Shown here piece by piece: positions 1 to 64,000 of a stretch of DNA of 64,000 nucleotides. Source of the stretch: Thermospira aquatica (lineage in GTDB: Bacteria > Spirochaetota > Brevinematia > Brevinematales > Thermospiraceae). A program made the position numbers and the translations under genes. How positions within the stretch are numbered: position 1 is the stretch's first letter; every line of letters begins with the position of its first letter. Under the pieces are notes generated by a model. It worked only from the letters and a program-made list of their open reading frames with translations. It was not told the origin of the DNA and ran no database searches. The stretch spans positions 2,418,001-2,482,000 of the forward strand of contig NZ_CP073355.1 of the NCBI RefSeq assembly GCF_023525255.1, in the 5' to 3' direction.

Positions 1-989
1 TCCCAATTGAGTTCTTCAGAGGATGGACGATTTGCTACCTCTTCCACAACCTCTTCCAGCCTTTTTTGAGGAAGTTCTGGAGTTTTATTCCCATGTTTTA
101 CCGTAGCAATACGCGGCAATACCGCCATAGGAAAAAGCCTGTCCATCAGCTTTGAAATCCACGTGGTGGGAAGTGGAGAAATATCCCGAATACTTATTTC
201 TTCCCCTTCGAGAACAATCCTTAACGCCCGATCAAGGAATACCGGCCCATACATATCCACCAGAACCCCGAGACGAAATCGCCGCATCTTCTCAAGCCAG
301 CTCTGAAAAACCGCATACAACGTCTGATTTCCTACAGAAACAGCCAGTATCCCCTCGCGCTTCAGAATCTCGTAGATATTCGTTCCTAAAAGATAACTCT
401 GCTCAACCCACCAAAAAACATGCCCCGACCGAAGAAAACTCTTTTTATTCTGAGATGCATACTGCCACAATTGACCAAGATACACCAAAAGATCATAACA
501 ATACGCGAAATCTATACTAAGATTTTCCAGATCCCCCAACCACGAAGGCTTCTTTGCCAACCTTTGAAACGCTCCAATCACATCATTGAGTGCCTGTTTG
601 AGAGGCAGCCACTCCACCATAAGAGGCGTAGGTGATGTTCCCAGCTCAGGTGGAAAATTTGAAGAAATATCACAAATATACCCCAACAGATCCGTCTGTG
701 AGAGAAGATTCCCTGGAACAAGCTCTCCCAGATTCTCAAGCCTCAAATGATCCCACTGAATAATCTGAGGAAAATCCTGGGGATGCTTTTTCTTTGCCCG
801 ACGATAAAAAAACTCTCTTCCCCATGGCCATCGAAAATTCCGCACAAAACAGTACCAGTAAAACTGATCCTCGATTTTTGCCGCGAGTCTCGCCATCTCA
901 AGCGTCGGCCATTGCTGATCTAAAAGATGGGTCTCCCATTCTACCTTTGCACAACCGTTGCGAAAGAGTTCCGCAACTGAGGTCATCAT
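1..989 (-). CDS. Unrecognised protein, 3' end beyond window
   Basis: An uninterrupted minus-strand frame runs from an ATG at 989 to the window edge, at least 329 codons, so the C-terminus is missing. The start overlaps the tmk stop as ATGA, which implies translational coupling and one transcript. The protein is rich in Trp, Phe and Tyr and has no signal peptide, membrane segment or catalytic motif that I recognise; near the window edge it turns into a charged stretch (LEEVVEEVANRPSSEELNWE). Genes beside tmk often encode the DNA polymerase delta-prime subunit, but no P-loop or zinc motif is visible here, so I do not assign that function. Confidence 0.75.
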   Translation of the reverse strand, partial: MMTSVAELFRNGCAKVEWETHLLDQQWPTLEMARLAAKIEDQFYWYCFVRNFRWPWGREFFYRRAKKKHPQDFPQIIQWDHLRLENLGELVPGNLLSQTDLLGYICDISSNFPPELGTSPTPLMVEWLPLKQALNDVIGAFQRLAKKPSWLGDLENLSIDFAYCYDLLVYLGQLWQYASQNKKSFLRSGHVFWWVEQSYLLGTNIYEILKREGILAVSVGNQTLYAVFQSWLEKMRRFRLGVLVDMYGPVFLDRALRIVLEGEEISIRDISPLPTTWISKLMDRLFPMAVLPRIATVKHGNKTPELPQKRLEEVVEEVANRPSSEELNW

Positions 990-1588
990 TTCTCCTCCTT
1001 TAAAAACCTATGGAAATCCCCCCAGATTTTTTCATGGAGAGTTTCAACTTGCTCTTTCCCATCCAGCACACAGAACACAGGATCCCTTCTCGCCATATCT
1101 AGGAATCCTTCCCTCACACGCTGGTGAAACGCAAGCGATTCCTGTTCGATCCTATCCAGCGTTCCCTTTTTTCGCCGAAATGCCTCCTCAACATCAATAT
1201 CCAGCAGATACACCCGCCGGGGAAAAATATTCCCTACTATTTCAGTGTGAAGCTCATCTACGAACTCTTTTCTCAACCCACGCCCATACATCTGGTAGGC
1301 AACCGTCGAATAGAGATAACGGTCGCACAAAACCACCTTCCCTTCATGAAGTGCCGGAGCAATGACCCTCATCACATGCTCCCTCCTATCAGCAAGAAAA
1401 AGTAAAAGTTCAGTAAGTCTATCCATTGGCTCAGAAAGGACAATCTCCCGCAGTTTTTTCCCCACAGGAGTATCCCCAGGCTCATGCGTCAGAATGGCAC
1501 CCCATCCCTCCCGGATAAGCCTCTCATACAAGAGTTTTGCCTGGGTAGACTTTCCCGAGGCTTCAATCCCCTCAAAAACAACAAACAC
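986..1588 (-). CDS. tmk: Thymidylate kinase
   Basis: Phosphorylates dTMP to dTDP with ATP in the dTTP pathway, in the cytoplasm. The 200-residue length is typical of bacterial TMPK. The N-terminus carries the P-loop GIEASGKST (about residues 7-15). The DRYLYSTVAYQ segment near residue 92 matches the conserved DRY substrate-binding motif. The start codon is GTG at 1588, preceded by an AAGGA-type ribosome site. The next gene starts inside the tmk stop codon. A promoter with a perfect -10 lies just upstream at 1621-1649. Confidence 0.95.
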   Translation of the reverse strand: MFVVFEGIEASGKSTQAKLLYERLIREGWGAILTHEPGDTPVGKKLREIVLSEPMDRLTELLLFLADRREHVMRVIAPALHEGKVVLCDRYLYSTVAYQMYGRGLRKEFVDELHTEIVGNIFPRRVYLLDIDVEEAFRRKKGTLDRIEQESLAFHQRVREGFLDMARRDPVFCVLDGKEQVETLHEKIWGDFHRFLKEEK

Positions 1589-1620
1589 TTTCCTTCATCC
1601 TTAAAAAAATATGGTCCTAT

Positions 1621-1649
1621 ATTATAGATTGGGTTGCAATTTTTCTCAA
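1621..1649 (-). promoter_or_regulatory. Sigma70-type promoter of tmk
   Basis: On the minus strand TTGAGA (1649-1644) and TATAAT (1626-1621) are separated by 17 bp. It lies about 33 bp upstream of the tmk GTG and overlaps the T-tract of the preceding terminator. Called from sequence only. Confidence 0.65.
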
Positions 1650-1681
1650 AAAAATCGGGGTATCCTTTACTGGATACCCCG
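1648..1681 (-). terminator. Rho-independent terminator after the isoamylase gene
   Basis: A perfect 10-bp stem (1656-1665 with 1672-1681) closes a 6-nt loop and is followed on the minus strand by seven T residues. It lies 16 bp after the stop of the upstream gene. Confidence 0.9.
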
Positions 1682-1696
1682 AAAACCCACACATTC

Positions 1697-4684
1697 TTAC
1701 TGAGGAACCTCCTGCAAAACAACAATACTCCAGGGATTAACCCCATAAATACCCGTAATTTGCGTGGCATTCGATACATCCCAGTAGTTATTGTTTGGTT
1801 CAGCCCAGGAATCGGTATCAATGATCCGAACCCATTTCCTCCCAACAGAAGCAGAAGGTACGGTGTAGTTTACCAGACTCGTCCACATATTGATAAACAC
1901 AAGAAAATCACTATCCCCCACACTACTTCCATGAATCCGCAGCCACACACAACGGTCTCCCCATGAGAGGGCGGCAGCTCCATCCTCCTTTTTAAACTCA
2001 TAAACAACCGAATAATCACTTTGCCGTAAAGCCACATGGTTTTTTCGAAGCTGGATCACCTTACGAGCAAAGAGGAAAAGATCATTTTTACCATTGAGAT
2101 CTCCTGTCGCGTTATCCGTGCCATAGTTGTTGTGATAGGAAATACCACTTCCCCCTGTAGAAACCAAATGGGGACTATCGGTATTAATCATGTTGTAGTT
2201 ATTCCATGTGGCAACACTATCCACATTGTAGGGGTTGTTGTTCCCGTTTTGCGTTCGACCAAATTCATCCCCGTACACTGTCATTGGTACTCCCCGAGAA
2301 AACATCTGAATCACCCAGAAATTGCGAAGCCTCTTCCGGCGAAGAGGTTGATCACTCCCGCTATCCCAGGAATCATTATTGTCACTACCCCCATCCGAAG
2401 GACCAAAGGGCCAGAGAACGCTGTTATTTTTTGTGTTATAACTTACCAGATCCATCAGGGTAAATCCGTCATGAGCTACCAGAAAGTTTATAGACTTGTG
2501 GGGACCACCATTATCATTAAAATAGCCATAGTCCCCATTCACCACCTGAACAAAAGCTGGGTTAGAATCGTCCCCCGTCGTATTCCCATCCCCTTTCAGA
2601 AAGCGCCGCACCTGATCGCGGTAGCGTCCATTCCACTCAGCCCATCCTGAAGGGAAATTTCCCACCTGATAGGCGCTTATATCCCATGCCTCAGCAATCA
2701 TCTTCACATTTTTTGCTGCCCCAATAGCCGCAATATCCAGAAGAAGCTGGGCGCTACTGTTAAAATTCGAGACTTGATCCCTTCCAAGCACGGGAGCAAG
2801 ATCAAAACGAAAACCATCCACTCCCATCACGTCACTCCAATACACAAGCGAATTGGTAATCAGATCCTTTACCACCTGCTTTGACGTACCAAAGTTATTT
2901 CCACATCCTGTGCTCTCCCAGTAGTACCATGGCTGATTTTGCACGAGGGCATAGAATTCACTATTGTCAAAACCCCGAAAACAGGTAAGCTCGGCCGTAT
3001 TGGTATCTCCCCAGAGGCCTCCCTCCCCAGTGTGATTGTACACCACATCCAGGTAGACCTCAAGCCCCTCATTGTGAAACGCCTGTACCATCTCTTTAAA
3101 TTCCCTTGTTGGACCCCCAGGAGACTTATCATACGCATAGCGCCTATCCGGAGCAAAATAGCCGTACGTCATATATCCCCAGAAATTTCCCCCTGACTGA
3201 TTATCAGGATTGTGGTCGTTGTCCGTCTCATGGACAGGAAGAAGCTCGATTGCGGTATACCCAAGTGCCTTGAGGTATTTTGCCATGTACGCTGCTCCCT
3301 TGTAGGTTCCACGATACTGATCGGGAACTCCCACGACACTTTCAAACCCAGAAAAACCACTCAGAATCGTAGCGAGATTCACACTTGAAGGGTGTTTGGT
3401 AAGTCCTCGCACATGCGCCTCATAAATGATACTATCCTTCTCCGGAATATTAGGTTTTGTGCCATATGGGGTACTATCCAAAATAAGGTAGGCTTTGGGA
3501 GCAACTTTTCCTGTATCCCATGCTCGCCTGGGTTTACCATTATAAACATAACTCCCCGTTCCATAGACGTTGCCATCCACTCCTGCGCTTGCCAAAGCAG
3601 TAGGATTATTTCTATCATGGGTAATCTCACAAGCCCAGGGATCATAGAGTACCTTGTTGGGATTGAAACGGTTGCCCTGACTGTCTACATCAGAGAGAAA
3701 ACCATCGGTTGTGCCCGGTTGCCAGGAGGAAACATACGGCCAGTTTGGTCCCCACGCACGAAACGCATAGACCGTTCCATTGGTCACATACTTGAGTTTT
3801 GCCCGCCAATAATTATCACTGCCCTTTGCCATCTCATAGCGATAGACAGCATCCTCCCCATACGGTACACGATAGATTTCCAGCACAATTTTTGTGGCAT
3901 TTTTGGAATACACAGTAAACGTAGCCTCATCTGACGAGACAAAACGTCCCCCTGGTCCCCACGTTGCAGAACCCCATGAAGCCTCATCCACAGCCAAAAA
4001 TCCCTCGTGCAAAATAAGATAAACATTGGTGCTACTTTTCTCCCCTCCGCTATTCTGTGCATACACCTTTACCACATTAGTGACATGAGAAGAGAGAGAA
4101 AGATCATAACTCCAGGTTGCTGTTCCTGTAGCAAGGGTATAGACCCCTTCGTTCACGGATACATACACACCGCTAATACTTCCAGAAGTTGTTGCTGCCG
4201 TCCCTGTGAGAGTAAAAATGGTGAGATTGGTTTTGTGAAGAGGAGAAGAAAGATCAGCACTTACCGTTACAGCGGCATTAAGGGTAACCGTAATAGCCTC
4301 TGTCCTGGCGGTATTGTTGGCTGTATCTTTTGCCTGTGCCCAGAGGATATAGTCACCATTGCCCTTGTCGAGATTGACATTACTTACCGTAAAGTTTGTG
4401 CCACTTACCTGCGCAGAATAAACATTCGTGAAGGTTGCCTGATTGGTAGTCACGAAAAATCTGACCTCAGAAATCCCGCTATTATCTTTTACCGTTCCCT
4501 GCGCCTCTATCACACTCGACGTCAACACCTGTCCATTCGTGGGACTCACAAGCACGATCTCGGGAGGAGTGGTATCACCAGGAGGAGTTCCTGTTTCTCC
4601 CCCACTAACTTCTCCAGAACCTCCTCCTGACACAGCACACGAAACAATACTTATTGCTAAAAACCAAACGAGCCATTTTCTCAT
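1697..4684 (-). CDS. Secreted isoamylase-type GH13 glycoside hydrolase, lipoprotein
   Basis: Probably debranches alpha-1,6 linkages of glycogen- or starch-like glucans outside the cytoplasm. The start is ATG 4684, behind a GGGAGGT ribosome site; the reading frame extends further upstream but without support. A lipoprotein signal ends in the lipobox IVSC (Cys16). Two Ig-like domains follow (about 33-135 and 140-225), then a CBM48-like early-set domain and a GH13 barrel. Visible catalytic motifs are DVVYNHT, GFRFDLAP (nucleophile Asp), AEAWD (acid/base Glu) and VAHDGFT. The PGGPTREFKEMVQAFHNEG stretch is typical of bacterial isoamylases rather than pullulanases. About 995 residues, longer than usual because of the Ig-like domains. 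Single gene with its own terminator; divergent from the sigma-factor operon. A possible -10 TATAAT lies at 4724-4719. Confidence 0.88.
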   Translation of the reverse strand: MRKWLVWFLAISIVSCAVSGGGSGEVSGGETGTPPGDTTPPEIVLVSPTNGQVLTSSVIEAQGTVKDNSGISEVRFFVTTNQATFTNVYSAQVSGTNFTVSNVNLDKGNGDYILWAQAKDTANNTARTEAITVTLNAAVTVSADLSSPLHKTNLTIFTLTGTAATTSGSISGVYVSVNEGVYTLATGTATWSYDLSLSSHVTNVVKVYAQNSGGEKSSTNVYLILHEGFLAVDEASWGSATWGPGGRFVSSDEATFTVYSKNATKIVLEIYRVPYGEDAVYRYEMAKGSDNYWRAKLKYVTNGTVYAFRAWGPNWPYVSSWQPGTTDGFLSDVDSQGNRFNPNKVLYDPWACEITHDRNNPTALASAGVDGNVYGTGSYVYNGKPRRAWDTGKVAPKAYLILDSTPYGTKPNIPEKDSIIYEAHVRGLTKHPSSVNLATILSGFSGFESVVGVPDQYRGTYKGAAYMAKYLKALGYTAIELLPVHETDNDHNPDNQSGGNFWGYMTYGYFAPDRRYAYDKSPGGPTREFKEMVQAFHNEGLEVYLDVVYNHTGEGGLWGDTNTAELTCFRGFDNSEFYALVQNQPWYYWESTGCGNNFGTSKQVVKDLITNSLVYWSDVMGVDGFRFDLAPVLGRDQVSNFNSSAQLLLDIAAIGAAKNVKMIAEAWDISAYQVGNFPSGWAEWNGRYRDQVRRFLKGDGNTTGDDSNPAFVQVVNGDYGYFNDNGGPHKSINFLVAHDGFTLMDLVSYNTKNNSVLWPFGPSDGGSDNNDSWDSGSDQPLRRKRLRNFWVIQMFSRGVPMTVYGDEFGRTQNGNNNPYNVDSVATWNNYNMINTDSPHLVSTGGSGISYHNNYGTDNATGDLNGKNDLFLFARKVIQLRKNHVALRQSDYSVVYEFKKEDGAAALSWGDRCVWLRIHGSSVGDSDFLVFINMWTSLVNYTVPSASVGRKWVRIIDTDSWAEPNNNYWDVSNATQITGIYGVNPWSIVVLQEVPQ

Positions 4685-4773
4685 AGCCACGACCTCCCTT
4701 TGACAACTTCTATAATTTATTATACGGAGAAAAAAGAAAAAAAATGCAATCAAGAGAGAAATTTTTGCAACTT

Positions 4774-4802
4774 TTGACAAAACAAAAGACTTATCTTAGT
4801 AT
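4774..4802 (+). promoter_or_regulatory. Promoter of the ECF sigma operon
   Basis: TTGACA (4774-4779) and TAGTAT (4797-4802) are separated by 17 bp, 28 bp upstream of the GTG start. It reads as a housekeeping-sigma promoter; I see no clear ECF-type (GAAC/CGTC) self-regulated site. Confidence 0.7.
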
Positions 4803-4830
4803 ACAGAGGAGAAAAAACAAGGCGGACTAG

Positions 4831-5334
4831 GTGGAATTTGAGAGGTTTTATCTCGAAAACCAGGACCTTTTTTACCGATGGGCTTATAGCCATACCCGTG
4901 AACGAGAAAACGCGAGAGACATTGTTCAAGAAGCAGCAATGATCGTAGCAAAACGATGGTCAAGGATCCAGCATATGGACAACGCCCTGGGATATATGCT
5001 TCGCGTGATCACCAACCTCGCCAAAAAACAGGCCCGTCGTCCCGCAGCTGTTTTCCTCGATGACACAGGCTGGGAAAACCTCTCAGAGGAAAACAAAATG
5101 GACTCCACCCTGGAACAACAAGAGCAAGAGGAGTGGATCTATCGCATGCTAGACCATCTCAAGCCAGAAGAAAGGGCTGTACTTCTCTTGCGAGACATAG
5201 AAGAGATGGACTTTGCAGGACTGGCACAAAAACTGGGAATGAACCTCTCCACAGCCAAGTCCCACTACCGCCGCGCAAAACTCAAACTTCTCAAATTATG
5301 GGAGGAAACCTATGGAAAAGACAATCTGCAATAG
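4831..5334 (+). CDS. ECF-family RNA polymerase sigma factor
   Basis: Alternative sigma factor that redirects RNA polymerase, likely in response to envelope stress. The 167 residues show sigma region 2 (FYRWAYSHTRERENARDIVQ, about residues 13-32) and a region 4 helix-turn-helix near the C-terminus (FAGLAQKLGMNLSTAKSHYR). Start is GTG 4831 with an AAGGCGG-like ribosome site. The 3' end overlaps the anti-sigma gene by 23 bp, which fits co-translation of a sigma/anti-sigma pair. The target regulon cannot be read from the window. Confidence 0.9.
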   Translation: MEFERFYLENQDLFYRWAYSHTRERENARDIVQEAAMIVAKRWSRIQHMDNALGYMLRVITNLAKKQARRPAAVFLDDTGWENLSEENKMDSTLEQQEQEEWIYRMLDHLKPEERAVLLLRDIEEMDFAGLAQKLGMNLSTAKSHYRRAKLKLLKLWEETYGKDNLQ

Positions 5335-5695
5335 AGTCATGGACTTTCTGGATGAGCATCCTGAAGATATTTTGGCCGTGTGGGTAGAGGAGCATCTTGC
5401 TACATGTCCTCACTGCCAAAACTATGCCATGTTTTCCAGGCGACTGAGAAATCTCTCTCTGAAACACCACAAACTTCCTCAGCCTCTCACCCCTCCCGTC
5501 GTTGCCGAGTACAAAAACCACCCCGTGAGATGGGTTGTGGCCATAGCAGCAACCCTCGTGATCAGCCTGGGTATCGGTATAGGACTCCTCACCTTAAACC
5601 GTCCTTCTTCCGTCATCACCCTTTCTGATACGGCGCCCACCATGGAAACAACCCAGACCATCGATTACTATACAGAAATTGCCCTTTTGTGGTAA
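5312..5695 (+). CDS. Zinc-finger anti-sigma factor, membrane anchored
   Basis: Likely holds the preceding ECF sigma factor inactive at the inner membrane. The 127 residues carry the H-x3-C-x2-C motif HLATCPHC (putative zinc-binding anti-sigma domain) in the N-terminal half and one transmembrane helix (about 75-95), leaving a short external tail of about 30 residues. The gene overlaps its cognate sigma gene by 23 bp. The short periplasmic part suggests that sensing depends on a partner, plausibly the next gene. Confidence 0.85.
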   Translation: MEKTICNRVMDFLDEHPEDILAVWVEEHLATCPHCQNYAMFSRRLRNLSLKHHKLPQPLTPPVVAEYKNHPVRWVVAIAATLVISLGIGIGLLTLNRPSSVITLSDTAPTMETTQTIDYYTEIALLW

Positions 5696-5709
5696 ACAAG
5701 GAGTTCTCT

Positions 5710-6246
5710 ATGAAACGGATAACCATTCTCTTTTTGATTGTTCCTCTTCTCACGTACGCTCAGATGGGAGGAAGAGGACGAATGCGCCTGCCACTTCCCC
5801 CTGCAACAAAACAACCACCCTCTCTCACCGAGGTGATGCTTTTTCAGTACCTGGATCTGCGCTCGGTGCAACAAAACTACGTGGCACAAGTAAAACAAAT
5901 CTCAGAAAACACAAGAAACAAAAGCTCCGTTCTCAAAACACAACTCGCCACGTACGAGAGACGTTTTCTTGAGCTCTGCCAGAAACCACTTCCCTCCCCC
6001 TCAGAACAACAAGAAATGCTCAACCTTTTAGAAAAAATAACTGACATCAACCGGGAAATTTTCGCTCTTCAACGCAAGGCCATGAGTGATATAGAAACAC
6101 TCAATCGGGAACGAGAAAAACAAATCCTTACCATTACCGGACGATGGCTCAAAGAGGCTCGAAAGAACCCCGAAGAGCTTCTCAGATTTGTGCATTTTGT
6201 CAATCAACAAAAAGGCCTTCCCCTTCCTCCTACCGGAAATGAGTAA
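5710..6246 (+). CDS. Secreted Spy/CpxP-like helical protein
   Basis: Start chosen at ATG 5710 behind AAGGAG; the frame is open 21 bp further but without a better site. The N-terminus MKRITILFLIVPLLTYAQ is a signal peptide cleaved near TYAQ. The mature part has a Gly/Arg/Pro-rich start and then a long, charged, mostly helical region (residues 40-165), as in periplasmic stress or metal sensors of the Spy/CpxP type that often follow ECF/anti-sigma pairs. No exact LTxxQ motif is visible, so the family call rests on layout and helix pattern. Its last 17 bp overlap the convergent ABC transporter gene. Confidence 0.6.
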   Translation: MKRITILFLIVPLLTYAQMGGRGRMRLPLPPATKQPPSLTEVMLFQYLDLRSVQQNYVAQVKQISENTRNKSSVLKTQLATYERRFLELCQKPLPSPSEQQEMLNLLEKITDINREIFALQRKAMSDIETLNREREKQILTITGRWLKEARKNPEELLRFVHFVNQQKGLPLPPTGNE

Positions 6247-6916
6247 ACCCTGTAATCTCTCCATTTTGAATAGAGTACGATTCTCGACAGTATTCTCGAA
6301 AGCGTATATCATGCGTGGCCACGAGAATCGTTAATCCGAGTTGGTTCAAATTCTGGAAGATATGATAGATCTCCTGGGCAGACTTCTCATCAAGATTCGC
6401 CGTCGGTTCATCAGCTACCAGAATCTCAGGACTATGGATAAGTGCCCGGGCAATACTTGCCTTTTTCCTTTCTCCACCGCTCAGCTGATAAGGATAGAGA
6501 TGGAGGAGATGGGAAATCTTGAGCTTTTCACAAAGGGTACGGAAATACTCCTTTTTTGCTCGTACAGAGATACCATTAATAAGAAGGGGAAGAAGAATAT
6601 TATCCCCAACACTGAGATCATCGATAAACTGGGATTCCTGAAACACAATCCCAAAAAAGCGCCTCCGAAGAGCACAGACCGTCGTATCTGTCGCAAGAGA
6701 AAGCGAAACCTTATTCCAGAAAACCTCCCCCTCCGAAGGACGCAAGAGCCCGAGAGTGGTGTGAAGAAGGGTGGTTTTCCCACTTCCCGAAGGTCCTACC
6801 AAACTGATGTAATCGCCCTCGTTAATATCCAGATTCACCCTCTTGAGAGAAGTAAGCTTTTTATCTTCCGTGACCTTGTACTCTTTCGTAATATTAATCA
6901 AACGGATCTGCATCAC
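6230..6916 (-). CDS. ABC transporter ATPase, FtsE/LolD type
   Basis: ATP-hydrolysing subunit of a type VII (FtsX/MacB-like) ABC system. The 228 residues contain Walker A GPSGSGKTT, the signature LSGGERKKASIARAL, Walker B ILVADEPTANLD and the H-loop ATHD. The start overlaps the permease stop (6913-6916). The permease partner is unusually small, and no lipoprotein-sorting partner is next to it, so FtsE and LolD functions cannot be separated. The 3' end overlaps the convergent gene by 17 bp. Confidence 0.9.
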   Translation of the reverse strand: MMQIRLINITKEYKVTEDKKLTSLKRVNLDINEGDYISLVGPSGSGKTTLLHTTLGLLRPSEGEVFWNKVSLSLATDTTVCALRRRFFGIVFQESQFIDDLSVGDNILLPLLINGISVRAKKEYFRTLCEKLKISHLLHLYPYQLSGGERKKASIARALIHSPEILVADEPTANLDEKSAQEIYHIFQNLNQLGLTILVATHDIRFREYCRESYSIQNGEITGFTHFR

Positions 6917-7410
6917 AACTCCTTAAGATACCGTTCCTGATGATACACCTGCACAAGTACCGCAATGGGAATAACGATAACTAACAGCAAAAAACCTACC
7001 CCGGAGGCAAAGAAAAAGCCTTGTATATTTTTCCCCATAGCAGTCAAGGTTGTGTTCCTCATAACCATTAACACAAAAGTAGCTACAAAAAAACCAACAA
7101 CATACGGCAAAAGAAACTCAAAAAACATATTGACTATAAGAAAAAATCGAGAAGCTCCAAGAGATCTCAACAATACCACCGTAGAACGAGCCTCTAAATG
7201 GGTTTTAAGATTAACCACAATTAGCTGAAAGAAAACAAACACCCCTAACAGGACCCACCAGATAATTGGTGATGACAATCGCCCGAGCACAAAGAGAATA
7301 CCACTATTGACCACTACCAGAAGAAACCGCCAGAACCACATCTTACGAAAACGCTTCAGATTAAGCCATAATAAATTCGTCCAGAAAACAGAGACAGAGC
7401 TTTCTTTCAC
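6913..7410 (-). CDS. Mini FtsX-like permease lacking the extracellular domain
   Basis: 165 residues with four predicted transmembrane helices at about 27-43, 48-68, 93-115 and 135-158. The stretch LLRSLGASRFFLIVNMFFEF between helices 2 and 3 resembles the coupling segment of FtsX permeases. FtsX normally has about 300 residues and a large external loop between helices 1 and 2; here that loop is only a few residues. Start is GTG 7410, directly after the TAG of the upstream gene, with GGAGGAAT as ribosome site. Coupled upstream and downstream, so it forms a three-gene unit with the ATPase and the unknown protein. Confidence 0.75.
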   Translation of the reverse strand: MKESSVSVFWTNLLWLNLKRFRKMWFWRFLLVVVNSGILFVLGRLSSPIIWWVLLGVFVFFQLIVVNLKTHLEARSTVVLLRSLGASRFFLIVNMFFEFLLPYVVGFFVATFVLMVMRNTTLTAMGKNIQGFFFASGVGFLLLVIVIPIAVLVQVYHQERYLKEL

Positions 7411-8283
7411 CTATTCCTCCTGCCACAAAAACTGAGTATACGCTTGTTTAATACTTTTCAATATCTCCAGTTTTTGGACAGGATCAAACTTTTTTATAAA
7501 CAACATCTTTGCATAACGGTCAAAGGTCTTCAACTGAGCAAGTACACGCTTGTACTCGTCATTGATCTCATCATCAACCACAAGGATAAGCCCCACTTTC
7601 TTATCGTTATAGGTTGTCAACAGTTTTGTAGAATCATTTATGGTATACACATCCCCCTCAGGATAAAAATCCGGGGCTAAAGAGATCCCGAGATTTTTCC
7701 CTTCCACCAGCAGCGTTACAACCTCAGTATACTGCATGAATTTTTGAGGGTATTTTGGATCCTGAGCATCCAGAAGAGAGAAAACAATCACCCCTGTCTC
7801 ATCAATACGATAATTGATCACGGCATTTCGGCTCAGCTTTTGCTTTATCATATTCCATTCTTTGTAGGTCAACTCTGTGCCGTACGGCAACACCACATCA
7901 AAGGCACCTTGTGCATTCTTCTGATAAAACTCATCAAGAACAATCACGTGTCGCTTACGCTTCGTCATCGCATTTGCCCCGTCAATCTTCTCCAGGAGTC
8001 GATCCATTTCTATAATACTTTTCTGTCCTATCGGCAACCGGTACTTAGCGGGAAAATTCGTCGCTAATTTGGCAAAAAGCCGCTCAGTAAACACAACTTC
8101 AATCTCATTCACCTGGGATGCTACAAAAAGTTCATACTGTGAAGGATCAAAACGCATACCCGCAGAAACCTGAAGAACCTGACTCCCATGCCGGAGATAA
8201 ACATCCTTCAGCATGATTATAGGGATTTCCTCTGTTCCGTACTTTTCACAAATACGTAACGCTTCTTCAACAGTAATCTTCAT
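7411..8283 (-). CDS. Unrecognised 290-residue protein linked to the ABC module
   Basis: I do not recognise the family. The protein is soluble by sequence, with no signal peptide or membrane helix, and alternates beta-like and helical stretches; AFDVVLPYGTELTYKEWNMI and VGLILVVDDEINDEYKRVLA are among the more ordered segments. It is first in a transcript with the mini-permease and ATPase: its stop codon touches the next GTG. The start ATG 8283 follows GGAGGAT and a clear promoter at 8315-8343. It may be a cytoplasmic partner of the transporter, by position only. Confidence 0.7.
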   Translation of the reverse strand: MKITVEEALRICEKYGTEEIPIIMLKDVYLRHGSQVLQVSAGMRFDPSQYELFVASQVNEIEVVFTERLFAKLATNFPAKYRLPIGQKSIIEMDRLLEKIDGANAMTKRKRHVIVLDEFYQKNAQGAFDVVLPYGTELTYKEWNMIKQKLSRNAVINYRIDETGVIVFSLLDAQDPKYPQKFMQYTEVVTLLVEGKNLGISLAPDFYPEGDVYTINDSTKLLTTYNDKKVGLILVVDDEINDEYKRVLAQLKTFDRYAKMLFIKKFDPVQKLEILKSIKQAYTQFLWQEE

Positions 8284-8314
8284 CGGTACCAGTTATCCTC
8301 CATTTTCTCTTTAA

Positions 8315-8343
8315 ATCATAAAGATAAAAGGAAAAAAAGTCAA
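8315..8343 (-). promoter_or_regulatory. Promoter of the ABC module
   Basis: TTGACT (8343-8338) and TATGAT (8320-8315) with a 17-bp spacer on the minus strand, 31 bp before the ATG. The remaining 171 bp up to the cheA stop hold no gene and no convincing terminator. Confidence 0.65.
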
Positions 8344-8514
8344 TATAGAGATGACCTTTCATTAAGACTCTCACAAAACTTCTTTATCAAATCCCTCAAT
8401 TTTTACAAAAACACCCTTCTCTTTATTGCCTTTTTCAAAGCATGTGTAACACCAACGATACCCTCACAAAACCACAAGAAAGATAAAAAATTACCTTCGA
8501 GAACGATAAAGTAT

Positions 8515-10254
8515 TCAAGACTGACGATCCCGATACTTTTCTATCAGTTCAAACAAATTTAAAACAATAACATCCCGACTACTTAAGGTCAAAACCCCAG
8601 CAACTATAGCAAGCTTATTATTCATACCAAACACACTTTTTATCACTGCTCTATTTTCCCCAATAATCCTCCCAACAAGAAGAGCATAATCCCTATTATG
8701 ATGAGAAATAATAATAATATTCTCTTTATGAATGTCCTCCTGAGAAGAGATATCATAAAAAAGTCTAGCAAGATCTACCACAGGAATCCATTTATGCTCG
8801 TATTCTAGCATTTCTTCGCCTTCTATCATAGCAATCTTTGATTCACTTAAAAGGAGAACTTTTTCTATATTGAGTGAGGGAATAGCAAAGATATCTTCCC
8901 TTATCTGAAAGATAGTCACTGACATAACAGAGGCATTGAGGGGAAAACTCAAAGAAAAAGTTGTACCCTTATATTTTTCAGAGTGAACTACAACCTCACT
9001 ATTAAATTTCTTCATGGTATCCGCAACCACATCAAGACCAACACCCCTCCCGGAAAAGTCATTAACATCTTCCCTCGTAGAAAATCCTGGTCTAAAAATA
9101 AACTGCATAATTTCCTCGTCTGTGAGCCCATTTATTTCCTCTTGAGAAACTATACCATTTCGTAAAGCTTTCTCCTTCACCTTTTCTAAATCTATCCCTT
9201 TTCCATCGTCTTTTACCTCAATAATAATTCTATCCATGTGAGGATACGCCTTTAACATAACGTTTCCAGTGCGTGACTTCCCTAACTTTACTCGCTCTTC
9301 GGGCGACTCTATACCATGATCAACAGAATTTCTTAACAGATGAATAAGGACATTGTTAATATGCTCTATAAGCTGTTTATCTACCTCAACCATCTCTCCT
9401 TCCATAGTAAAACTCACTTCTTTCTGCGTAGAAACAGCGATATCTCGAACAAGCCTTGGATAATTATTAAAAATTGTTCCTAATGGCACAAGGATAAGGG
9501 AAGAAACGTGATCTTGAAATTGTTTCGTATACAATTCATAGAAATGCAACTCATAAGAAAATTCATCTCTTACTTTTTCTACAATCTCTATCAGAGAAGC
9601 AAGTGTATTTTTATTTATATTTTCAAAATCAATATCTTGTAATTTTTTTAGCAAGTATCTAAACCGTCCAATGTAGTTGGTAAAAATATTACTAAGATCA
9701 AGAAGAGTTTTAATTTTGTCAAATTTTATAGAAAGATAGTCGACCTTTTTTTTCTGAACCTCTTCTATTTTTTTTTCTATGTGCTGCCCTGCCTTTTGGG
9801 GACTTTCTTTTTGAAGAACGACGGGAATATTGTCTGAAACATTTTCTTCTCTTGTTTGGTTTTCCGAAGTCTCTTTAAAAATTTCCTCAATTTTTTTCTG
9901 AAACATCTCCTCAAAATTTTCTTCTAAAACCGTTTCTTCTGGTATTTTCTCTATAGTATCTTGTATCCAATCCAACCACTGTAAAATAAAATTTATAAAA
10001 GAGCTTGTAATCTTCTGATCTTTTGTCTCAAGAAACTCAAAAACATTTTCTATCTGATGAGCCACTTTACTAATATTATTCATTCCTATCATTCTACTGG
10101 ACCCTTTAAGGGTATGGATTTTTCTCTTTATTTCCACAACAACTTCTTTTTGATCAGAATTACTTTCAAGTTCCAGCAAAAGATTATTTATAGAACCCAA
10201 AATATTCCGAGCTTCTTGGCTAAAAATTTGCTTAATTTCTTCTGTGAGAATCAT
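8515..10254 (-). CDS. cheA: Chemotaxis histidine kinase CheA without P2 domain
   Basis: Autophosphorylating kinase of a chemosensory array. The P1/Hpt domain carries the phospho-accepting His47 in IHTLKGSSRMIG. A low-complexity acidic linker (about 105-175) follows where a CheY-binding P2 domain would normally sit, then the P3 dimerisation helices, the ATPase P4 with HLLRNSVDHGIE, VKDDGKGID and GRGVGLDVV, and a CheW-like P5 domain. 579 residues, shorter than the usual 650-700, consistent with loss of P2. The start overlaps the upstream cheW-like gene by 23 bp. Last gene of the operon; very AT-rich. Confidence 0.95.
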   Translation of the reverse strand: MILTEEIKQIFSQEARNILGSINNLLLELESNSDQKEVVVEIKRKIHTLKGSSRMIGMNNISKVAHQIENVFEFLETKDQKITSSFINFILQWLDWIQDTIEKIPEETVLEENFEEMFQKKIEEIFKETSENQTREENVSDNIPVVLQKESPQKAGQHIEKKIEEVQKKKVDYLSIKFDKIKTLLDLSNIFTNYIGRFRYLLKKLQDIDFENINKNTLASLIEIVEKVRDEFSYELHFYELYTKQFQDHVSSLILVPLGTIFNNYPRLVRDIAVSTQKEVSFTMEGEMVEVDKQLIEHINNVLIHLLRNSVDHGIESPEERVKLGKSRTGNVMLKAYPHMDRIIIEVKDDGKGIDLEKVKEKALRNGIVSQEEINGLTDEEIMQFIFRPGFSTREDVNDFSGRGVGLDVVADTMKKFNSEVVVHSEKYKGTTFSLSFPLNASVMSVTIFQIREDIFAIPSLNIEKVLLLSESKIAMIEGEEMLEYEHKWIPVVDLARLFYDISSQEDIHKENIIIISHHNRDYALLVGRIIGENRAVIKSVFGMNNKLAIVAGVLTLSSRDVIVLNLFELIEKYRDRQS

Positions 10255-10747
10255 AAGAAACTCCTTTTTTCTTATAGAAAATACCGTTTACAATTTCAAC
10301 AGCTGTCACTATTTCACAAAAACTTAAAAATAACGAGGATATACCATCAACATACACCAACCCGTAAAAAACAGGCAAAAATTGCTTTTTCAATAAAAAT
10401 TCTGAAAAAAGAAAAATATCTTTTTCGGCTATCTTTTTTTCATCAAATGAATGAGGAAAACAAACTGCATATTTTACTTTATTCCCATTATCAGTGATAA
10501 GGGCAGCAAATTGTGGTACCTTTCTTTTTTCAACATCTAACAACAACTGGAAATCCAAAAGAGGAATCCACTCATCATTACTTGAATAAATGTGGGGAAC
10601 TTCATACATCGTATCAGCCAATCGTTTTCTTTGTAACCTCTCTTTTGAAAGCAAACTAATTTCTTTAATTTCATCATAATAAATACTAAAAAAATAATTC
10701 TCAATTCTCGTCACAAGAAAATTATATTCCTTTTCCCTACTTTCCAC
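10232..10747 (-). CDS. Divergent CheW-like protein
   Basis: 171 residues; the pattern FLVTRIENYFFSIYYDEIKE followed later by DEWIPLLDFQLLLD fits a CheW-like fold, but conservation is low. It is the second CheW-type gene of the operon and overlaps cheA by 23 bp, so a coupling role between receptor and kinase is likely. Start is GTG 10747 with AAAGGAG. It lacks the well-kept VRGxIIPV motif seen in the neighbouring CheW, so it may be an accessory or system-specific scaffold. Confidence 0.65.
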   Translation of the reverse strand: MESREKEYNFLVTRIENYFFSIYYDEIKEISLLSKERLQRKRLADTMYEVPHIYSSNDEWIPLLDFQLLLDVEKRKVPQFAALITDNGNKVKYAVCFPHSFDEKKIAEKDIFLFSEFLLKKQFLPVFYGLVYVDGISSLFLSFCEIVTAVEIVNGIFYKKKGVSYDSHRRN

Positions 10748-10809
10748 TGTACACTCCTTTCAAAAAAGGAAAAGTGAACTTCTCTGTTCCATAGTGGTTA
10801 CTCATAGAT

Positions 10810-11310
10810 TCACTTCATAAAATCCGAATCATACAATGCCTCAATATCTACCACGCTTGCCACTTGCTTTTCTTCCATATCAAATTCATACGATATAATA
10901 TTCAATACTTTATTCTCCTGCAAATGAAAGATGGGTTTAAGCGCTTTCGAAGACACCTGATATAAATCTTTAATCTCCTCTACTCCAAAAGCAACGGGAA
11001 AATTTTTCTCTACAATAATAGCATATTTTATCCCCTCTCTAGAAGAAGATAAATTTAATATTTTACTCAACGAAATCACAGGTATGATGTTTCCTCGAAC
11101 ATTTAAAAGTCCAAGTATCCACTCATCTACAAGAGGAATATTCACCATATTTTGGATATTTGCTTCACTTACCTCCACAAGATACTCTATAGAAACTGCA
11201 TAGTATTCGCTCCCTTCTCTCGCAACAAGAAAACTATAATAAAGATTCTCATCCTCTTTGATTTCTTTCTTCCCAAGAATATTTTGTATCACCTCTTTTA
11301 CATATGACAT
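10810..11310 (-). CDS. cheW: Chemotaxis coupling protein CheW
   Basis: Links the receptor to CheA in the array. The 166 residues contain the CheW core motifs EYYAVSIEYLVEVSE and NVRGNIIPVISLSKIL. A short N-terminal extension of about 25 residues precedes the domain. It sits 10 bp after the phosphatase gene and 62 bp before the second CheW-like gene in the same operon. Confidence 0.92.
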   Translation of the reverse strand: MSYVKEVIQNILGKKEIKEDENLYYSFLVAREGSEYYAVSIEYLVEVSEANIQNMVNIPLVDEWILGLLNVRGNIIPVISLSKILNLSSSREGIKYAIIVEKNFPVAFGVEEIKDLYQVSSKALKPIFHLQENKVLNIISYEFDMEEKQVASVVDIEALYDSDFMK

Positions 11311-11320
11311 ACCGCCTCCT

Positions 11321-12520
11321 CTAAAATAACTCTATTCCAAAAATAGTCACATCATCCGATACCATTTGTTTGGTATAATTATAAAAATCTTGAAGAACCA
11401 TCTTTAATATTGTCGGCATATTTTGTTTATAATTTTTCTTCATTACTTCCTCTATTCTTTCAATCCCGTATTGTTCTCCACTCTCTGGAGAAGTTGCCTC
11501 TATAATACCATCGGTAAACAAGAAAAGTTTATCCCCCTTCTCCAGAACAAACTCATCCACACTAAATTCTGGCTCTTCTCCAAGGAGCTCTTTGGTATAA
11601 ATACCGATAAGCTTGTACTTTCCATTATCTAATTCCAAGAGTTCTCCTGAACTCTTTAAAAGCACGATAGGATTTTGAAATTCATTGGTATACAATACCG
11701 AATGTTTCGTTTCATCCAAAACAAGATAACTTACAGTAGCATACTTCGTCTCCGGAAAGATAGAAGAGAGTTTTGTATTAAGATCTGCCATTGCTTTATC
11801 GGGAGAAGGATTATTCTCTATTGATTCAATCACAGCATTTCTAAACACAAGCATAAGAAGAGCCGCAGGAATACCATGTCCCGAAATATCCCCAAGTAAA
11901 ACGCCTATTCTATCCTTGTCAATCCTGCGAAGAGTAAAAAAATCTCCTCCTATTATATTTGACATTTTGTTATAATACGCTATCTTGAAAACTGAACTTT
12001 GAACATTCTTGAGTTCTTTAAACTCGGCCAGAAGACTCTGTGCTGTCTCCAATTCCATTTTCATCCGTTTATCTCTTTCTTTAAGCTCTGCAAGAAGTCT
12101 CTCGTTTTCTTTCCTGAGTTGGTAATTCATAAAACATTTTTCAATAGCAAAGAAAATATCAGATTTAATGAGATCTATTTCGTCTTTTATAATGTAATCG
12201 TCTGCTTTTCTCATCATCTCTACTATTTTTTGCTTACTTCCCTGAGCACTTAAAACAATGATCAACACCTCATCACCAAATTTCTCTCGTAAAGCATTAA
12301 CCAACGCTTCTCCATTCATTTCTGGCATATCAAAATCAGTAATCACCATATCGACCTTTTGAAACTTTTCAATCTTTGTTAATGCGTCTTTTCCATTTTC
12401 ACAAGTAATTAATTGAGTAAAGCCTTTCTCTTTTAAGCAATTCGCTATCACTGTCCTGATAACTTCTGAGTCGTCGACTACATAGATATATTTGTCAAAT
12501 ATTTTCTCTAGCAATTGCAT
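11321..12520 (-). CDS. Response regulator fused to PP2C/SpoIIE-type phosphatase
   Basis: An N-terminal receiver domain (about 10-125) carries the acidic pair in YVVDDSE, phospho-acceptor Asp62 in VITDFDMPEMNG and Lys in IIKDEID. A short coiled coil (about 135-170) leads to a serine phosphatase domain with metal-binding motifs GGDFF, GDISGHGIPAALLM, LFTDGIIEA and a final SDDVTIFGIEL. The family usually dephosphorylates anti-sigma antagonists or other Ser/Thr-phosphoproteins when its receiver is phosphorylated. Its stop lies 10 bp from cheW and its start touches the cheR stop, so it is the likely output of this CheA. The substrate is not in the window as far as I can see. Confidence 0.9.
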   Translation of the reverse strand: MQLLEKIFDKYIYVVDDSEVIRTVIANCLKEKGFTQLITCENGKDALTKIEKFQKVDMVITDFDMPEMNGEALVNALREKFGDEVLIIVLSAQGSKQKIVEMMRKADDYIIKDEIDLIKSDIFFAIEKCFMNYQLRKENERLLAELKERDKRMKMELETAQSLLAEFKELKNVQSSVFKIAYYNKMSNIIGGDFFTLRRIDKDRIGVLLGDISGHGIPAALLMLVFRNAVIESIENNPSPDKAMADLNTKLSSIFPETKYATVSYLVLDETKHSVLYTNEFQNPIVLLKSSGELLELDNGKYKLIGIYTKELLGEEPEFSVDEFVLEKGDKLFLFTDGIIEATSPESGEQYGIERIEEVMKKNYKQNMPTILKMVLQDFYNYTKQMVSDDVTIFGIELF

Positions 12521-13972
12521 CTATACTTCCTCTGATATAATTTTATTTATCGCAGTATAAAACTGTACTCTACGATTGGGATTATAGGGGAAAAAACTTC
12601 CACTTCCATCGTCTCCTACCTCTTTTAAAATGGCAAAAATTTCTCTAGCTTTTGTCTTGTTATTAAGCATTGTATAAACTTTATACATAAGGTACAAAGT
12701 AATTTTGTTGTTTTGATTCAATCTATAAGCAATACTTACAGATAACAAGGCTTCCGTCGGTCTATCCGAAAGCAAAAATATACAAGCATTCAAGTTATGA
12801 GCATCTAGAGAATTAGCTCTTTTTTCGACAGCCATTTCTCCCATTTTTTGCGCTTCTGCTAGATTATTTTTGTCTATAAAAAACTCTCCAAACAAAAGAA
12901 ATGCCTTCTCATCCTGAATAAACGAAGGATCCCTTGAGTACATCTGGAAAAAACAAGAATAAAGCTCCATCATCTTGGCATCTCTATTTGTAAGATAGTT
13001 TTTCATAATATGATACAAAAATTCATCGTAGGATTCAAACAACTCTTTTTTTACCCCTTCCTCACTAGTCGATAAGACGTGATTCTCACAAACCGACAAC
13101 TTCTTATTTTCTGTCTTCTTTATCTCAACTTCAAGCTTTTGCTCCTCTTTCTTTTGCTCTTCTTTCTTGTAATAGTAGGTATGATCATGCCAACACAGAG
13201 CAAAACGATGATGAACCATATTGAGAGTTTCTGAATATCCTAAAAAAAGATACCCGTGGGTATTTAAACTATTATAGAATTTTTGAATAAGTTTTTCAAT
13301 AGAAAGATTATCAAAATAAATAATTACATTCTCACAAAAGATAATATCAAATTTCATCGAATCCAGAATCCCACCAGGAGCAAGAAGATTCTGATGGAAA
13401 AAAAGAACCTTTGATTTTATATGACTTTTGAGATGATAAAGTGTTCGTAAGTTCCTAACTTCTTTTTCAAAGTATTTCTCTATGTAATAATTATCAATAT
13501 TTTTCATTTTGTACTCTGAGTATATTCCTTTTTGAGCTTCTTTTATAGCCTCCTGTGATATATCAACCGCACATAGAGTAACCTCCCAATCTTTTAAAGC
13601 ATCTTGAAAACTATCATCAAGAATCATTGCAATGGTGTAAGGCTCTTCTCCTGTAGCACACCCTGCAGAGAGTATGGAAAGTTTTTTATCTTTTTTAAGA
13701 GTTATAAGTTCAGGGAGAATAATCTCTTTCAAGGTTCTAAAATGATCCCGGTTTCTATAAAAACTTGTTTCTTGAACAGTAAAATACGTGGCAAGCTCTA
13801 TAACTCTTCGAAAATCACTTTGAAGAAGAGCAAGATAGGCATCAGGAGAAAAATTCTCTCGTTGAAGAATGGTGTTAATTATAGACAACAAAAAACTATC
13901 TTTTTCCTCTGTAAGCGAAATACCTGTCACTTCTTTCAAAATTTTTTTTGCTTCTTTCAAATACCTTTCCAT
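12521..13972 (-). CDS. cheR: Chemoreceptor methyltransferase CheR with C-terminal repeat region
   Basis: Transfers methyl groups from SAM to receptor glutamates. The N-terminal helical domain and SAM motif SILSAGCATGEEPYTIAM (about residues 98-115) and FDIIFCENVIIYF are plain. After about residue 270, a lysine/glutamate-rich linker and a helical region of about 200 residues with TPR-like repeats (ANSLDAHNLNACIFLLSDR) extend the protein to 483 residues, longer than simple CheR (about 270). Such TPR extensions are known in CheR of alternative chemosensory pathways. Directly precedes the phosphatase gene. Confidence 0.92.
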   Translation of the reverse strand: MERYLKEAKKILKEVTGISLTEEKDSFLLSIINTILQRENFSPDAYLALLQSDFRRVIELATYFTVQETSFYRNRDHFRTLKEIILPELITLKKDKKLSILSAGCATGEEPYTIAMILDDSFQDALKDWEVTLCAVDISQEAIKEAQKGIYSEYKMKNIDNYYIEKYFEKEVRNLRTLYHLKSHIKSKVLFFHQNLLAPGGILDSMKFDIIFCENVIIYFDNLSIEKLIQKFYNSLNTHGYLFLGYSETLNMVHHRFALCWHDHTYYYKKEEQKKEEQKLEVEIKKTENKKLSVCENHVLSTSEEGVKKELFESYDEFLYHIMKNYLTNRDAKMMELYSCFFQMYSRDPSFIQDEKAFLLFGEFFIDKNNLAEAQKMGEMAVEKRANSLDAHNLNACIFLLSDRPTEALLSVSIAYRLNQNNKITLYLMYKVYTMLNNKTKAREIFAILKEVGDDGSGSFFPYNPNRRVQFYTAINKIISEEV

Positions 13973-13998
13973 AAAGTGTTACACCCCCTTCGTGTTTT

Positions 13999-15063
13999 TT
14001 AAAAAAATTCTGTAAGTTGATTAAGAAAATCTACTATTTCATTGATTCTCATGATCTTATCTGCCAAGCCACTCTCTATAACTGCCCGTGGCATTCCATA
14101 AATAATACAATCTTCCTCCGCTTCTGTAATAATAGTCCCTTGATTCTCTTTGATAAACTTTGCCCCCTTCTTACCGTCTTCTCCCATACCGGTAAGAACG
14201 ATACCTATTGCTCTTTCTTTATAAACTTTTCCCAGAAATTCAAACATATAATCAGCAGATGGTCTGATTCCATATATTGGAGGAGCATCAAAAAACTTAA
14301 ACCTTCCCTCTGGAGAAAATGTCAAATGACGATCCACATTTACAAGATATATTTTGCCAGGTTCTGGGAGTCCTCCTTCTTGTACAAACTCACATTTTGC
14401 CTGCGTATGTAACATAAGCCATTCTCGTAAACTTTCTACAAAATTATGGGGAATATGTTGGATCACAACTATAGGATAAGTTGGTTTCTTGATTTGAGAA
14501 AAAATTTTCTTCAGGGTCTGGGGACCGCCCGTCGAAGAAGCAATCCCTACCACCGGAAAAAGTTCTTTTTTAGAACGTAACGACTTATTTTTTGCGAGAA
14601 GTTCAAGCCGTTCTTTTTTTTCAGCAAGCTCTTTAATTTTTAAATCGCTTATTCTTTTCACAACCTTAAAACCATAAAAAATCTTTATCTTCTGAAAAAG
14701 ATTTTTTTCTAAATATTCCTCGATTCCTGCCGTTGTCATATTTTCAGGTTTTTCTACAACATCGACCGCCCCAGCTTCAAGAGACTTCATAACAAGATCC
14801 GCGATTTTCTTGGTAGCAGCACTGAAAACAATTATCGGCAAAGGCTTCTCTTCCATAATTTTCTTTATAGCAGTAAGCCCATCCATGACCGGCATCTCAA
14901 TATCCATGATCACAACATCAGGGGTCATGGTTTTAAGAAAATGAAGCGCCTCTTCGCCATTGTAAACATTGCCCACAATCTCAATCTCTGTCTTTTTCTC
15001 AAAAAATTTTTTTAGCACCTCGTGAACAACAGGGGAGTCATCTACCAGTAAAACCTTAATCAC
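13999..15063 (-). CDS. cheB: Chemoreceptor methylesterase CheB
   Basis: Removes receptor methyl groups for adaptation. The receiver domain holds Asp54 in VIMDIEMPVMDG; a linker (about 125-168) leads to the esterase with catalytic Ser177 in ASSTGGPQT, His in VVIQHIPHNF and Asp in LTGMGEDGKKGA. 354 residues, the normal length. Lies 16 bp after the chemoreceptor gene and 26 bp before cheR. Confidence 0.95.
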   Translation of the reverse strand: MIKVLLVDDSPVVHEVLKKFFEKKTEIEIVGNVYNGEEALHFLKTMTPDVVIMDIEMPVMDGLTAIKKIMEEKPLPIIVFSAATKKIADLVMKSLEAGAVDVVEKPENMTTAGIEEYLEKNLFQKIKIFYGFKVVKRISDLKIKELAEKKERLELLAKNKSLRSKKELFPVVGIASSTGGPQTLKKIFSQIKKPTYPIVVIQHIPHNFVESLREWLMLHTQAKCEFVQEGGLPEPGKIYLVNVDRHLTFSPEGRFKFFDAPPIYGIRPSADYMFEFLGKVYKERAIGIVLTGMGEDGKKGAKFIKENQGTIITEAEEDCIIYGMPRAVIESGLADKIMRINEIVDFLNQLTEFF

Positions 15064-15079
15064 AGAGCTCCCCCCTATG

Positions 15080-17302
15080 TTATTTTTTGTAATTTTCGTA
15101 TTTATTGAGAATATTCCCTAAACTATTAGCCAAGTCAACAAGCTCTTTGATAGCCCCCAAACTTTGATTGGAAACTTCGACTGATTGTTTAGAGATTTCA
15201 GACATCTGTTTCATGGTTTCCGCTGCCTGCTGGGATCCAATCTCTTGCTGTTTGGTGGAAATCTCAATTTTCCTCATAAAAGAATAGTTGTTGTTTATCT
15301 CTGTTACAAGATTCTCGGTAGTATCAACAACTTCTTTTACTTTGGAGACGCTCTCTTTCATCTCTTGAACTTCTTTGTTAGAATTTTCGACTATCTTCTC
15401 AATAAAATTCTTGATTTCTTCAGCCGCTGCGGTCACCTTCTTAGCCGAGGCAATTGTTTCTTTCGAAAGCTCCCGGATTTCGGCAGAAACAACACTAAAT
15501 CCCTTACCAACCTCTCCTGCCCTTGCCGCCTCTATAGAAGCATTCAAAGAGAGAAGATTGGTTTTATTTGCCACATCGGTGATGATTTTTACCATCTCAC
15601 TAATAAACACTGATTTCTTGTTTAGATCTATAATCTCTTGCGCATTCTGACCCATCAGATCACTAATACTCATAATCCTCTCATAAGCTCCCTGAAGAGA
15701 AACTTTATTACTCGAAAGAACACTTACCATATTTTTCGTAGATTGCACCAACTGTTCCGTACTATCCGCAATTTGTTTCGCTGTAACAGAGAGTTCTTCT
15801 ATAGTAGCACTCACCTCTGTGATTCCACTCGAATGCTCCGTAGCAGCACTGATCTGTTCTTGACTTGAAGCCTCAAGCTCTTTCGCCACAGCAGTAAGTT
15901 TATTAATACCTTCGTCAATATTGACAAAAATCTCATTTAAATATTGAATAATTTGTTCTTTTTTCTTCTGGTCTTCGAGGATCAACTGCCGATTGAGTTC
16001 TTCTTCTTTGACAAGAAAGAAATGACAATTTTCTGGTTTATTAAATTTATTAAAAATAGCTACAGCCATCGATTCACAACTGTTGTATCCGCATGCGGAA
16101 CAGTTTTTAAAATCCTTTTCTTCTTTCTTTTGCATTGAAAAGTATATCTCTGTTTTTTCTTTATCAGAAGGCGTCTTCACATATTCTTTTACAATATACG
16201 AGAGATTGACATACTGTCTATCATATATTTTTGGTTTCCAGTATTTATCCAATAATTTCTCCAAAAGTTTTGGTCGTTCAGAACGTTTGATAGTTCCCTT
16301 CTTTTTATAAAACTGTATCATCTTTTCTGCTCTTTGCTTCACGTAGTGCTCTACTTGATCCATAGGAAGATTTCTCGCTGTTGTCCCGGTGCCACCATTA
16401 CAACCCATTTCACAATTAAGACAATCAACCAACAGAGGGGCTGCTTTTTTCTCTATGCTGCTAAAAAGCTCGGAAAGATAAGAATAAATAATATGAGGTC
16501 CTTCTATCTTTCGAGTTTTATAGCGTATTTCAGGAACTTCTCTTATAGCCGTTTCCAACAGACCACCAGGAGAAGAAAATAACACTGCTCTTTCAGCGGG
16601 ATCATTATCAAAATCCACTTCAGGATAACTCGAGAGTACAATATGATTGGCTTCAAAATAATCCTGAATACGTTTCATGGTTACATTATAGTCTCCAATA
16701 CCCACTTCGTCAAACTCTCTCCTCTTGGCAATACAGGGTGAAATAACTAACATTTTATGATTTCTATACTGAGGATAAAACTCTCTCACCATTTTCATGG
16801 TATGCATCATCGGACTATCAGCAGGAGCTAAAAACTGCAAGAGCTCAGGTTTATAAAGTTCAATATATGTCACTAAAGCAGGACAGGGTTGAGCGATTAC
16901 CGTTGTGGGCTTCTTCTCTTTTATATATTCAAGATACGATTTTATAGTAAGCTCAGCTCCAAAACTCACATCAAAAATCGCACTCACTCCCATCGATTTG
17001 AGCCAACCATTGAGTCGTAAAAAATTCTCCGGAAAATTTGCTGATACAGCAGGAGCAACAATAGCAACGATGGGTTCCTTTCGCCGGAGTGCTTCCATGG
17101 CTTTTTCAAAATCATCCACTATTACTCTTGCGCCATGAGTACACGCTGAAAGACACTCACCACAACCAATACAAAGATCTGAAATAACCTTGACATAATC
17201 ACCACTACCATCATTGCAGTATTTTACCTGACAAACGGAGATACATCGATGACAATTCACACATTTTTCAGGGTCTACATCAATTATCTTTGCTAAAGGC
17301 AT
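15080..17302 (-). CDS. Soluble chemoreceptor with [FeFe]-hydrogenase-like sensor
   Basis: Likely senses H2 or redox state and signals to CheA. Order of domains: two 4Fe-4S ferredoxin motifs (Cys14/17/20/24 and Cys44/47/50/54); an H-cluster domain with Cys140 in AQPCPAL, Cys190 with Lys193 and Glu196 in SPCIAKRRE, and Cys297/Cys301 in NCEMGCNGG; a further Fe-S motif (Cys401, 404, 409, 426); then a chemoreceptor signalling coiled coil (about 440-735) with tip [20 protein letters not shown]. All four cysteines that would hold the cubane of the H-cluster are present, but the residue before Cys140, a proton-relay Cys in catalytic enzymes, is Pro, as expected of a sensor with weak catalysis. No membrane helix. 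Start ATG 17302 behind AAGGGGG; first gene of the che operon. Confidence 0.92.
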
Positions 17303-17337
17303 TGAAACCCCCTTGTTATAAATATCTTTAATTATTT

Positions 17338-17365
17338 TTTTCGGAATATATTCATTTCAACTTTA
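17338..17365 (-). promoter_or_regulatory. Candidate sigma28 (FliA)-type promoter of the che operon
   Basis: TAAAGTT (17365-17359) and TCCGAAAA (17345-17338) resemble the motility sigma consensus TAAAGTTT / GCCGATAA. TAAA to the -10 box is 16 bp, one more than the classical spacing. It would start transcription about 30 bp before the receptor ATG. No good sigma70 alternative is visible there. Confidence 0.4.
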
Positions 17366-17385
17366 ACAAACAATTGCATCCTCTT

Positions 17386-17526
17386 TCAAAAAATGCTGAC
17401 AAACCCCAGCATGGCATCAAGAAACTTCTGACTCATCCGTGGAGTTACCAGCACAAGGCCTGCTCCCAGAGCAGTCATCCCCCACGTAAACAAGGTCGCC
17501 AGCAAAGCAAGAAAAAGCGGATGCAT
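17386..17526 (-). pseudogene. Truncated N-terminus of a ZIP-family metal transporter
   Basis: A 46-codon frame starts at ATG 17526 behind a strong AGGAGGGAGT ribosome site. The peptide reads through FTWGMTALGAGLVLVTPRMS and LDAMLGFVS, matching the first membrane helix and following segment of ZIP zinc/iron transporters (about 250 residues when complete), then stops. The remainder of the transporter is absent; the che operon begins 84 bp further on. It sits directly behind the tRNA terminator, so it may not be transcribed. A deletion relic is the simplest reading. Confidence 0.7.
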
Positions 17527-17536
17527 ACTCCCTCCT

Positions 17537-17567
17537 AAAAAAAACGGCTTACCCTCACGGATAAGCC
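17537..17567 (-). terminator. Terminator after tRNA-Lys
   Basis: A 9-bp stem with one G-T pair (17546-17554 with 17559-17567) and GTGA loop, followed on the minus strand by G and eight T residues. It begins 5 bp after the tRNA 3' end. Confidence 0.88.
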
Positions 17568-17571
17568 AGAA

Positions 17572-17644
17572 TGAGCCGCCTGGGGCTCGAACCCAGGGCC
17601 CTCACATTAAAAGTGTGATGCTCTACCTGCTGAGCTAGCGGCCC
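17572..17644 (-). tRNA. tRNA-Lys (anticodon TTT)
   Basis: 73 nt with a 7-bp acceptor stem (one G-T pair), D-arm AGCTCAGCAGGTAGAGC, anticodon loop CTTTTAA giving anticodon TTT, and T-arm GGGTTCGAGCCC. The discriminator is A and CCA is not encoded. Confidence 0.96.
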
Positions 17645-17650
17645 AACCTC

Positions 17651-17672
17651 TTCATGGAACACACTCCATGAA
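17651..17672. other. Hairpin in the tRNA-Lys leader
   Basis: Perfect inverted repeat TTCATGGA / TCCATGAA with a 6-nt loop between the secF stop and the tRNA. No T-tract follows, so it is not a typical terminator; it could be a processing signal in the tRNA precursor. Confidence 0.5.
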
Positions 17673-17680
17673 GGAGATAT

Positions 17681-17709
17681 ATTATACACTATTTTGCACG
17701 ATTTGTCAA
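17681..17709 (-). promoter_or_regulatory. Consensus promoter of tRNA-Lys inside the secF 3' end
   Basis: Both hexamers are perfect: TTGACA (17709-17704) and TATAAT (17686-17681), 17-bp spacer. The -35 and most of the spacer are codons of secF. Transcription would begin about 30 nt before the tRNA. Confidence 0.85.
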
Positions 17710-18579
17710 GCGTCTCACCCCCGCTGTAACAGGAGAAGCAATCATCACGGAGGAGTAAGTACCACTTATAAGACCCACTATCAAAATCACACTAAAGTTC
17801 CGTAAAACTTCCCCGCCCCAAATATAAAGAGCCACAGCTGCAAACAACGTTGTCAGAGAAGTAATAATCGATCTATCAAGAACCTCTGTCACCGAACGAT
17901 CAATCACCAAGACAAAATCTTCCTCTTTGTGCAAAGCTTTTCTCTCACGGATCCTGTCAAATACCACAATCGTATCGTTAATCGAGTACCCGAGAATCAT
18001 CAATATAGCAGCAATAATAGTAATATCAATAGGAATCCTGAGAAACAGCGCAAAGGCAAGCATAATCAAAAGATCATGCAATAGAGCTACCACAGCCCCA
18101 AAACCATAACTAAAGTCAAAGCGAATAACAATATACACAAGAATGATAAGCGAGACAACCCAGATCAAATTCAACGCCCTATAGACAAAGGATTTTCCTA
18201 CCTTGGCCTCAACCACCGTCACACCAAGAAGAGAAACTTTATCCTCTCCATAGGCCTGATAAAGCGTTTTCTTGATCAACTCAATACCATCCCTACCTTC
18301 CTCATAAGGGACCGTAATCACAAAACGGTTATCTTCAACTAACCCAACTGTTGTTACATTCGCATCTATCCCAACGTTTTTAAAAAGCGAGCGAATCTCT
18401 CCCACAGATACCTTTTGCTGAAGTGCTACCTCGGCCCGGCTTCCCCCTTTAAAATCAATCCCAACCTCAAAACCACCATTAACCACATAGACCACGACTC
18501 CCGCAAGAATAATCAAAAGCGACAAAACTATAGCCAGAGGCGTCACCTTCATAAACGGAATAGGTTTTTTCTCTTTCAT
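17689..18579 (-). CDS. secF: Protein translocase subunit SecF
   Basis: Partner of SecD in the proton-driven late step of protein export through SecYEG. 296 residues with six transmembrane helices. The first is at about 15-33, followed by the FKGGSRAEVALQQ segment, a periplasmic domain, and the conserved block LRIPIDITIIAAILMILGYS that continues into NDTIVVFDRIRE. Lies 23 bp after secD. Its last codons carry the -35 box of the tRNA-Lys promoter. Confidence 0.95.
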   Translation of the reverse strand: MKEKKPIPFMKVTPLAIVLSLLIILAGVVVYVVNGGFEVGIDFKGGSRAEVALQQKVSVGEIRSLFKNVGIDANVTTVGLVEDNRFVITVPYEEGRDGIELIKKTLYQAYGEDKVSLLGVTVVEAKVGKSFVYRALNLIWVVSLIILVYIVIRFDFSYGFGAVVALLHDLLIMLAFALFLRIPIDITIIAAILMILGYSINDTIVVFDRIRERKALHKEEDFVLVIDRSVTEVLDRSIITSLTTLFAAVALYIWGGEVLRNFSVILIVGLISGTYSSVMIASPVTAGVRRLTNRAK

Positions 18580-18602
18580 GCTTTTCTCCTTGTGAGACTT
18601 AG

Positions 18603-20141
18603 TTAGATAGATACTTTTTTGAGCTTAAGCGTCTCAAGTAAAAAGTCATACACCAATCTTGTCACAAAAAGCATAGCAAACATATTCGCAATAATACCAG
18701 CCCCAAGCGTCATACCAAAACCTTTGATACTTCCAGTACCAAACAGTGAGAGCGCCACAGCTGCAAAGAATGTTGTCAGGTTAGAATCCCAGATTGTCGC
18801 AGAAGCATGCTTATAGCCGTTTTCAAGGGCATGACGGAAATTTGAAGTACGTCTCATCTCCTCCCGTATACGGCTGAAAATAATCACATTCGCATCCACA
18901 GCCATACCTATCGTAAGAGCGATACCAGCAATACCAGAAAGGGTAAGTGTTGCTGTAAATATTCCTGAAAGAATGGCAAACAAGAAATAAATATTAAACA
19001 CTAGCCCAATAACAGCAATCACTCCACTCACTTTATACCACACAATCATAAAGATTGCCACTGCTATAAGAGAAATCACAACAGCTTTTGTACCCCCTTC
19101 AATGGCATCAGCACCAAGAGAAGGCCCAACAATTTGTTCTTGAACAACATTCAGGCGAACAGGTAAAGAGCCGGCTTTGAGAATATTTGCCAAAAAGTTA
19201 GCTTCTTCGTAGGTAAACTTCCCTGAAATCTCCCCACGACCACCGGGAATTTCAGAATTAATCACCGGTGCACTTTTAACACGGCCATCTAGTACAATTG
19301 CAAGACGTCTGCCAACATTATTTCGTGTCACATCGGCAAAGATCTCAGCACCTTCCAGGGTAAGACTAAAAGAGACAACAGGCTGCCCCGTTGTCGGGTT
19401 CATGTCTGGCTGAGCCTTGTCCATGTAGGTACCATCAAGCACCGTTTCTTTTTTTAGCACATACCAGCCCTTAAGCCGGGGAATGCCATACTCATCATTT
19501 TCATAGAGAGGATACCAATCACTGTCGCTCGAAAGTATAAAATTCGTTGGAATATTCTGACGGCTTACCACTGCACCCTGAACCATTTGAACCCCTAACT
19601 CTTGGAGTTTTTTCATCGCTTCCTCGTCCACCAGCTTAAACTCCAAACGACCGACACGAGAAAGTGACTCCCGAATAATCTGGGGCTCACTCACTCCAGG
19701 AAGCTCCACACTGATACGCCCATCAAACGTCTTGGCAATAGAAACTTCGCTCACTCCAAAAGTATCCATACGATTCTTGAGAATCTCAACGGCACGCTCA
19801 TTAGCCTTGTCAAACTCTTCTCGAAAAGCTGCTTCCGAGAGACTCTCTCCTCCCTTATCGGCCAGCTGAATTTTCAATTCCTCTGCATCCACCTCAAGTA
19901 AAAGGTTTGCACCACCCTGAAGATCAAGACCAAGATTCATAACTCTTTTGCGAAGTGCCTTGATATCAATAACCTGTTTTCGAACCTCAGGTGAAAGTTT
20001 ATCCATCTCTTCTTCTGAAATCTTGATAAGCTCCTTGGTGTCTTCTGGCAAAAGAAAATACCACTGGATCGTAGGCCACATTCCCCAGAAGCCCAATGCT
20101 ACTAAAATAAGAAGTAGAACCAGGCGTACCAGCTTGCTCAT
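18603..20141 (-). CDS. secD: Protein translocase subunit SecD
   Basis: Membrane subunit that pulls exported proteins to the periplasmic side together with SecF. 512 residues: N-terminal helix, the motif GLDLQGGANLLLEVD, a large periplasmic P1 domain with DGRVKSAPVINSEIPGG, then five helices including LTIGMAVDANVIIFSRIREE. Ten bp after yajC, in the usual yajC-secD-secF order. Confidence 0.96.
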   Translation of the reverse strand: MSKLVRLVLLLILVALGFWGMWPTIQWYFLLPEDTKELIKISEEEMDKLSPEVRKQVIDIKALRKRVMNLGLDLQGGANLLLEVDAEELKIQLADKGGESLSEAAFREEFDKANERAVEILKNRMDTFGVSEVSIAKTFDGRISVELPGVSEPQIIRESLSRVGRLEFKLVDEEAMKKLQELGVQMVQGAVVSRQNIPTNFILSSDSDWYPLYENDEYGIPRLKGWYVLKKETVLDGTYMDKAQPDMNPTTGQPVVSFSLTLEGAEIFADVTRNNVGRRLAIVLDGRVKSAPVINSEIPGGRGEISGKFTYEEANFLANILKAGSLPVRLNVVQEQIVGPSLGADAIEGGTKAVVISLIAVAIFMIVWYKVSGVIAVIGLVFNIYFLFAILSGIFTATLTLSGIAGIALTIGMAVDANVIIFSRIREEMRRTSNFRHALENGYKHASATIWDSNLTTFFAAVALSLFGTGSIKGFGMTLGAGIIANMFAMLFVTRLVYDFLLETLKLKKVSI

Positions 20142-20150
20142 ATAGCCTCC

Positions 20151-20462
20151 CTATTTTTTATCCAACTCTGGTGTAATCACAGCCGCGATAAAATCCTTAC
20201 GAACCTCTATCTTTGCATCGGCTGTTTTGATATAGACCGTCTTATCTCCAATAAACTCAATAGTACCTACAATACCGCCATTGGTGATCACGCGATCGCC
20301 CTGTTTCATGCTCGCAATTTGCTTTTCAAGCGTCTTCCGACGTTTTCTCTCCGGCAAAAAAATAAGCACATACATAAAAACCAAAAGAAGGAGCGGCATA
20401 AGAAGAAGTGAAAGTCCACCTCCCTCCGCTGGTTGAGCTTGTAACCAAAGCCAATTCCACAT
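20151..20462 (-). CDS. yajC: Preprotein translocase accessory subunit YajC
   Basis: Small single-pass membrane protein of the SecDF-YajC complex. 103 residues: one helix (LLLMPLLLLVFMYVLIFLPE), then the conserved soluble domain MKQGDRVITNGGIVGTIEFI. First gene of the secDF operon, behind a clear promoter. Confidence 0.93.
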   Translation of the reverse strand: MWNWLWLQAQPAEGGGLSLLLMPLLLLVFMYVLIFLPERKRRKTLEKQIASMKQGDRVITNGGIVGTIEFIGDKTVYIKTADAKIEVRKDFIAAVITPELDKK

Positions 20463-20493
20463 TGTTTTCCTCCATCTCCGTAATCATTACACC

Positions 20494-20522
20494 ATTATAC
20501 CGGTAGAACTCAAAAAAATCAA
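20494..20522 (-). promoter_or_regulatory. Promoter of yajC-secD-secF
   Basis: TTGATT (20522-20517) and TATAAT (20499-20494) with a 17-bp spacer, 31 bp before the yajC ATG. Confidence 0.75.
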
Positions 20523-20536
20523 CATCTCAGACAAAA

Positions 20537-21988
20537 CTATGCCTGCCATACCTTAATCATATTCGTACTTCCAGGAATACCCACTGGTACACCTGCTGTA
20601 ATCACCACAAAATCCCCCTCCTGAACAAGTTGTTTAAACCGAAGCACTTCTCCCGCTCCATCAAGAAGTTCATTCACCGTCGAAACCTCGCCCAGCTCAT
20701 AAGGTATTACTCCCCATACAAGAGCAAGTCTTCTTGCCGTTGCAGCAGAGGGACTAAATCCTATGATAGGAATAGGAAAACGATATTTCGCCAAATTTTT
20801 GGCTGTACCACCACTGTGAGTAAAACTCACAATATATTTAGCCCCGATCTTGTGAGCAAGCTCCACTGTTGCAAACGTAATGGACTCCATCACGTTCTTG
20901 CGCGCTCGTTTCATCAGATCTACCTGAGTCACCGTACGTCCGGCAAGCATCTTCTCAAAAAGCTCACTATTCTCTACCTGAGAAGCGATCTGAGCCATCA
21001 TCCGAACCGCTTCTACAGGGTATTGTCCAGCAGCACTCTCCGCAGAAAGCATCACCGCATCTGTCCCATCAAAAATAGCGTTGGCCACATCATTGGCCTC
21101 AGCACGGGTAGGCCTGGGATTATTCACCATCGATTCAAGCATCTGGGTTGCAGTGATTACCGGCTTACCTGCGATATTACACTTTCGAATAATCATTTTC
21201 TGAATAACAGGAACCTCTTGAGGAGAAGTCTCCACTCCCAGATCTCCTCTTGCTACCATGATAGCATCACTCATATCAATAATATTGTCAATATCTTCCA
21301 CTGCCTCAGGTTTCTCTATTTTGGAAATAATAGGAATACGTCGACCATATTCTCTCAGCATAATATCAATAAGTTCTCTCACATCGTCTGCACTGCGAAC
21401 AAAAGAGAGCGCCACATAATCCAGTTCGTGTTCAAAAGCAAACTTAAGATCATGTCTATCCTTATCCGTAATAGCAGAAATATTGAGCTTGATATGGGGA
21501 AGATTGACACCCTTTCTCGGTTTAAGTTTACCGCCGTTAATGACTTCTGTATAAATGTTGGTTCCTTCGATCTTTTGAATACGCAGTTCAATAAGCCCAT
21601 CATCAAGAAGAATACGACCTCCTACCTTTGCTTCATTATGCAGATTCGGATAGTCGATGGAAACCTTTTTCTCCCCATTGATCACCCCGCCTACAATCTG
21701 ATCCGTGGTAATCACCAGTGTATCCCCCGCCACAAGTTCAATAAAGTCACTTTCGAGTTTTCCAACTCGAATCTTTGGTCCTTGCAGATCCTGGAAAATA
21801 GCCACAGTTTTATCTAACTCTTTGGAAGCCTTACGTACATAATTCACCGTCTCAAGGTGATCTTCAAACGACCCATGAGAAAAATTCAATCGAATAACAT
21901 TCGCCCCAGCCTCAAGAATCTTGTATATAGTCGGATAGTTACGTGATGCTGGCCCTATGGTGGCCACAATTTTGGTAAAACGTTTCAT
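20537..21988 (-). CDS. pyk: Pyruvate kinase
   Basis: Converts phosphoenolpyruvate and ADP to pyruvate and ATP, last step of glycolysis. 483 residues, normal length. Motifs: TIGPASRN at the N-terminus, RLNFSHGSFEDH, the substrate segment ISKIEKPEAVEDID, MVARGDLGVE and TATQMLESM. The C-terminal regulatory domain is complete through PGSTNMIKV. Monocistronic by layout; promoter at 22026-22053, with insertion sequence copy 1 directly upstream of the -35 box. Confidence 0.96.
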   Translation of the reverse strand: MKRFTKIVATIGPASRNYPTIYKILEAGANVIRLNFSHGSFEDHLETVNYVRKASKELDKTVAIFQDLQGPKIRVGKLESDFIELVAGDTLVITTDQIVGGVINGEKKVSIDYPNLHNEAKVGGRILLDDGLIELRIQKIEGTNIYTEVINGGKLKPRKGVNLPHIKLNISAITDKDRHDLKFAFEHELDYVALSFVRSADDVRELIDIMLREYGRRIPIISKIEKPEAVEDIDNIIDMSDAIMVARGDLGVETSPQEVPVIQKMIIRKCNIAGKPVITATQMLESMVNNPRPTRAEANDVANAIFDGTDAVMLSAESAAGQYPVEAVRMMAQIASQVENSELFEKMLAGRTVTQVDLMKRARKNVMESITFATVELAHKIGAKYIVSFTHSGGTAKNLAKYRFPIPIIGFSPSAATARRLALVWGVIPYELGEVSTVNELLDGAGEVLRFKQLVQEGDFVVITAGVPVGIPGSTNMIKVWQA

Positions 21989-22025
21989 ACATACCCCTTA
22001 TTTTTTTACAAAAATTTGAATATAT

Positions 22026-22053
22026 ATTTTAACGAAAATGTTTTTTTTTGCAA
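22026..22053 (-). promoter_or_regulatory. Promoter of pyk
   Basis: TTGCAA (22053-22048) and TAAAAT (22031-22026), 16-bp spacer. The 5-bp target duplication of insertion sequence copy 1 (22054-22058) starts at the base next to the -35 hexamer. Confidence 0.6.
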
Positions 22054-22058
22054 AAAAA

Positions 22059-22126
22059 CGAATTGCTTCATAATAAAAGTACTCGAAAAGGGAACGTTGC
22101 TTCAAAATAAAAAAGTACTTTAAATT
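22059..22126 (+). repeat. Left end of IS copy 1: two tandem ~34-bp units
   Basis: Two units beginning with TTGCTTCA at 22063 and 22097, each followed by an A-rich run and GTACT. The right end (23381-23451) contains two inverted units beginning TTGCGTCA and TTGCCTCA. All four copies share this arrangement, which probably represents doubled transposase binding sites. Confidence 0.8.
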
Positions 22127-22139
22127 TGTGTAAAATAAT

Positions 22140-22156
22140 CCAGTTCAAAGAACTGG
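22140..22156 (+). promoter_or_regulatory. Leader hairpin abutting the transposase ribosome site
   Basis: CCAGTTCAAAGAACTGG forms a 7-bp stem with an AAA loop, and its last two bases overlap the GGAGGT ribosome site for the transposase GTG at 22166. Present in copies 1 and 4, replaced by a tandem repeat in copies 2 and 3. Confidence 0.6.
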
Positions 22157-22165
22157 AGGTAAAAG

Positions 22166-23390
22166 GTGGAGTTAGCGATGTTTGAAAGGAGACCTATTTA
22201 CAGGGAAACGGCAAAACAATATCAAAAAACCAGGGAAAAATGGAGATACTGGATTATTTTGTGAGGATAACAGGCCTAAAAAATCGAAACTATGCCGCCA
22301 GGCTCTTGAGGCAACACGGAAAAACCATATATGTAGGCAAGAAAAATTACCTTAAAGCCGATATAGCCAAGAAGGGCAAAAGACCTGGCAGAAAGAAAAA
22401 ATTCGGCGAAGAAGAACTAAAAATGCTAAAACAGGTCTGGGAAATTGAAAACTACATGTGTGGCAAACGTTTAAAGCCAATTTTAAATGAAGTTTTAGAT
22501 AATCTCTTAGCAAACGGACATCTCCACGGTTCTCCACAGGCTATAGAAAACTTGCGCCATATAAGTGCTTCAAGTATTGACCGACTTTTGAAACATGAGC
22601 GTAAAAAGCTTGAGATAAAAGGACGAAAAGGTACAAAGCCTGGAACGTTGTTAAAGCAACAAATAGCTATACGCACGTGGGCAGAGTGGGATGAAAATTG
22701 CCCTGGTTTTATGGAGATTGATATGGTTGCCCATGAGGGAGGAAATAGCCGGGGAGACTTTGCTCAAACATTAAATATGGTGGATGTTTGGAGCGGTTGG
22801 ACAGAGCTTGTGGCAATCAAAAACAAAGCTTCAAAATGGGTAAGAGAAGCCATAGAAAAAGTCAAAAGACTTCCTTTTGATTTACGGGGAATTGATTCTG
22901 ATACCGGTGCTGAATTTATTAATCATCCTCTACGCGATTGGTGTGAGAAGCACCAGATAAAATTTACAAGGGGGAGAAGCTCCCGTTCCAATGATAACTG
23001 CTACGTTGAGCAGAAAAACTATTCCATAGTCCGCCAGAATGTTGGATACTTCCGCTACGATACCGAGGAAGAAGTCTACTACTTGAACCGACTCTATGCG
23101 TATCTCAGGCTTTATGCCAACTTTTCAACGGTTATGAAAATGACAGAGAAAAGAGAATCGGAAGCAAGGTGCAAAAGAAGCATGATGATATTAAAACTCC
23201 CTACCAACGGCTTTTAGAAAGCTCTTATGTAAGTGAGGCACAAAAGGAACGCCTAACAAGGCTTTATAAGGCTCTCGATTTGTTTCACCTAAGACAAAAA
23301 ATTACAGCTTGCCAGAGAAAACTTTTCAGCCTTCAAAAGAAAAAGAATGTAAAAAACAAAAATTTGGAGGAAACTGTATGGAATTTTTGA
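22166..23390 (+). pseudogene. Transposase of IS copy 1, frameshifted
   Basis: The reading frame should run from GTG 22166 to TGA 23390 (about 430 residues when repaired). A 7-bp deletion near 22220 shifts the frame at about residue 20, and a 1-bp deletion near 23150 shifts it again close to the end. The middle part (22240-23217) is continuous and keeps the catalytic acids: Asp in MEIDMVAHEGG, Asp in SDTGAEF and Glu in NDNCYVEQ, with 35 residues between the last two. The N-terminal part has a helix-turn-helix-like region (LKNRNYAARLLRQHGK). Not expected to be active. Confidence 0.85.
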
Positions 23391-23539
23391 GTACTTTTTT
23401 TTATGAGGCAATGATTCGAATTTCGAGTACTTTTTTATTTGACGCAACGGGAAAAAGAAAGCCCCCTTTCTGGGGTTAGTGTATAGGGAAATGTTGTTCC
23501 AATTCAAAAAAGGAGTGGTTTCTCCATAAGCTGAAAAAT

Positions 23540-23635
23540 TCAGCTTATAAAACACCCCGAACAGCCCGTCAGGAAGAGAAAAAGAAGAGAGAGCAGGCCA
23601 ATGCCCGCCCTCCAATTGTTCTTACGGATGGTCAT
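23540..23635 (-). pseudogene. Lipoprotein gene remnant
   Basis: A 31-codon frame from ATG 23635, behind GGGGGGAT and 9 bp after the propeller stop, encodes a lipoprotein signal with lipobox LTGC. It stops just after the lipidated Cys, inside a perfect 10-bp inverted repeat (23526-23535 with 23539-23548). The first codons (MTIRKN) and 17 bp of DNA are identical to the start of the preceding gene, so it looks like a paralogous third gene cut off shortly before IS copy 1. Confidence 0.55.
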
Positions 23636-23644
23636 AATCCCCCC

Positions 23645-24729
23645 TCAGTACGGTATCTTCTTCACAAGCTTGAGCCCATTCGTGAGGCTAAAAACCGCTA
23701 TAACCCGGGCCCCACTATCCAGAACATAAACCTTGTGATTATTGACCTTAAACCTCGCTTTGTAGTTGGTGATATACCCCACCATATTAGTGGTATTGAG
23801 ATCAATGATGCCAATGCAGCTATTCACTTTTCCCTCATCACCTCCCACAATCAACCAATTTGAGGGTGAATAATAAACAGCCCCTTGTGGAAAAAGTTCT
23901 TCGCCTTTGCTGTTTGTAGGCTCAATACTATAGCTCAGTTTCCCTGTGGTTGTATCATATACCCTAATCTGTTTGGAATCGTGTACGGGGACATAGAGGA
24001 AATTGCTCGCCCAAACCAGTGCAAGGTACTCATGGTCACTCCATCCACTATTTCCACCACCTGCAGAAAGATTGGACCCTAGTATAGTAATCTTTCTGGT
24101 CTCAATATCCAGGCTCGCTATGTGATAGGGAGCAAAAAAACTTGTGGCATATTGCCCGTAGAAGCGACCATCACCCCCCACCCCACCCTTAGGGTAGAAG
24201 AAGTTCTCAAGAAAAAAGGTCTTGTACAAACGATCGTGCTCCATATCAATCACCGAAGAGGGGTAGCTCCCCAACCCATGTTGGACAAGAAGCTTGCTGT
24301 AGGGACTATATACCATGTAGTAAGGATTGACTTCTTCCAGCTCAATCACCTTACACTTCACCTGTTCTGGATAGACGATATAGATATAATTCGGCTCCCG
24401 AATAGGGCTCCCACTCTCCAGCACGGCTATCTTACTGCCAGCCTTCACGGCATAGTCAGCATAGCCATATTCACTATCCTTCTCCCTGAAGACGATCCTC
24501 CGAACAATCTCGTCTGTATCAGTATCAATCACATTTATTTTTCGCCGTCGCCGGTCTCTGTGAAAAGGAGCATGTGCTCTTGAGAGAAAAGGGTTCAAAG
24601 GGCTTCATCTCCAGAGGCTCTACCTCCCCATCGAGTAACGAGCACCAGCACAGCCAGCAGGTTGATAACGATGATAAGAAGGAAGAGCACGGCAATTCCT
24701 ACCCTGGCGCTATTCTTACGGATGGTCAT
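23645..24729 (-). pseudogene. Membrane-anchored beta-propeller protein, frameshifted
   Basis: The gene begins at ATG 24729 (GGGGGGAG ribosome site, ATGA overlap with the previous stop) with the signal anchor VGIAVLFLLIIVINLLAVLV and would stop after 44 codons. Joining the three frames across shifts near 24632, 24578 and 24540 gives a continuous protein containing HMLLFTETGDGEK, then INVIDTDTDEIVRRIVF and on to residue 317 of the longest piece (23645-24598). The repeats resemble YVTN/NHL-type propeller blades. All three shifts lie in short homopolymers or repeats, so sequencing error is possible. Function unknown; a cell-surface location is likely. Confidence 0.65.
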
Positions 24730-25856
24730 AGTACTCCCCCCACCGTCCTCCCTCTATACATCTCCTCAACTTGAGCTCGCCCCACTTCCGCAGTTTTCCC
24801 TCCTATTACCAGGAGCTTCCCTGATTTAACATTATTCTCAGTATGCCTGTCCAGAGAGTGGAATTTTACTTCTTTTCCTTCTCCTGGTCCCATAGTGGTG
24901 AAAACTTGGGGTGTTTCCCCTGCCTGGGAGTAATACGTTCCCGTATGACCCGATAGAACCCCAGAGCTTATAGGGTCGTTATAAGCACACCAGAGGATGT
25001 CCCCACTCTTGGCGTGACTTATCACCCATTCGGTAGCCTCTTCCTTGTTGACAACGGTAGCCCCTGAAGAAAGTGCTTTAGAAATAGGAAGATTATTATG
25101 AGATCCCCCTGCCTCCGAAGATGTCACTCTCATGTCATAGGCTCTCACGTCCCTCTCGAGGGCCTCATGAAGATCTTGCACCACCTGGATATTACTTCCC
25201 CCCTCGTTGAGAAAGGCTTCTGTTTCGCTCTCTGCATGTCTCTGGAGTTCTCCTCCTACAACATGGCTCTTGGACGCCACCTCACTCCTGAGAACTGTAA
25301 CTACTTCGTTCACGATGTTACTTACCTCCTCCATCGAAATATTACTCGAGGTATTCACGTAGCGAGAAAGCTTTGCCACCGTTTCATCTAACTTTATGCC
25401 CTCGACTATCTCTCTTGAGAGCTTCTCGGTATCCTTTCCTACCGCAGCCGTAATGTGTTCGGCAATCTTTTCGTTCAAGGTACGGTCGAACTCAGAGGCA
25501 TTCGTCGGCAAATCAAAAACAACCACCTTACCATTGATAAGGCGCGGTTGGGAGAGGGTGTTCATCGCCCGTGAACGCAAACTCTCCGGGATAACCAGCG
25601 CTTCGTTTGTCTCCCAGGGTTGGTTGGTGTTCAACACAAGAGAACCCATCTCTACCCTCGGGACAGCATAATACGTACCATTGGTCTCGACCGTGATACT
25701 CAACGGCTCCATCTTTACCTCTACTACCACCGCCTCTGACTTAGCCTCCTCTTTTTCAACAACAACACCAGGGGATTGAAACGAACACGAGAGGTTTATC
25801 ATACTCACAAGGGTAACAATAGCCGTGAGCCGATACCACTTACAATACCCCCTCAC
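24726..25856 (-). CDS. Lipoprotein with C-terminal YiiX/NlpC-P60-like region
   Basis: 376 residues from GTG 25856. The N-terminus has a hydrophobic segment ending in NLSC, a loose spirochaete-type lipobox. Residues 120-240 are helical and charged. The C-terminal SGDILWCAYNDPISSGVLSG with the following HTGTYY resembles the start of permuted papain-like (YiiX, NlpC/P60 clan) domains, where GD and the GH pair recur; a later catalytic Cys is not evident. First gene of a three-gene operon with the propeller pseudogene. GC content here (about 50-55%) is higher than in neighbouring genes. Confidence 0.65.
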   Translation of the reverse strand: MRGYCKWYRLTAIVTLVSMINLSCSFQSPGVVVEKEEAKSEAVVVEVKMEPLSITVETNGTYYAVPRVEMGSLVLNTNQPWETNEALVIPESLRSRAMNTLSQPRLINGKVVVFDLPTNASEFDRTLNEKIAEHITAAVGKDTEKLSREIVEGIKLDETVAKLSRYVNTSSNISMEEVSNIVNEVVTVLRSEVASKSHVVGGELQRHAESETEAFLNEGGSNIQVVQDLHEALERDVRAYDMRVTSSEAGGSHNNLPISKALSSGATVVNKEEATEWVISHAKSGDILWCAYNDPISSGVLSGHTGTYYSQAGETPQVFTTMGPGEGKEVKFHSLDRHTENNVKSGKLLVIGGKTAEVGRAQVEEMYRGRTVGGVL

Positions 25857-25942
25857 CCTTTTGGTGAAATTCTTCCATTTTTATTCCCATGCCATCATGA
25901 TTTTCTCCTTTTTTAATCTTATTTTCTTCTTTAACATGGGTG

Positions 25943-25970
25943 ATTTTAAGGCGTTTTTTTTATTTGTCAA
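25943..25970 (-). promoter_or_regulatory. Promoter of the lipoprotein/propeller operon
   Basis: TTGACA (25970-25965) and TAAAAT (25948-25943), 16-bp spacer. The left end of IS copy 2 begins 5 bp beyond the -35 box. Confidence 0.65.
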
Positions 25971-25975
25971 GTTTC

Positions 25976-26466
25976 CGAATTGCTTCATAATAAAAGTACT
26001 CGAAAAGGGGTCACTATTGCAAAATAAAAAAGTACTCCAAATCTGTGTATAAAATAATCCAGTTCATGGCTCGACAAGCTCGCCAACCGTGGCTCGACAA
26101 GCTCGCCAACCGTGGCTCGACAAGCTCGCCAACCGTGGCTCGACAAGCTCGCCAACCGTGGCTCGACAGGCTCGCCAACAGGAATTGGGTTGGCGATGTT
26201 TGAAAAAAGACCTATTGACAGGGAAACGGCGAAGTGATATGCTGAGCTTGTCGAAGCACAGTATCAAAAAGCTAGAAAAAAGGAGAAAATGGAGATACTC
26301 GATTATTTTGTGAGGATAACAGGTTTAAAAAATCGAAACTATGCCGCCAGGCTCTTGAGGCAGCACGGAAACAAAAACTCGGACAAAACAGCATGAAATT
26401 TTCAAGTACTTTTATTTATGAGGCAATGATTCGAATTTCGAGTACTTTTTTATTTGACGCAACGGG
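25976..26466 (+). mobile_element. Insertion sequence copy 2, internally deleted (MITE-like)
   Basis: 491 bp with both ends of the element but only the first part of the transposase (from ATG 26195 to about 26370). Contains five tandem 23-bp repeats at 26067-26181 and a separate short insertion at 26235-26259 that includes GCTGAGCTTGTCGAAGC. The flanking 5-mers GTTTC (left) and GAATT (right) do not match, so the target duplication is lost. The right end lies 35 bp from the metK -35 box. Confidence 0.88.
26067..26181 (+). repeat. Five tandem 23-bp repeats in the IS leader
   Basis: Units start with TGGCTCGACAAGCTCGCC at 26067, 26090, 26113, 26136 and 26159; the first four are identical and the last has three changes. 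No spacers, so not a CRISPR. The core GAGCTTGTCGA on the other strand is shared with the isolated insertion at 26241-26257. Confidence 0.93.
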
Positions 26467-26501
26467 GAATTCATACCCCAAGAATTCATACTAAAAGAAA
26501 T

Positions 26502-26530
26502 TTGCAAAAAACATCTTTTTTTCCTATAAT
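26502..26530 (+). promoter_or_regulatory. Promoter of metK-ugd-decarboxylase
   Basis: TTGCAA (26502-26507) and TATAAT (26525-26530), 17-bp spacer, 37 bp before the metK ATG. The leader is too short for a SAM riboswitch. Confidence 0.75.
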
Positions 26531-26567
26531 AGTAAACCACTTTGAAAGATTCGTTAAGGAGAACCCT

Positions 26568-27728
26568 ATGAGTGCAAAAAGATACCTTTTTACTTCGGAA
26601 TCGGTAAGTGAGGGACACCCGGATAAACTTGCAGATCAGATTTCCGATGCCGTTCTCGATGCATGTCTCAAAGACGATCCCAATTCCCGTGTTGCCTGTG
26701 AGGTATTTACAACAACTGGTATGGTACTTATCGGTGGAGAAATCACTACCTCCACCTATGTAGACTTCCAGGAGGTTGCTCGAGGTGTTGCAAAACGAGT
26801 AGGGTACACGAGACCTGAATTTGGACTCGACTATGAATCTATGGCGGTCATCAACACGGTTCATAGCCAGTCTCCCGATATCTCTCAAGGAGTCTCGGGA
26901 GAAGGTCTTTTCAAAGGTCAACAGGGTGCAGGTGACCAGGGTATGATGTTTGGTTTTGCCTGCCGTGAAACACCAGAACTCATGCCTGCTCCCATCATTT
27001 ACGCTCACAAGATCCTCATGTACGCCGCAAAGCTTCGAAAAAGTGGTGAACTCACCTGGCTCAGACCTGATTCCAAGAGTCAGGTCACTCTTGAGTACGA
27101 AGGACACAAACCTATCCGTGTCCATACGGTTGTTCTTTCCCACCAGCATGATGAAAATATCTCTTATGAAGAACTCAAACGAGAACTCATCGAAAAAGTG
27201 ATCAAACCTATTCTTGAACCCACTGGTTTATTAGACAGTGATACCAAGTATTTCATCAATCCCACTGGAAGATTTGTTATCGGGGGTCCTCATGGTGACA
27301 CCGGCCTCACGGGGAGAAAAATCATTGTGGATACGTATGGTGGTATGGGACGACATGGTGGTGGAGCTTTCAGTGGTAAGGATCCGACAAAGGTAGACCG
27401 AAGTGCCGCTTACATGGCTCGTTATATAGCCAAAAATCTCGTAGCCAGTGAACTCTGTGAACGATGTGAAATCCAGGTCTCTTATGCTATTGGGGTTCCT
27501 TTTCCCATTTCAGTGATGGTAGATACCTATGGAACAGGCAAGGTACCAGAAGAAAAACTCGCAGAGATTGTCCAGAAAGTTTTCGATCTCTCCCCATCAG
27601 GCATCATCAAAACACTGGATCTTCGTCGCCCTATTTATCAGGCAACGGCTGCCTATGGCCACTTTGGAAGAGAAGAATTCCCCTGGGAAAAAACTGACCG
27701 TGTGCAGGATATTTTGAGACTCGTTTAG
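26568..27728 (+). CDS. metK: S-adenosylmethionine synthetase
   Basis: Makes SAM from methionine and ATP. The start is ATG 26568 behind AAGGAG; an upstream in-frame codon lies inside the IS and is not credible. 386 residues, normal. Motifs: [29 protein letters not shown], the P-loop-like [18 protein letters not shown]. Only 44 bp separate it from ugd, so the three genes are probably co-transcribed. It supplies SAM for CheR among many others. Confidence 0.97.
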
Positions 27729-27772
27729 AATAGTACAATATATTACAATTGAAATATTTTAAAGGTGGAAAT

Positions 27773-29110
27773 ATGAAGGTTGGAATTATCGGGACGGGGT
27801 ATGTAGGGATTGTCTCAGGTGTCTGTTTTGCCGACATGGGACATCAAGTAGTATGCTTCGATGTAGACCAGTATAAGCTTTCACTTTATAGACAGGGTAA
27901 ATCCGCTATCTATGAACCCGGTCTCGAAGAACTCCTCGCAAAAAACATTGCTGCAAAGCGTATTCATTTCACTGACGTTATCACCGAGATGATCAAAGAG
28001 TCAGACGTTCTTTTTATCTGCGTAGGGACTCCTCCGCTCCCGGACGGCTCTGCTGATCTCTCGCAAGTAGAAGCAGCGGTTCGTGAGATAGCTGAAAACA
28101 CCCCTGCCGGAGCGTACAAAGTTATTGTCGAAAAAAGTACTGTTCCGGTAGGTACCCACAAACGATTGAAGAATATCACCCGTCTGTACAATAAGTCGCA
28201 GGCAAAATTCGATTTTGTTGTTAATTCCGAGTTTCTCAAGGAAGGAGATGCTATTCACGATTTTCTCCATCCTGACCGTATCGTCATAGGAGCAGAAACA
28301 GAAGAAGCAAAAAATCTCATGATAGAACTCTACAGTACTTTTAAAGACAAGATTCTCATTACTGATCCCTCGAGTGCTGAGATCATTAAGTACGCATCAA
28401 ACTCCTTCCTCGCTACCAAGATCTCTTTCATCAACATGGTTGCAGATCTTTGTGAAAAAACAGGAGCTGATGTTTCTCTGGTTGCCGAAGGAATGGGACT
28501 TGATAAACGGATAGGGAGAGCTTTTCTTAACGCAGGAATAGGCTATGGAGGAAGCTGTTTTCCAAAAGACGTAAAAGCATTTATCCATGTTATGGAACAG
28601 TATGGCATCGACGCATCAATCCTTCAGTCGGTAGACAGCTTCAACACTCAACGTTTCCATCGAATGATAAAAATCCTCAAAGACGAACTCTGGATCCTAA
28701 AAAACAAGCATATTGCTATGTGGGGACTCGCCTTTAAACCCAACACTGACGATATTCGAGAAGCCCCATCTATCAAAATCGTTCAGGAACTTCTCGATGC
28801 AGGTGTGATTTTACATCTTTATGACCCGGCAGCGATGGAAAACTTCCAAAAACTCTTTCCACCCTCCGACAGGGTCCACTATGCCCTTTCTCCGCTTGAA
28901 GCCGTAGAGAATGCCGAAGCTCTCCTTCTGGTCACAGAATGGGCAGAATTTAAAAAGATCCCTATCACAAAATTCTACGAAAAAATGAAACTCCCTGTCG
29001 TGATTGATGGGCGAAACCTTTTCCCTGCAGAGGATATGATCAAACACAATTTCCGTTATTTCCCCATCGGTAAGGGCAAGGTCCTCGAAACTATGGAAAA
29101 CAATAAATAG
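27773..29110 (+). CDS. ugd: UDP-glucose 6-dehydrogenase
   Basis: Oxidises UDP-glucose to UDP-glucuronate with two NAD+. Start ATG 27773 behind AAGGTGG; the upstream ATG at 27749 lacks a ribosome site. 445 residues with the Rossmann motif GIIGTGYVGIVSG, the central domain NSEFLKEGDAIHDF and catalytic Cys in GYGGSCFPKD. Ten bp from the decarboxylase that uses its product. Confidence 0.95.
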   Translation: MKVGIIGTGYVGIVSGVCFADMGHQVVCFDVDQYKLSLYRQGKSAIYEPGLEELLAKNIAAKRIHFTDVITEMIKESDVLFICVGTPPLPDGSADLSQVEAAVREIAENTPAGAYKVIVEKSTVPVGTHKRLKNITRLYNKSQAKFDFVVNSEFLKEGDAIHDFLHPDRIVIGAETEEAKNLMIELYSTFKDKILITDPSSAEIIKYASNSFLATKISFINMVADLCEKTGADVSLVAEGMGLDKRIGRAFLNAGIGYGGSCFPKDVKAFIHVMEQYGIDASILQSVDSFNTQRFHRMIKILKDELWILKNKHIAMWGLAFKPNTDDIREAPSIKIVQELLDAGVILHLYDPAAMENFQKLFPPSDRVHYALSPLEAVENAEALLLVTEWAEFKKIPITKFYEKMKLPVVIDGRNLFPAEDMIKHNFRYFPIGKGKVLETMENNK

Positions 29111-29119
29111 AGTAACACG

Positions 29120-30058
29120 ATGAAACGAGTACTTATTGCTGGTGGAGCAGGGTTTATTGGGAGTCACCTCTGCGATAGGTTTCTGAGTGAAGGGTATGAG
29201 GTTTTTTGTGTTGATAACCTCTACACAGGAACAATTGACAACATTAAACATCTCGAACACGAAAAAAGATTTCATTTCCTCGAACATTCTATTCTCAAAC
29301 CTCTCAAAATCTCCTGTGAGCTGGTTTTAAACTTTGCCTGCCCCGCTTCTCCTCCTCACTATCAAAAAGATCCCATCTTCACGGCACGTACAAGTTTTGA
29401 GGGTACGCTCAATCTTCTCGAACTTGCACGGGAAAATCATGCCCGTTTTCTTCTTGCTTCGACCAGTGAAGTCTATGGAGATCCTGAAATCCACCCCCAA
29501 CCAGAAACCTACCGCGGGAACGTCAACACTATTGGTATCCGAAGCTGTTATGATGAAGGAAAACGTATCGCCGAAACTCTCACTATGGACTACCATCGTT
29601 TCTACCAGCTTGATACCAAGATCATCCGCATTTTCAATACCTACGGCCCACGTATGCTGGAAAACGATGGTCGGGTAGTCTCGAACTTCATTGTCCAGGC
29701 ACTCAAGGGAGAACCTATCACTATCTATGGTGATGGTTCTCAGACGAGAAGCTTCTGTTATATATCTGATCTTGTTGAGGGCATCTATCGCATGTGCACC
29801 AAGGATAATTTTACAGGTCCTGTCAACCTTGGTAATCCCGAAGAGTACACTGTTGCAGATTTCGCGAGATTGATAAAAGAATTAACTCAAAGTAGTTCTG
29901 AAATATGCTTTTATCCTCTTCCCCAGGACGATCCTCGAAAACGCCGTCCTGATATCTCTCTTGCAAAAAAAGAACTCGCCTGGGAACCAACCGTACCTGT
30001 AAGAGATGGCCTTACCAAAACGATTGCCTATTTCCAGGAAAAACTTGCCTCGAAATAA
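29120..30058 (+). CDS. UDP-glucuronate decarboxylase (UDP-xylose synthase)
   Basis: Extended short-chain dehydrogenase that converts UDP-glucuronate to UDP-xylose. 312 residues: NAD motif GGAGFIGSHLCDRF, substrate segment NFACPASPPHYQ, catalytic Ser in STSEVYGDP and Tyr-x3-Lys in RSCYDEGKRIAE, and the GDGSQTRSFCYISDLVEG motif. The CPASPP and RSCYDEGKR signatures separate it from simple epimerases. With ugd it forms a two-step route for nucleotide-sugar supply to surface glycans; no glycosyltransferase is in the window. Confidence 0.92.
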   Translation: MKRVLIAGGAGFIGSHLCDRFLSEGYEVFCVDNLYTGTIDNIKHLEHEKRFHFLEHSILKPLKISCELVLNFACPASPPHYQKDPIFTARTSFEGTLNLLELARENHARFLLASTSEVYGDPEIHPQPETYRGNVNTIGIRSCYDEGKRIAETLTMDYHRFYQLDTKIIRIFNTYGPRMLENDGRVVSNFIVQALKGEPITIYGDGSQTRSFCYISDLVEGIYRMCTKDNFTGPVNLGNPEEYTVADFARLIKELTQSSSEICFYPLPQDDPRKRRPDISLAKKELAWEPTVPVRDGLTKTIAYFQEKLASK

Positions 30059-30178
30059 AACACGTTTTGGTCAAGAGCGAATCCGTAAACTTTCTGATGA
30101 GCTCTCACCAGGATGTTTCAGTAGCAGACATAGAAATCATAAACATCAAAAAAAATTCCATCATATTCAGAATACCTC

Positions 30179-31712
30179 CTATCCCTGTGAGGAAAGGAAG
30201 TTTTTCTTGCGACTCACCTCTAGAGCAAAATGCCGCATAATACGCCGATACAATCGATCCCTGAGTATCTTATCCTCTATACCTGCATCAATATTGGGTT
30301 TATCATTGATCTCTATGAGATAAAACTGTTCTCCTACCTGTTTTATATCCAGCCCATAAAGACCCTTACCCACCAGCCGTGCTGCCTTGAGTGCCATAGA
30401 GATAAGCTTGCGTGGAGCAAGTTCAACTGGTAACGTCTCAAATCTCCCGTACTTATCCTGCCCCTCTGTGGAATAATTGACAATCTGCCAGTGCTTTCTC
30501 GCCATATAGTATTTGCAAACGTAGAGGGCTTCGCCATTCAATACACCAACCCGCCAGTCAAAGCTTGTTGGCAAAAACTCCTGCACAACAATGAGATCAC
30601 TCATATCCAGCAGTTTTTCTCCTTCAGAGAGAAACGCTGCTTCCAGAGAGAAACGCTGCTTCGTCCTCCACCTTGACTACTCCTCGAGAAAACGAGCTAT
30701 CTGGCTGTTTCATCACGCAAGGAAAAGAAACCTCCCGCAAGATTCTTTCCATGTTGTCCTCATGAAGAATCCAGGTCTTTGGTGTTGGAATCCTGGCACG
30801 CTTCATCAACTCTGCAAGATACACCTTGTTGCTACAACGAATGATGGAAAGCGGATCATCGATCACGACTAATCCTTCTGCCTCCGCCCTCTGAGCAAAA
30901 CGAAAGGTATGATGATTGACACGTGTCGTTTCCCGGATAAAAAGAGCATCAAACTCCGCAAGCTTGTTATAATCCTCTTTCGTAATAAACTCAACATTAA
31001 ACCCCATTTCCTCCCCTGTTTTTTCAAACTTTTTTAATGCTTTTGCATTGGATGGAGCATCCCCCTTTTCATCAGGATTCACCAGTATCGCCATATCATA
31101 AGGAGCCGAGTGCCTTTTTTTATGATAAAAACTTTTACTCTCAAAATACATGTCAGCAAACTCGACAACCCACATCTTTTCGTCGTCAGGGATCTCATTT
31201 GCCGAGATAGGGACGATGCTTTGAACCTCCCAGTGCCCATTCGGTTTTATAAAAACCGCCTTAATCAGAGGCGCCTGAAAAATACCAAAAACAGCCTGTC
31301 CCAACCGCTCATATTCTTTGCGAATCGTATGACCAAAATAAATCCGCATGGTAAAGGTCGGTACCGTTTTTCCACTGAGTTTCATCTCCTGAGAAACCGA
31401 AGGAGGGGTTTTATTGAGAACACTTCTTATCAAATCCTCAAGATCCGCTGTTAAGACCTTAACCACACTCTGGGTTTTCATCTCCTGAATGGTTGCTACC
31501 GTGGGCATAACACGATGCTGCCTGGCCGCGGCCAGAAGAGATACATAATACCCAATAGACTGGTAACGATACGAACGACAGAGATTAAAAACCTTGATGT
31601 TTTTATCCTGAATATACTCCTCTTTTGTTAAATAGTCACGAGCAGAAACCACCTTGATATGTGGTGAATGAAAAAACCAATCCTTCGTATTATTCACCAC
31701 AACACAGATCAT
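30179..31712 (-). pseudogene. RimK-like ATP-grasp ligase split by a 19-bp duplication
   Basis: Two adjacent pieces, 31712-30624 (362 codons) and 30604-30179 (141 codons), together form one protein of about 504 residues. The N-terminal half (VVVNNTKDWFF and NLCRSYRYQSIGYYVSLLA) is the domain found in RimK-like amidoligases (RLAN type); the C-terminal half is the ATP-grasp core with FPCVMKQPDSSFSRG and EINDKPNIDAGIED. A direct tandem duplication of 19 bp at 30625-30662 shifts the frame; removing one unit restores VEDEAAFLSEGEKLLDMSDL. Such enzymes join amino acids or peptides by ATP-driven amide bonds; substrate unknown. The promoter is intact. Confidence 0.88.
30625..30662 (+). repeat. 19-bp direct tandem duplication
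   Basis: CAGAGAGAAACGCTGCTTC occurs twice head-to-tail (30625-30643 and 30644-30662) with no mismatch. It lies inside the ATP-grasp gene and causes its frameshift. Confidence 0.97.
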
Positions 31713-31768
31713 ACTTTCCCTCCTTCAAGAGGGAAAAATCTCACTGGTAAGGGATCACTATCTTCCAT
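31709..31768 (-). CDS. 19-residue upstream ORF coupled to the ATP-grasp gene
   Basis: ATG 31768 follows AGGAG at 9 bp; the peptide is MEDSDPLPVRFFPLEGGKV and its TGA overlaps the ATG of the ATP-grasp gene as ATGA. The GGAGGGAAAG stretch inside the ORF is the ribosome site of the ligase gene. It may be a coupling leader or a peptide substrate; neither is proven. Confidence 0.45.
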   Translation of the reverse strand: MEDSDPLPVRFFPLEGGKV

Positions 31769-31789
31769 AAATACCAACTCCTAAGATAA

Positions 31790-31818
31790 AGTATAAAGCA
31801 AGCTCTCTAAAAAATCAA
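31790..31818 (-). promoter_or_regulatory. Promoter of the ATP-grasp gene
   Basis: TTGATT (31818-31813) and TATACT (31795-31790), 17-bp spacer. The -35 box abuts the upstream terminator palindrome; the RNA leader before the small ORF would be only about 15 nt. Confidence 0.6.
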
Positions 31819-31850
31819 GAAAAGGGGTGTTGGCGCCAACACCCCTTTTC
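31819..31850 (-). terminator. Terminator after the outer-membrane protein gene
   Basis: A 32-bp perfect palindrome (two 16-bp arms with GGCGCC at the centre), 6 bp after the stop codon, followed on the minus strand by TTGATTTTTT. Confidence 0.85.
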
Positions 31851-31856
31851 TTCTCT

Positions 31857-32858
31857 TTAGAAAGCAATAGAAACCGGAACAACCGTAATTGCCAGAGCGT
31901 TATTCAGAGGGTTCCACTCTACAGCAATATCAGAGACAAAGAAATGTGCTCCTACAAGCAATCGTAAGTCAAAGAGGTCATAGTTACTTTTCCCCGAGCC
32001 AGTCAATGTTACCTCCTGATTACCAAGAGAACCGGTGGTATCCTTAAACGCCACCTGAGCTGTGAGCGTCGTATTCACCTCACCAAAGTTAAAATTACCA
32101 CCAATGCCCCCATAGACATCAAACATCAAGACTGAAAGTCCTCCCACTACCTTAAGCCCCAAGGAAGACCCTGACCATTTATTATCCATAGTCATGGTCA
32201 TCTCATTCGTTCCGATTACCGTGTTATTAACTGGTTCATAGGCAAGTGAAGAAACTTTTTGGGCTGCCCCAATGACCCCTGTATCATAGTCATAAGAGAG
32301 CCTTGCCTCAATCTGACTCTTGGCAAACACGAGATTAATACCGGCCAGTTTATAGCGAGCCTCTGCTCCAAAATGGAAAAAACCTATAGCTACATTGGCA
32401 TCAGCTGTACCAAAAGTGATTGTAGGAAAATACCCAAGCCTCAGTCCAATATCCATAGGCACCAGCGGCACCCCTATCTTGCCATAGATCTCATCATAAG
32501 ACAAAGGAAACGCTCCAACCACCTGAGCAACCTGCTTCACACCCTCAGCGTTTTTACTCGCATCAAGACCTCCTACAAACGCGGAGAGATCCCTGGAAAA
32601 CAACGCTGCCCATACGTAACCAGGCATCACTGTACCCAATCCCACACCCATCTTCACACCCGGCAAACCAGAAGCATTTGCTGCGGTTACATTTCCTGAA
32701 CCTGTATAGTATCCCACATTTTTGGCAAGTGACTGAGCTATAGCCGTAGAACCATCTCTCAACACCTTGGAAAGGTCATTGGTCATAGTATCAAAATCCG
32801 TACCAAAAACCATACCCGCTATCAATAAACCCATCACTACTCCACAAACCCGTTTCAT
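31857..32858 (-). CDS. Predicted outer-membrane beta-barrel protein
   Basis: 333 residues with a signal peptide (MKRVCGVVMGLLIAGMVFGT). The mature part alternates short hydrophobic beta strands with polar turns and ends in VVPVSIAF, with a C-terminal Phe as in BamA-inserted barrels. No channel or enzyme family recognised. Thirteen bp after the LiaF-like gene, same transcript. Confidence 0.7.
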   Translation of the reverse strand: MKRVCGVVMGLLIAGMVFGTDFDTMTNDLSKVLRDGSTAIAQSLAKNVGYYTGSGNVTAANASGLPGVKMGVGLGTVMPGYVWAALFSRDLSAFVGGLDASKNAEGVKQVAQVVGAFPLSYDEIYGKIGVPLVPMDIGLRLGYFPTITFGTADANVAIGFFHFGAEARYKLAGINLVFAKSQIEARLSYDYDTGVIGAAQKVSSLAYEPVNNTVIGTNEMTMTMDNKWSGSSLGLKVVGGLSVLMFDVYGGIGGNFNFGEVNTTLTAQVAFKDTTGSLGNQEVTLTGSGKSNYDLFDLRLLVGAHFFVSDIAVEWNPLNNALAITVVPVSIAF

Positions 32859-32871
32859 AGCTTACCTCCTT

Positions 32872-33417
32872 TTATTTTACCTTAAACTCCACCGAACCAA
32901 ACACCGCATTGGCTATAATTATAACACCAGAGTCCTGATCACTTGAAAGAGATCCAAAACTCACACTTCGTTTGTCAGGAAATTCCACGCTTCCAAAGAC
33001 AGCATGCCCCTCTACCCGAACAGGAACATCCCGAGGCAATGTCACCTCAATCGATCCAAACACTGCGTTACATTGAATAACACGCTTTTCCTCTGGTTGA
33101 AGTGAAGAAAAATCCGCTTCAACAGAGCTAAAAATGGCATTAAAAGTCGAGGCACCCTCGTCAAGTCCTATCTCCGCCGAGGCAAAAACCCAGGATCGCT
33201 CAGATCCCTCTCTCACTACATACCCTTCTCCCTTTCCCCACCTCCATGGAGACTGAAAAATAAGCCCTAACCCCAAATAAATCAGAAAAATAGCCAACCC
33301 TATCCTGAAAAGAGGAAGATCAATGTTGAAAAAAGACTTGAGAATCAGAGAGAGACCAAAGAGAATGAACAACACTCCCCAGAACACCATAAACGCTTCA
33401 AGACTAAACCAACGCAT
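32872..33417 (-). CDS. LiaF-like membrane protein with repeated NAVFGSVE motif
   Basis: 181 residues. Two hydrophobic segments at about 9-27 and 36-54, then a soluble domain with four repeats of the type NAIFSSVE, NAVFGSIE, HAVFGSVE and NAVFGSVE, which is the pattern of the LiaF C-terminal (cell-wall antibiotic response) domain. In Firmicutes LiaF represses an envelope-stress kinase, but no LiaRS pair is present here, so the role may differ. First gene of a two-gene operon with the outer-membrane protein. Confidence 0.75.
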   Translation of the reverse strand: MRWFSLEAFMVFWGVLFILFGLSLILKSFFNIDLPLFRIGLAIFLIYLGLGLIFQSPWRWGKGEGYVVREGSERSWVFASAEIGLDEGASTFNAIFSSVEADFSSLQPEEKRVIQCNAVFGSIEVTLPRDVPVRVEGHAVFGSVEFPDKRSVSFGSLSSDQDSGVIIIANAVFGSVEFKVK

Positions 33418-33435
33418 ATCACCTCCTTTGCATTA

Positions 33436-33464
33436 ACTATACTATCATTTTTTAAAAAAATCAA
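33436..33464 (-). promoter_or_regulatory. Promoter of the LiaF-like/outer-membrane operon
   Basis: TTGATT (33464-33459) and TATAGT (33441-33436), 17-bp spacer. Confidence 0.65.
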
Positions 33465-33497
33465 ATTTTTATTACCTTCAAATTTTTTGAAAAAACT

Positions 33498-35060
33498 TTA
33501 TCGCTCTTCTTCGCTATCCAGTCGATAATGAGCTCCTCTACTTTCCCTATTCGTCCAGGCATGTTGGGCTACAATAAGTCCTGTTTGTACCGCGTTTCTC
33601 AGCTCAATAATCTCCGGCGAAATCCTCGCATCCCGATAAAAGTCCTCAACATCCTCCCGAAGATTTTTGAGATCCACAAGAGCCCTTTTTAGCCGTTTCT
33701 TCGTCCGAACCGCACCCACATAATTCCACATCATATTCTTCAAGAGAGCCCAGTCTTGATAAATCAAGGCAGGATCAAGCTCTTCTGTTCCTGTCTCTTT
33801 CCACTCCGGGATATCCTGATACGGCTGTTCATACCAGCTCTCTCTCGTTCGACCAAGAAAAAGAGCTATCCTCCTCCCAAACACCACTCCTTCAAGAAGT
33901 GACGTACTTGCAAGGCGATTCGCACCATGGAGCCCTGTACAGGCCACCTCCCCCACTGCATAAAGTCGCTGAATCGTTGTCCGCCCTTCCATGTCCGTAT
34001 ACACACCCCCACAGGAAAAGTGATACGCTGGCACCACTGGAACAGGATCAACCGTAATGTCAATCCTATAATCCAAACACTTCCGATAAATTGTCGGAAA
34101 ACGAGACTGTATCTTTTCCTTGCCGAGACGAGCAATATCAAGATACACACAAGGTTCTTGAGTTGCATACATCTCCGAAAGAATTGCTCTTGTCACAATA
34201 TCCCTCGGTGCCAGATCTTTTTGAGGATGATACCGCCCCATGAAGGCTTCTCCATATTTATTGATAAGTACAGCCCCCTCTCCTCGCACCGCCTCCGAAA
34301 TCAGAAAATTATCCGCCTTGGGATGAAAAAGCGTCGTGGGATGAAACTGGGTATATTCCATATTGATCAGCCTCGCCCCTGCCCTATAGGCCATCGCATA
34401 GCCGTCACCCGTCGCACCGCGAGGATTGGTCGTATGAAGATAGAGTTGTCCCATGCCTCCTGTAGCAAGAATAACATTCTTCGCCAACAGCTTCTCTACC
34501 TTACCCGTACTTTGATTGTAGGCGTAGACACCCAGTACTGTCGGGGGGAGGTACATTCTCTGGGGATAACGAGTATGGTGATCAAGGGTAATAATATCAA
34601 TCACATGATAGCTAGATCGAATTTCTATCCCTATCTTTTTGAGCGCAGAAATCGCCGCTTCTTGAATAGTCTTTCCCGTGCTATCCAGGGCATGAAGAAT
34701 CCGCCTGACCGAATGAGCCCCCTCCTCGGTAAGATCAAACCCTCCTGTATCATTACGGGAAAAATCTATACCAAAAGCCTCAATAAGAACTTCATTCACG
34801 GCAACCTGTGCTTCTGTCGCAACTATGCGAGCTGCCTCAGGATTGACAATCCCAGCCCCGGCTTGCAAAATATCCTGCATCAAGAGTTCAGGAGAATCTC
34901 CTGGGCCCTTGTACACAATACCCCCTTGAGCATAATAGGTATTGGACTCAAGGGGATCATTCGTCTTCGTAAGGGCAAGAACAGAAAACCCCTGTTTTGC
35001 CAGAAGATATGCTGTCGTTGAACCTGCAATCCCTGTTCCAATAACCAATGCATCCCACAT
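33498..35060 (-). CDS. nadB: L-aspartate oxidase
   Basis: FAD enzyme that oxidises aspartate to iminoaspartate, first step of de novo NAD synthesis. 520 residues with the FAD motif GTGIAGSTTAYLLA, substrate-loop motifs ESNTYYAQGG and HDRNN-independent RDIVTRAI, and the C-terminal FAD motif CTGLHGANRLASTSLLEG. In anaerobes fumarate replaces O2 as acceptor. nadA and nadC are not in the window. Three bp after map. Confidence 0.94.
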   Translation of the reverse strand: MWDALVIGTGIAGSTTAYLLAKQGFSVLALTKTNDPLESNTYYAQGGIVYKGPGDSPELLMQDILQAGAGIVNPEAARIVATEAQVAVNEVLIEAFGIDFSRNDTGGFDLTEEGAHSVRRILHALDSTGKTIQEAAISALKKIGIEIRSSYHVIDIITLDHHTRYPQRMYLPPTVLGVYAYNQSTGKVEKLLAKNVILATGGMGQLYLHTTNPRGATGDGYAMAYRAGARLINMEYTQFHPTTLFHPKADNFLISEAVRGEGAVLINKYGEAFMGRYHPQKDLAPRDIVTRAILSEMYATQEPCVYLDIARLGKEKIQSRFPTIYRKCLDYRIDITVDPVPVVPAYHFSCGGVYTDMEGRTTIQRLYAVGEVACTGLHGANRLASTSLLEGVVFGRRIALFLGRTRESWYEQPYQDIPEWKETGTEELDPALIYQDWALLKNMMWNYVGAVRTKKRLKRALVDLKNLREDVEDFYRDARISPEIIELRNAVQTGLIVAQHAWTNRESRGAHYRLDSEEER

Positions 35061-35063
35061 CGT

Positions 35064-35834
35064 TTACTCCCAGGCAGAAAGAACTATCGGTTCTCCATCT
35101 GTAATCGCCACTGAATGCTCCCAGTGGGCCGCCCAACTTCCATCTTTCGTTACGACTGTCCAACCATCTTTAAGAACAGTAACTTCATGGGTTCCCAGGG
35201 TAACCATCGGCTCAATCGCTATCACCATCCCCTTTTTGAGCTTTGGTCCCTTGCGTTTGGGATCGTAGTAATTAAGCACGGGAGGATCCTCATGGAGAGC
35301 TTTCCCTACCCCATGACCACAGTAATCACGCAGAATACCATACCCTCTCGGTAAAAGATAAGAAGAGATGACTCTTCCTATCTCATTGAGGTAGACCCCT
35401 TCACGACAGACTTCAATCGCAAGATCAAGAGCTTTCCTCGTATCTTCTACAAGAGTGCGATTTTTTTCGGATACATTGCCCACGAGATACGTATAGGATG
35501 CATCTCCATAATAGCCGTGGAAATCTGTTCCTATATCAATACTAACAATATCCCCATCTCGCAAAGTATACTCTCCGGGAATACCATGAATGACCACCTC
35601 ATTTACCGAGATACAGCTCGCCGCTGGATACGGTCGAAACCCTCCACCCGGCGTATACCCCTTGAAAGAGGGACGAGCACCACGAGAGAGAATAGCATCC
35701 TCAATGATCTCGTCTATCTCCTTTGTTTTTACTCCAGGGCGAATATACGGATGAAGCATCCGGAAAATTGAAGCAATGATTTGGTTACTTTTCCGAATGT
35801 ACTCAATCTCCACACTATTTTTAAGGAGAATCAT
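35064..35834 (-). CDS. map: Methionine aminopeptidase
   Basis: Removes the initiator Met from new proteins. 256 residues, type I. The five metal ligands are visible: Asp in SIDIGTDF, Asp in YYGDASYTY, His in CGHGVGKALHEDPP, Glu in IAIEPMV and Glu in HWEHSVAIT. Overlaps the bactofilin gene by 4 bp (ATGA). Confidence 0.96.
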   Translation of the reverse strand: MILLKNSVEIEYIRKSNQIIASIFRMLHPYIRPGVKTKEIDEIIEDAILSRGARPSFKGYTPGGGFRPYPAASCISVNEVVIHGIPGEYTLRDGDIVSIDIGTDFHGYYGDASYTYLVGNVSEKNRTLVEDTRKALDLAIEVCREGVYLNEIGRVISSYLLPRGYGILRDYCGHGVGKALHEDPPVLNYYDPKRKGPKLKKGMVIAIEPMVTLGTHEVTVLKDGWTVVTKDGSWAAHWEHSVAITDGEPIVLSAWE

Positions 35835-36316
35835 AAGAACTTACTGTCTTTTTCTTTCTCTTTACTAGAAAGAATCTCTGGTATCTTCTCTTTCTTTTCC
35901 TCAAACATAGCATCAAAGTTTATCGAAGGACCAGAATTGTAAGCATCCTCAATAAGTTTTTCGACCTCTTTTTTCTGCCCGGCAGTGATAAGAATACTTC
36001 CTTTGATAACGACACCAGGCTCCATAGAGAGTTGCGGTACCGTAATATTCCCCAGAACACGACCGGTGGAGAGAAGTTTTACCTCTTCAAGTGCCTCCAG
36101 ATCCCCTAAAACTACTCCCGCAACGGTAATCTTCTTTGCTCGCAAAACCTGGGTCTTGACTTTTCCTGTTTCACCAACGTAGAGATGTTCCTCAACACGA
36201 AGTTCACCTTCAAATTTACCATCAAGCTGAAGTGAACCATGAACAAAAAATTTTCCTTGAAACGCTGAACCTTCGCCAATAATTGTGTTCAACTGTCCTT
36301 CAATTTTAGGTGGCAT
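35831..36316 (-). CDS. Bactofilin (polymer-forming cytoskeletal protein)
   Basis: 161 residues with the bactofilin core of short beta-helix repeats: GEGSAFQGKFFVHGSLQLDG, FEGELRVEEHLYVGE and VLGDLEALEEVKLLSTGRVL. The tail of about 45 residues is charged. Bactofilins form non-polar filaments that organise cell-wall enzymes and affect shape; in spirochaetes they are linked to cell helicity. First gene of bactofilin-map-nadB; the promoter directly abuts IS copy 3. Confidence 0.92.
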   Translation of the reverse strand: MPPKIEGQLNTIIGEGSAFQGKFFVHGSLQLDGKFEGELRVEEHLYVGETGKVKTQVLRAKKITVAGVVLGDLEALEEVKLLSTGRVLGNITVPQLSMEPGVVIKGSILITAGQKKEVEKLIEDAYNSGPSINFDAMFEEKKEKIPEILSSKEKEKDSKFL

Positions 36317-36342
36317 GTATTCCTCCTCTTCTCATATCTTTC

Positions 36343-36371
36343 ATTATACACCGCGAAAGCAAAAAAGTCAA
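36343..36371 (-). promoter_or_regulatory. Promoter of bactofilin-map-nadB
   Basis: TTGACT (36371-36366) and TATAAT (36348-36343), 17-bp spacer. The target duplication of IS copy 3 begins at 36372, next to the -35 hexamer. Confidence 0.82.
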
Positions 36372-36465
36372 TTTTTCGAATTGCTTCATAATAAAAGTAC
36401 TCGAAAAGGGAACGCTATTGCAAAATAAAAAAGTACTTTAAATTTGTGTAAAATAATCCAGTTCA

Positions 36466-36511
36466 TGGCTCGACAAGCTCGCCAACCGTGGCTCGACAAG
36501 CTCGCCAACCG
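36466..36511 (+). repeat. Two tandem 23-bp repeats in the IS leader
   Basis: Units at 36466 and 36489, identical to those in copy 2 at 26067-26158. Confidence 0.93.
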
Positions 36512-36519
36512 GAATTGGG

Positions 36520-37744
36520 GTGGCGATGTTTGAAAGGAGACCTATTTACAGGGAAACGGCAAAACAATATCAAAAAGCCAGCAAAAAGGAGAAAAAGGAG
36601 ATACTGGATTATTTTGTGAGGATAACAGGTTTAAAAAACCGAAACTATGCCGCCAGGCTCTTGAGGCAGCACGGAAAAACCATCTATGTAGGCAAGAAAA
36701 ATTACCTTAAAAAAATTCGACGAAGAGGCAAAAAAAAAACCTGGCAGAAAGAAAAATTCGGCGAAGAGGAACTAAAAATGCTAAAACAGGTCTGGGAAAT
36801 TGAAAACTACATGTGTGGCAAACGTTTAAAGCCAATTTTAAATGAAGTTTTAGATAATCTCTTAGCAAACGGACATCTCCACGGTTCTCCACAGGCTATA
36901 GAAAACTTGCGCCATATAAGTGCCTCAAGTATTGACCGACTTTTGAAGCATGAGCGTAAAAAGCTTGAGATAAAAGGACGAAAAGGTACAAAGCCTGGAA
37001 CGCTATTAAAGTAACAAATAGCTATACGCACGTGGGCAGAGTGGGATGAAAATTGCCCTGGTTTTATGGAGATTGATCTGGTTGCCCATGAGGGAGGAAA
37101 TAGCCGGGGAGATTTTGCTCAAACATTAAATATGGTGGATGTTTGGAGCGGTTGGACAGAACTTGTGGCAATCAAAAATAAAGCTTCAAAATGGGTAAGA
37201 GAAGCCATAGAAAAAGTCAAAGGAAGACTTCCTTTTGATTTACGGGGAATTGATTCTGATACCGGTGCTGAATTTATTAATCATCCTCTACGCGATTGGT
37301 GTGAGAAGAACCAGATAAAATTTACAAGGCTCCCGTTCCAATGATAACTGCTACGTTGAGCAGAAAAACTATTCCATAGTCCGCCAGAATGTTGGGTACT
37401 TTCGCTACGATACCGAGGAAGAAGTCTACTACTTGAACCGACTCTATGCGTATCTCAGGCTTTATGCCAACTTTTTTCAACCGGTTATGAAAATGACAGA
37501 GAAAAAGAGAATCGGAAGCAAGATGCAAAAGAAGCATGATGATATTAAAACTCCCTACCAACGGCTTTTAGAAAGCTCTTATGTAAGTGAGGCACAAAAG
37601 GAACGCCTAACAAGGCTTTATAAGGCTCTCGATTTGTTTCACCTAAGACAAAAAATTACGGCTTGCCAGAGAAAACTTTTCAGCCTTCAAAAGAAAAAGA
37701 ATGTAAAAAACAAAAATTTGGAGGAAACTGTATGGAATTTTTGA
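36520..37744 (+). pseudogene. Transposase of IS copy 3, broken
   Basis: Start at GTG/ATG near 36520 with a complete N-terminus (MFERRPIYRETAKQYQKASK). Defects: a region of compensating shifts near 36710-36756 (LKKIRRRGKKKTWQ instead of LKADIAKKGKRPGR), a CAA to TAA stop at 37012, and an 8-bp deletion near 37328 that removes part of the segment before the catalytic Glu. The last part (37433-37744) continues to the normal C-terminus. Comparison with copies 1 and 4 allows the original 430-residue protein to be rebuilt. Confidence 0.88.
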
Positions 37745-37818
37745 GTACTTTTTTTTATGAGGCAATGATTCGAATTTCGAGTACTTTTTTATTTGACGCA
37801 ACGGGTTTTTCTCCCCAT

Positions 37819-38553
37819 TTAGAGAAAACCCAGGTGTTTTAAAACCTCGTCCATATCTTCATGAATGACAATCTCTGCCTCCTCATCAAGAGGTGTTGGT
37901 TCACGATTAATAATTACAAAGTGAGATTCCTCTTCTCGGTACCCGGGAAGACCGGCTACAGGATAAACAACAAGAGAACTCCCCAACACCACCAGGAGAT
38001 CGGCAGTTTGGACTGCCTGCATGGCTTTTTCTAGCCCCATGACATACTCCCCAAAAAACACTACATGAGGTTTAAGAACACCACCACAGGCAACACAACG
38101 AGGAATTTCGCCTTTCTGGACATGTTTTTCGATCTCTTCGCTGGTATCATAACTTGCCCGACACTCAAGACAATCCCATTGCCGGAGATGACCATGGATT
38201 TCTATCACGTTTTTCGATCCAGCTTTATGATGAAGCCCATCTATATTCTGGGTAATAATTGTTTTTAATCGCCCAAGCTCCTCTAAACGCTTCAAAAAAT
38301 GATGGGTGTAGGTAGGTTGAGCATTCAGAATACTGGTATACAACGGCGCAAAAGTTTTATAAAACGTGGCCGGATCCTCACGAAAAGCCTCTATATGAAA
38401 AAGTGTTTCATTTACCCCGCCCTGACGATAGATGCCATTCTGAGAGCGGAAATCCGGAATTCCTGCCTTGGTGGAAATCCCTGCCCCCGTGATGACTACC
38501 ATTGATTTACACTTTTGAATATACTCCATAAGCGTATCAATTTCTTGTCTCAT
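37819..38553 (-). CDS. cobB: NAD-dependent protein deacylase (sirtuin)
   Basis: Removes acyl groups from lysines at the cost of NAD+. 244 residues with GAGISTKAGIPDFRS, the catalytic TQNIDGLHHKAGSKNVIEIH with HGHL, and a four-Cys zinc site (CLEC and CVAC). Complete length. Third gene after rho and the flavin oxidoreductase, 13 bp after the latter. Confidence 0.94.
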   Translation of the reverse strand: MRQEIDTLMEYIQKCKSMVVITGAGISTKAGIPDFRSQNGIYRQGGVNETLFHIEAFREDPATFYKTFAPLYTSILNAQPTYTHHFLKRLEELGRLKTIITQNIDGLHHKAGSKNVIEIHGHLRQWDCLECRASYDTSEEIEKHVQKGEIPRCVACGGVLKPHVVFFGEYVMGLEKAMQAVQTADLLVVLGSSLVVYPVAGLPGYREEESHFVIINREPTPLDEEAEIVIHEDMDEVLKHLGFL

Positions 38554-38566
38554 AGACCCTCCTTTC

Positions 38567-39898
38567 TCATATTTCCAGGGCTATCTCTCCGACGAGATCC
38601 TCCAGAGAACCAACCGTATACATGACTTCACCTATCTCATGAAAACGCACTCCCTTCATCATCGCAAGAGAAAAAAGATGCACAAGCGATTCTGCAGATG
38701 GTCCGTACGCCACTACTCCGAGAATATGCTGACGTACCTTGTGGAGTAAGAGAGAAACCCATGCCTCTCGATTCTCAGGACCAAAAAGAGGCCAGCTTCT
38801 TGAAATCACCTGAAGCTCAAAGGGCTGAAATCGTTGTCTCGCTTCTTCTATTCTCATCCCCACTGAAGCCAGAGGATAGTCAAAATACGATACCCCGGGA
38901 ACTACATCATAGCGAATAATATCTTTATGCAGCTGGACTGTGGGCACCAGAGGGGGCATCTTCTGAAGAAAGAGATTTTCAGCGGCTACACATCCCTCTC
39001 GTTTGGCAACATGAGCCTCACTTCCTGGATGAATCATATCACCTACCGCAAACACCCCATTTATGCTTGTCTGATACGTTTTACTGACCTTTATTCCCCC
39101 TGTTTGGTCATCTCTCTCAAGTTCAAGTGGAGACACACCCTCTCTTCCCCAGAAAACAAGGAGAGCCTCACTCTCAAGAAGACGCGAATTTCCAAGACTA
39201 TCTTCTAGCTCTATTCGCCAGCCATAAGAAGTTTTGAGAGCTTCCCTGAGTTCCATCCCCTCATAGATGTGTACTCCAACTGTGGACAGAAGCCCTCTCA
39301 CCTCCATACGAGATTTTTCTCCTTCCTCTGAAAGGAAGATGGCATTTCTCTCCACCAGTATCACCTGACATCCAAAAAGCGCCAGATGATACGCAACCTC
39401 ACAACTCTCCTTTTCCCCCCCAAGAATCACCACGGATTGGGGGAGAGTTTCCCATGTTCCCCATGCATCGGGGTCACCAACGAGCTGGACAGGTTTTTCC
39501 CATCGGCTGCCGGTCGCTAAAATCACATTTTCACAACGGTAGATAGAATCTCCTACCCCAAACACAAAAGGCTCCCGAAAAAGAGCCTCTCCGTAGACCA
39601 AAGAAACATCATTTTGTTCAAGAGTGGTACGAAATTTCTTGCGTAAAGAATGCTGAAATTCCTTCCATTGACTTCTCACCTCTTGATAAAGAGGTTTCCC
39701 TTGCGTGTGTTGATACTGCCCCATTAAAAACCTTAAGTACATCATTCCCTGGTGCAAGACATACCCACCAAGAGAATCTTCACCTTTCTCCACAAGAACC
39801 ACAGGACTTGTTTTTAAACTCCCAAGTTTTTTTGCCGCTTCAATACCCGCTATTCCCCCGCCAACAACTGCCACCTGGACGGTTTTTTGATCTGGCAT
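38567..39898 (-). CDS. Flavin pyridine-nucleotide oxidoreductase lacking the redox disulfide
   Basis: 443 residues laid out like dihydrolipoamide dehydrogenase/mercuric reductase: FAD motif VAVVGGGIAGIEAAKKL, ATGSRWEKP, a second dinucleotide motif VVILGGEKESCEVAYHLA, GVFAVGDMIHP and a C-terminal dimer domain. The active-site disulfide segment GGTCLNVGCIPSK of the family reads SLGGYVLHQGMMYLRF here, so both cysteines are gone, and the C-terminal catalytic HPT-SE motif reads YTVGSLED. It is thus probably a non-disulfide oxidase/reductase or a regulatory relative. Lies between rho and cobB. Confidence 0.8.
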   Translation of the reverse strand: MPDQKTVQVAVVGGGIAGIEAAKKLGSLKTSPVVLVEKGEDSLGGYVLHQGMMYLRFLMGQYQHTQGKPLYQEVRSQWKEFQHSLRKKFRTTLEQNDVSLVYGEALFREPFVFGVGDSIYRCENVILATGSRWEKPVQLVGDPDAWGTWETLPQSVVILGGEKESCEVAYHLALFGCQVILVERNAIFLSEEGEKSRMEVRGLLSTVGVHIYEGMELREALKTSYGWRIELEDSLGNSRLLESEALLVFWGREGVSPLELERDDQTGGIKVSKTYQTSINGVFAVGDMIHPGSEAHVAKREGCVAAENLFLQKMPPLVPTVQLHKDIIRYDVVPGVSYFDYPLASVGMRIEEARQRFQPFELQVISRSWPLFGPENREAWVSLLLHKVRQHILGVVAYGPSAESLVHLFSLAMMKGVRFHEIGEVMYTVGSLEDLVGEIALEI

Positions 39899-39922
39899 TC
39901 CTGCTCCTTGTAAAAAATCTCC

Positions 39923-41479
39923 CTAACTCTTCCCATTCAGATTGGCATAAACCTGCAAATTCCGGATAAACTCTTCGTTGGTTGCGGCTTTCCGGAGAGC
40001 TGCGGTAAGTTTATCGATAACATCTTCATTTGACATGCTTCCAAAGGCACGACGAAGCATATGAACCCGCTCTAGTGTTATCGGATCAAGAAGCAATTCT
40101 TCCCTTCTCGTTCCCGAGAGTTTCAGATCTATCGCGGGGAAGATACGGAGATTGGCAAGATTTCTATCCAGATGGATCTCCATATTTCCGGTTCCTTTGA
40201 ATTCCTCATAGATAACCTCATCCATCTTACTCCCCGTATCAATCAAAGCAGTGGCAAGAATAGTAAGACTTCCACCTTCTTCAATGTTTCGAGCAGCACC
40301 AAAAAATTTCTTTGGCTTGTACAGGGTATTGGCATCTATACCGCCGGAGAGAATCTTACCACTTGCCGGCTCCACCTGATTGTATGCCCTTGCCAAACGG
40401 GTAATCGAATCCAGGAGAATCACCACATCGTGTCCGGATTCTACCAGACGTTTTGCACGCTCCAGAACCATATTAGCTACCTGAATATGTTTCTGAGGAG
40501 GCTCATCAAAAGTCGAACTGATAACCTCTGCTTTCACAGAACGCTGCATTTCCGTCACCTCTTCCGGTCGTTCATCAACCAGAAAGATGATCAGCGTTAC
40601 CTCGGGATGGTTCTGGACAATACTGTTAGCTATCTTTTGAAGAAGCGTTGTCTTACCAGCTTTTGGAGGAGAGACAATCAAACCACGCTGTCCCTTTCCA
40701 ATAGGAGTAAAAAGATCCATCATCCGCATGGCTATTTCATGAGGGGTAGTCTCAAGTTTTAAACGTTCCTTGGGGAAAAGAGGGGTAAGATTATCAAAGA
40801 GTGGTCTACGTTTCGCCTCTTCAGGGGAAAGATCGTTCACCTTTTCAATACGCATGAGGGCAAAAAACTTTTCTTCCTCAGGCTTTTTCGGTGGTCGGAT
40901 ATGCCCCTCGATGGTATCACCACTTCTTAAGCGAAAATTGTGAAGCTGATGCCCGGATACATAGATATCATCCGAACTTGCATAATAGGAATAGCGTGGG
41001 GAACGCAAAAAACCAAAGGTATTATCCCTTTCCTTCTCAATAATCTGAAGAGTGCCCCCTCCATAAATAATACCATTTTTATCTGCGTGCTTTCGAAGAA
41101 TCTGATAGATAAGTTCCTGAGTATGCATTTCAGCATAATTTTCTATCTCCAGGTACTCCGCTACCATAGAAAGCTCAGTAACAGAAAGCTGCTTTAACTT
41201 ATTCAAAAATATAATTGTCCTATCCTCAGTAAATATCTGTTTAAGAACATCCTCTAGATTGTTCGAAGGCACGTATTTAGCAAACAACAGGTGTTTATAA
41301 CTCGGTTTTTCCTCCTGAGAAATCGTCTTTGACGATGTCTCGTTTTGAACTGCCTCATTCTCATATTCTTCGCCCACAGCTACCGCCTCGGAAGAAAAAG
41401 CCTCATTTTCCTGCTGAGAAGATGGCAATACGTTCTTCTCAGCATTGTTGACTTTTAAGACAATCTTTTTTCTCGGCAT
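39923..41479 (-). CDS. rho: Transcription termination factor Rho
   Basis: Hexameric RNA-dependent ATPase that ends transcription. Start chosen at ATG 41479 behind AAAGGAG (the frame is open 30 bp further). 518 residues, about 100 more than E. coli Rho, because of an acidic N-terminal insert (about 10-80). Then the RNA-binding domain with [20 protein letters not shown], Walker [12 protein letters not shown], Walker [17 protein letters not shown] and the Q-loop/R-loop region. Followed at 24 bp by the flavin oxidoreductase gene. Confidence 0.96.
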
Positions 41480-41822
41480 ACCAACTCCTTTCTGTTCTTG
41501 CTCTCGCAAAACAGAATGTATCTCTTTATGTTTTTTTTCGTATTTTCTCTCCAGATAGAAAAAATACGTCTCACTCTACTTTTGCCTTCTCTTATTCAAA
41601 AACCACGAATTTTTGTCCAAATAACACAGAACTCTCTCTAAGAAAATATAAATCCCTTTGCATCCCCTACAAACAAAGAAAACACCCACCCAACTTTTCC
41701 ATATAGACGTTAATCACGATACCTCTCGATTTCCGTTCTCCATTTCTCTGACGAAAGATCTATAAAAAATAGTTTACCGTGAAAAAGTAAACCTCAACTT
41801 TCTGTTTTTTTCATCTTCTTTT
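41480..41822 (-). other. Long non-coding leader of rho
   Basis: About 340 bp between the promoter and the rho start. Apart from the hairpin at 41763-41793 I see no conserved RNA element and no convincing small gene; a 9-codon ATG frame is present but has no ribosome site. Rho genes in other bacteria are autoregulated through a long leader, so attenuation is possible. Confidence 0.4.
41763..41793 (-). terminator. Terminator or attenuator between the TPR gene and rho
   Basis: Stem GTTTAC / GTAAAC (41787-41792 with 41772-41777), 9-nt loop, followed on the minus strand by TATTTTTT. Weak stem. It lies downstream of the candidate rho promoter, so it would act on the rho leader as well as ending the TPR transcript. 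Confidence 0.4.
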
Positions 41823-41852
41823 ATGATAGAGAAAAGAAAAAAAAAAAGTCAA
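41823..41852 (-). promoter_or_regulatory. Candidate promoter of rho
   Basis: TTGACT (41852-41847) and TATCAT (41828-41823), 18-bp T-rich spacer. Confidence 0.5.
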
Positions 41853-41897
41853 TTTTTTGGTATGAAATTCTAAAAATTTTTTCCTTGTCCCCACGGT

Positions 41898-44800
41898 TTA
41901 CAGCTCATCAATCATGCTATTTTTAAGTTCCTCTAAAATACGATGGAGAGAGGTTTGTTTCACCAGGGTCTCATCAAGTTTTGCTACTCTGCCCCTGATA
42001 CCCTTATTCAGGACCACTTTTATGTTGTATTCTGCCTCAGGATAAAGGAGATTTATCTTATTAGCCATATTTTTTGCATTGTAGAAATAAAGAAGGGCCT
42101 TAGCTTCATACTCCTGAGCCATCTTTGGGTTATACCTTGCCGCAGAAAAATACACTACTCCCAGATTATTATAGGCACGAGCCAGCTGAGTAAATACCTC
42201 TCTATGACGGGTTGAATCAGGGTTAATATATTTGATCCTCTTCACAATATCATTAAAGTAGTCGATGGCTTTCATATAATTTACCTCGGCCAGATCGCCG
42301 ATACCCATCTTTTGATACATATTTCCTATCGCATAGGAATAATATGGGTTCAGAGGATCGGTAACATAGATCTGCGAAAGCACCCGAAGAGCCTCTTCAT
42401 AGTTTCCATATTTATAATAAAGCCAGGAAAGATTGTAAAAAAGCTTGGGATCCGGACTCAGTTTATCCACCTGGCCCATCTGATAGAGTTGATAGGCTAC
42501 CTTGTAATACCCCAGGGCTTTAAAAAGAGCTGACTCTTCATCCTTAAATCCCAGATCATTGTAGTAGTAGAGATGTCCAAGATTCACATACGGTTTATAA
42601 TACGAGGGAGTCAATCGCTGGGCAGTTTCAAAAAGGGAAATTGCCAACCTCTTGGCTTCGGGACGTTCATCGGTGGTATAATAGATCTCCCCCATGAGAT
42701 TATATGCCTTCGCGTTGGATGGGTTGAGTCCTACGGCATTTGAAAGTGCCCACAAAGCCCTGACAAAATCAAGCCGAAGTGTCTGAAGTCGTCCAAACTG
42801 ATACAACGTTTCATCATATACTGGTTTTTGATTGGAAAACTTATTCATGGATTCATCCAGAACATACATACCATCACTTTCTCGAATTTTTATCTTGATA
42901 AGGGGAATCAATTTTTGCAAGACTTTTCCGGCATCAGAGAGCCTTCGTTTATCAATGTAATAACCTGCCAGACGGGTAAGAATAGGAAAATTTACCGCTT
43001 TTTTATTAAGCTTTTCGATGATTTGATAACGTCCATCAATGAGGGTTTCATTGGTGACGCGAATAGCGATATCCAGCAAACGAAAATGAGCACCAACATC
43101 TTTGGATTTTTTCATGAGGTAGGTCCCGTAAAGGTCATTGGCTTTTTTAAAGCGCTCCAGGCGATCAAAGGTATCCTGGGTTCGATCTGCCCACTCAACA
43201 TACGTTTGCCCAAGGGCGTCAACTATCGCGAAATCTTTTGGAAATCGCTTGTACAAACGAGTATACAGCGAAACTGCCTCATCATACCGAGGTGGATAAA
43301 GCTGTTTATTAAACTCTGCATAGTTTATAATGGTTTTCCGATCCAGGGGTTTCCTTTGAAGTACCGCTTCATATTTTTGCCTTGCCAGTTCCCATTGTTT
43401 GACCTCTGTGTACTTTTGAGCATAGATGTTGTGCCATTTGACACTAAAGCCACCTATTTCCTTTCCACGTTGGAATTTTTTCTCAGCAAAAACATAATCT
43501 TTTTGCTCTATAGCCTTGAGTCCTTTTTCGTATTCTCTGCCGGCAAGCACGGGTTGAATCACCCCAACCCACATCAAAGCCGAAAGAGCTACTGAAATTA
43601 AGAGAAGAAGTAAACTCAGTCCACCTACCTTTCCAAGTTGTTTATTGAGTTGTTCTGCTTTAATGGCTTCTTCTGTATAGATGACGCGTCTTGTAGGTTG
43701 CCCAAAAGAGGGTGTCACCCTCGGCTCAACAGTTACTCCCTGGAGATAACGTCTATCGAAAGCCTCGAGATTGGCATCACTCTCATTGAGCAAGAGTTTT
43801 AACAGAAGTTCTTTTAACAGTTCTTCAGAGAGTCCTCCCTTAACAATAGCCTCACGAATCCTCTGTCGTACATCGGTTTTTTTAATTTTATTGATTCTAT
43901 CGCGAATCTTCACAGCCTTTTCGGGATCAAGAAGCATCTCCTGGGAAGAAAACTCTCCCACCGTCCCAGAAGGAGGTAGAGAAGGTTCTGGTTCAGATAT
44001 CCCGAGATCAAAATCAAAGGAGGGTGGTTTTGAAGAAGGTTCGCCCTCTGAAATCTCCGGAAATTCTGTTTCAAACCCAATTGTGTCTGCCCCCCCAAAC
44101 GCACCAGTCTCTTGAGCCGCCCCGGGGGTTTCCTCTTCAAAAGGAATTTCAAAAGACAACTCCTGTCCTTCTCCCGGCCCGACCAGTGAAGGCTCCTCCA
44201 TGGAAGGCTGCGTCGAAATCTCATCAAATGAGGGAAAAGTATACGGTTCCGGGGCCGGTCCTGTTTCTCCAATCTCGCCAAATCCCTCAAGGGAAGGCAT
44301 TTCTTCAAAAGCTTCTTCTCCTCCGCCGGTTTTATCCGCAAAAGGCATCTCAATAGGCACTTCTTCAGACGAAATTTCTTTCTCAAATGAGGGTTCTAAT
44401 GAGGGTTCAAAAGGAGATTCTGCCTTTTCCATAGAAGGGACAGAAAATTCTGATGCTTGAGAGTCAGAGATCCCCAGGGAGGAAAGTAACCCCTCCATAC
44501 CTGTCATCTCTGATTCTGGTTGCTCTTTTTCTACGGTCATCTGACCCAATAAATCTGCTAAGTCACTGTCTACTTCTCCACTTGGAACAGAGAGGGTAAC
44601 GTCTTCAGACAAAGGTTGTGAAACTTTTTCTTCGGAAAACTCCATTTCAAAAGGCAGTTCCTCCCCCCCAGGAGTTTCCTTTTCTTCTTCACTCAGAGAA
44701 CTCATGATCTCTCGTAAGGAACTAAAACGAGCATCCAGTTCATCAAGAGAAGGAGGTGGCCCATCTAATACTTGCAGTTCTTTTAAAAGTTCCTCCGGAA

Positions 44801-45038
44801 GAGAAGCCGATTGACCACTCACTGCGTTTTCTAAAGAAAATGCTTCCCCCTTTTCTCCACTCGAAGGCGGGACATCACTTCCCTGTATAAGACGCTCCAC
44901 ATTGGCGAGGGCATCTGGATTGACCTCTGACAGCTGTGTGGGTATATTGTCCATGGAGTCCAGACCAGCTTCTATCTGCTGGCTGGAAAAATTCTCCTCC
45001 TTGCCAAGAAACTTTTCAATACTGTCAAATCTGCCCAT
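41898..45038 (-). CDS. Large membrane-anchored TPR protein, possible flagellar collar protein
   Basis: 1046 residues in three parts: an acidic, low-complexity N-terminal half (about 1-400) rich in Glu, Ser and Pro; one transmembrane helix (about 475-500, VGGLSLLLLLISVALSALMW); and a C-terminal half of about ten TPR units such as YLKALGYYKVAYQLYQ-type helices. Length and layout (N-terminal cytoplasmic part, one helix, periplasmic TPRs) resemble Borrelia BB0326 (FlcA), a periplasmic flagellar collar protein, but this is layout, not alignment. Last gene of the hisG operon, 84 bp after the comF-like gene. Confidence 0.7.
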   Translation of the reverse strand: MGRFDSIEKFLGKEENFSSQQIEAGLDSMDNIPTQLSEVNPDALANVERLIQGSDVPPSSGEKGEAFSLENAVSGQSASLPEELLKELQVLDGPPPSLDELDARFSSLREIMSSLSEEEKETPGGEELPFEMEFSEEKVSQPLSEDVTLSVPSGEVDSDLADLLGQMTVEKEQPESEMTGMEGLLSSLGISDSQASEFSVPSMEKAESPFEPSLEPSFEKEISSEEVPIEMPFADKTGGGEEAFEEMPSLEGFGEIGETGPAPEPYTFPSFDEISTQPSMEEPSLVGPGEGQELSFEIPFEEETPGAAQETGAFGGADTIGFETEFPEISEGEPSSKPPSFDFDLGISEPEPSLPPSGTVGEFSSQEMLLDPEKAVKIRDRINKIKKTDVRQRIREAIVKGGLSEELLKELLLKLLLNESDANLEAFDRRYLQGVTVEPRVTPSFGQPTRRVIYTEEAIKAEQLNKQLGKVGGLSLLLLLISVALSALMWVGVIQPVLAGREYEKGLKAIEQKDYVFAEKKFQRGKEIGGFSVKWHNIYAQKYTEVKQWELARQKYEAVLQRKPLDRKTIINYAEFNKQLYPPRYDEAVSLYTRLYKRFPKDFAIVDALGQTYVEWADRTQDTFDRLERFKKANDLYGTYLMKKSKDVGAHFRLLDIAIRVTNETLIDGRYQIIEKLNKKAVNFPILTRLAGYYIDKRRLSDAGKVLQKLIPLIKIKIRESDGMYVLDESMNKFSNQKPVYDETLYQFGRLQTLRLDFVRALWALSNAVGLNPSNAKAYNLMGEIYYTTDERPEAKRLAISLFETAQRLTPSYYKPYVNLGHLYYYNDLGFKDEESALFKALGYYKVAYQLYQMGQVDKLSPDPKLFYNLSWLYYKYGNYEEALRVLSQIYVTDPLNPYYSYAIGNMYQKMGIGDLAEVNYMKAIDYFNDIVKRIKYINPDSTRHREVFTQLARAYNNLGVVYFSAARYNPKMAQEYEAKALLYFYNAKNMANKINLLYPEAEYNIKVVLNKGIRGRVAKLDETLVKQTSLHRILEELKNSMIDEL

Positions 45039-45122
45039 TTACTCCTCTTCTTTACCTCTTACAATGGCAGTTTTTTTGTATTTATCGGCAATTTCATCTC
45101 TTTGCCTTACGTTTTCTCCAAT

Positions 45123-45815
45123 TTAATCACGGAATATTACACGTGCCTGGACACTTTGAGCTCCAGCCAGTCGTAAAACCCTCGCCACTTCTTCAAGCGT
45201 ACTCCCTGTCGTGTACACATCATCCAGAACAAGAACACGTTTTCCTACCACGAGATCCTTTCGCTTCACTATAAACTGATCCCGAACCATGCGAAGACGC
45301 TCTTCCCGCCTCAGTTTTTTTTGATTTTTTGCTGTCCAGCGTCGAACTAAAACATCTCGAACAACATTGGGAAACCACGGCGACCAAAACCATTCAACAG
45401 GGGAATATCCTCGCCTCAAGAGCGTATACCAGTGAGAAGGAACAAGGGTAACCACATCCACCTCTGGAAAAAAATCTCTCTTTTGGAGAACCTCTCTAGC
45501 TCGCTGCTGGATATCTAAAAGAGCCCGCTTATTGCCTTCAAATTTTGCGAGTTGATAAAGCTCTCGTCCCACGCCCCTATAAAAAAAGATAGCCTGACTA
45601 TCCTTGAGAAAAACTTCCCCTTTCTTTACTCTCTGCCAGCAGTCATAACAAAGCATATCCTCTGTGGGAGCTATCAATTCCTGGTCACAACGAACACATC
45701 GAAAAGTTTTCTCCCCCACACCCACAAGGTGAGATAATTCATCCTTACAGAGCAGTTTTCCATCATCATTTTCCAGTATCTTTCCACAACCTAGACACAT
45801 AACATCCAATCGCAC
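45123..45815 (-). CDS. ComF-family phosphoribosyltransferase-like protein
   Basis: Start taken as GTG 45815, 5 bp after GGAGTG; a TTG at 45818 touches the glmS stop. About 230 residues with two N-terminal zinc pairs (CLGC, CKD; CVRCDQE, CYDC) and the PRPP motif VLVLDDVYTTGSTLEEVARVL. ComF proteins take part in DNA uptake or replication-stress pathways; in non-competent bacteria the role is unclear. No other competence gene is nearby. Confidence 0.88.
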   Translation of the reverse strand: MRLDVMCLGCGKILENDDGKLLCKDELSHLVGVGEKTFRCVRCDQELIAPTEDMLCYDCWQRVKKGEVFLKDSQAIFFYRGVGRELYQLAKFEGNKRALLDIQQRAREVLQKRDFFPEVDVVTLVPSHWYTLLRRGYSPVEWFWSPWFPNVVRDVLVRRWTAKNQKKLRREERLRMVRDQFIVKRKDLVVGKRVLVLDDVYTTGSTLEEVARVLRLAGAQSVQARVIFRD

Positions 45816-45818
45816 CAA

Positions 45819-47666
45819 TCACTCCACAGTCACGGATTTGGCAAGATTTCTTGGTTTGTCCACATCGAGCCCCTTGATTCTAGCAATATGGTATGCCATC
45901 ATTTGCAACGGCACGACGGTAAGCAAAGGGGAAAACTCTTCCATGGTTTGGGGGATATAAAGAGCGTCGTCCACATACCGTAAAACGTGATCGTCTTTAT
46001 CAGAAAGTATCGCAATCACTTTCCCATGACGCGCTTTCACCTCGTGAATGTTACTCACCACTTTTTCATACAAAGCATCTCTGGGGGCAATAAAAACCAC
46101 GGGCATAAATTCATCAATCAACGCTATGGGACCATGCTTCATCTCTGCAGCCGGATAACCCTCTGCATGAATGTAAGAAATCTCCTTCAATTTTAGAGCT
46201 CCTTCCAGAGCTACAGGATAATTAACTCCCCTTCCAAGATAAAGAAAATTTTTTGCCTCATGATACTTTTCGGCTATCTTTTTTATAGTATCCTGCTGCT
46301 CAAGAATCTGTTGAATCTTTTCCGGAACAAGAGAGAGTTCTTTTAAAAGTCTCTGACCTTCATAGAGACTCATGTTTTTTAAACGCCCAAGATAGATCGC
46401 AAAAAGAATCAAACTCACCACCTGATTGGTAAAGGCTTTGGTTGAAGCTACGCCAATCTCCGGACCCGCATGGAGATAGATGCCTCCATCACTTTCCCGT
46501 GCAATGGTACTCCCCACCACATTGGTAAGACCCAGAACTCTTACCCCCTTTCTTTTGGCCTCGCGAAGCGCCTCCAGGGTATCGGCTGTTTCACCAGATT
46601 GACTGATTACAATGACCAGATCCCCTTCTTTAAGGATTGGATTACGATAACGAAACTCCGAGGCATAATCAACCTCAACAGGGATCTCTCCAAAACGTTC
46701 AATAAGGTACTTTCCTATAAGGGCAGCATGCCAGCTCGTTCCACAGGCTGTGATCACAATCCGGGAAATCCTGCGTATTTCCTCTTCTGTCATATTGAGA
46801 CCACCAAATTTTACCATACCCTCTTCGATCACAACACGACCTCGCAAAGCATTGCGAATAGCTTCTGGTTGTTCAAAGATCTCTTTTTCCATGTAGGTTT
46901 CATGTTTTCCCAGTTCAATAGCGTTAATATCCCACTCTACCTTGACTACTTCCTTATCAATACGCTGATAATCAAGATCATATGCCTTATACCTCTCACT
47001 TTTCAAAACCACCAATTCTTTATCTTCAAGGTAGATAACATGCCTGGTATAAGCCAGAAGAGCATTGACATCTGAGGCAACAAACATCTCTTTCTCCCCA
47101 ATACCAATAACAAGAGGACTGCCATTGCGTGCAGCGACAATCTTGTAGGGTTCATCAACAGAAATCACAGCAATTCCATAGGTTCCCTCCACAAGCTTCA
47201 AAGCTTCCATAACAGCCGATTGAAGATTACGGTTGCCCTCCCTTTTATAAAAATCTTCAATCAAATGAACCAGAACCTCGGTATCCGTTTCAGAAACAAA
47301 ATGATACCCTTCCTTGACAAGATATTGCTTCAAGGCCATATAGTTTTCTATAATACCATTGTGAACGAGCGCAATTCGCCCGGAAGCACTCACATGAGGA
47401 TGGGCGTTTTCCTGAGTTACTCCTCCATGTGTAGCCCATCGTGTGTGCCCTATCCCTAGAGAGAAACATTTATTATGAAATCTGCGAAAAACAGCATTGC
47501 GCAGGACAGAGATCTTCCCTACCTGCTTTTCTACATAAAGGTTATTCTCATTATCAAGAAAAGCTACACCAGCGGAGTCATATCCCCGATACTCCAGCCG
47601 AGCAAGACCCTCGAGCAAAACCTCTTTGGCATCCCGCATACCTATATAGCCTACTATGCCACACAT
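45819..47666 (-). CDS. glmS: Glutamine-fructose-6-phosphate aminotransferase
   Basis: Makes glucosamine-6-phosphate, first step to UDP-GlcNAc. 615 residues. The glutaminase domain starts with MCGIVGYIG (catalytic Cys2); two SIS sugar-isomerase domains follow with TACGTSWHAALIGKYLIE and SQSGETADTLEALREAK; the C-terminus DKPRNLAKSVTVE is canonical. No glmS ribozyme is apparent in the 17 bp before it; control is through the operon. Confidence 0.97.
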   Translation of the reverse strand: MCGIVGYIGMRDAKEVLLEGLARLEYRGYDSAGVAFLDNENNLYVEKQVGKISVLRNAVFRRFHNKCFSLGIGHTRWATHGGVTQENAHPHVSASGRIALVHNGIIENYMALKQYLVKEGYHFVSETDTEVLVHLIEDFYKREGNRNLQSAVMEALKLVEGTYGIAVISVDEPYKIVAARNGSPLVIGIGEKEMFVASDVNALLAYTRHVIYLEDKELVVLKSERYKAYDLDYQRIDKEVVKVEWDINAIELGKHETYMEKEIFEQPEAIRNALRGRVVIEEGMVKFGGLNMTEEEIRRISRIVITACGTSWHAALIGKYLIERFGEIPVEVDYASEFRYRNPILKEGDLVIVISQSGETADTLEALREAKRKGVRVLGLTNVVGSTIARESDGGIYLHAGPEIGVASTKAFTNQVVSLILFAIYLGRLKNMSLYEGQRLLKELSLVPEKIQQILEQQDTIKKIAEKYHEAKNFLYLGRGVNYPVALEGALKLKEISYIHAEGYPAAEMKHGPIALIDEFMPVVFIAPRDALYEKVVSNIHEVKARHGKVIAILSDKDDHVLRYVDDALYIPQTMEEFSPLLTVVPLQMMAYHIARIKGLDVDKPRNLAKSVTVE

Positions 47667-47683
47667 ATATCTTTCCTCCTTTG

Positions 47684-48151
47684 CTATCTTCTCATAGCCC
47701 CTATCATTGCCAGGGCAAGGGCATCTGCCACATCATCAGGTTTGGGAACCTCTGCCAGACCAAGAAATCGCTGCACAGATCGTTGAATTTGAGACTTTGT
47801 TGCCCGACCATTTCCACATATAGCCCGCTTGAGTTGCGAAGGAGCTATCTCCTCCAAAGGAAGAGATAATTGTGCTGCAAGAAGCATCACAACTCCCCGC
47901 ACCTCACTTACCACCATCGCTGTGGTAACATTACGCGCGAAAACGAGCTGTTCCATCAGGATCCTTTCCGGAGAGTACTTCTCCACAAGCTGTCTCACAT
48001 CATCATATATCGTCTTCAGACGAAGAGGCACAGAATCCTCTTGCCGGGTCGATACCAACCCATACCCATGCACACGATAAAGATTCTTTTCCATCTCTAT
48101 TACGGCATAACCTAGCCTTTCCAGACCAGGATCTATTCCCATCACTCTCAA
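47684..48151 (-). CDS. ruvC: Holliday junction resolvase RuvC
   Basis: Cuts four-way DNA junctions with RuvAB. 155 residues. TTG start at 48151 overlaps the coaBC stop (TTGA) and gives the expected N-terminus MRVMGIDPGLERLGYAV. Catalytic acids: Asp7, Glu in ILMEQLVFARN, and two Asp in KPDDVADALALA. ruvA and ruvB are not in the window. Confidence 0.95.
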   Translation of the reverse strand: MRVMGIDPGLERLGYAVIEMEKNLYRVHGYGLVSTRQEDSVPLRLKTIYDDVRQLVEKYSPERILMEQLVFARNVTTAMVVSEVRGVVMLLAAQLSLPLEEIAPSQLKRAICGNGRATKSQIQRSVQRFLGLAEVPKPDDVADALALAMIGAMRR

Positions 48152-49317
48152 GCCCCTACTCCGAGAAAAAGAAAATCAATAATTCGTTTCACCACTTCTT
48201 CTTTCGAATTCCGCTCAATGAAATATTCCTTTCCATCTTTCGTGTAAACATACACCTCGTTCTCGTCAGAACCCATAGGATGAAATTCAGGAGAAACCAT
48301 ATTGAGTACGATCGCATCCAGGCCCTTGCGCTTCAGTTTCTCTTTCGCATGCGATTCACCACCCCTCATTTCAAGGGCAAAACCTATCATCTGCTTTTGT
48401 GGGTAGTCCTGCCGCAGATGTGCCAAAATGTCTGGATTGGGAATCAGCTGAAGGGAAAACTCTTTTTCCCGCTTGATTTTTGTATCCGCCACAGTCGAGA
48501 CACGAAAATCTGCAGGAGCCGCAGCCATAACCAGAACATCATAATTAGAAAAACTTCTCTGAAGTACCTGAAGCATATCCTCTGTTGTCGTCACCCGCTG
48601 CACTGGAAGATACGAGGGAACGGCAACATCTGTTTTCCCCGCCACCACAAACACCGATGCCCCGAGAAAAAAAAGTCGCCTCGCGAGAGCTATACCCATC
48701 TTCCCCGAAGAAAAGTTAGAGATATAACGAACAGGATCGATAGGCTCCACGGTGGCTCCCGTCGTCACAATCACCCGCATTCCCTCGAGGGGTTTCATCG
48801 GATCCCTGTCTATAAGCCCAACAATGGTTTTTTCATCCGGCAGGCGCCCTTTACCCTGATATCCGCAGGCAAGCTCTCCCACCTCAGGCTCATATACCTC
48901 ATATCCGACATCCCGAAGTATCTGGAGATTTTTCTGAGTAAGTGGATTCGCATACATCTTGACGTTCATAGCGGGAAAAAGCACCCGCCTCTTATCACAT
49001 GCCAGAAAACTCGCCGTAAGAAGATTATCTGCCATTCCATGAGCAAGCTTGGCCAAGGTATTGGCAGTTGCAGGAGCAAGCACCATCACATCACACCAAT
49101 CCCCCAGTTCAATATGAGCCAGCGGTCTGCGAGCATCAAAATCCTCCACCCACACCTGCCGTCTGGTCAACGTCTGAAGAAGAAAAGGAGACACCAAACG
49201 AGCTGCCGCAGAGGTCATCACAACCTCTACCTCATGTCCGCGCTGAACAAGCCTTCGAATCACCGAGACAACCTTGTAAGCAGCAATGCCACCACTGATC
49301 CCAAAAACAATTCTCAT
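48148..49317 (-). CDS. coaBC: Bifunctional phosphopantothenoylcysteine decarboxylase/synthetase
   Basis: Two steps of coenzyme A synthesis. 389 residues. N-terminal flavin decarboxylase (CoaC): FGISGGIAAYK, PATANTLAKLAHGMADNLL and PAMNVKMYANP with active Cys in LACGYQGKGR. C-terminal CoaB: TTGATVEPIDPVRYISNFSS and GFALE-type motif. Coupled to ruvC by overlap. Confidence 0.95.
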   Translation of the reverse strand: MRIVFGISGGIAAYKVVSVIRRLVQRGHEVEVVMTSAAARLVSPFLLQTLTRRQVWVEDFDARRPLAHIELGDWCDVMVLAPATANTLAKLAHGMADNLLTASFLACDKRRVLFPAMNVKMYANPLTQKNLQILRDVGYEVYEPEVGELACGYQGKGRLPDEKTIVGLIDRDPMKPLEGMRVIVTTGATVEPIDPVRYISNFSSGKMGIALARRLFFLGASVFVVAGKTDVAVPSYLPVQRVTTTEDMLQVLQRSFSNYDVLVMAAAPADFRVSTVADTKIKREKEFSLQLIPNPDILAHLRQDYPQKQMIGFALEMRGGESHAKEKLKRKGLDAIVLNMVSPEFHPMGSDENEVYVYTKDGKEYFIERNSKEEVVKRIIDFLFLGVGA

Positions 49318-49320
49318 CGT

Positions 49321-50487
49321 TTATTCAAACACTTTCGTTTGATTTTTCTTTTTCCAGTGCAAAAGAATATAATGTTTATTCTCTTTGACAACCAAGGAAT
49401 ACAACTCCCCATTCTGATCAAGATAAAAACCAAAATTTGCGTAATAATCACTCAAAACAGGGGCGTACTGATAGGTATGCTGGTTTTTAAACATATCGTA
49501 GAAATGGAATCGTATAACTCGATATTTCTCATCATACCCATAAAGTACGATAGTATCATCCGCTGTTATTCCAAGAACATCTTCCATGCGCTGCTTCTCA
49601 TCCAAAAGCTGACGACTCACCGTATTTTTGAGGATACTGTACATCTCCAAAATACTCCTATACCCCACCAGCTGATTTCCCTTATCACCCTGGTTTTTAA
49701 AGAGATAATTCGCTGTAAAAAAGATCAGCCTTTCATCGTTTTTGAGATTCGCAATACCATAAAGTTCACTCTGGTACATTTCCCCATCTATTTCATGTTT
49801 CTTCGCAATATACTGCGAGTCAAATTCAAAATTCAACTCTCCGGAGGACGAGTATCGTTTGACCTTCCAGTACAATTCTCCCGCTCTATCCTCACGAAAA
49901 TACACATAAAGATTTCCAAACAAATCAAGATCGATAAAATCTGGCATGGGCATAGGTGCCGTATTGATACCATTTATCCCTATCGTATAAAGAAAACGCC
50001 CATCATAGGTAAATTTATAGATTAAGTAGTTCTCTCGCTCATTCGTGGCTCCTTGCGTCTCATAGACATTCGTGTTTGTCAAACTTGCCACGGCGTAGAT
50101 TTCTCCATACTTATTCACCGCAACCTGAAACACTGTCTCAAAGGCATAGCCCTCTCCCATATTGCTGATTTCCATCTGGGGAACAGCCTTCCCAAAATTT
50201 CCCGAAGAAAACACCGAAATAACCCCCCGATACTTATCAGCAATGTATACCTTTTTACCAATAATCTGAATACTGGTAGGCACATCAAGATAATCTTTTA
50301 CTTCCACATCATCAACAATACCGGCATTCGTCAAGAGATCATAATTCGACCCCACGCACCCATTCGTATTTCCCAGAGAAACATACAGAAACACCTCTTT
50401 TCCCATCGTTGGAGGCCGTCGTCCACAACCGGTAAAGAAAACACTCACAAGCAAGACGACACAACCAAAACTAATCCACTTTCGCAT
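49321..50487 (-). CDS. Lipoprotein with NHL-type beta-propeller
   Basis: Start taken as ATG 50487 behind GTGAGG; a GTG at 50499 is possible. 388 residues. The signal ends in the lipobox FFTGC. The rest has propeller-like blades such as VPTSIQIIGKKVYIADKYRG and VFQVAVNKYGEIYAVAS, each with a strand, a turn and an Asp/Lys-rich loop. Function unknown; similar orphan lipoproteins occur in several spirochaetes. Start lies inside the 3' end of the aminotransferase gene; 3 bp before coaBC. Confidence 0.75.
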   Translation of the reverse strand: MRKWISFGCVVLLVSVFFTGCGRRPPTMGKEVFLYVSLGNTNGCVGSNYDLLTNAGIVDDVEVKDYLDVPTSIQIIGKKVYIADKYRGVISVFSSGNFGKAVPQMEISNMGEGYAFETVFQVAVNKYGEIYAVASLTNTNVYETQGATNERENYLIYKFTYDGRFLYTIGINGINTAPMPMPDFIDLDLFGNLYVYFREDRAGELYWKVKRYSSSGELNFEFDSQYIAKKHEIDGEMYQSELYGIANLKNDERLIFFTANYLFKNQGDKGNQLVGYRSILEMYSILKNTVSRQLLDEKQRMEDVLGITADDTIVLYGYDEKYRVIRFHFYDMFKNQHTYQYAPVLSDYYANFGFYLDQNGELYSLVVKENKHYILLHWKKKNQTKVFE

Positions 50488-51592
50488 AATATGCCTCACT
50501 CAAACGCTTAAGAATCTCAACCCCCTTTGCTATGGTTTCATCTTTTGTAGCAAAGGAAATTCTAAAATGAGTGTCCTGTTCTGAAAATACATTGCCGGGA
50601 ATGATGAGCACTTTGTTCGCTATAGCCATCTCCACAAACTCTGAGGCTTTTCCTTTCTTGAGCCCTGGAAACATATAAAACGCTCCCCCGGGCTTCACAA
50701 TATGAAATGAGTCTTTCAATCCCTCATAAATCATATCCCGTTTGCGTTTGTAGGCATCAAAATACGATGTCATATCCAGATCCAGAGCTGCCACTGCCGC
50801 GTACTGAAAGGGTGCTGGTGCGCACACAAAAGAATACTGCTGAAGCTTAATCATCGTCGCAATAAGATCAGAGGGTCCAACGGCATACCCAAGACGCCAG
50901 CCAGTCATAGCATACGTTTTTGAAAAACCACCCAACAGAAGAAGTTTGTCATACATTCCTACCGGACTCACGAAATCCCCATCATAGACAAATCCATCAT
51001 AAATCTCATCCGTAATCAAGAGAATATCATGTTTTTTTGCTATCCTTACTATACCCTCGATATCTTCTCTGGCATAGACATAACCTGTAGGATTCGACGG
51101 AGAGTTGATAATAATAGCCTTGGTTTTTGAAGTTATAGCGTTCTCCACATCTGTTAGCGGCACACGAAAATCCGGATACGTGGAAATAATCACCGCTTTG
51201 CCATCCAGAAGATGAACCAGATGCTTGTACATCACAAAATAAGGATCAAAAATAATCACCTCATCGCCAGGATCCAGGATTGACAAAAGGGCCAGCATCA
51301 AACCTCCTGACACGCCCGAAGTAATCATCACCTCCGACATCTGGTAGGATTTGCCCCGTGTACGCAAAACATAGTCTAACACCTTTTGTCGAAGTTCATC
51401 TATACCCTGGGTCACCGTGTAACGATTCATGCCTTTGCGTATAGCCTCAATCGCCACCTCTTTGGCAACCTCCGGAACATCAAAATCCGGCTGCCCAATA
51501 CTAAAATTCACTGGATTCTCAATCTTTGCGGCAAGCTCAAACACCTTCCGAATACCAGAAGATTCAAGCTGTTGCGAGCGACGAGATATCAT
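50471..51592 (-). CDS. Class I PLP-dependent aminotransferase (aspartate aminotransferase family)
   Basis: 373 residues. PLP lysine in LLGGFSKTYAMTGWRLGY, NSPSNPTGYVYAREDIEG motif and Arg in THFRISFA for substrate carboxylate. The subfamily (aspartate, aromatic or alanine donor) cannot be fixed from sequence alone. Since it follows hisG by 1 bp, it could be a histidinol-phosphate aminotransferase substitute, but HisC-specific features are not obvious. Confidence 0.88.
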   Translation of the reverse strand: MISRRSQQLESSGIRKVFELAAKIENPVNFSIGQPDFDVPEVAKEVAIEAIRKGMNRYTVTQGIDELRQKVLDYVLRTRGKSYQMSEVMITSGVSGGLMLALLSILDPGDEVIIFDPYFVMYKHLVHLLDGKAVIISTYPDFRVPLTDVENAITSKTKAIIINSPSNPTGYVYAREDIEGIVRIAKKHDILLITDEIYDGFVYDGDFVSPVGMYDKLLLLGGFSKTYAMTGWRLGYAVGPSDLIATMIKLQQYSFVCAPAPFQYAAVAALDLDMTSYFDAYKRKRDMIYEGLKDSFHIVKPGGAFYMFPGLKKGKASEFVEMAIANKVLIIPGNVFSEQDTHFRISFATKDETIAKGVEILKRLSEAYYAKVD

Positions 51593-51593
51593 A

Positions 51594-52226
51594 TTATGCT
51601 CCTTGAATATAGTTTTTGATCATAGCAGTCCAATGTGAAACGATATCATAATGCATATAAAAACTTTTTCTATTTACTATCCAGCGCGCTGTCGAGTCAA
51701 ATATTCTCTCTACCACATGGAGCCCATTTTCTCTTAGCGTTGCCCCTGTAGAAACAATATCCACAATACAATCTGCGAGACCCGTAACAGCCGCAAGCTC
51801 TACCGATCCATACAACTTGAGAATCTCCGTCTGGAGAGACAAACTATCAAAAAAACGCCTTGCCACCCTGGGATACTTCGTTGCAACCCGCAAAAAATGT
51901 CTCCCCAAAAGTTCCTCTCTTGAAACACTCTGAGAGGCAGCTACCGCCATCGTACATCCCCCAAAACCCAGATCAAGCACTTCAAAGACATCGGCACCAT
52001 GTTCCATGAGATCATCTTTCCCACATATCCCCACATCAGCGGTGCCCATTTCCACATAGGTTGGCACATCCCACGCACGTACCAGGATAGCACGAATCCC
52101 CTCTCCAACATCAAAAATAAGACGCCGTGAATCCCTCTCAATTCCCTGACTGATGATACCCGTTTCCAGAAGAATCTTCTCAGTATCTTCACCCAGTCTT
52201 CCTTTGGGAAGCGCGATGGTAATCAC
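51594..52226 (-). CDS. hisG: ATP phosphoribosyltransferase, short form
   Basis: First enzyme of histidine synthesis (ATP + PRPP). 210 residues, the short HisG type without the C-terminal regulatory domain; it usually needs a HisZ partner, and none is in the window. Motifs: IALPKGRLGEDTEKIL, RAWDVPTYVEMGTADVGICG and the PRPP loop DIVSTGATLRENGL. GTG start at 52226 behind GGAGTGG. No other his gene nearby. Confidence 0.93.
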   Translation of the reverse strand: MITIALPKGRLGEDTEKILLETGIISQGIERDSRRLIFDVGEGIRAILVRAWDVPTYVEMGTADVGICGKDDLMEHGADVFEVLDLGFGGCTMAVAASQSVSREELLGRHFLRVATKYPRVARRFFDSLSLQTEILKLYGSVELAAVTGLADCIVDIVSTGATLRENGLHVVERIFDSTARWIVNRKSFYMHYDIVSHWTAMIKNYIQGA

Positions 52227-52257
52227 TTTCCACTCCTTTCTCTTGCCTTATCTTTTT

Positions 52258-52286
52258 ATTATAGGCAAAAGCAATTTTTTTTTCAA
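52258..52286 (-). promoter_or_regulatory. Promoter of the hisG-to-TPR operon
   Basis: TTGAAA (52286-52281) and TATAAT (52263-52258), 17-bp spacer, 32 bp before hisG. Appears to drive eight closely spaced genes down to 41898. Confidence 0.78.
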
Positions 52287-52316
52287 TAAAAACCCCAAAA
52301 ATCCTTCCCTCACGTC

Positions 52317-52345
52317 AAAAAAAAAGCCTGTCCCAAGGACAGGCT
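52317..52345 (-). terminator. Terminator after rpmB
   Basis: Perfect 9-bp stem AGCCTGTCC / GGACAGGCT with a 3-nt loop, followed on the minus strand by nine T residues. Confidence 0.93.
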
Positions 52346-52367
52346 CCTCTTTTCATCACAAACATCC

Positions 52368-52562
52368 CTAATGAATAAACTGATCAGCCTTGCCTGCATG
52401 TAAACAACTCATGCAAACCTTCATACGCACTGTTTTCCCACCCATAGAAACCTTCATCACTTTCAAATTTGGTTCCCAGCGTGTTCTCGTCTTTCTATGA
52501 GAATGGGAAATATTGTTACCATAAACTGGACCCTTGCCACAAATATCACAACGACGAGCCAT
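52368..52562 (-). CDS. rpmB: 50S ribosomal protein L28
   Basis: Start at ATG 52562 behind CGGAGGAAGGT; the frame is open further upstream without support. 64 residues: [16 protein letters not shown] with a zinc-binding Cxx[16 protein letters not shown], and a second CxxC (CMSC), so this is the zinc-containing form. Single gene with own promoter and terminator. Confidence 0.95.
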
Positions 52563-52592
52563 ACCTTCCTCCGTTTCTTTAAAGTGAAATAC

Positions 52593-52621
52593 ATTATAAC
52601 GACACACACAAAAAAAAGCAA
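52593..52621 (-). promoter_or_regulatory. Promoter of rpmB
   Basis: TTGCTT (52621-52616) and TATAAT (52598-52593), 17-bp spacer. Target duplication of IS copy 4 begins at 52622, next to the -35 hexamer. Confidence 0.8.
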
Positions 52622-52626
52622 GTTTT

Positions 52627-53572
52627 CGAATTGCTTCATAATAAAAGTACTCGAAAAGGGAACGTTGCTTCAAAATAAAAAAGTACTTTAAATTTGTGTA
52701 AAATAATCCAGTTCAAAGAACTGGAGGTAAAAGGTGGAATTAGCGATGTTTGAAAGGAGACCTATTTACAGGGAAACGGCGAAAGAGTATCAAAAAGCCA
52801 GCAAAAAGGAGAAAAAGGAGATACTGGATTACTTTGTGAGGATAACAGGTTTAAAAAACCGAAACTATGCCGCCAGGCTCTTGAGGCAGCACGGAAAAAC
52901 CATCTATGTAGGCAAGAAAAATTACCTTAAAGCCGACATAGCCAAGAAGGGCAAAAGACCTGGCAGAAAGAAAAAATTCGGCGAAGAGGAACTAAAACTT
53001 CTAAAAAAGGTCTGGGAAATTGAAAACTACATGTGTGGCAAACGTTTAAAGCCAATTTTAAATGAAGTTTTAGATAATCTCTTAGCAAACGGACATCTCC
53101 ACGGTTCTCCACAGGCTATAGAAAACTTATTGGCGAAGAGCATTCCGCCAGTCACTTCAGAGTGTTGGATACTTCGCTGCGATACCGAGGAAAAGTCTAC
53201 TACTTGAGACAAACTCTATGCGTATCTCAGGCTTTATGCCAACGCACTCAACCCGGTTATATGAAATGACAGAAAAAGAAATCCGGAAACAAGGTGCAAA
53301 AGCATGATGATATTAAAACTCCCTACCAACGGCTTTTAGAAAGCTCTTATGTAAGTGAGGCACAAAGGGGCGCCTAACAAGGCTTTATAAGGCTCTCGAT
53401 TTGTTTCACCTAAGACAAAAAATTACAGCTTGCCAGAGAAAACTTTTCAGCCTTCAAAAGAAAAAGAATGTAAAAAACAAAAATTTGGAGGAAACTGTAT
53501 GGAATTTTTGAGTACTTTTTTTTATGAGGCAATGATTCGAATTTCGAGTACTTTTTTATTTGACGCAACGGG
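52627..53572 (+). mobile_element. Insertion sequence copy 4, internally deleted
   Basis: 946 bp with both ends and the 5-bp direct repeat GTTTT at 52622-52626 and 53573-53577. Keeps the leader hairpin CCAGTTCAAAGAACTGG. About 475 bp of the transposase middle, including all catalytic acids, are missing after about 53128. Confidence 0.92.
52734..53513 (+). pseudogene. Transposase of IS copy 4, truncated
   Basis: The N-terminal 140 residues from GTG 52734 are intact and the least damaged of the four copies (MFERRPIYRETAKEYQKASK through GSPQAIENL). The rest is deleted or frameshifted; the normal C-terminal stretch is recognisable to 53513. The repair region at 53128-53160 contains a few foreign bases. 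Confidence 0.88.
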
Positions 53573-53701
53573 GTTTTTTCTCTCGAAAAATTCATTTTTG
53601 CGTATTGTCAATTTTCTTTCTTTACTCTCACCTTTACCCCTTTGTTAAAAATCATATTTTTCTTTTTTAAGATATTTTCTCTACTTGAAAAAAAACAATT
53701 T

Positions 53702-53730
53702 TTGATTTTTTTTCAAAAATTATGTATAAT
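53702..53730 (+). promoter_or_regulatory. Promoter of rex
   Basis: TTGATT (53702-53707) and TATAAT (53725-53730), 17-bp spacer. No clear Rex operator (TTGTGAA-N4-TTCACAA type) overlaps it. Confidence 0.7.
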
Positions 53731-53761
53731 ATATATCATATTCAACAGGTGGAGGAATATA

Positions 53762-54427
53762 ATGGCAGAAAAAAAGAAAAGTATTACCAGACTCATACTC
53801 TACAACAAGGCACTGACAAGGCTCAAACAACTTGGTTTTCACAAGGTCTTCTCAGACAATCTTGCTGATGCAACGGGTATAAACCCCGCCCAGATCCGAA
53901 AAGATTTCTCCCTTTTCAATATTTCAGGAAGTAAGAAAGGGGGATACATTATTGACGAGATTCTCCCCCGTATCCAGGAAATCCTTTCCAAAGACAAACC
54001 CCAGGAAGTCATTATCATCGGTGCTGGCAATCTTGGGATGGCTCTTTTACGCTACCGTGGCTTTGAAAAAGAGGGCATCCACATCAAAGCCGCCTTTGAC
54101 ATTCTCCAGGAAAAAATCGTGAAAAACCCGGGACTTCCTCTTTACCCCATGAGTGAGTTAGAAACCTTTGTGAAACAACACAATATCAAGGTAGCCATCA
54201 TGGCTGTTCCTGAACATGCCGCTCAAGGAGTTCTTGATCAACTTATCAATGCTGGAATCGTAGGTATATTAAACTTCGCCCCTGTGAGACTCAGACCCAC
54301 CAAAACATGTTATATTAACAACGTCAACCTGGAAAACGAACTCGAAAAAGTCATCTATTTCGCCCGTGTCCTGGAAACAGGACAAACTAATGGGGTAGAC
54401 CTGGAGGAAAACGATAGTTGTGAGTAA
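53762..54427 (+). CDS. rex: Redox-sensing transcriptional repressor Rex
   Basis: Represses fermentation and anaerobic respiration genes until the NADH/NAD+ ratio rises. Start ATG 53762 behind GGTGGAGGAA. 221 residues: N-terminal winged helix (FSDNLADATGINPAQIRKDF) and a Rossmann domain (VIIIGAGNLGMALLRYRGF) that binds NADH, plus the conserved INNVNLENELEKVIYFA tail helix. Only the rex-HAD overlap at the 3' end is odd. Fits the anaerobic lifestyle suggested by the hydrogenase-like chemoreceptor. Confidence 0.95.
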   Translation: MAEKKKSITRLILYNKALTRLKQLGFHKVFSDNLADATGINPAQIRKDFSLFNISGSKKGGYIIDEILPRIQEILSKDKPQEVIIIGAGNLGMALLRYRGFEKEGIHIKAAFDILQEKIVKNPGLPLYPMSELETFVKQHNIKVAIMAVPEHAAQGVLDQLINAGIVGILNFAPVRLRPTKTCYINNVNLENELEKVIYFARVLETGQTNGVDLEENDSCE

Positions 54428-55064
54428 AAAGATTTGCAAGGGATTCCACATCCTGAATAGCAAGATAATTCCCTGAAAAAGAGGGTATCCTGTACCATCC
54501 CACGACGATACATCTCATCCCGAGAGCCTGGGCTGCCAGATAATCCGCCTCAGAATCGCCGATCATAATGGCTTCCTCAGGAGAAACCCCAAGCTTATAG
54601 AGCGCTGCTAATAGGCTTTCGGGATGAGGTTTTGGTAACAGGATATCATTCCCGGTAACTGCGGTAGAAAAATACCCTGTAATTCCAAGATGCTCAAGAG
54701 AAAGAGCCAGACTGCGCCTCCCCTTTCCGGTAACAATTCCTTGTACACATCCCTTCTCATAAAGGTTTTCTAATAGATTGTGTAAACGCTTATGGTAAAC
54801 CGTAAAAACCTCATGATAATCCCCGTAGAGTCGATGGTAGAACTCAATCCCCCAATCTACAGCATCCCTGTTGTAAAAATAACGACGAATGATTTCATCT
54901 TCGGGGGGGCCAAACATATTCGCCATATCCTCGTCTGTCAAAAATCTCCCATCCCCATAAAGAAAAGATTGGCGCAAAGAGAAAAAAACAAGAGGAAAAG
55001 TATCCGCAATCGTTCCATCAAAATCCCAAAGAATTGCTTTGGTTAAAGAAGAAAAAGACTCCAT
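54387..55064 (-). CDS. HAD-family phosphatase (phosphoglycolate phosphatase-like)
   Basis: 225 residues with motif I WDFDGTIADT, motif II VTGKGRR, Lys in LPKPHPESLL and motif IV IGDSEADYLAAQA. Similar to Gph/PpaX-type enzymes that clear small phosphate esters. Substrate not assignable. Its last 41 bp overlap the rex 3' end in convergent orientation. Confidence 0.88.
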   Translation of the reverse strand: MESFSSLTKAILWDFDGTIADTFPLVFFSLRQSFLYGDGRFLTDEDMANMFGPPEDEIIRRYFYNRDAVDWGIEFYHRLYGDYHEVFTVYHKRLHNLLENLYEKGCVQGIVTGKGRRSLALSLEHLGITGYFSTAVTGNDILLPKPHPESLLAALYKLGVSPEEAIMIGDSEADYLAAQALGMRCIVVGWYRIPSFSGNYLAIQDVESLANLFTHNYRFPPGLPH

Positions 55065-55180
55065 GCCCTTTTTTCCCCTTCTTTTTATACACCAACTACC
55101 ACACCAAAAATATTTTACGTCACGATGCCAGTTTCTCTTAAAACCAGCTTCCCGCGCAGCAAATACTCCCTTCCATCCCT

Positions 55181-55537
55181 TTAAACAAACTGCTGGGTTA
55201 TTTCACGTCCATCAATCAAACTATCCAAACCATAAAACGAACGCAGTTCCGCAAGCATCATATGAATAATCATATCCCCAAAATCCAGCAACAGCCAACC
55301 ACCTTCCCATGGTTCCAGTGGATTTTTTACATACCAACCATGTTTCTCCATCTCTTCCACAACACGATTACGCACTGCCTCAAGCTGCACCAAAGAATCT
55401 ACTGTCCCAATAATAAAAACATCCGCAAGAAGCGAATACCCCGAAGCATCTACCACACGTAGCGAACTTACTTTGAGCTTTTGAATCTCGTCTATGACAC
55501 GGGGGAGCATCTTTTGAAGAGAAAGCTTTTTTCTCAT
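55181..55537 (-). CDS. rsfS: Ribosomal silencing factor RsfS
   Basis: Binds L14 and blocks subunit joining in poor conditions. 118 residues, normal, with ASGYSLLADVFIIGTVDSLV and the signature GWLLLDFGDMIIHMMLAELR followed by FYGLDSL. Two bp after the lipoprotein gene. Between it and the HAD gene lie 116 bp with no clear element. Confidence 0.92.
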   Translation of the reverse strand: MRKKLSLQKMLPRVIDEIQKLKVSSLRVVDASGYSLLADVFIIGTVDSLVQLEAVRNRVVEEMEKHGWYVKNPLEPWEGGWLLLDFGDMIIHMMLAELRSFYGLDSLIDGREITQQFV

Positions 55538-55539
55538 AA

Positions 55540-56328
55540 TTACTCTACCGGAAACATGGCCAGCGTCTTTTTGAGAGCCACCTGGTCCATCTCTTTAAAC
55601 ACGATATCACGATACACCCGAAAAAATTCCCCATCTGAGAGTCTTTCAAGGCCAGCACGAGACTTCAAAAGCCTGAGTTCTCTCGTGGCTGCCACCGGAG
55701 TCAATCTCTGTATACGTTCGAAAAACATCTCGTCCCCTTTGAGAAACATACCCAAAAGTTTCTGCTCTGAAAGAAACTTCACCACATAATACACTTGAGA
55801 CCTCGTCCTCTCAGGAAAGATATACCATCGATAAAAAGAAAGAGTCTCACCTGGAGAAAAGTCTCCAAGCCGCCCATCTGTCTGGACCTTCTTCCACCAC
55901 AAAGCCACTTTTTTTTCTCTTTTCATCAACGATTCAAGTTCAGAAACTACCGATGAATTATTTTCAATAAACTTTACAAGCATCTCTTTAGGAATCATGT
56001 TCACAAAGGTTTGATAATCATCTTGATGAAATCCTGTGAGGATGTATCGTTTGAAAAACATCCCCACCTGATCCATACGAAAGGTATGAATAGCCTCATC
56101 AAACATCACCGCATCCATTGCATTACTGAATTGTTTATCCCGGGACATCCGTTCATCAAGCAACTTCCCAAGCGTAACAAAATCGTCCGCACGAAAAGCC
56201 GCCTTTTCCTTATCATTGAGGAGTCCATAAAAATGATCAAAGCGTTGCTTGTAGCGATGTTCTACGGTTGTTATCTCACATCCGACAAACACCAACCCCA
56301 ACAATAAAACAACCCACGCTTTTCTCAT
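55540..56328 (-). CDS. Lipoprotein of unknown function
   Basis: 262 residues with signal MRKAWVVLLLGLVFVGC (Cys17). The mature part is helical and rich in Phe, Met and charged residues; I recognise no domain. Lies 11 bp after lolA and 2 bp before rsfS in a run of envelope genes, so a periplasmic or outer-membrane location is likely. Confidence 0.75.
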   Translation of the reverse strand: MRKAWVVLLLGLVFVGCEITTVEHRYKQRFDHFYGLLNDKEKAAFRADDFVTLGKLLDERMSRDKQFSNAMDAVMFDEAIHTFRMDQVGMFFKRYILTGFHQDDYQTFVNMIPKEMLVKFIENNSSVVSELESLMKREKKVALWWKKVQTDGRLGDFSPGETLSFYRWYIFPERTRSQVYYVVKFLSEQKLLGMFLKGDEMFFERIQRLTPVAATRELRLLKSRAGLERLSDGEFFRVYRDIVFKEMDQVALKKTLAMFPVE

Positions 56329-56339
56329 ATTTTCCCCTT

Positions 56340-56990
56340 TTACGACTCAGCCGGAGTCGAAATCAAAATATCATCAAAGATATACGTGTTTTCATCTGGT
56401 TCGTAGAGAAACCTATCCTCTCCCAGAGACATATTAAAACCCGTATAAGAAAGCTCAAGCTGAACCTCTCGGCCCAGCTGGTTTTTTGCCACCATACGCT
56501 GGATCTGCCCCTCAGGGGTGATAACCAGCTCAATATAACGAAAGGCAGAGAGCGTCGACTTGGGCTTAAACTCTATACGATAGGACTGTTTGCCACGAAA
56601 CATGACCACATAATCCTTAGGTAAAAAAGGAATATACTCTTTCTGAAGCCTCTGAATATTCCAGCCTGTCAGTGGCGTTGCTGTCTTTGTTTTTTCAAGA
56701 TTCTCACGAATAGCAATATTCTGATCTTTAATAACGATCCAGAGCACTTTCCCATCAGAAAGAATCCTATTTCCACTCGAATACTCCATCGCAAACTTTT
56801 GAGGGGCCTTGTAGTACATCACCCCGTTATACGTTTTTTTGTTCACCACATAGACAAAAGTTGCCGTAAAACTCTTTATCGTCGAGGTATAATTTTGAAT
56901 CTTCTGAAGAAGAGTATTTACCGTAATCTTGTCCTGCTGAGCAAACACAAGAACCGGCACAAAAAACATACCAATAAGAAAACGCTTCAT
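56340..56990 (-). CDS. lolA: LolA-like outer-membrane lipoprotein carrier
   Basis: Periplasmic chaperone that carries lipoproteins to the outer membrane. Start ATG 56990 behind GAGGA. 216 residues with a signal peptide (MKRFLIGMFFVPVLVFAQ), then the LolA pattern YTSTIKSFTATFVYV, GVMYYKAPQKFAMEYSSG and a C-terminal barrel half. It lies between two lipoprotein genes, which suits the role. Confidence 0.85.
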   Translation of the reverse strand: MKRFLIGMFFVPVLVFAQQDKITVNTLLQKIQNYTSTIKSFTATFVYVVNKKTYNGVMYYKAPQKFAMEYSSGNRILSDGKVLWIVIKDQNIAIRENLEKTKTATPLTGWNIQRLQKEYIPFLPKDYVVMFRGKQSYRIEFKPKSTLSAFRYIELVITPEGQIQRMVAKNQLGREVQLELSYTGFNMSLGEDRFLYEPDENTYIFDDILISTPAES

Positions 56991-57000
56991 ACATTGTCCT

Positions 57001-57441
57001 CTATGGTTTTGTTGCATTGGTTATATTACTCCTGGGACTCTGCACATTATACTGAGCACTGTAAGCCTTCACATAGAAAAAATACGTCACCCCGCTCTGA
57101 AGGGGATCCCCATTCGTATTTTTGGTCACGGTATAGGTAAAACGCTTTGCTTCATTCATCACAGAAATATTAGGTATCGTAGCCTGATTCTCCGAGGGAC
57201 CGGGAAGCCTTCCCCCTCTATCCTGAAGGGCATCCTCCATCGCCGCTGCGATATAAATATTATACCCTTCAAAATACGGTTCATTATTCATGCCCCAAAA
57301 ACTTAGCTCAATATCCCCATTCCCGTCCACAGTAGCCTCAAGGCCAAGAGGGGGATTGAGAGATATCTCCTGTTCAAAACTCTCAATCCCACAGCCAGTC
57401 ACAAGGAATACCCAAAAAACTATCACGTGCCACCTTTTCAT
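57001..57441 (-). CDS. Small lipoprotein with fibronectin type III-like domain
   Basis: 146 residues; signal ending FLVTGC (Cys17). The remainder matches one FN3-like fold: PPLGLEATVDGNGDIELSFW, EGYNIYIAAA and SGVTYFFYVKAYSAQYNVQS. The ATG at 57441 overlaps the last base of the pnp stop. Role unknown; perhaps a surface adhesin or glycan-binding module. Confidence 0.8.
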   Translation of the reverse strand: MKRWHVIVFWVFLVTGCGIESFEQEISLNPPLGLEATVDGNGDIELSFWGMNNEPYFEGYNIYIAAAMEDALQDRGGRLPGPSENQATIPNISVMNEAKRFTYTVTKNTNGDPLQSGVTYFFYVKAYSAQYNVQSPRSNITNATKP

Positions 57442-59519
57442 TACAGTTCCTTGAGAACAATGCGATGTTTCTCGTCTATATCGGTCACCATCGCTTGCAC
57501 CACTTGCCCGAGCTGATAGGTAGAACGTACAGGCTTTTTCTCTTTCATATTGGATCGGTGAAGAAGTGCACTCTCTCCGGGTATAAGCTCAAGGAAAACA
57601 CCGTAATCCTCTATCCTTATCACCTTTCCCTCAACCTTTTCACCCTTCTCAAAACCGTTCACAATGTGATTTACAATATAGAGACACCTCTCGATGTCTT
57701 CGTCTCTCTTACCACAGATAGCTACACGCCCATCATCATCGATAGAAATCGTTGTCTGTGTCTCCTCCATAATCCGCTTAATAACACGTCCCCCTGTCCC
57801 AATCACCTGTCCAATGGTAGATTCAGGAATATAGATCACTTTAATCTTCGGAGCATTGGCTGAGAGCTTTGGACGAGGTTCTGCAATGGCTTCATTCATC
57901 CTGGAAAGGATAAACGCTTGCCCTGCAAGTGCCTGATCAAGGGCTTCTTCCATCATTTTCTGCGTAAGTCCAATCGTTTTCACATCCATCTGAAACGCCG
58001 TAATTCCATCCTTCGTCCCAGCAACCTTGAAGTCCATATCCCCAAAATGATCCTCAAGTCCCTGGATATCAGAGAGAATACAGTAATCTCCTCTCTCTTT
58101 ATTCCAGACAAGTCCCATGGCAATACCCGCCACAGGCTTGCGAATAGGCACACCCGTCGCCATAAGTGCGAGACTTGAGCTACATACCGTCGCCATCGAA
58201 GAAGATCCATTTGACTCCAGAATCTCAGAAACAACACGGATAGTATAGGGAAACTCCTCCTCAGTGGGCAAAATAGGTTCAATAGCCCTGTACGCAAGAT
58301 GCCCATGCCCAATCTCACGACGAGAGGGAGCAAGGGTTCGTTTCACCTCTCCCGTGCTAAAAGGAGGGAAATTATAGTGAAGCATAAAACGCTTGGACTC
58401 TTCTTCTTCCATGCTGTCCACGTATTGTACATCAGAGGTTGACCCCAACGTTACAATCCCAAGGCTCTGGGTCTGACCCCGGGTAAAAAGAGCCGATCCA
58501 TGCACATTTTCCAGAAGATCAAGCTCAATAGTAATAGGACGAATTTCATCCGGTTTTCTTCCATCGGGACGAACCCTTTCTGTAAGAATCGTTTCTCGAA
58601 TTACCTCAATCTCTATATCATCAAGCAAGGTCTTTGCTTCGTTGTATCCTGCATGCTCCTCAGATATCCCAAACTGCTCGAGAAGAGTTTTCTTAAGGTT
58701 ATCAACAGCCTCAGCGCGTGCCTTCTTATCCACGACATACGCAGCTTCGCGCATAGGCTTCCACGATGCTTCTCGTATCTGCTTTCTGAGATCCTCGGAG
58801 AGAATTTTTGCTGGCTCCTGTATCACGAGCTTTTCCGGCTTCACCAAATCCACCAGTTCTTCGATAAGAGCGATCTCTTCCTTGATATGAATATGGGCAA
58901 TACGAAGAGCCTCCAAAAGAACATCTTTACTCACTTCATGGGCTCCACCTTCTACCATGGTAAGCCCTTCTTTGGTGCCACCCACCACAATATCAAGGAG
59001 TGATTCCTCAACCTCTCTCATGGAAGGATTGACAATATAACGTCCATTATTCATATACGCTATACGCACTGCCCCAATAGGCTCAAGAAAGGGAATAGGA
59101 GAAATCGAAAGAGCAGCCGAAGCCCCAATAATACCCAATACATCAGTGGAATACACCTGATCTGCCGAAAGAGTACTTGCAATCACCTGAACTTCGTTAT
59201 AGAAATTCTCGGGGAAAAGAGGTCGAATCGGACGATCAATCAATCGAGAAACAAGAATCTCCTTCTCCGTAGGTTTACCCTCACGTTTAAAATAACCACC
59301 CGGAATTTTTCCTGCGGCATAAAACTTTTCCTGATAGTGTACCGTCAAAGGAAAAAAGTCAATTCCCTCCGGGACCTCCTTGGACATACACGCTGTCACC
59401 AGGACTGCATTACCGCCACTTTTGACAAGAACAGCCCCGTCAGCCTGTTTGGCCATTTTTCCCGTTTCGAGAACAATCTCCTTATCCCCGACTTTGCCTT
59501 TTACTGTAAAAAAACTCAT
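57441..59519 (-). CDS. pnp: Polyribonucleotide nucleotidyltransferase
   Basis: 3'-5' phosphorolytic exoribonuclease. 692 residues: two RNase PH domains (ending in GAAQALSIS-type and DHFGDMDFKVAGTKDG), a KH domain (VIYIPESTIGQVIGTGGRVI) and an S1 domain (EGKVIRIEDYGVFLELIPGE). 27 bp after rpsO, the usual gene order. Confidence 0.97.
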   Translation of the reverse strand: MSFFTVKGKVGDKEIVLETGKMAKQADGAVLVKSGGNAVLVTACMSKEVPEGIDFFPLTVHYQEKFYAAGKIPGGYFKREGKPTEKEILVSRLIDRPIRPLFPENFYNEVQVIASTLSADQVYSTDVLGIIGASAALSISPIPFLEPIGAVRIAYMNNGRYIVNPSMREVEESLLDIVVGGTKEGLTMVEGGAHEVSKDVLLEALRIAHIHIKEEIALIEELVDLVKPEKLVIQEPAKILSEDLRKQIREASWKPMREAAYVVDKKARAEAVDNLKKTLLEQFGISEEHAGYNEAKTLLDDIEIEVIRETILTERVRPDGRKPDEIRPITIELDLLENVHGSALFTRGQTQSLGIVTLGSTSDVQYVDSMEEEESKRFMLHYNFPPFSTGEVKRTLAPSRREIGHGHLAYRAIEPILPTEEEFPYTIRVVSEILESNGSSSMATVCSSSLALMATGVPIRKPVAGIAMGLVWNKERGDYCILSDIQGLEDHFGDMDFKVAGTKDGITAFQMDVKTIGLTQKMMEEALDQALAGQAFILSRMNEAIAEPRPKLSANAPKIKVIYIPESTIGQVIGTGGRVIKRIMEETQTTISIDDDGRVAICGKRDEDIERCLYIVNHIVNGFEKGEKVEGKVIRIEDYGVFLELIPGESALLHRSNMKEKKPVRSTYQLGQVVQAMVTDIDEKHRIVLKEL

Positions 59520-59546
59520 GGAAGGTATCTCCTTATTATCTAAACC

Positions 59547-59810
59547 TTACAGCCCCAATTCCTTTGTTATTGCATGGTATCTCTCTGGATTTTTTCGGTG
59601 AAGATACACCAACAGGGCTTTTCGCTTACCAATCAGTCTCTGAAGACCACGCAGAGACTTGTAGTCCTTGGGAAACTTTTGAAGATGCTCACTAAGATTC
59701 TTAATCTCGGCAGACAAAACAGCAATCTGCACCTCAGTGTTTCCTGTGTCTTTTTCGTTTTTGCCGTACTTTTGTACAAGCATTTTCTTCTGTTCTGCAG
59801 TTACAGCCAT
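59547..59810 (-). CDS. rpsO: 30S ribosomal protein S15
   Basis: 87 residues with the typical DTGNTEVQIAVLSAEIKNLS, SLRGLQRLIGKRKALLVYL and the tail RYHAITKELGL. Overlaps the ribF 3' end by 10 bp; its GGAGG ribosome site lies inside ribF. Confidence 0.97.
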   Translation of the reverse strand: MAVTAEQKKMLVQKYGKNEKDTGNTEVQIAVLSAEIKNLSEHLQKFPKDYKSLRGLQRLIGKRKALLVYLHRKNPERYHAITKELGL

Positions 59811-60751
59811 AAACTTCTATCCTCCAAACCTTTCAACGTTTTCTTTATAGAATAAAAACGCAAGGTCCATAAAACCTTCACTCTATCATTATAAAGCATT
59901 TTTTTTAATTCTTCAAGATTATGAAAGGTTTTTTCATCACGAATTTTTTTCACAAAGGCACAGGCTACCGTTTTCCCAACTACAGGAATGCCTGAAAGCA
60001 CATGAGATTCCATCCGAAGATCCTTACCATGAACCGTGGGACGATATCCTACATAACTCATCGACGGATGCCAGCCATCCTCAGTGAGTGTCCAGCTCGC
60101 ATACACCCCTTCTTTCGGGATAACCTGCGTTCCTACAGCGATATTAATCGTGGGAAAGCCAATCTTTTGCCCTATCTTATCTCCTTCAAAAACCTTCCCT
60201 TGATACACGTACGCTCGCCCCAAAAGCTTTGCTGCTAACTCCATATCTCCAGCTGCCACAGCGTGACGGATGGCCGTTGAGCTCACCACGTCTTTTGCTT
60301 TTTTCACAAAAGAAACCACTTTAAGACGATATCCATAGCGATTTTGCCACTCACGAAGCAGGTGAATATTCCCCGTTCTGTCCCGCCCAAAATGAAAATC
60401 CTCCCCCACAATCACCAGAGGATCTTTCATCCTGTGAACAAGCTGCAACACAAACTCAAGAGCAAGAAGTGAATGGATCTCCTGAAACGAAAGCCTCACT
60501 GCATATTCAAACCCAAACCGTTCAAAAATTCTCCATTTTGTTTCCAGCGGGAGTATTTCACCTCTATAGTCAGGCTTGCCAAGCCAGAACCCTGTTGGCC
60601 TATCAAAACTTATCACCACTTTAGGACCCCTGCGACGCATTACCTCTCGAAATATCCGTTGATGTCCCAGATGCACACCATCAAAATTTCCAATGGTCAC
60701 TGCAGGATTGGTAAGTACTGGCAACTCATCTATGTGAGAAACTATTTTCAT
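59801..60751 (-). CDS. ribF: Bifunctional riboflavin kinase/FAD synthetase
   Basis: Makes FMN and FAD from riboflavin. ATG 60751 overlaps the preceding stop (ATGA); a GTG at 60763 is less likely. About 316 residues: nucleotidyltransferase motif TIGNFDGVHLGHQRI, SSTAIRHAVAAGDMELAA, and the kinase half GQKIGFPTINIAV with NYGxRPT-like SYVGYRPTVHG. Confidence 0.95.
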   Translation of the reverse strand: MKIVSHIDELPVLTNPAVTIGNFDGVHLGHQRIFREVMRRRGPKVVISFDRPTGFWLGKPDYRGEILPLETKWRIFERFGFEYAVRLSFQEIHSLLALEFVLQLVHRMKDPLVIVGEDFHFGRDRTGNIHLLREWQNRYGYRLKVVSFVKKAKDVVSSTAIRHAVAAGDMELAAKLLGRAYVYQGKVFEGDKIGQKIGFPTINIAVGTQVIPKEGVYASWTLTEDGWHPSMSYVGYRPTVHGKDLRMESHVLSGIPVVGKTVACAFVKKIRDEKTFHNLEELKKMLYNDRVKVLWTLRFYSIKKTLKGLEDRSLWL

Positions 60752-61395
60752 TGTCTTACCCACTCCATCAAGAAATCCTTCGCCTCATACAGACTCCCAA
60801 AAACCCTATGCGCAAGAGAAAAATCCTGACTTTTTGTGTATTCATTCGGAACAGCAAGAGGAAGACACCCCGCAGCATGAGCCGCTCGAATCCCGTTGGC
60901 TGAATCCTCCAAAACCGCTGCTCTTTCAGGAGAAATGTTTAACTTTTCTACAGCTTTTACAAAAATTTCCGGGCTTGGCTTACCCGAAGACACATCATCC
61001 GATGTCTGAACAATATCAAACATTTCCTCAAGTCCCAGGGCTTTCAACACCTCTGTTACCATCTTTTTTGTATTTCCTGTCCCTATAGCAAGTTTTACAA
61101 GAGGTTTCAAGGTTCTGACAATCTCATAGAGACCCGGCATAGGCTGAAGCCCAGTACGGATACACGCTAAAATCCTCTCATCCCTCTCCGCAAGAAGAGT
61201 TTCCGGGGACTCATCAAGCCCGAGTTCACGTACAAACAGCCGCATCGAATCAAGCGGTTTCTGTCCCATCATACGATGGAGAAGTTCATCCTCCACCCTT
61301 TTCCCTCTCTTCCGCCCCATATCACGCTCCACCTCAAAGTAGAAACTCTCCGTATCAACCATGAGGCCATCCATATCAAAAATTACCGCCTTCAC
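60748..61395 (-). CDS. HAD hydrolase, beta-phosphoglucomutase-like
   Basis: 215 residues: motif I IFDMDGLMVDTE, motif II AIGTGNT, Lys in SSGKPSPEIF, and motif IV VLEDSANGIRAAHAAG. Similar to YcjU/YniC-type sugar phosphatases; substrate unknown. Overlaps murJ and ribF by 4 bp each (ATGA), all in one operon. Confidence 0.88.
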   Translation of the reverse strand: MKAVIFDMDGLMVDTESFYFEVERDMGRKRGKRVEDELLHRMMGQKPLDSMRLFVRELGLDESPETLLAERDERILACIRTGLQPMPGLYEIVRTLKPLVKLAIGTGNTKKMVTEVLKALGLEEMFDIVQTSDDVSSGKPSPEIFVKAVEKLNISPERAAVLEDSANGIRAAHAAGCLPLAVPNEYTKSQDFSLAHRVFGSLYEAKDFLMEWVRQ

Positions 61396-62936
61396 CGATA
61401 AAACTCCACTCGAAATATTTTCGTCAAAAGGTAATACATCCCCATAAAAACGGCAAACACCACACCGGCAAAAAGAATATATCCTATACCGACAGGCACC
61501 AGAGACTCAAGTCGTCGGTAAACCCACGTCACCCCAAACCCCACCACAAGAGAAAAAACAAACCATACCAACGTTTTGCCGCCTACTGTTTTCCAAACCC
61601 TCTTTTCGACCATCCCTCCACGGAGACCTTTAAAATAATACAACATAACAACATAACTTGAAATCGTTTCCGCAAGAATTACCCCTTTTACCCCCAGGGC
61701 TGGCAAAAAAGAGAGAAAATAAAGCCCCCCTGTCAAAAAAAGTGTCAAAAGATTTGATCGTAGAGGTGTTTTCGCATCATGCGTGGCATAGAATATCTTC
61801 TCAAAAACCACAGCCACACTCATCGGGAGAAGCGAAAAAGCAAAAAGCCGTAGCACCTCATTCGACAGTGCAAGCAGTTCCTGCGTCATTCTCCCTGATC
61901 TCCCCATAAGAGCAACAAACACATCATAAAAGAGTACACGATTCACCGTTTCCGGCAACAAGATAAAGAAAATCATCATAGGAAGTGTCCAGAACAAAAG
62001 AAAAAGCAAACCCTCCTCCACGGCATGAGAAAACTCCTCACGACTCCCCCTCTCACGAAAACGAGAAAGAAGTGGCATCATCACCGTTCCAACAGCGATC
62101 GCAATAAACCCCAGCGGTGCGCTCAAAACAGTAAACGCATTCATATAGACCACATACCCTCCCACAAAAAAAGACAAAAACCATGTTGCTAGAAAATTCT
62201 TTGCCGTAAGCGCTACCATATTCCCCGCCGTTGGCCAGAAAAGCCTCCAAAATCTCTCTTCCGCAGGATGTCCGTGCCATACCAATTTTAGCCCATACCC
62301 CAGTCGGGAAATATCCTTCCCCTGAACAAGTACCATTACCAGGGATCCCAGGACTACAGAGATGGCAGAAACATAAATCCCCACCGTTCCCGCAAAAAAT
62401 AAAGGAAGACCGATAAAGATCACATTAAAAAGCACGGGACCTGCCGCTGAGGAACCAAAAATCTGAAAGCTATTCAAAACCCCCATACGAAGAGCATACC
62501 AGTTAATAAGCGGAATATACGGCATCATAATGATCATAAGCAGGATATATTCCCGCATGCGTCTAGCATCAAATCCAGAAGCAAGCCATGGACCATACCA
62601 GAAGGCTGTCACTCCAAGCACCAGAGCAAGCAAAAGCGAAAAAATACCAAAAACTGTCATGACACGATGGGCAAACAGCTTCGCTTCTTCCTCTCCCTTT
62701 TGCTCACGAACCTGATTAAACACAGGAATAAAAGCACTCCCGAGAGCCCCCCCTTCGCCAATATAGCGACGAAACGCATTTACCAGACGAAATGCTGCCC
62801 AGAAAGTATCCCCTGAAGCACCAAAAAGATAGGTAAATATCATCTGCTTCACCACACCCGTAACTCTGGACAAAAATGTCCAGAAGCTATTGGTACCTAT
62901 GTGACGAAGCGAGAGAAACCTCTTAGAACCAGCCAT
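61392..62936 (-). CDS. murJ: Lipid II flippase MurJ
   Basis: Flips the peptidoglycan precursor across the inner membrane. 514 residues with about 14 transmembrane helices and the N-terminal signature GTNSFWTFLSRVTGVVKQMI, then FRRYIGEGGALGSAFIPVF. Complete C-terminus. Sits 16 bp after the CsgG-domain gene. Confidence 0.93.
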   Translation of the reverse strand: MAGSKRFLSLRHIGTNSFWTFLSRVTGVVKQMIFTYLFGASGDTFWAAFRLVNAFRRYIGEGGALGSAFIPVFNQVREQKGEEEAKLFAHRVMTVFGIFSLLLALVLGVTAFWYGPWLASGFDARRMREYILLMIIMMPYIPLINWYALRMGVLNSFQIFGSSAAGPVLFNVIFIGLPLFFAGTVGIYVSAISVVLGSLVMVLVQGKDISRLGYGLKLVWHGHPAEERFWRLFWPTAGNMVALTAKNFLATWFLSFFVGGYVVYMNAFTVLSAPLGFIAIAVGTVMMPLLSRFRERGSREEFSHAVEEGLLFLLFWTLPMMIFFILLPETVNRVLFYDVFVALMGRSGRMTQELLALSNEVLRLFAFSLLPMSVAVVFEKIFYATHDAKTPLRSNLLTLFLTGGLYFLSFLPALGVKGVILAETISSYVVMLYYFKGLRGGMVEKRVWKTVGGKTLVWFVFSLVVGFGVTWVYRRLESLVPVGIGYILFAGVVFAVFMGMYYLLTKIFRVEFYR

Positions 62937-62952
62937 TCACTATCCAGCCACG

Positions 62953-64000
62953 TTAGTAAAGAAAACTGAGACGCACTCCTGCATACCCGTAAGTAAGCCC
63001 ATCTTTCACATAAGAAGCAAGCTCCGTTGGAATATACACATCTTCAACCATTTGACCAGGAAGATTTTCAGGATAGTCACTTTCTAAAAGCGAAGGCGTG
63101 AGTCCTGCAATTACTCCCGCTTCCGCGACGAGCATAAAGGATCTGCCCAGATGAATACCAAACTGAAGGGAAAAAGGTATCGTCCACTCAAAACAACTGA
63201 TAGAGTACTCTTGATTGGGCATGGTGTAGGTAAAGGAGGGAATATCAAAACCTATACCAATGCCTCCACCCAAAAGCACATACCCATTCGCCAACAGATT
63301 CAGATTCAGCCCAACATTAAACATAAGACCAGTCGCACTGAGATTTGAACTTATCCCACCATCATAGAAACGTAAGTCCATAAAAAACTCCCCATTTCTA
63401 TCAGAAGGATCCTTCAGGATGAGAGACAACATTCCACCCGCTCTTGCCTGATCATTGGTGGTAAAGCGAAGACCATAAAATCCAATGTCAAACGATTCAT
63501 CAGGACGATCCCATGTTTGAGGACTTCTCCAACTGCTTGTATTCGCCGAGGAAGAAACAACCTCCTTTTTTGGGAGCTTCCGCTTTGCCACATACGCAGG
63601 AACATTCTGTCCCCTTGCCCTTTTTACCATACGGTCAGCCAGGTCAGGAATAATCTCCGGAAGACTTTCCAGATCGTATGCATACACCTGATCTGCAAAA
63701 TCAATGACTCCCGTCTTGGTATCAATTGACTTCATCGTGATCATGTATTTTTCACCAAAATTTGCAAGACTTCCCACCCATATCTTTTGTGCCCCAAGAA
63801 AACTCCCTATCTCCGTAGCCTGTTCCTCTTCCGTCAGTCCAGAAAGTCTAAGTTTTTGTTCTTCAAGGATACGATTGAGCTGACTCCGTTCTACCACAAG
63901 AAAATACTGCTTATTCACCACCTCCATCTGGAGTTGCTCCGTCAGAAAATCCATATCCACACTCGAATCCAGTCTTGACTCTATCCTTAAAATAGCAATC
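62953..64000 (-). CDS. CsgG-domain protein with C-terminal barrel-like region, 5' end missing
   Basis: Open frame from the window edge down to 62953; the GTG at 63960 is not the real start because coding continues upstream (RIESRLDSSVDMDFLTEQLQ). The N-terminal visible part (about 1-110) matches CsgG/HfaB-type domains: LVVERSQLNRILEEQKLRLS and FLGAQKIWVGSLANFGEKYM. The C-terminal 200 residues alternate beta-like strands and end in GYAGVRLSFLY, like an outer-membrane barrel. CsgG proteins form secretion channels for surface fibres, but in spirochaetes this combination is common with unknown role. Confidence 0.75.
   Translation of the reverse strand, partial: IAILRIESRLDSSVDMDFLTEQLQMEVVNKQYFLVVERSQLNRILEEQKLRLSGLTEEEQATEIGSFLGAQKIWVGSLANFGEKYMITMKSIDTKTGVIDFADQVYAYDLESLPEIIPDLADRMVKRARGQNVPAYVAKRKLPKKEVVSSSANTSSWRSPQTWDRPDESFDIGFYGLRFTTNDQARAGGMLSLILKDPSDRNGEFFMDLRFYDGGISSNLSATGLMFNVGLNLNLLANGYVLLGGGIGIGFDIPSFTYTMPNQEYSISCFEWTIPFSLQFGIHLGRSFMLVAEAGVIAGLTPSLLESDYPENLPGQMVEDVYIPTELASYVKDGLTYGYAGVRLSFLY

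Follow-up and report, generated by a model that had tools for sequence, protein, structure and literature searches.

What does a chemoreceptor sense when its input half is built like an [FeFe] hydrogenase, and which output does it serve? The question is raised by a locus in the window (the whole stretch of 64,000 nucleotides that was analysed), where a single soluble protein of 740 residues had been predicted to join two ferredoxin clusters, an H-cluster domain with cubane cysteines at residues 140, 190, 297 and 301, another Fe-S motif and a chemoreceptor signalling domain. The reading frame, the Pfam matches and the cysteine positions confirm both the protein and this order of domains (Table 1). 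The frame lies on the minus strand, with its ATG at 17302 and with coordinates that include the stop, which ends at 15080, and since no run of 19 residues has a mean hydropathy above 1.2, the protein is soluble, without a membrane segment. All of its Pfam domains score over their gathering thresholds, the H-domain (PF02906) with 104.4 bits against a curated cut-off of 22.1 and the MCP signalling domain with 110.3 bits against 34.6. Both N-terminal cysteine sets are kept across the alignment of HydS (sensory-type) proteins, and the signalling domain has an intact hairpin tip (15 residues), one methylation site of strict consensus (10 residues, at 478) and a second, loose one near 682. No PAS domain, the trait of group C (M2f) proteins of the TmHydS type, is found after the C-terminal cluster by Pfam at E ≤ 0.001; the MCP part stands there instead.

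Structure prediction, suggested as a check alongside the original prediction, points the same way. AlphaFold2 models the H-domain with confidence (pLDDT of 80-96 over most of the segment 61-300) and continues it into long MCP-type helices, and the top PDB matches of the model in Foldseek are [FeFe] hydrogenases, at probability 1.00. The mean pLDDT is 74.9, with lower values in the helices, and the relative placement of the two halves is not fixed by the model. Two cysteines, C29 and C294, lie outside the motif sets. The second (window 16421-16423; DCLNC) precedes the third cubane ligand by three residues and is kept in 52 of 54 Spirochaetota HydS proteins, while most of those from Bacillota have Ile or Val at this position (DILNC).

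Table 1. Features of the receptor gene and its operon, in window coordinates.
Feature	Coordinates	Strand	Basis and remarks
tRNA-Lys, then terminator-like hairpins	17571-17645		Hairpins by pattern match only; upstream of the promoter-like site
Promoter-like site, TTGAAA-18-AATAAT	17331..17360	-	Pattern match only; about 30 bases ahead of the receptor gene
HydS-MCP fusion, 740 aa, soluble receptor	15080..17302	-	ORF and translation, Pfam domains, orthologues of the same architecture
Two [4Fe-4S] ferredoxin-like motifs, residues 1-60	17123..17302	-	Cys 14/17/20/24 and 44/47/50/54; Pfam Fer4 near residues 7-58
H-domain (Fe_hyd_lg_C), residues 77-304	16391..17074	-	Pfam E 9.7e-30; cubane Cys 140, 190, 297, 301; K193 retained
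FeS domain PF04060, residues 400-427, Cx2Cx4Cx16C	16022..16105	-	Pfam and Cys positions (Cys 401, 404, 409, 426)
Continuous helices and MCP signalling domain, residues 427-740	15083..16024	-	Pfam MCPsignal 550-703, E 1.2e-31; AlphaFold2 helices
CheB, REC and methylesterase, 354 aa	13999..15063	-	Pfam; 16 bases after the receptor gene
CheR methyltransferase with long C-terminal extension, 483 aa	12521..13972	-	Pfam
Response regulator with SpoIIE/RsbU-type PP2C output, 399 aa	11321..12520	-	Pfam; REC 12-113, SpoIIE 202-397
CheW, 166 aa	10810..11310	-	Pfam
Second, diverged CheW-like protein, 171 aa	10232..10747	-	No Pfam match; overlaps cheA by 23 bases
CheA, 579 aa	8515..10254	-	Pfam; Hpt, HATPase_c and CheW domains

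The pocket of the H-domain differs at three places from that of the HydA encoded in the same genome: its loops read AQPCP, SPC and LNCEMGC, against TTCCP, MPC and VMACRGGC. In CpI numbering, C299 is replaced by P139, M353 by S188 and M497 by L295. The four cubane ligands and the pocket lysine that follows the second loop are kept here and across the aligned HydS clade, the lysine (K193) being the equivalent of the one that in CpI contacts a cyanide of the diiron site. Positions 299, 353 and 497 are also those altered in the HydS proteins TmHydS and TamHydS (PMC8163306, PMC10055695). The original prediction was right that Pro139 takes the place of the proton-relay cysteine, which HydA of the same genome still has, and it read the proline as the sign of a sensor. 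This stands in so far as the group A cysteine has been replaced in a module of HydS type; but Pro139 is near universal in the sampled family (50 of 54 HydS proteins from Spirochaetota with known HydG status), and is therefore a mark of the HydS clade and not of this receptor. As a special mark of the window protein it was rejected, and it does not separate HydS-MCPs from other HydS architectures either.

One could still take the protein for a catalytic hydrogenase with an incidental MCP-like helical domain, given that all ligands of the H-cluster are present and that H2 turnover, though slow, is known from TamHydS and TmHydS. However, C299, M353 and M497 have given way to proline, serine and leucine, the hairpin tip of the MCP domain is intact, the gene stands at the head of a chemosensory operon, and the same H-domain clade is fused elsewhere to kinases, to a sigma-54 activator and to GGDEF-EAL; we consider this reading hardly credible.

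The wider family makes the point about fusions more generally. The window protein has two full-length orthologues of the same architecture, with 79% and 75% identity, and when the architectures of 158 to 162 collected H-domain proteins were assigned by profile HMMs, the C-terminal part was an MCP in about 90 of them, so the architecture is not due to chance. The other outputs are histidine kinases, hybrid kinases (REC and Hpt), CheA-like kinases, sigma-54 activators and GGDEF-EAL. Because the same H-domain is joined to such different partners, the HydS module is best described as a general sensor input. A scan of contigs found HydS relatives in Brevinematales, in many Treponema MAGs, in Ignavibacteriota and in Bacteroidota, and at a threshold of E ≤ 1e-40 a HydS match, most often in an ORF of about 700 aa, was present in 94 of 393 sampled Spirochaetota genomes, belonging to 49 of 168 genera; in most cases HydS is there fused to an MCP. 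The HydS-kinases of Bacteroidota (loops SSPCP, GPC and LFCEGC) form a separate clade, and several of them adjoin a hydrogenase gene.

A few members deserve mention in their own right. Six proteins (L174:118-2841 on the minus strand, L175, L182, L185, L187 and L192) combine an H-domain, a PAS domain, a sigma-54 activator and a Fis-type HTH in one polypeptide and look like one-component HydS transcription activators; their genomes belong to the phylum of L031 (Anaerocolumna). In one Spirochaetota genome (G074) the H-domain is fused to GGDEF and EAL (L074:268-2841, plus strand), a link to cyclic di-GMP. A HydS-MCP filed under a Tannerella (Bacteroidota) MAG (L018) is nested among Treponema sequences and probably comes from a misbinned contig.

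The genes around the receptor speak to its output. Seven minus-strand genes follow one another in the order HydS-MCP, cheB, cheR, REC-PP2C, cheW, cheW-like and cheA, the spacing between neighbours ranging from -23 to +62 bases. That the 171-aa protein is CheW-like is suggested by its sequence and by its position, which is kept in orthologous operons. Pfam detects no P2 (response-regulator binding) domain in the operon CheA, and there is no cheY in the operon, where the only response regulator besides CheB is the REC-SpoIIE/PP2C phosphatase. A 290-aa gene after cheA (7411-8283) was considered as a further member and rejected: it lies 231 bases away, has its own promoter-like site, and no similar gene occurs in the orthologous loci. 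No gene for a target of the PP2C domain adjoins the operon; genes for STAS proteins and for RsbW-like kinases (HATPase_c_2) lie elsewhere in the genome. The same genome also repeats a near-identical 266-aa transposase-like ORF (MEKDFFTLSE...; L220:1028-1828, L221:7056-7856 and L086:5039-5839).

The receptor had been expected to let the cell move in response to H2 or redox state, and the claim of movement is weakened here. A separate locus of the genome holds cheR, cheB, cheA (with P2), cheW, cheX and cheY, of flagellar type, and a third che cluster comes with two MCPs, out of nine MCP matches in all. Since the window receptor has its own CheA-CheW-CheB-CheR cluster with a PP2C regulator, and since the flagellar-type genes are elsewhere, it more probably governs gene expression or physiology than taxis. 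An ordinary chemotaxis receptor, for which the neighbouring che genes would be accessory and which would feed the flagellar motor in H2 or redox taxis, does have points in its favour: spirochaetes of this kind are motile, the HydDB class name is 'chemotactic', and che genes are absent beside most of the other HydS-MCPs in Spirochaetota, which are presumably served by the main system of the cell. But the window clade has a CheA, CheW, CheB and CheR of its own, with a PP2C response regulator in place of CheY; the operon CheA lacks P2; and the signalling domain of HydS-MCP is just 22-28% identical to the MCPs adjoining the other two CheA genes. We therefore hold motor control by this receptor to be improbable.

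The operon is also conserved. The gene order is the same in two other Brevinematales genomes, G099 (L006, SKW211) and G037 (L007, SKW221). Among the 393 Spirochaetota genomes, close orthologues of the REC-PP2C protein (E ≤ 1e-60) occur only in these two, in G014 and in G023. The last of these belongs to another family, and there the cheB-cheR-REC-PP2C-cheW cluster, with the start of cheA included, follows a transmembrane MCP of 4HB-HAMP type. The signalling domain of this G023 operon MCP is 51% identical over its length to that of the window receptor; for the other MCPs of G023 the identities mostly lie at 24-36%, with a maximum of 44% that spans a short stretch. A tree of MCP domains places the window trio together with the G023 operon receptor (support 94, local SH-like), whereas in the tree of H-domains the trio pairs with the HydS-kinase of L029 (support 94), apart from the remaining Brevinematales HydS-MCPs. 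The simplest reading of the two trees is that a HydS module became fused to the receptor in a pre-existing chemosensory system with phosphatase output, that is, a probable swap of sensors. We did not accept as further evidence a swap within the genus, for which G014 (with the REC-PP2C, CheW, CheW2 and CheA genes and no HydS match) might have been called upon; its contig ends inside cheR, and the receptor may be merely unassembled, so this genome is unusable here. G023, with the same operon under an ordinary transmembrane receptor, by contrast provides nature's own control for the exchange of receptors. The putative specificity of the receptor for the operon CheA rests on synteny and on trees of modest, SH-like support.

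These observations can be put together as follows. The HydS half would carry its FeS clusters and, provided that it is matured, an H-cluster as well. Rising H2, or a reduced ferredoxin pool, would change the redox state of the H-cluster or of the other clusters and thereby alter the conformation at the junction of HydS and helices. The MCP hairpins would relay this to the operon CheA through the operon CheW proteins; CheA, which has no P2, would phosphorylate the REC-PP2C protein and CheB, and methylation by CheR and CheB would provide adaptation. By analogy with RsbU, the PP2C domain may then dephosphorylate an anti-sigma antagonist (a STAS protein) and switch gene expression. The domains, the conserved cluster ligands, the gene order, the conservation of the operon, the co-evolution of receptor and che cluster and the STAS and RsbW-like genes are the observed basis of this scheme; the pairing of receptor and CheA, the target of PP2C, the signal and the direction of the response are what we infer from it. 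A point against the putative coupling from HydS to the helices comes from the related group D enzyme TamHydS, in which H2 causes changes of secondary structure but does not reduce the C-terminal cluster (PMC13104023). That there is a private pathway with phosphatase output at all seems to us probable. For the full reading, a cytoplasmic redox/H2 receptor that feeds this pathway, with H2 or the reduced ferredoxin pool acting through the HydS clusters, we put the chances at about even. Either way the locus is compact and self-contained, with receptor, kinase, adaptation enzymes and one phosphatase output, and is thus suited to rebuilding H2 or redox sensing in vitro.

As to whether an H-cluster can be made, the original prediction would have been contradicted by a genome without the HydEFG maturases, and the result is mixed: HydG (535 bits) and HydE (342 bits) are intact and above the NCBIfam cut-offs, while the reading frame of hydF breaks within its G domain and HydF scores 318 bits against a cut-off of 325.6. 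Specifically, in the hydF at L034:10866-12079 (C1, about 1.8029-1.8041 Mb) the P-loop part extends to about L034:11060 and the rest continues from about L034:11084 in another frame, with loss of the G3 (DTPG) region at the interruption. This may be real decay or an error of the assembly, and unless it is the latter, maturation of the H-cluster may be impaired. HydE and HydG above their cut-offs, together with a group A6-like HydA and a HydB, do indicate that the cell handles H2; because of this HydA and HydB, we rejected the idea that the maturases serve only the sensor in this genome.

Across the phylum, the comparison of HydS (393 genomes searched) with HydG (387 genomes, E ≤ 1e-80) gives 56 genomes with both, 38 with HydS only, 70 with HydG only and 223 with neither, so that the two occur together more often than by chance (Fisher p = 5e-10, uncorrected for kinship). 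Some individual loci fit with this. In G235 the HydS-MCP gene is flanked by hydE on one side and hydG-hydF on the other, and in a Kapaibacterium MAG (G395) a HydS hybrid kinase (L029:1965-13021), with hydG and then hydE close by, is the only PF02906 protein found, so that its maturases are apparently kept for a sensor. HydG was nevertheless undetected in 38 of the 94 HydS-bearing Spirochaetota genomes, up to six of which possibly fell outside the HydG search; 27 of the 38 are at least 95% complete, and most belong to family f22. Decay of the pocket is not seen in these: the four cubane cysteines, K193, the SPC loop and the C-terminal cluster are kept in all 14 HydS proteins examined. Gly303 is replaced in 11 of the 14, compared with 9 of 40 from HydG-bearing genomes, a difference confounded by kinship within Treponema. 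One of these genomes is that of Treponema succinifaciens (G156). It encodes a HydS-MCP (L282) and an [FeFe] hydrogenase of group B that shows the motif TSCC (L236:3179-4657, minus strand), and no HydG, HydE or HydF turned up in the 59% of the chromosome that was scanned; unlike H2-producing spirochaetes the species is a pyruvate-formate-lyase fermenter that turns pyruvate to formate (PMC3156407). The HydS family thus does not strictly track the maturases, and a finished H-cluster cannot be assumed throughout it.

A serious rival follows from the interrupted hydF and from the HydG-less genomes that keep the pocket residues. In this account the pathway is unchanged and its input is the redox state of the cell: the H-domain would contain [4Fe-4S] clusters alone, its cubane lacking the diiron partner, and electron exchange between these clusters and ferredoxin would switch the receptor. 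The 38 genomes without detectable HydG, the 14 intact pockets and C-terminal clusters, and the formate fermenter T. succinifaciens, where the scanned part shows none of the three maturases, all speak for it. The same T. succinifaciens also keeps its group B hydrogenase, however, so H-domains persist there for whatever reason; K193 would have no evident role if the diiron site were absent; the window genome has an intact HydE and HydG; and a working H-cluster is present in TmHydS and in TamHydS, the two HydS proteins that have been studied (PMC10055695, PMC8163306). We regard purely FeS-based sensing as a tentative possibility, somewhat unlikely for the window receptor. H2 itself is a plausible signal, and if the private phosphatase-output pathway is accepted, we lean slightly towards it. 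Of the original prediction, the HydS-type module is upheld, with HydE and HydG present, and the response to H2 is weakened by the broken hydF and by the HydS genomes in which HydG was not detected.

The many HydS genes in genomes without detectable HydG make it possible to test directly if an H-cluster is indispensable to the family. They also allow a more speculative view, of which we are doubtful: HydS may be a swappable sensor cartridge that in the Brevinematales clade was grafted onto a phosphatase-output system, and in HydG-less genomes the hydrogenase fold may serve as a receptor for redox state or for a gas, with no diiron site made by HydG. If true, a hydrogenase with all the ligands of the H-cluster would have been turned into a receptor that is no hydrogenase.

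Neither half of the system is new, as the relevant hydrogenase classes have been named and chemosensory clusters with a phosphatase are known. Several relatives of the window HydS-MCP come from Treponema MAGs, and the study of Ballor et al. 2012, to judge by its title, reportedly deals with hydrogenases and hydrogen sensors of termite-gut treponemes. A chemotaxis-linked sensory [FeFe] group had been named correctly: HydDB lists group C2 as 'Chemotactic (putative)', with its role given as undetermined, and group C3 as 'Phosphatase-linked (putative)' (PMC5037454). The window protein agrees with C2 in having a sensory-type H-domain and an MCP in one polypeptide, a match at the level of the definition of the group; it differs in being tied to a dedicated che cluster with PP2C output, which merges the ideas of C2 and C3 in one operon. 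The statement that no experimental study of such a receptor was known also agrees with what we found, since literature searches, with subscription papers outside their scope, returned no experimentally studied HydS chemoreceptor.

Among characterized proteins, TmHydS of Thermotoga maritima (group C, M2f) shares the two N-terminal clusters, the H-domain, the Cx2Cx4Cx16C motif and the replacement of C299, M353 and M497 (PMC8163306, PMC10055695), the motif being the one stated for HydS groups C and D (PMC8163306). It has a C-terminal PAS domain, with Gly at 353 and Ser at 497, where the window protein has an MCP, no PAS domain, and Ser and Leu. TamHydS of Thermoanaerobacter mathranii (group D, M2e) has the same Ser 353 and Leu 497 and a C-terminal cluster, but it has no signalling domain and adjoins a group A hydrogenase operon, in contrast to the MCP and che operon found here. 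On the side of chemosensory systems the closest likeness, by gene content, is with the stage 1 F7 clusters of gammaproteobacteria, which hold two cheW-like genes, cheR, cheB, cheA, a serine phosphatase and an Aer2-like receptor, and in which the receptor input is proposed to have changed by a domain swap (PMC7184735). Those clusters include cheY, cheD and anti-sigma antagonists, whereas the window operon has no CheY and unites REC and phosphatase in one protein, and the window receptor carries a hydrogenase module where the F7 receptor has PAS domains. What is new here is how they are combined: a HydS-MCP comes with a che cluster of its own and with a REC-PP2C protein as the output.
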